16,827 bases of DNA from an uncultured Faecalibacterium sp. Its GTDB lineage: Bacteria; Bacillota; Clostridia; Oscillospirales; Ruminococcaceae. The translations under genes were made by a program, and so were the position numbers. This document shows, one piece after another, positions 1 through 16,827 of the stretch (position 1 is its first letter; every line of letters starts with the position of its first letter). Where the stretch lies: assembly GCA_934525405.1 (NCBI GenBank), contig CAKSZF010000027.1, forward strand, positions 1-16,827, written 5' to 3'. The notes beneath the pieces were generated by a model. The model saw only the letters and a list, made by a program, of their open reading frames with translations. It was not told the DNA's origin and did no database searches.

Positions 1-758
1 CCAAGGCTGAGCAGCATCTCCTTGGTGCGCTCGGCGCTGCAATCGCACTGGTACTGCACCGTGCGCTCGTCCAGCACGTTGGGGGTAAAGCCCGCCAGCG
101 CCAGCTGCATCATATCCTCAGGGGTCTTACCTGCATGGAGCAGCTCGGTGACAGAGGGCATGGCGTTGATGTTCTTTTCCAGCTGGTCGATCTCAGCATC
201 GGTAGCACCGGGCAGAAGCTGCACCATAAAACCACCGGCGCAGAGGATGGACAAGTCTTTGTCCACCAGCACGCCCAGCGCCATCACGGTAGGCACCTGC
301 TCGCTGTAGGCATAGTAGCTGGTCAGATCCTCGGCGATTTCACCGGATACCAGCGGCACCTGCCCCACCGTGGGCTCCTTTTGCAGGCGGTTGTCCCGGA
401 TAACGGTCAGCACGCCGTCCTTGCCCACGGCGGTGCCCACGTCCAAGTGGCCGTTGGCTTTCGCGGGCAGCTCCACCAGCGGGTTGTCGATGCAGCCCTT
501 CACGTTGCCGGTACCGTCGGTGCAGGCGATGAGCACGCCCGCAGGGCCGCCACCTGCCACACGCAGGGTGATACGGTCGCGGTCATCCTTGAGCATGGAG
601 CCCATCAGGGTAGCACCGGTGAGCAGACGGCCCAGTGCCGCGCTGCAAGTGGCGCTTGTGGTGTGAAGCTTTTCTGCTTTACGGACGATCTCGGTGGAAT
701 CCACACCGCAGAACACGACACCGCCATTCTCGGACAGGCCGCGGATCAGGTTTGCCAT
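1..758 (-). CDS. hslO: Hsp33 redox-regulated chaperone, 3' end off the window
   Basis: Hsp33 is a cytoplasmic holdase chaperone activated when oxidative stress releases zinc from its C-terminal cysteines. I translated 252 codons from the ATG at 758; the frame is open to the left edge. Visible family features are the GNVKGCIDNP stretch, a YYAYSEQVPT segment, GGFMVQLLPG, and a C-terminal QYQCDC that supplies the first CxC pair of the zinc switch. The second pair (CxxC) would lie about 30 residues further on, outside the window, so roughly 40 residues are missing compared with the usual ~290. The start has a GGAGG Shine-Dalgarno sequence overlapping the stop of the methyltransferase gene 3 nt upstream, so the two are probably translated together. 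It is the last visible gene of the lon-engB-methyltransferase-hslO run, which fits a stress and protein-quality operon. Confidence 0.95.
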   Translation of the reverse strand, partial: MANLIRGLSENGGVVFCGVDSTEIVRKAEKLHTTSATCSAALGRLLTGATLMGSMLKDDRDRITLRVAGGGPAGVLIACTDGTGNVKGCIDNPLVELPAKANGHLDVGTAVGKDGVLTVIRDNRLQKEPTVGQVPLVSGEIAEDLTSYYAYSEQVPTVMALGVLVDKDLSILCAGGFMVQLLPGATDAEIDQLEKNINAMPSVTELLHAGKTPEDMMQLALAGFTPNVLDERTVQYQCDCSAERTKEMLLSL

Positions 759-761
759 AGG

Positions 762-1511
762 TTATTCCTCCAGTTGTGTATACTGTTTTGTTGCGCAGAA
801 GAAGTAGCGCTGGCTTTCCTCAGTCAGCGAGCCAAAAGTTTCGCCATCGCAGACACTTTCCAGCACAAAACCGTGCTTTTCCAGCGATGTACGGATGGTG
901 TCCAGATCGTAGGTATACTCGCAGAATTCCTCGTGGAAATGCTCGCCGGTCTCGTGATAATCAATATCCACCGTGATTTCCACCTTGCGGTCGGCAGCGT
1001 TATAGTGGTTGCGCCACACACAGGAGGCATCCTCTTCCTCAAAGGTGAACGCGTTATCGCCCAGAACCTTCCGGTGCTTATAGGGGGTGTTCATATCAAA
1101 CAGGAACACGCCGCCCTTTTCCATGAAAAAGCCCGCATTGGCAATGGCAGTATCCAGATCCGGGATGTGGTTGAAGGTATCAAAGGTAGATACCGCCGCC
1201 CGGATGGTACCGTAGAGATCCAGCTTGAGCAGATCCTGCCGGAGCAGCAGCAAGCGGCCGGAAAGCCCCAGCTGTTCGGCCTTATCCCGCACCACACAGA
1301 GCATCTCCTCCGACTGGTCAATGCCGATCATATCGTAGCCTGCCTGCGTCAGCATCAGGGTCAGTTCCCCGGTGCCGCAGCCAAGGTCGGCTACAATGCC
1401 ATCGTGGATGCCGTGGGCTTCCAGCTTTGCATGGATCTGGCTGTACAGGGCGTCGTAGTCCGCTTCGCCGTTGAATTCATCGTAAAAATAGGCAAATTCG
1501 TTGTAAGCCAT
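762..1511 (-). CDS. Class I SAM-dependent methyltransferase
   Basis: A 249-residue protein with a Rossmann-type SAM-binding fold. Motif I is ADLGCGTG at residues 41-48; the acidic residue ending strand beta2 is D65 in GIDQSEEML. The N-terminus (NEFAYFYDEFN...ADYDALY) matches a group of Firmicutes methyltransferases that begin with a YDxL-type segment. The substrate cannot be read from the sequence; small-molecule and tRNA/rRNA targets are both possible. The ATG at 1511 is preceded by GGAG with 7-nt spacing, and that Shine-Dalgarno overlaps the end of engB, whose stop is only 4 nt upstream. hslO follows 3 nt downstream. The family call is firm; the specific function is unknown. Confidence 0.88.
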   Translation of the reverse strand: MAYNEFAYFYDEFNGEADYDALYSQIHAKLEAHGIHDGIVADLGCGTGELTLMLTQAGYDMIGIDQSEEMLCVVRDKAEQLGLSGRLLLLRQDLLKLDLYGTIRAAVSTFDTFNHIPDLDTAIANAGFFMEKGGVFLFDMNTPYKHRKVLGDNAFTFEEEDASCVWRNHYNAADRKVEITVDIDYHETGEHFHEEFCEYTYDLDTIRTSLEKHGFVLESVCDGETFGSLTEESQRYFFCATKQYTQLEE

Positions 1512-1515
1512 GGCG

Positions 1516-2118
1516 TTACTCCGCTTCCTCGTTTTCCGCAGCCACTGCGGCGTTGAGCACTGCTTGCAGCTCCGGGATGCCGTAGCCGTTTTCGCCGCTG
1601 GTCAGCACCACCTTCTGGCAGCCGTAGGGGCGGCAGATGTTTTCAAAGTCCTCCTGCGTTTTGGCAAGCTGGCTTTTTTTCAGTTTGTCCGCCTTGGTCA
1701 GCGCCACCACATAGGGGATGCGGTGGTAGTGCAGGTAGCGCAGCATCTGCAAATCGTCTGCGCTGGGTGCGTGGCGGCAGTCCAGCAGCTGCACCAGCAA
1801 GGTGTGGTGGCGAGGTGCCTCGAAGTAGCTGTTGATGAGGTCGTCCCAGCGCTCGCGGTCGGCGTTGCTCACCTTGGCGTAGCCGTAGCCCGGCAGGTCC
1901 ACAAAGTAGCAGTCGTCCACCGAATAGAAGTTGATGGTAGCCGTTTTGCCCGGCGTACTGGACACGCGCGCCAGATTTTTGCGGCTGCACAGCTTGTTGA
2001 TCAGGCTGGATTTGCCCACGTTGGAGCGCCCCGAAAAGCTCAGCTCCGGGCGGTCGCTTTCGGGCAGCTGGCTGGAAATGCCATAGCTGGCAATAAAATC
2101 AGCTTTATTGAAGATCAT
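1516..2118 (-). CDS. engB: Ribosome-biogenesis GTP-binding protein EngB/YsxC
   Basis: A 200-residue TrmE-Era-EngA-EngB-like GTPase needed for assembly of the large ribosomal subunit. All G motifs are visible: G1 GRSNVGKSS at residues 30-38, G2 around T55-PGKT, G3 DLPG at 74-77 followed by the YGYAK stretch typical of EngB, and G4 TKAD at 141-144. The length is normal for the family (about 195-210). The ATG at 2118 has an AAGGA Shine-Dalgarno 7 nt upstream. The gene lies 21 nt downstream of lon, the classical lon-engB (lonA-ysxC) order of Firmicutes, which supports both calls. Nothing in the sequence looks damaged. Confidence 0.97.
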   Translation of the reverse strand: MIFNKADFIASYGISSQLPESDRPELSFSGRSNVGKSSLINKLCSRKNLARVSSTPGKTATINFYSVDDCYFVDLPGYGYAKVSNADRERWDDLINSYFEAPRHHTLLVQLLDCRHAPSADDLQMLRYLHYHRIPYVVALTKADKLKKSQLAKTQEDFENICRPYGCQKVVLTSGENGYGIPELQAVLNAAVAAENEEAE

Positions 2119-2139
2119 GGCGTGTTCCTTTCTAGTTTT

Positions 2140-4593
2140 TCAGCAGACAGCGCCCGGCTGGTTCTTCTCAGGCGCGGCGGGAATGCGGTTTTCCCCTGCC
2201 TTGGACTTTTTGGTTCTGGGACGCCCTGCGGTGCTCTTTTCCGCCTTCGGCTTGAGCAGAGCAGCGGCCAGCACCTGCGAGAGGTTTTGCATAGGCAGGA
2301 AGGTCAGGTTCTTCTTGACCTCCTCGTCCACGTCGTAAAGATCAGGTTCGTTGTCCTTGGGGATGAGCACGGTTTTCATGCCCTCGCGGTAGGCAGCCAT
2401 GCTCTTTTCCCGCAGGCCGCCGATGGGCAGCACATTGCCGTGCAGGGTGATCTCGCCGGTCATGGCCACATCGCCGCGCACCGGTACGCCGGACAGGCAG
2501 GACACCAGCGCCGTGGTCAGGGTGACGCCCGCACTAGGGCCGTCCTTGGGCACAGCACCCTCGGGGGCGTGGATGTGCAGATCGCACTTTTTCAGCCGCT
2601 CGGGGTCGATGCCATATTCCTCGGCGTGGACGCGCACCCAAGTGACTGCCAGCTGTGCGCTCTCCTTCATCACATCGCCCAGCGAGCCGGTAACGGTGAT
2701 CTTGCCGGTGCCATTGTCCATGACCTGCACCTCAATGGGCAGAGTCTCGCCGCCTACGCTGGTCCATGCCAGACCGTTGGCGATGCCCACGGCATTGGTG
2801 CGGTTGAGGAAGTCCGGCTTGACGATGCGGGGACCCAGCAGCTCCTCCAGCATGGTAGCGGTAACAGCTACGCTTTCCACCTCGCCGGAAGCGATCTTGC
2901 GGGCGCACTTGCGCAGCACGCTGGTGATGGTACGCTCCAGATTACGCACACCGGCCTCGCGGGTGTAGCCGTCGATGATGCCGTAGAGTGCGCTCTGGTT
3001 CATGGTGACCTTGCCGGTCAGGCCGCAGGCCTTGAGCTGCTTGGGCAGCAAGTGCTTGCGGGCAATGTTATACTTTTCCACGCGGGTGTAGCTGGGCAGC
3101 TCGATGACGTCCATGCGGTCGCGCAGCGGGCCGGGGATGCTGCCCAAGTCGTTCGCGGTGGTAATAAAGAGCACATGGCTCAGATCAAACGGAATATCAA
3201 TAAAATGATCGTTGAAGGTGCTGTTCTGCTCCGGGTCCAGCGCCTCCAGCAGAGCTGCCGCCGGGTCGCCCCGGAAGTCCCCTGCCAGCTTGTCGATCTC
3301 GTCCAGCAGCATCAGGGGGTTGGAGGACTTGGCGGTGATCATGGCGCTGATGATCTTGCCGGGCATGGCACCGATGTAGGTGCGGCGGTGGCCGCGGATC
3401 TCGGCTTCGTCCCGCACGCCGCCAAGGCTGATGCGCACGTACTTGCGGCCAAGGCTTTCGGCGATGGAACGCGCAATACTGGTCTTGCCAACGCCCGGAG
3501 GGCCGACCAAGCAGATGATCTGTGCCTTCACGTCCGGTGCAAGCTTGCGCACGGCCAGCGTTTCCAGAATGCGATCCTTGACCTTTTTCAGGCCGTAGTG
3601 ATCCCGGTCCAGGATCTGCTGGGCGCGGTGGATATCCAGATCATCCACGGTCATGGTGTTCCACGGCAGATCCAGACAGGTATCCAGATAGGTGCGGATG
3701 ACCGTGGCTTCCTGATTGCTGCTCTGCATCCGGGACAGGCGGTCTACCTCCTTGAGCAGCTTTTTCTCGCTGTCCTCGGCAAGGTGAAGCTCCCGGATCT
3801 TGCGGCGGTAATCATCGGCCTCGGCGTGGGTATCGTCTCCCTCGCCCAGCTCGTCGTTGATGATGTGCAATTGCTCGTGCAGGTAGTAATCGCGCTGGTT
3901 CTTGTCCATGGACTCGTTGACCTTTTCCGCGATCTCCTTTTCGATCTTCATCACCTGACATTCACGGCGCAGCATCTCCACAAGGCGCTGCAAACGGCCG
4001 TTGAGGGTGTTCTCGTTCATCACAGCCTGCTTGTCCTCGTAGCGGAACAAGAGGTTTGCCGGCATATACTCGGTGAGGAACATGGGGTCATCGCTGGAAA
4101 CGATGGTGAACACCACGTCCTTTGCAAGGCGCGGGTTCATGCCCAGATACTCGTCAAAGCCGGTCTTGAGGGCGCGGAGCAGTGCTTCGGTCTCCACAGC
4201 TTCTTCGGGCTTTGCGGCACGCACCGGAGCGGAGCGCACGGCAGACAGCAGAAAATCGCCGGTGGTATCCAGCTCGGTCAGCTTGGCGCGGTACTTGCCC
4301 TCCACCAGCACCTTGACCAGCTCGTCCGACACACGCAGCACCTGCTTGACCTCGGCCACTACGCCGTAGGTGTACAGGTCCTGCTGGGTGGGCTCGCTGG
4401 TCTCCATCTCCTTCTGGGCTACCAGAAATACGTTGGAGTTATTGGCCATGGCCCACTCCACGGCGGCAATGCTCTTTTCCCGCCCGACTTCAAAATGAAC
4501 AAGGTTGTTGGGGAACACCACCAGCCCGCGCAGTGCGATGGTGGGCAGATGGAGTTCCTTCCGCTCGACCTTGATGGTAACTTTTTCAGACAT
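2140..4593 (-). CDS. lon: ATP-dependent Lon protease
   Basis: An 817-residue cytoplasmic AAA+ serine protease that degrades misfolded and regulatory proteins. The N-terminal LON substrate domain covers about residues 12-205, followed by a coiled region. The AAA+ module has Walker A GPPGVGKT at 364-371 and Walker B LMLLDEID at 427-434. The C-terminal protease domain carries the Ser-Lys dyad: S687 in KDGPSAG and K730 in LREK. I chose the ATG at 4593 over an in-frame TTG at 4599 because the GGGAGG Shine-Dalgarno is 9 nt from the ATG but only 3 nt from the TTG. Residues 781-817 form a basic, Pro/Lys-rich tail (KPKAEK, RPRTKK) beyond the usual end of LonA. A promoter and two inverted repeats precede the gene; it heads the run lon-engB-methyltransferase-hslO. 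Confidence 0.97.
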
Positions 4594-4609
4594 ATACAAA
4601 CACCTCCCG

Positions 4610-4640
4610 ACTGCCGCTCAAGTTCCCATGCTGCGGCAGT
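4610..4640. repeat. 8-bp inverted repeat in the lon leader
   Basis: Perfect arms ACTGCCGC (4610-4617) and GCGGCAGT (4633-4640) are separated by 15 nt. In the lon transcript this would form a hairpin ending just upstream of the GGGAGG ribosome binding site (4603-4608). It could be a repressor operator or a leader stem affecting translation. No HrcA CIRCE or CtsR-type repeat is visible. The symmetry is certain; the function is inferred. Confidence 0.5.
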
Positions 4641-4685
4641 GCTATCTTTTGGGGTCTTTTTTGATAAAAATACAGTTGTTTCCTT

Positions 4686-4713
4686 ATTATACAGATTTCC
4701 GGCCAAAATGCAA
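4686..4713 (-). promoter_or_regulatory. Probable sigma-A promoter of lon
   Basis: Read on the minus strand, a perfect -10 TATAAT (4686-4691) lies 16 nt from a weak -35 TTGCAT (4708-4713; only TTG matches). It is about 90 nt upstream of the lon ATG and just downstream of the Gx-type membrane protein gene. The -35 lies inside the loop of a 7-bp inverted repeat (TTCCGGC 4697-4703 / GCCGGAA 4721-4727), which could be an operator or the remnant of an upstream terminator. Confidence 0.6.
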
Positions 4714-4734
4714 CTGCCCAGCCGGAATGGTCGG

Positions 4735-5280
4735 TCATTCGGGGCGGTTTTCGTGGGTATTGAAGCCCATTTTGCCCAGCGCGGGCAGCAGCGCACGCAA
4801 CGTGACCGAGGTGAGCGCACCCATGACAAGCCCCAGCACCAGCATGACAGGCGCGTAGTACAGCGACAAAGACGAGGAGATGATGACCCCCGCGCCCAGC
4901 AGCTGCCCCACGTTATGCGCCAGAGCGCCGCAGACCGACAGGATGAACCATGTGGGCCGCACCGGCAAAAGATAATACAGCACCCACATCACCGCAAGGG
5001 ACAAAAGGCCGCCGCACAGCGAGAGGAAGCCCGCCGTGAAGCCGGAGACCAGAAAGACGAACAGTGCCTTGAGCACATCCAGCACCAGTGCCTGCCGGGG
5101 ACCCATGAAGAACAAGGCGTACATGACCACGATGTTGGCAAGCCCCAGCTTCATGCCCGGCAAAAGCCCCGGGATGACCAGCGTTCCCTCGATGAAGGAA
5201 AGCGCCATGGCCAGTGCAAACAGCAGACCAGACAGGGCGATGTGCCGTGTTTTTTGATAGTTGCGGTGATTTTTAGGCAT
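4735..5280 (-). CDS. Gx transporter family membrane protein (heptaprenyl diphosphate synthase component I-like)
   Basis: A 181-residue, very hydrophobic protein with about five or six predicted membrane segments. The signature is the early LPGMKLGLANIVVMYALFF stretch (residues about 40-58), followed by a glycine/serine-rich helix (GFTAGFLSLCGGLLSLAVMW) and a later AHNVGQLLGA segment. This pattern belongs to the family labelled both 'Gx transporter' and 'heptaprenyl diphosphate synthase component I'. The fold resembles small-molecule substrate-binding (ECF S-like) components, so a transport role is plausible, but the substrate is unknown. The ATG at 5280 has AAAGGAG 10 nt upstream, overlapping the stop of the ABC-F gene 15 nt away, so it is probably co-transcribed with it. 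It is unlikely to be a soluble prenyltransferase despite the old family name. Confidence 0.82.
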   Translation of the reverse strand: MPKNHRNYQKTRHIALSGLLFALAMALSFIEGTLVIPGLLPGMKLGLANIVVMYALFFMGPRQALVLDVLKALFVFLVSGFTAGFLSLCGGLLSLAVMWVLYYLLPVRPTWFILSVCGALAHNVGQLLGAGVIISSSLSLYYAPVMLVLGLVMGALTSVTLRALLPALGKMGFNTHENRPE

Positions 5281-5295
5281 AGAGGATACGCTCCT

Positions 5296-7191
5296 TTATT
5301 CTTCGGGCTGCTGCGTCTGCTCGTAGGCTTCCTGCTCTTCCATGGCGGCTTCCCATGCGGCAAAAAGTTCCTCCTGATGGAAGCGCAGGTCGCTCAGCTC
5401 ATCGCTTTTCTGGCGCAGCAGGTCGGGGTCGTTGTACACCTCCGGGGAGTTGATCTCGTTGTCCAGCTCCACCTCGCGTGCACCGCAGGCTTCCATCTCG
5501 TCCTCGCATGCCTTGATCTTGGCGCGCAGCTCGGCGCGACGGCGGCGCTGCTCCTTGCCGTAGCCGGTCTTGGCGGGCTCGGCAGCCTTCTGGGCAGCCT
5601 GCACCGGGGCGGCGCGTCCCATCAGGGCATCGTAGCTGGGGTAAAGCACCGCCTTGCCGTCCTCAAGATAGAGGATGGGACAGGCCAGACTGTTCATCAG
5701 GTGACGGTCGTGGGTGACCAGCAGCAGGGTGCCGGTATAGGCCATCAGCGCTTCGGTCAGGTTTTCGCGGGTATAGATGTCCAAGTGGTTGGTAGGCTCG
5801 TCCAGAAACAGCAGATTCGGGCGTTCCAGCACGATCTCTGCAAAGCGCAGACGCGCCAGCTCGCCGCCGGACAGAGCCTCGCAGGATTTGAACACCGTAT
5901 CGCCCCGAAAACCCAGCTTTGCAAGGTGGCTGCGCACTTCCAGCTCGGTCATGCGGGGGTACTTGTTCCAGATGACGTCAATGACTCTGCCCTGCCCCAG
6001 ACGGTTCTGCTGCTGGGCAAAGATGCTGGGACGCGCCCCGGTGCCCAGCCGCACCATGCCGCCGGAGGGGCGGCGCTTGCCATCCAGCACCTGCATCAGG
6101 GTGGATTTGCCCGCACCGTTGGGACCGGCAATGATAAGCCGCTGCCCGCGGCAGACCGTATAGGTAAAGGGTTCCAGCAGGGTGCGCTCCCCGATCTTGA
6201 TGCTGAGGTTTTTCAGCATCACCAGTTCGTTCCACGGCTCTACGTCGTATTCAAAGCGGAATTTCAGCTGGTTGGTCTCGTCCTTGGGTGCTTCGGTAAT
6301 CTCCAGCTTTTCCAGCTGCTTGCGACGGCTCTGCGCCATTTTGGTAGTGGAGGCGCGCACAAGGTTGCGGTCCACATAGTCCTGCAGCTTTTCAGCCAGT
6401 GCTACGTCGGCATCGTGCTGCTTCTGGCGCAGGGCATCGGCGGCTTCCTTCTGGGGCAGATAAGCCGAGAAGTTGCCCTTGTAGGTGGTCATGGTCTGAA
6501 AGGATACCTCCCAGATCTTTGTGCAGACATTGTCAAGGAAATAGCGGTCGTGGCTGACCACCAGCACCGCGCCGGAATAGCCCTTGAGGTAGTTTTCCAG
6601 CCATTCCATGGTGGCAAAGTCCAAGTGGTTGGTGGGCTCGTCCAGAATGAGGACATCGGGCTTTTCCAGCAGCAGCTTTGCCAGACGCAGCCGCGTCAAC
6701 TCGCCGCCGGAGAGCACTGCAATGTTCTTTTGCCATGTATCCTGCGCAAAGCCCATGCCGGACAGCACCTTTTTGATGTTCACATCCATATTGTAGCCAT
6801 CGGCGGCATCCACGATGTTTTGCAGCGCATCGTGCTGAGCCAGCAGGTCGGCATTCTCCGGCTGGGCAGCCATGCGGCGCTCCAGAATTTGCATCTGCGC
6901 CATGGCATCCAGTACCGGGGCAAAGGTGGCGCGCATCTCGCCGTAGATATCCAGTGTGGCGTCCAGCTTTGCGTTCTGTTCCAGATAACCTAGTGTTACC
7001 CCGTGGGTCACGCTGAACTCGCCCTCGTAGTCCTGATATTCGCCGGTAAGGATCTTGAGCAGGGTGGTCTTGCCTGCGCCGTTTTGTCCCACGATGCCGA
7101 TGCGGTCCTCCCGCTCGACACTGGCGGTCACATCGTGCAGCACCACCTTTTCGCCAAAGGTCTTACCCAGTTTTTCCAAATGTATCAGCAT
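5296..7191 (-). CDS. ABC-F family ATPase (ribosome-associated)
   Basis: A 631-residue protein with two ATP-binding cassettes and no membrane segments, the layout of ABC-F translation factors that act at the ribosomal E site. Cassette 1 has Walker A GQNGAGKTT (35-43), signature LSGGE (160-164), Walker B with D184/E185 and H-loop H214. A charged inter-domain linker (about 245-300) corresponds to the P-site tRNA interaction motif. Cassette 2 has GPNGAGKST (356-364), LSGGE (440-444), D464/E465 and H494. Residues about 545-625 form a charged C-terminal coiled coil, as in YdiF/Uup-type members. Nothing indicates antibiotic resistance: it sits in a housekeeping operon without a regulatory leader. 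The Shine-Dalgarno is weak, and the start follows a YjjG-like gene by 33 nt. The subfamily is uncertain. Confidence 0.93.
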   Translation of the reverse strand: MLIHLEKLGKTFGEKVVLHDVTASVEREDRIGIVGQNGAGKTTLLKILTGEYQDYEGEFSVTHGVTLGYLEQNAKLDATLDIYGEMRATFAPVLDAMAQMQILERRMAAQPENADLLAQHDALQNIVDAADGYNMDVNIKKVLSGMGFAQDTWQKNIAVLSGGELTRLRLAKLLLEKPDVLILDEPTNHLDFATMEWLENYLKGYSGAVLVVSHDRYFLDNVCTKIWEVSFQTMTTYKGNFSAYLPQKEAADALRQKQHDADVALAEKLQDYVDRNLVRASTTKMAQSRRKQLEKLEITEAPKDETNQLKFRFEYDVEPWNELVMLKNLSIKIGERTLLEPFTYTVCRGQRLIIAGPNGAGKSTLMQVLDGKRRPSGGMVRLGTGARPSIFAQQQNRLGQGRVIDVIWNKYPRMTELEVRSHLAKLGFRGDTVFKSCEALSGGELARLRFAEIVLERPNLLFLDEPTNHLDIYTRENLTEALMAYTGTLLLVTHDRHLMNSLACPILYLEDGKAVLYPSYDALMGRAAPVQAAQKAAEPAKTGYGKEQRRRRAELRAKIKACEDEMEACGAREVELDNEINSPEVYNDPDLLRQKSDELSDLRFHQEELFAAWEAAMEEQEAYEQTQQPEE

Positions 7192-7224
7192 AGTTTTAAT
7201 CCGTTATCCGTTCTTTTTCTAGTT

Positions 7225-7965
7225 TCAGCACTGGTGGCGGCGGTTCTTCAGGCCAACGTTGGCCAGCTCCTCCTGCTCCATCACCAGCGGATACAACTCT
7301 TCCAGACTGGCAATCTCGTAGGTGGGGATCACCTTACCGGGGTTTTCGGCGTGGTTGGGGTTGTACCAGCAGGTATCCAGCCCGGCGTTGCTGCCGCCCT
7401 GAATATCACTGGGCAGGCTGTCGCCCACCATCAGGACGTGCTCCCGGTTCTCCACGCCCAGCGCGCGCAAGGCTGCATCAAAGATGCGGGCATTGGGCTT
7501 TTCGCAGCCCATTTTCTCAGAGATGAACACGTCCTCCATAAAGTTCATCACACCGCTTTCTGCCAGACGGCGGGTCTGCACCTTCTGGGCACCGTTGCTG
7601 ACGATGGCCAGCGTTGCCACCTCGGAAAGCTCCCGCAGCACGTCCAGCACCTCCGGGCTCATCAGGTCCGGGTGGGTGGACAGCTGCTCCAGATAGTATC
7701 GGTTCATCTCCACGCCGTCACCGGCGGCATTGATGGCCTTTAAAAAGCGGCTGAACCGCTCGCCGAACAGCTTCTCGCGGCGAATCTGGCCTTTTTCCAG
7801 CTGCCGCCACAGTTCCTCGTTGATGGTGCGGTAGGTCTGCACGGTCTCGGCGTCCGGCTCGATACCGTAGTTCACCAGTGTTTCGGCCAGCGCCTTGTTT
7901 TCGGCTGCGTCAAAGTTGAGCAGCGTATTGTCCGCATCGAACAGGATGCAATAATATTTTGCCAT
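7225..7965 (-). CDS. HAD hydrolase, YjjG/YfnB-type non-canonical pyrimidine nucleotidase
   Basis: A 246-residue HAD-superfamily phosphatase. Motif I is FDADNTLLNFD with nucleophile D10 and general acid D12; the DADxTLxxFD form is typical of YjjG/YfnB nucleotidases rather than phosphoglycolate phosphatases. Motif II is S123 in VSNGAQKVQ, motif III is K156 in GCEKPNARIF, and motif IV is GDSLPSD with D182 and D187. An alpha-helical cap lies between about residues 20 and 100. Family members dephosphorylate dUMP, dTMP and modified pyrimidine nucleotides and help keep mutagenic bases out of DNA; the substrate here is inferred from family only. The Shine-Dalgarno (GTGAG) is weak. The tail HQC-stop precedes the ABC-F gene by 33 nt. 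Confidence 0.88.
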   Translation of the reverse strand: MAKYYCILFDADNTLLNFDAAENKALAETLVNYGIEPDAETVQTYRTINEELWRQLEKGQIRREKLFGERFSRFLKAINAAGDGVEMNRYYLEQLSTHPDLMSPEVLDVLRELSEVATLAIVSNGAQKVQTRRLAESGVMNFMEDVFISEKMGCEKPNARIFDAALRALGVENREHVLMVGDSLPSDIQGGSNAGLDTCWYNPNHAENPGKVIPTYEIASLEELYPLVMEQEELANVGLKNRRHQC

Positions 7966-8013
7966 AGTATCTCACTTTCTTTTCAGCATTTCCCACTTTG
8001 GTGTATCAACAGG

Positions 8014-8050
8014 GAGAAGCCAGCCCCACCCCCGGCAGAGCTGGCTTCTC
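8014..8050. other. Strong hairpin between the 73-aa gene and the yjjG-like gene
   Basis: Perfect 11-bp arms GAGAAGCCAGC (8014-8024) and GCTGGCTTCTC (8040-8050) enclose a 15-nt loop. On the minus strand it begins 1 nt after the stop of the 73-aa gene, but is followed by CCTGTTGATAC rather than a T-run. On the plus strand it is followed by TTTATT, although no plus-strand gene precedes it. It may be a leaky terminator or an mRNA-processing/stabilising stem setting levels of downstream yjjG and ABC-F. The fold is certain; the role is open. Confidence 0.6.
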
Positions 8051-8051
8051 T

Positions 8052-8273
8052 TTATTCAGAAACGATTTCATACGCAGACAGGTCTGTTTGTGCCGGGGTG
8101 TTGTCCGGACACATTGTTTTACCCTCGCAGGGCGTCAGACTGCATTTCTGCATTTCTTCCTCCAGTGCGCTGTTATCCACGTTTTCCCAGTCGGTATCGT
8201 AGTAATCCACGCTGCCGTTGGTCACGTCATTCTCCCCGGGCAGGGAGGGTGTGCGCATCGCTTCCCAGTACAT
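8052..8273 (-). CDS. Small acidic hypothetical protein with a cysteine cluster
   Basis: A 73-residue protein that I do not recognise. It is acidic, with no membrane segment or signal peptide. The middle is rich in Asp/Asn/Tyr/Trp (VDYYDTDWENVDNSALEEE), and a C-terminal half contains three cysteines spaced C-x5-C-x6-C (CSLTPCEGKTMC), which could bind a metal or form disulfides. The ATG at 8273 follows an AGGAAGGTG ribosome binding site with a somewhat long spacing, supporting real translation. It lies 56 nt downstream of the SGNH hydrolase on the same strand, and a strong hairpin starts immediately after its stop. No function is proposed. Confidence 0.65.
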   Translation of the reverse strand: MYWEAMRTPSLPGENDVTNGSVDYYDTDWENVDNSALEEEMQKCSLTPCEGKTMCPDNTPAQTDLSAYEIVSE

Positions 8274-8329
8274 AAGGGCTTCACCTTCCTCTCACGCCAG
8301 CCTATGCGGCGCGGGTGCGGAGTGTGCTC

Positions 8330-10192
8330 TTAGTTGGCAGCTTCCTTGCTGGCGCTGGTCTCAGTCTTGGAAGACGCGGGCTTTTCCTCTTTAGAAGAAG
8401 CCGGTTTTTCCTCCTTGGAGGAAGCTGAATGTTCCTGCTTAGAGGAGGCAGGTTTTTCCTCCTTGGAAGAAGAGCTGCTCTGCGAAGAAGAACCGGGCTT
8501 TTCCACCTTAGAAGAAGGCGCAGAGGAAGCAGGCTTCTCCACCTTGGAGGAACTGCCAGTGCTTTCAGAAGTACCGTTCGAGGAGGAAGAAGTGGGCTTA
8601 TCCTCCTTGGAAGAGGCCGGTTTGTCCTCCTTAGAGGAAGATGTTTCTTCCTTGGAAGAAGCAGGCTTATCCTCCTTAGAGGATGCACCAGAACTGCTGG
8701 TGCTGCTGGACGAGCTGGACGGTGCACCGCTGACTGTAAGTTCCAGCTTGTTGCTGGTCACGGTGCAGTCGTTATAGCTGGCGGTGGCGTACACCCGGAA
8801 GGTGCCGCCCAGCATAGAGGGGTCCACCTCGCCCTTTACGGTGGTCTTACCGGCAGCTTGTGTCACCTCGCTGCCATTGACATACCAGCGGATGCTGGAA
8901 GCGTCCAGATACTTGCCCTTGAGGGTAGCTTTAAAGGTGTAGGAATCTCCCAGCACAGCCTTGCCGCTGCTGCTGATCTGGATAGAGGCTGCCGCAAACA
9001 CAGCAGTCACATCCACGTTCTGGTCAAAATTGGTATCGGTGCGGGTGCGCTTGGTCACGCCATCGCTCCACTTGACGAACACATAGCCGTCATCCGGCAC
9101 AGCGGTAACAGTCACGCTCTGGGCGGCGCTGGTCACCTTGACCGTAAGGGACTTACCGCTCTCATTGCCGCAGGTCAGGGTGCCGCCGCCGGTTTTATCC
9201 ACACGGTAACCGGCCTGATACTCCGTTTTTTCCTCAACAGCCGAGGAAGAGACTTCCTCCGAGCTGCTGGGCGCTTCCACCGCAGAGCTGGGGTTGGCGG
9301 TATATTCGGCGCGGGTGGGGATGTTATTGGTATCCGGGCGGCGATCCTCGGTCTCATAGGCGTGGGTGCGCAGATACTTCAGCAGCACCTTCAGGCCTGC
9401 AGGTTTGAGGTGGATATCGCCGCTCTGGTAATAATCGACATTGCCATAGCCGTTGGCGTCCTTGAGCGCCTCGGCAGAGTTGAGGAACTTGACCCCCAGC
9501 TGCTCACACATGGTCAGCAGCGCCATGTTGAAATCATCAATGCGGGTCTGGTCCATATTGGGGTAATTGGAGTGGTTGGACGGAACCGGCGGCACCGTGT
9601 TGACGATGATATCAGTATAGGGATAGCTGGCCTGAATGGCCTGTACCAGCGCGGTGTAGTTGCTGATAAAGTCCTCGGTATTCATGCCGTTATCGTTGGT
9701 GCCCAGCATGATGACCACCCGGCGGGGCTTCATTTTTGCCACTGCCTGTGCGATGGTGTAACGGTTATCGTCCCGCTTAAAAGTGACGATGCCTTCGTTC
9801 AGGGCGGCACTGGTACCAATGCCTTCTTTGGCACAGAACTGCTGCAGCGAAATCAGACCGTTGGCGTACAAACGCACCGTGTTGGAATCGCCGATAAAAA
9901 GGGTCTGCTCCTGATAGGCGTCACCAGCATCAGCAGTCCCGGTGAGCAGTGCGCTGGAAGTCTCGTTGATCTGGTAGTGGTCGGAGATATCCTCCTCCCC
10001 TTCCGGTGCGGGCGCGGGGGTAATAATGGAAGAATCCCCCGGCTGCTCCGTCGGGTTCTTGCCCCGCTTGAGCATGGTAAGGGTGATGCCGATGGTCAGC
10101 AGCGCCGCCAGTGCACACACGATGCACACCAGCACCGCCTGCTTCTGCATCGGGGTCAGAGCCTGATTCTCCTTTTGGTTATTGCTTCTCAT
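8330..10192 (-). CDS. Membrane-anchored SGNH/GDSL hydrolase with surface repeat tail
   Basis: A 620-residue protein with a clear modular layout. Residues 1-17 are cytoplasmic and polar; 18-41 form one membrane segment with positive residues (KRGK) after it and no obvious cleavage site, so it is probably a membrane-anchored extracellular protein. Residues about 95-275 are an SGNH esterase domain: block I FIGDSNT (nucleophile S103), block III GTNDN (N166) and block V GDIHL (H261). Residues about 332-400 resemble the 'bacterial repeat' beta module (VPDDGYVFVKWSDG), and 402-488 an Ig-like module. Residues 489-620 are a Ser-rich tail of SSKEEKPA-type repeats with no LPxTG. It probably de-acylates an envelope or dietary polysaccharide; the substrate is unknown. 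AAGGAG precedes the ATG by 12 nt; the gph-like gene ends 39 nt upstream. Confidence 0.88.
   Translation of the reverse strand: MRSNNQKENQALTPMQKQAVLVCIVCALAALLTIGITLTMLKRGKNPTEQPGDSSIITPAPAPEGEEDISDHYQINETSSALLTGTADAGDAYQEQTLFIGDSNTVRLYANGLISLQQFCAKEGIGTSAALNEGIVTFKRDDNRYTIAQAVAKMKPRRVVIMLGTNDNGMNTEDFISNYTALVQAIQASYPYTDIIVNTVPPVPSNHSNYPNMDQTRIDDFNMALLTMCEQLGVKFLNSAEALKDANGYGNVDYYQSGDIHLKPAGLKVLLKYLRTHAYETEDRRPDTNNIPTRAEYTANPSSAVEAPSSSEEVSSSAVEEKTEYQAGYRVDKTGGGTLTCGNESGKSLTVKVTSAAQSVTVTAVPDDGYVFVKWSDGVTKRTRTDTNFDQNVDVTAVFAAASIQISSSGKAVLGDSYTFKATLKGKYLDASSIRWYVNGSEVTQAAGKTTVKGEVDPSMLGGTFRVYATASYNDCTVTSNKLELTVSGAPSSSSSSTSSSGASSKEDKPASSKEETSSSKEDKPASSKEDKPTSSSSNGTSESTGSSSKVEKPASSAPSSKVEKPGSSSQSSSSSKEEKPASSKQEHSASSKEEKPASSKEEKPASSKTETSASKEAAN
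8333..8728 (-). repeat. Degenerate 24-bp coding repeats (SSKEEKPA tail)
   Basis: This stretch encodes the C-terminal 132 residues of the SGNH protein. The octapeptide SSKE(E/D)KPA recurs, with variants SSKVEKPA, SSKEETSS and SSKQEHSA, interleaved with poly-Ser runs. Read on the plus strand, the pattern TCCTCCTTGGAGGAAGC and relatives recurs at 24-nt spacing. Such tracts change length by slippage or recombination and usually act as flexible, wall-spanning stalks. Confidence 0.85.
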
Positions 10193-10231
10193 ATTCTATC
10201 CATTCTCCTTCCGAAGGAATGAAACTTCCTG

Positions 10232-10906
10232 TCATACCCGGGCTGCCAGCAGCCGGTCGGTAAGGTCGGCGCAGCTTTCGGCCAGCAGCACCGGATGGAA
10301 GGGCTCCAGCTCTTCCCGGCTGCCGTAACCGTACAGCACACCGGCAGCATCCAGACCGCAGTCGGCAGCGCCCCGCATATCATCGTTGCGGTCGCCCACC
10401 ATCAGTACCCGCTTGCCCTGCAAGGCGGGCTGGCTGAGCACATAACGCACGACCTCGGTCTTGGTGTCCCGGCTTTCGTCCATAGAGGCACCGCCGATAA
10501 AATCAAAATACTGTGCCAGCCCCTGCTCTTCCAGAATGGGCGTGACCACCTTGGTGGGCTTGGAGGTAGCGGTGCACAGGAGAAAACCGGCCTGTTTCAG
10601 GGTTTGCAGCATCTGCGGAACGCCCGGGAACACGGCACACTCGTGGCTGCCCTTCACCGCGTAGCTCGTGCGGTAAAGGTCGGTAGCCTTTTCGATCAGT
10701 GCCAGGTCGGTAAAGTGTTCGCCGAAGCTTTTGCGCAGCGGCGGACCCAGATACCGGCGCAGGTTTACGCCGGATACATCCACACCCATGGTGCAGAAAA
10801 CCTCTTGCAATGTATGAATGATACCGGGGGCCGAATCGATCAGCGTCCCGTCCACATCAAATAGGATTGCATCATAATGCAGCAATGTTATATTCCTCGC
10901 TTTCAT
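10232..10906 (-). CDS. HAD-family phosphatase, phosphoglycolate phosphatase-like
   Basis: A 224-residue HAD hydrolase of the Gph/PGP type. Motif I is DVDGTLIDSAPG (D17, D19), motif II TSKP (S115), motif III K149 and motif IV GDRNDD (D172, D175/D176). A helical C1 cap follows motif I. Phosphoglycolate or another small phosphate ester is the likely substrate, but this cannot be read from the sequence. Start choice is not settled. The ATG at 10906 has only a GGA 9 nt upstream and lies about 9 nt after the expected transcription start. An in-frame TTG at 10885 has GAGG at 9-nt spacing, would give 217 residues, and would place motif I closer to the N-terminus as is usual. I list the ATG as the default. 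It heads the operon running to the Gx-type membrane protein. Confidence 0.88.
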   Translation of the reverse strand: MKARNITLLHYDAILFDVDGTLIDSAPGIIHTLQEVFCTMGVDVSGVNLRRYLGPPLRKSFGEHFTDLALIEKATDLYRTSYAVKGSHECAVFPGVPQMLQTLKQAGFLLCTATSKPTKVVTPILEEQGLAQYFDFIGGASMDESRDTKTEVVRYVLSQPALQGKRVLMVGDRNDDMRGAADCGLDAAGVLYGYGSREELEPFHPVLLAESCADLTDRLLAARV

Positions 10907-10921
10907 GGTGATACATCCAAT

Positions 10922-10950
10922 AGTATAGCACAGATTTGATACATCAGCAA
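10922..10950 (-). promoter_or_regulatory. Probable extended -10 promoter of the gph-SGNH operon
   Basis: On the minus strand, TTGCTG (10945-10950) and TATACT (10922-10927) are 17 nt apart, and TGC directly precedes the -10, giving the extended form TGCTATACT. The expected start near 10915 leaves a leader of only about 9 nt to the first ATG. Confidence 0.55.
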
Positions 10951-11031
10951 TTCCAACAAAAGATTTTTCTGTCTCTTATGCAGAATTTTCACGGACGTAC
11001 CAGCAAAAAGAAGGATTCTTTGCCGTGAAAA

Positions 11032-11069
11032 CGGGATAGCGGAACGCCCGCAGACGTTCCGCTATCCCG
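11032..11069 (-). terminator. Intrinsic terminator after the yerC/108-aa operon
   Basis: A perfect 15-bp stem, CGGGATAGCGGAACG (11032-11046) with CGTTCCGCTATCCCG (11055-11069), encloses an 8-nt loop. On the minus strand it is followed by TTTTC. It lies 29 nt past the stop of the 108-aa gene and upstream of the gph-like promoter, so it separates the two operons. Confidence 0.85.
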
Positions 11070-11098
11070 AAATCTAAAATTATTTTCTGCCGATATGG

Positions 11099-11425
11099 TT
11101 ACTGCGCAGGCGATGGGCAGCCGCTGTCCCCCGGGACATAGAGGTTGTTGGAAACGAACTCCAGCTTATCCTTGAGCACCAGTTCAAGGTTTGCTACGGC
11201 GTGCACCATGTTGGTGGCAGAGTCGTTCACCTCCAGCAGCTTGCAAAGATCCAGACCATCCAGATCCATGGCCTTCTGCATCTTCCGGCTTTCAGCGCAC
11301 AGGATGTGGCTGAGCGCTGTTTCCTGCAGGGCAATGCTTTCCATCAGGTCCACAACAGCCTGATCCAAGCTGACCTTTGGCATCTCCGGGCACTGAGAAC
11401 GGGCACAGGGGGTATCGATCATCAT
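11099..11425 (-). CDS. Conserved-looking helical hypothetical protein, 108 aa
   Basis: The function is not recognised. The protein has a short Cys-containing N-terminus (C7, C12), then two predicted long amphipathic helices (about residues 19-55 and 64-93), and a C-terminus ending in GDSGCPSPAQ. The segment VVDLMESIALQETALSHILCAESRKMQ resembles a helical motif (ESIALxExALxHIxxAE) that I recall from small Clostridia proteins of unknown role, but I cannot name a family. There is no signal peptide or membrane helix. Translation starts at the first of two adjacent ATGs (11425 or 11422); AAGGAAGG lies about 9 nt upstream. That site sits in the loop of an inverted repeat whose arm overlaps the start codon. 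The gene follows yerC by 59 nt with no promoter seen between them, and ends in a strong terminator. Confidence 0.75.
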   Translation of the reverse strand: MMIDTPCARSQCPEMPKVSLDQAVVDLMESIALQETALSHILCAESRKMQKAMDLDGLDLCKLLEVNDSATNMVHAVANLELVLKDKLEFVSNNLYVPGDSGCPSPAQ

Positions 11426-11460
11426 AGGGCAAAACCTTCCTTTCCGGTCGTGTGCCCTAT
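11424..11460 (-). promoter_or_regulatory. Inverted repeat enclosing the ribosome binding site of the 108-aa gene
   Basis: Perfect 8-nt arms ATAGGGCA (11424-11431) and TGCCCTAT (11453-11460) flank a 21-nt loop. In the minus-strand mRNA the loop holds the AAGGAAGG ribosome binding site, and the downstream arm includes the first two bases of the AUG. Folding would hinder initiation, suggesting translational control or coupling to yerC translation. The role is inferred from position. Confidence 0.5.
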
Positions 11461-11484
11461 CCTATGCTGCGGCGGGTGCGGCTG

Positions 11485-11793
11485 TTACTGCTTTTCTGCC
11501 TGTGCGCGCACCTTCTCGATGGTGTCACGATAGCCGCCGGAGCCGTATTGGATGCAGCGATTGATGCGGCTGATGGTGGCGGTGCTGATCTCCACCGCCT
11601 TGACGATCTGCTCATAGGTAGCACCGTCCAGCAGCAGCTTTGCCGCCTGCAAACGCTGTGCCATATCCGAGATCTCTTTTACGGTGCACAGATCCTCAAA
11701 AAAGGCGTAGCACTCTTCCCGGCTCTCCAAACTGAGGATGGCATCAAACAGCGCATCTGTTGTCTCGTTTCTTCTTGAATTTTTGTCAGCCAT
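11485..11793 (-). CDS. yerC: TrpR/YerC-family DNA-binding protein
   Basis: A 102-residue, all-helical protein of the YerC/YecD family related to the Trp repressor. The region EISDMAQRLQAAKLLLDGATYEQIVKAVEISTATISRI (about residues 40-77) contains the TrpR-type helix-turn-helix, with the recognition helix near STATISRINRCIQ. These proteins are presumed transcriptional regulators; target and ligand are poorly known. I chose the ATG at 11793 because AAGGAG stands 7 nt upstream; the longer frame from 11832 would add 13 residues (an Ala/Ile/Arg-rich stretch) with no such site. A promoter with an internal dyad lies at 11873-11901, suggesting self-regulation. It is divergent from the T-box/cstA unit and is followed by the 108-aa gene. 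Confidence 0.88.
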   Translation of the reverse strand: MADKNSRRNETTDALFDAILSLESREECYAFFEDLCTVKEISDMAQRLQAAKLLLDGATYEQIVKAVEISTATISRINRCIQYGSGGYRDTIEKVRAQAEKQ

Positions 11794-11818
11794 TGTTTTT
11801 CTCCTTATTATAATAGCG

Positions 11819-11850
11819 GCGGCAGCGGGCAAAACAGACGATGCTGCCGC
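11819..11850. repeat. 8-bp inverted repeat in the yerC leader
   Basis: Arms GCGGCAGC (11819-11826) and GCTGCCGC (11843-11850) are separated by 16 nt. They lie between the yerC promoter and its ribosome binding site, so they could form a leader hairpin or an operator. No function is demonstrated. Confidence 0.4.
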
Positions 11851-11872
11851 GCGGGATATTCTGCACCTTATT

Positions 11873-11901
11873 ACTTTAGCACTTCAAAGTGTGAAAGTCA
11901 A
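11873..11901 (-). promoter_or_regulatory. Probable yerC promoter with an internal dyad
   Basis: On the minus strand, TTGACT (11896-11901; 5 of 6 consensus) and TAAAGT (11873-11878; 4 of 6) are spaced by 17 nt. Between them is the dyad CACTT-TG-AAGTG (11880-11891), a typical place for a repressor operator. The leader to the yerC ATG would be about 75 nt. Confidence 0.6.
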
Positions 11902-12035
11902 GACCTGTTGGTGAATGCTTTTCAATTGTATACGTGTTTAGTTTTATTCTCTTCACACATGAAAGAAAATCACCTAAAAATTATTCCCGGAAAATGGCTT
12001 GAATTGGCGCTTCCTCTGAACTTGTGACAGAAATA
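11902..12035. other. AT-rich divergent intergenic spacer
   Basis: This stretch lies between the yerC and cstA promoters. It is distinctly AT-rich compared with its surroundings and holds no coding frame with a ribosome binding site. A loose resemblance to a CcpA cre site at 11927-11940 has too many mismatches to call. It probably holds regulator-binding sites, but I see none that I can name. Confidence 0.5.
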
Positions 12036-12064
12036 TTGACAATTGGTGAAAAGCGGAATAAAGT
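12036..12064 (+). promoter_or_regulatory. Promoter of the T-box/cstA transcript
   Basis: A perfect -35 TTGACA (12036-12041) lies 17 nt from TAAAGT (12059-12064). Transcription is expected to begin near 12071, about 15 nt before the base of T-box Stem I and about 425 nt ahead of the cstA start. Confidence 0.75.
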
Positions 12065-12071
12065 AGAACAC

Positions 12072-12412
12072 AATCATTCAGCAAATGCAAGGAACAGGAC
12101 ATGATCTTCTGCATCACCCTCTTTCAGCGAGCCGCTTCTCGGGTGAAAAAGCGGCAGTCAGGAGCAGAGGACCCTCGCCTGCGAGCAGCCTGTGTGAACC
12201 GGGTTTTGTGCCCCTTAGTAGCACGGTGCCGTCCAGCCCACGTTATCGGGCAGCATGGTCAGTGTACCATGCGTGGGAGAGTGGCTGTCCTAAGACAGCA
12301 AGCGAAGTGGTACCGCGGAGTAATGCCCCTGCCCTGGCAGGCGGGAGCAGAAGCCTTCGTCTTCGGAACGTGGCCGAAACACCGGTCATGTGCTGAGGAC
12401 GAAGGTTTTTTT
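12072..12412 (+). promoter_or_regulatory. T-box riboswitch leader of cstA (best specifier CUC, leucine)
   Basis: A tRNA-sensing leader that ends transcription early unless uncharged tRNA binds. Stem I reads as TGC/GCA at the base (12086-12088/12185-12187), a K-turn with tandem G-A pairs (12092-12093/12183-12184), and a CAGG/CCTG helix (12095-12098/12178-12181). The specifier loop has ATGA on the 5' side and CCCTCG on the 3' side. Above it are TCTTCTGC/GCAGAGGA (12105-12112/12164-12171) and the distal stem GCCGCTT/AAGCGGC with the GCGAGCC motif. Codon CUC (12174-12176) followed by G fits the usual codon-purine layout. Stem III is GCTGTC/GACAGC (12284-12299). The T-box AGTGGTACCGCGG (12306-12318) has UGGU, matching a tRNA with A73 such as tRNA-Leu. 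CGAAG (12303-12307) can pair with CTTCG (12355-12359) as antiterminator, blocking the terminator. Family call very sure; leucine moderate. Confidence 0.95.
12354..12412 (+). terminator. T-box regulated intrinsic terminator
   Basis: Arms CCTTCGTC (12354-12361) and GACGAAGG (12398-12405) are followed by seven T residues (12406-12412). The inner part contains a second small stem, TTCGG/CCGAA. The 5' arm is shared with the antiterminator, which makes the two folds mutually exclusive. Confidence 0.92.
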
Positions 12413-12496
12413 ACACTCTGGGGCAACGCTTTGTCGGACGGCAGCCTATCGTTCCGAACCTGTTGCGGAGTGAAAAAAGGAAAGAGGTAGAAAACT

Positions 12497-14224
12497 ATGA
12501 ATACGCTGGTCATCGTATTGATCGCAGCGGTGTGCCTGTTTGGCGCTTATGTGCTTTACGGCCGCTGGCTGGCTAACAAATGGGGCGTCGACCCCGCTGC
12601 CAAGACCCCGGCAGTGGTCCACGAGGACGGCCGGGACTATGTGCCCACCAACGGCTGGACGGTGTTTGCCCACCAGTTCAGCTCCATTGCCGGTGCAGGC
12701 CCTGTTACCGGCGCCATTCAGGCCGCAGCCTTCGGCTGGCTGCCGGTTCTGCTGTGGGTGCTGCTGGGCGGCATCTTCTTCGGCGCTGTCACCGACTTTG
12801 GTGCCCTGTATGCTTCCGTTAAGAATGACGGCAAGAGCATGGGTATGCTGATTGAAAAGTACATCGGCAAGACCGGCCGCAAGCTGTTCCTGCTGTTCTG
12901 CTGGCTGTTCTGCGGCATCGTGATTGCCGCTTTTGCGGACATGGTTGCCGGCACCTTCAATGCCTTTGGCGCAGACGGCGCAATGGTTGAGGCTGCCAAG
13001 ACCAACGGTGCTGCCGGCATGGTGTCCATCATGTTCATGGTGTTCGCCGTTATCTTTGGCCTGCTGCAGAAAAAGTTCAACTTCTCCGGCTGGAAGGAAA
13101 GCGTTATCAGCATCGTGTTCATCGTGCTGTCCTTTGTCATCGGCGCAAACCTGCCTCTGATCCTGGGCAAGGCCGCTTGGAGCTACATCACCTTTGTGTA
13201 TATCTTCTTTGCCGCTGTGCTGCCCATGTGGCTGCTCAAGCAGCCCCGTGACCACATGACCACCTTTATGTTCGTGGCCATGATCGTGGGTGCTGTGGTT
13301 GGCCTGCTGGTGGCACACCCCACCATGAACCTGCCTGTGTTCACCGGCTTTACCAACGAAAAGCTGGGCACCATGTTCCCCATCCTGTTCGTCACCGTGG
13401 CCTGCGGTGCAGTTTCCGGCTTCCACAGCCTTGTTTCCTCCGGTACTTCCTCCAAGACCGTTGAGAACGAGAAGGATATGCTGAAGGTCGGCTACGGTGC
13501 CATGATCCTTGAAAGCCTGCTGGCTGTTCTGGCTCTGTGCGTAGCCGGTGCTGCCGCAGCTGCCGACGGCACCCCTGCTGCCGGTACCCCGTTCCAGATC
13601 TTCAGCCGCGGCGTTGCCGGTTTCTTTGAGATGTTCGGTGTGCCCGCCTACGCTGCCACCGTGTTCATGACCATGTGCGTTTCCGCACTGGCTCTGACCA
13701 GTCTGGATGCCGTGGCCCGCATTGGCCGCATGAGCTTCCAGGAGCTGTTCAGCGTGGACGACATGGAGCACGCTGAGGGCTGGCGCAAGCTGTTCTGCAA
13801 TGTGTACTTCTCCACCTTCATCACTCTGGTGTTCGGCTTCATCCTGACCAAGATCGGCTACGCCAACATCTGGCCTCTGTTCGGTTCTGCCAACCAGCTG
13901 CTGAGCGCACTGGTGCTGGCTACCCTGTGCGTGTTCCTGAAGGTGACCGGCCGCAGCAACAAGATGCTGTTCCCCCCGCTGGTCATCATGCTGTGCGTCA
14001 CCTTTACCGCACTGGTGCAGCGCCTGATTGCTATGGTCAAGGCCATCAGCACCGCCGCTTCTGTTACTATCCCTGCCGGTGAGACCACCTGGGGCGCTGT
14101 ATTTATCGCAAACGGCCTGCAGCTGATCCTTGCTGTGCTGCTGATCGTGCTGGGTCTGAATATTGTGTTCCATTCCTTCTCCGCATACAAGAAGGCTGAG
14201 CACAACAGCGAAGCAAAAGTCTGA
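12497..14224 (+). CDS. cstA: CstA/BtsT-family carbon starvation transporter
   Basis: A 575-residue polytopic membrane protein of the CstA family, whose members import peptides (CstA) or pyruvate (BtsT) with protons. Family landmarks are RDYVPTN (46-52), FSSIAGAGPVTG (61-72), GWLPVLLW (80-87), GAVTDF (96-101), CGAVSGFHSLVSSGT (303-317) and FGSANQLLSALVLATLC (462-478). About 14-16 membrane segments are expected. The length is that of the short Gram-positive form (near 600) rather than the ~700 of E. coli. The ATG at 12497 has GAGG 9 nt upstream. Codon choice is strongly biased toward CTG, AAG, TTC and GGC, suggesting high expression. It is controlled by the T-box leader and ends in a terminator shared with the convergent GNAT gene. 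Substrate is not determined; amino-acid control favours peptides. Confidence 0.95.
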   Translation: MNTLVIVLIAAVCLFGAYVLYGRWLANKWGVDPAAKTPAVVHEDGRDYVPTNGWTVFAHQFSSIAGAGPVTGAIQAAAFGWLPVLLWVLLGGIFFGAVTDFGALYASVKNDGKSMGMLIEKYIGKTGRKLFLLFCWLFCGIVIAAFADMVAGTFNAFGADGAMVEAAKTNGAAGMVSIMFMVFAVIFGLLQKKFNFSGWKESVISIVFIVLSFVIGANLPLILGKAAWSYITFVYIFFAAVLPMWLLKQPRDHMTTFMFVAMIVGAVVGLLVAHPTMNLPVFTGFTNEKLGTMFPILFVTVACGAVSGFHSLVSSGTSSKTVENEKDMLKVGYGAMILESLLAVLALCVAGAAAAADGTPAAGTPFQIFSRGVAGFFEMFGVPAYAATVFMTMCVSALALTSLDAVARIGRMSFQELFSVDDMEHAEGWRKLFCNVYFSTFITLVFGFILTKIGYANIWPLFGSANQLLSALVLATLCVFLKVTGRSNKMLFPPLVIMLCVTFTALVQRLIAMVKAISTAASVTIPAGETTWGAVFIANGLQLILAVLLIVLGLNIVFHSFSAYKKAEHNSEAKV

Positions 14225-14261
14225 TCCTGCTTCTGCCATTCACAATCCTGTTTTCAATAAA

Positions 14262-14304
14262 CAAAACGCCGCTGACGATGCACAAAGCCGTCAGCGGCGT
14301 TTTG
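14262..14304. terminator. Bidirectional terminator between cstA and the GNAT gene
   Basis: The perfect arms AAAACGCCGCTGACG (14263-14277) and CGTCAGCGGCGTTTT (14289-14303), extended by one further C-G pair, have an 11-nt loop. T-rich sequence follows on both strands (TTTTGCTTTATT on plus, TTTTGTTTATTG on minus). It lies between convergent stops, so it serves both genes. Confidence 0.93.
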
Positions 14305-14306
14305 CT

Positions 14307-14774
14307 TTATTCCGGCAGTTCCATTTCATGTTCCATGGGTACAAAGCCGAACTTTTCATACAGCGGCCTGCCCATTGCGGTCGCTTCCAGCGAGATGGCC
14401 GTCACCCCGCGCCGGTGTGCATCCTCCACCAACCGGGTCAGGATGCGGGTCGCAATGCCCTGCCGCCGGTACTGCGGTGCGGTGTACAGATTCATAAGGT
14501 AGGCTTTCCGACCGGTGGGGTTATGGACGGTGGGCATGACCTGAAAATAGCTCACGGCGCCGGTGCCTGCCAGCGTTTCACCGTCCCAAAGGAGATACGC
14601 CGTGTGGGTGTTCTCGGCAAAGGCCTTCTGGTAATAGGTCCGTGTCTGGCTCTCCACCTCCGGCAGCGGAGTATCTTCCGGTAGCTGATTGGCTGCCCGC
14701 AGCACCCGGCAGCGCACCGCTACCAGCAATTCCAGCTCTGCCAGTGTGGCTTTCTGTTCGGTAAGGTTCAGCAA
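14307..14774 (-). CDS. GNAT-family N-acetyltransferase with TTG start
   Basis: A 155-residue acetyl-CoA-dependent acetyltransferase. The acetyl-CoA binding motif A is NLYTAPQYRRQGIATRIL (95-112, with the RRQGIA pyrophosphate loop). A typical C-terminal strand follows (ATAMGRPLYEKFGFVPMEHEMEL). The substrate is unknown. No suitable ATG exists: the frame upstream runs into the alpha/beta hydrolase gene. I chose TTG at 14774 because GGAGG lies 7 nt upstream and the resulting N-terminus (MLNLTEQKATLAEL) is normal for GNATs. The start overlaps the last 7 nt of the upstream hydrolase gene, so translation is probably coupled. A longer frame from 14987 would read through the hydrolase gene and is rejected. 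Confidence 0.87.
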   Translation of the reverse strand: MLNLTEQKATLAELELLVAVRCRVLRAANQLPEDTPLPEVESQTRTYYQKAFAENTHTAYLLWDGETLAGTGAVSYFQVMPTVHNPTGRKAYLMNLYTAPQYRRQGIATRILTRLVEDAHRRGVTAISLEATAMGRPLYEKFGFVPMEHEMELPE

Positions 14775-15460
14775 TTGTGTTCCTCCCAGCTTTGCAGAGC
14801 GGCCAGCTGGGTCTCGGTGTGGAACCAGTGTTCCCCGCCCTCCAGAATAGTCAGATGCGCCCCGGTCTGCTGCCGGAACTGCTCCATCGCGGTGTGCCCG
14901 GTAAGTGGGTCTGTATCGGCATAGAGCACCTGTGTGGGCACTTTCCAGTGCAACGGATGTTCCCGCACCCAGCACAGATACGGCCACGAGAGGGTCTCAC
15001 CCATATCAGTGGAGATTTCCCCTGCCGCGCGCAGCTGCTCCTCCGTTACTCCTGCCTGCTGCATCAGGCCAAGGATGAGCTTTTCCATATCCACCACCGG
15101 AGAGACCAGCAGCGCCTTTTCCGGCGTTTGCGTCTGCAACGCCTGCATGGCAAACCACGCCCCGATGCTGACCCCGTACACCCGGATATGCTTCCACACC
15201 GGCTTCATCCGGGCGTAGACCGCCTGCAGCTCCCGGGTGACCACCCACGGCACCAACTTTTCCGGGCTGTTTTTCCGGGCGCCGTGCTCCGGCAGATCGA
15301 CAGCCAGCACCTGCCAGCCTGCCGGGCAAGCTGTACGGGCAAAGCGGGCTGCCTCGACCGCGCTGCCGTTTTTGCCATGGACATAGAGATAGACCTTACG
15401 GCTGCGCTTGCCGTACAGGACAGCCGGAATGCCTGCAACCTCAAGCTTGATTTTTTCCAT
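14768..15460 (-). CDS. Alpha/beta hydrolase
   Basis: A 230-residue serine hydrolase-fold protein. It has the oxyanion-region HGKNGS (28-33), nucleophile elbow GVSIG with S98, a likely acid D184 in YADTDPLT, and histidine H211 or H214 in GGEHWFH. There is no signal peptide, so it is cytoplasmic. The size and the short lid suggest a carboxylesterase or peptidase acting on small substrates; no specific substrate can be read. I chose the ATG at 15460 (GGAGG with 8-nt spacing) over an upstream in-frame ATG at 15535, which has no ribosome binding site and lies within the predicted -35 element. The gene is followed, with overlap, by the GNAT gene; together they form a two-gene operon ending at the bidirectional terminator. 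Confidence 0.9.
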   Translation of the reverse strand: MEKIKLEVAGIPAVLYGKRSRKVYLYVHGKNGSAVEAARFARTACPAGWQVLAVDLPEHGARKNSPEKLVPWVVTRELQAVYARMKPVWKHIRVYGVSIGAWFAMQALQTQTPEKALLVSPVVDMEKLILGLMQQAGVTEEQLRAAGEISTDMGETLSWPYLCWVREHPLHWKVPTQVLYADTDPLTGHTAMEQFRQQTGAHLTILEGGEHWFHTETQLAALQSWEEHNC

Positions 15461-15506
15461 AACGGCTCCCTCCTGTTTTGGGGGCGTATTGCGCCCTGTT
15501 TTCTCT

Positions 15507-15535
15507 ATGATAGCACAAGGAACAGACAAACACAA
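15507..15535 (-). promoter_or_regulatory. Probable extended -10 promoter of the hydrolase-GNAT operon
   Basis: On the minus strand, TTGTGT (15530-15535) and TATCAT (15507-15512) are 17 nt apart, with TGC directly before the -10 (TGCTATCAT). A small inverted repeat GGGCG/CGCCC (15482-15496) lies in the leader. This arrangement supports translation starting at 15460 rather than at 15535. Confidence 0.6.
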
Positions 15536-15584
15536 ACTGGAAAAGAGTTAACAGATTATTTTTTATGTTTGTCGCGAGATGGAT

Positions 15585-15623
15585 AAAAAAGAGCCACCGC
15601 ACAAGGCTTGTGCGGTGGCTCTT
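15585..15623 (-). terminator. Intrinsic terminator of the decarboxylase operon
   Basis: A 35-nt palindrome (arms 15589-15605 and 15607-15623 around a single central base) will fold into a long GC-rich hairpin. On the minus strand it runs directly into TTTTTTATCC. It lies 22 nt past the stop of the beta-subunit gene. Confidence 0.93.
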
Positions 15624-15645
15624 GGGGTAGTGCTTTAGGTTTTGC

Positions 15646-16827
15646 TTAGCCGAAGATGTTGATCAGGATACCAGCAGCAACGGCAGAACCGATAACGCCG
15701 GCCACGTTGGGGCCCATGGCGTGCATCAGCAGGAAGTTGGAGGGGTTCTCGCTCTGACCGACCTTCTGGGAAACACGAGCGGCCATAGGCACGGCGGAAA
15801 CGCCGGCAGAACCGATCAGGGGGTTCACCTGACCGCCGGTCAGCTTGTACATGACCTTGCCGCACAGCACACCGGCTGCGGTGCCGAAGGAGAAGGCGAT
15901 CAGACCCAGCACGATGATGAACAGGGTGCGGGTGTTCAGGAAGGTGTTTGCACTGGTGGTGCAGCCAACAGACAGAGCCAGGAAGATGGTGATGATGTTC
16001 ATCAGCTCGTTACCGGCAGTCTTCTGGATACGATCCACAACGCCGCACTCCTTCATCAGGTTACCCAGCATCAGCATACCGACCAGAACAGCGGCATCAG
16101 GCACGATAAGGGAAACGATGATGGTGACCATGATGGGGAAGATGATCTTCTCGGTCTTGGAGACGGTGCGCAGCTGCTTCATGACAACAGAGCGCTCCTT
16201 AGAGGTGGTCAGTGCCTTCATGATAGGCGGCTGAATGACGGGCACCAGTGCCATGTAGCTGTACGCTGCCACGGCGATACTGCCCAGCAGCTCAGGTGCC
16301 AGACGGGAGGTAACGAAGATAGCGGTGGGGCCGTCGGCACCGCCGATGATGGCGATGGCAGCGGACTGCTTCTGGGTGAAGTCCACCAGACCGGTAGCGG
16401 CCAGCAGACGGGCACCCATGTAAGTACCAAAGATACCGAACTGTGCGGCAGCGCCCAGCAGCAGGCTCTTGGGGTTGGAGATCAGGGGTGCAAAGTCGGT
16501 CATGGTGCCGATGCCGAGGAAGATCAGCGGCGGGTAGATGCCCAGCTTAACGCCCATGTAGAGCATATCGGCCAAACCACCGTTGTTCAGGATCTCGACC
16601 CACATGGGGTGCTCCAGACCGTCACCAACGAAGTACTGCATGTGGATGATGCCGCTGCCGGGAAGGTTGGCAAGAATCATGCCAAAGGCCATGGGCAGCA
16701 GGATCAGGGGTTCGAACTCCTTGACGATAGCGAGGTACAGCAGAAAGCAACCCACGCAGATCATCACGGCGTACAGCCAGCCGCCGGGCTGGCCAAACTG
16801 TGCAAAGCCGGAACTTTGGAAAATACC
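15646..16827 (-). CDS. Na+-translocating decarboxylase beta subunit, 5' end off the window
   Basis: The integral-membrane beta subunit of biotin-dependent Na+-pumping decarboxylases (oxaloacetate, methylmalonyl-CoA or glutaconyl-CoA). It decarboxylates carboxybiotin and exports Na+. The frame stays open to the right edge (393 residues visible, beginning GIFQSSGFAQFG), so the GTG/ATG near 16767 is internal. Visible motifs are IIGGADGPTAIF, SYMALVPVIQPPIMKALTT and NPLIGSAGVSAVPMAARV. Spacing between the key residues equals that of the Klebsiella subunit: fragment D165, Y191, N335 and S344 correspond to D203, Y229, N373 and S382. About 38 N-terminal residues are missing by that comparison. Partner subunits are not in view and probably lie to the right, upstream. 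Which acid is decarboxylated cannot be told. Confidence 0.95.
   Translation of the reverse strand, partial: GIFQSSGFAQFGQPGGWLYAVMICVGCFLLYLAIVKEFEPLILLPMAFGMILANLPGSGIIHMQYFVGDGLEHPMWVEILNNGGLADMLYMGVKLGIYPPLIFLGIGTMTDFAPLISNPKSLLLGAAAQFGIFGTYMGARLLAATGLVDFTQKQSAAIAIIGGADGPTAIFVTSRLAPELLGSIAVAAYSYMALVPVIQPPIMKALTTSKERSVVMKQLRTVSKTEKIIFPIMVTIIVSLIVPDAAVLVGMLMLGNLMKECGVVDRIQKTAGNELMNIITIFLALSVGCTTSANTFLNTRTLFIIVLGLIAFSFGTAAGVLCGKVMYKLTGGQVNPLIGSAGVSAVPMAARVSQKVGQSENPSNFLLMHAMGPNVAGVIGSAVAAGILINIFG

Follow-up and report, generated by a model that had tools for sequence, protein, structure and literature searches.

T-box leaders with leucine or isoleucine specifiers ahead of the transporter gene cstA in Faecalibacterium and its relatives

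The cstA locus and its T-box leader

The window, the whole stretch of 16,827 nucleotides analysed here, consists of Faecalibacterium-like DNA. Its nearest genome is G001, with 95% identity over window positions 11850-12700, and among named CstA loci those of Faecalibacterium are closest. On the plus strand it carries cstA, preceded by a promoter-like site and a T-box leader. A gene for a YerC/YecD TrpR-like regulator (11485-11829, minus strand) lies upstream of cstA and divergent from it, and 8330-10192 on the minus strand encodes a GDSL-lipase-like protein whose long tail is a Ser/Lys/Glu repeat of the SSKEEKPASSK type. The features of the locus are the following.

12036..12064, plus strand: promoter-like site TTGACA-17-TAAAGT, from a motif search
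12081..12335, plus strand: T-box leader RNA, a full-length RF00230 match under the gathering score
12082..12187, plus strand: Stem I (K-turn region, specifier loop, distal AG/GGUG loops), from model R1
12174..12176, plus strand: specifier codon CUC (Leu), followed by G12177, its register checked on other T-boxes of G001
12304..12364, plus strand: predicted antiterminator, GAAG 12304-12307 and GCGGA 12315-12319 with UUCGUCUUC 12356-12364, -22.9 kcal/mol
12308-12318, plus strand: T-box UGGUACCGCGG, by sequence reading
12308..12311, plus strand: bulge bases UGGU, able to pair with the 3' ACCA of tRNA-Leu(GAG), by sequence reading
12354..12412, plus strand: intrinsic terminator, predicted fold, 12354-12366 with 12393-12405, then U7 at 12406-12412
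12497..14224, plus strand: cstA, CstA-family transporter of 575 amino acids, PF02554

The protein matches PF02554 with 473.9 bits (E=9.8e-142; cut-off 27). With NF011590, the equivalog model of the pyruvate/proton symporter CstA, it reached 234 bits against a cut-off of 1188, and was therefore not filed as that equivalog. Aligned with E. coli CstA over 369 columns it is 38% identical; it is the shorter of the two, E. coli CstA having 701 amino acids; a sequence search against solved structures found no matching relative. G001 also encodes a second CstA-like protein, a distant one with 35% identity, at C1:2946793-2948250, and some relatives seem to possess a tandem pair.

The leader matches RF00230 over model positions 1-219 of 219, with 66.3 bits and E=3.9e-14. 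A scan of the whole window at the gathering threshold, where the cut-off is 93 bits, returned no RF00230 match because the score of the leader lies under it; given the strong E-value, this miss was not counted as evidence against a T-box. The gathering score was passed by 8 of 20 other cstA leaders from relatives, so that some of these are probably in databases already. Stem I was recovered by R1 with 87.4 bits and E=6.7e-20, the window itself being in the training set of that model. The predicted terminator has a folding energy of -40.9 kcal/mol (12350-12412), and positions 12356-12364 are common to both predicted pairings, the terminator's 5' arm containing the 3' strand of the antiterminator. 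The fold of the leader beats 100 of 100 dinucleotide shuffles, with a z of -3.2. A chance origin was ruled out by these shuffles and by conservation, since Stem I is found upstream of cstA in most named loci (below). That the T-box belongs to another gene was also ruled out, there being no gene between leader and cstA; cstA is the sole gene after the leader, and the gene that comes next has the opposite orientation. Promoter-like sites in the 801-base region numbered 3 on both strands against 0.7 expected. In a Faecalibacterium alignment the -35 hexamer is identical and the -10 reads TAAARU in 11 of 11 rows (10 distinct), including the T-box-less locus L022.

The specifier was read with a rule of three bases, any base, two pyrimidines, three bases, GAG, and then C or T. 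G001 has 15 RF00230 matches at E<=1, 6 of them above the gathering cut-off, and the codon fits the downstream gene in 13 of its 14 non-cstA T-boxes, 11 by the rule and 2 by eye. The codons read by the rule are TAC for tyrS, TTC for pheS, GTC for valS, GCC for alaS, ACC for thrS, ATG for metS and a methionine-type ABC operon, AAC for asnS and asnB, and, among branched-chain amino acid T-boxes, ATC for ilvB and CTG for leuA; the cysS and trpX T-boxes escaped the rule, and inspection by eye gave TGC and TGG for them. Gene names were given by eye from the translation, except that of an SBF (bile acid:Na+ symporter-like) transporter, named by Pfam, which stands behind its own ATC T-box (L003; L236, 3131-4075) and is possibly another 2-oxo acid or branched-chain amino acid-related transporter in the same regulon. 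Other frames of the window specifier (CCC, UCG) were rejected, as the register that fits the other G001 T-boxes gives CUC. A tRNA-Leu(GAG) with a gene-encoded ACCA end is present in G001, the nearest genome rather than the window's own assembly; its GAG pairs with the CUC specifier and its ACCA with the UGGU bulge.

The window leader is a complete T-box of the transcription-termination type. The sequence-only reading had described a complete leucine T-box directly ahead of cstA and serving cstA alone, and was borne out in each respect by the full-length match, the specifier, the bulge, the terminator and antiterminator, the gene order and the tRNA. The RF00230 match it expected was obtained by E-value and failed at the Rfam cut-off. 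The mechanism of this T-box is canonical, while its target, cstA, is unexpected but conserved.

Conservation of the leader and its specifiers

The search for T-boxes ahead of the cstA genes of relatives, proposed with that first reading, succeeded. R1, the Stem I model, has a training set of 31 cstA leaders, selected by a regular expression for a CTC or ATC specifier; 49 of 80 loci were picked and 33 left after thinning, L059 and L069 were dropped as irregular, and L017 was replaced by the window. It finds the leader upstream of cstA, on the cstA strand, in 55 of the 80 named CstA loci, of which 30 are in the training set and 25 outside, several of the latter being near-copies of training leaders; 2 of the 80 loci have less than 450 nt of upstream sequence. 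Among loci with a CstA at least 48% identical the leader is present in 91 of 143, counted over collections that are partly redundant, and in a genus sample of 31 genomes it is present in 17 of the 24 having a close CstA. With more distant CstA proteins (<48% identity) a T-box motif was found in 2 of 58 loci (L110, L111), which were left uncounted as cstA leaders, the motif lying about 700 nt upstream of the gene. An Rfam rescan of 11 R1-negative loci (L022, L025 and nine others) gave no T-box. CstA proteins from four Spirochaetota-labelled MAGs (L064, L065, L066, L086) have no R1 match at their loci, and the three of them that are in the CstA tree (L064, L066, L086) fall within a mostly Lachnospiraceae clade, by transfer or mis-binning.

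The pairing of Stem I is supported by covariation. Two-sided changes occur in 13 of 19 Stem I pairs, and covariation is 0.440 against a shuffled mean of 0.233, with 0 of 500 shuffles as high and slid controls at or below 0.177. The antiterminator and terminator were examined in the 75 distinct leaders whose motif was recognised no more than 400 nt from cstA. A leader's own antiterminator arm (GAAG, AAAG, AGAG or GGAG) finds a partner in 72 of the 75, as compared with 7 of 225 control tests with arms of other leaders, and a terminator stem of at least 8 pairs stands at the T-run in 63 of 75, against 8-16 of 75 in five shuffles. These tests replace earlier loose counts of 84/87 each, which were uncontrolled; both were redone with controls, the terminator more strictly.

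The T-box motif among the 91 cstA leaders is UGGUAACG in 57, UGGUACCG in 19 and UGGUAUCG in 11, and was unrecognised in 4, two of which read UGGUAACA (L094) and UGGUACCA (L221). The commonest form differs from the branched-chain amino acid operon T-boxes, in which UGGUACCG stands instead. Elsewhere in four of these genomes, 12 of 14 T-boxes that do not precede cstA have UGGNACC, and the prevalence of the other motif ahead of cstA points to a shared, co-inherited leader. In the 57 leaders, L027 and L067 for example, the bulge is UGGUAAC in place of UGGUACC.

All 65 dereplicated cstA leaders have a specifier for isoleucine (AUC, 49) or leucine (CUC, 16). As no other specifier occurs, cstA is tied to the branched-chain amino acids, and judged by these codons it would be a member of the branched-chain amino acid T-box regulon. 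Training of R1 on CTC and ATC leaders could bias this count; R1 nevertheless recognises other codons as well. Of the 14 T-boxes of G001 that do not precede cstA it recovered 9, and in 6 of these the codon is none of AUC, CUC and CUG; five further amino acids are represented (Asn, Tyr, Val, Ala, Met).

The protein tree of CstA (107 rows and 4 outgroup rows, 111 in total), made by a quick method and with some long branches flagged, has 42 rows without leader and needs at least 7 changes between isoleucine and leucine and about 20 changes of presence, so that the T-box has often been lost or gained. Within Faecalibacterium, L164 has AUC where its sisters have CUC, and the leader is absent from F. 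hattorii (L022 and L163, the same genome) and a sister species, G585 (L161), in which the promoter-like and ribosome sites are kept; the same holds for the Gemmiger formicilis locus L026. One Faecalibacterium (L019 and L157) has an insertion of about 160 nt between terminator and cstA.

Branched-chain amino acid synthesis and the substrate of CstA

Pyruvate is the precursor of leucine, of valine and partly of isoleucine. In two genera of one family (G1171 and G1142; L237 and L238) cstA, itself behind a T-box, is divergent from an ilvB-ilvN-ilvA operon that has its own AUC T-box, with Pfam support for all three genes in G1171 and for ilvB and ilvA in G1142; a RidA-like gene follows the operon in L237. 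Furthermore, leuB, leuC and leuD are neighbours of cstA in Agathobaculum (L033, with L210 apparently the same species), and ilvC lies beside it in G1258 (L217), whose cstA has no T-box. Together these are 6 ilv or leu genes at 4 independent loci, where a crude estimate expects about 2.2 genes, and the excess is a weak, only suggestive clue to the substrate. The gene ilvC is present in 42 of 45 chosen T-box genomes; in a sample drawn across the order, some members of which are T-box genomes too, it is present in 128 of 198 (Fisher p=5e-5, kinship ignored); counted by genus in the G genomes, the figures are 13 of 14 and 74 of 114 (p=0.036).

From the leader, the specifier, the tRNA match, the terminator and antiterminator and the conservation with Ile/Leu specifiers only, all observed in silico, we infer tRNA-dependent read-through and the substrate of CstA. 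On balance it is probable that a tRNA-Leu T-box controls cstA by antitermination within the branched-chain amino acid regulon, and that the transporter imports pyruvate, or some other short 2-oxo acid, as starting material for making leucine and isoleucine. Uncharged tRNA-Leu(GAG) would accumulate and its anticodon would pair with CUC in Stem I; its ACCA end would then pair with UGGU, so that the antiterminator replaces the terminator, and RNA polymerase would read through into cstA. The imported pyruvate or other short 2-oxo acid would most likely serve as a carbon precursor for leucine and isoleucine.

The sequence-only reading had proposed an amino-acid-starvation signal for the transporter, which agrees with the Ile or Leu specifier of every leader, and had concluded on peptides rather than pyruvate as the substrate. 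The latter conclusion is not supported over pyruvate, because E. coli CstA is reported to be pyruvate-specific (PMC7730263), because the specifiers tie cstA to the branched-chain amino acids, for which pyruvate has the precursor role given above, and because a T-box-ilvB operon is divergent from cstA in two relatives. Import of peptides or of branched-chain amino acids themselves under the same T-box, with the charging of their tRNAs as the shortage signal of a scavenger, is rather unlikely but has arguments of its own. Three genomes keep the T-box(Ile)-cstA arrangement and have neither ilvC nor ilvD, namely G388 (99% complete, AUC) and those of L027 and L035, and precursor supply is therefore not the whole story there; as pyruvate is no cure for branched-chain amino acid starvation when ilvC and ilvD are absent, import of branched-chain amino acids, peptides or branched-chain 2-oxo acids has to be considered for them. 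Homologues of CstA are also linked to peptide use in older reports, as cited in PMC7730263, and amino acid transporters are commonly under T-boxes according to Wels 2008 (PMC2494555). Against this, peptides are not specific for branched-chain amino acids, yet the specifiers are for Ile and Leu only; the ilv and leu neighbours of cstA are biosynthetic; and uptake of pyruvate by E. coli CstA was reportedly competed only by pyruvate and bromopyruvate (PMC7730263).

Less likely still, and improbable as it stands, is an import of branched-chain or broad 2-oxo acids by this CstA clade, from which transaminases would make Ile, Leu and Val with or without ilvC and ilvD. Such import fits a pyruvate-type family and the ilvC/ilvD-negative T-box genomes alike, and would suit the switching between Ile and Leu specifiers. 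The genomes of L027 and L035 have a CTG T-box ahead of a gene that by eye resembles leuA (at L252 and L266) and would need external 2-oxoisovalerate, although these two genomes may be incomplete. We know of no member of the CstA family that carries branched-chain 2-oxo acids. E. coli CstA, moreover, is reported to be narrow in its substrate (PMC7730263).

Relation to known T-boxes and meaning for CstA

The favoured reading, control of cstA by branched-chain amino acid tRNA with pyruvate or a related acid as the import, sets the leader beside the T-boxes of branched-chain amino acid operons. The T-box of the B. subtilis ilv-leu operon has a CUC specifier, and such operon T-boxes likewise possess a Stem I with CUC or AUC, a T-box bulge and a terminator and antiterminator; they control a biosynthetic or synthetase gene, whereas the gene here is that of a CstA transporter. 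E. coli CstA and BtsT (TC 2.A.114) are of the same transporter family as the window protein, and E. coli cstA is regulated by CRP and CsrA (PMC7730263), while cstA of the window stands behind a T-box. T-box-controlled amino acid transporters in Wels 2008 (PMC2494555) are likewise linked to one amino acid, and the families named there include ABC, APC, DAACS, LIVCS, MFS, NHAC and NSS. The word cstA is absent from the main text of that study and from a review of C. difficile riboswitches.

A literature search, to which most subscription papers were out of reach, found no report on a T-box with cstA besides that on Bacillus methanolicus MGA3 (PMC4342826), although T-box databases may hold such cstA leaders without comment. 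In that report a T-box stands upstream of cstA1, as here, with no amino acid given, and was taken for a probable relic since the transcript signal ended short of cstA1; in the relatives described here the association of a T-box with cstA is kept in many genera and the specifiers are for Ile and Leu only. That the present T-box is such a relic of another transcription unit, without control of cstA, is scarcely credible, since the break in transcript signal between the start site and cstA1 (PMC4342826) is also expected past the terminator of a working T-box in amino-acid-replete cells, and since, even though several species have no leader, its position and orientation are the same in 55/80 loci, its specifier, terminator and antiterminator are all conserved, and the T-box-less loci inspected still have promoter-like and ribosome sites.

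Returning to the favoured control of cstA by branched-chain amino acid tRNA, the evidence suggests an importer that is switched on when branched-chain amino acids run short, and predicts that bacteria short of them take up pyruvate or related acids. Natural comparisons are offered by the series of Ile/Leu switches and by the T-box-less sister species with a promoter-like site. A wider proposal, held tentatively, is that a CstA clade of gut Clostridia may have specialised in supplying 2-oxo acids to the synthesis of branched-chain amino acids, bringing in pyruvate and perhaps branched-chain 2-oxo acids, with T-boxes that flip freely between tRNA-Ile and tRNA-Leu; if this is true, keto-acid scavenging would be driven by amino acid rather than carbon starvation. 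The leader is a regulatory clue to CstA in gut Firmicutes such as Faecalibacterium, and it links the transporter to leucine and isoleucine supply and not, or not only, to carbon starvation.
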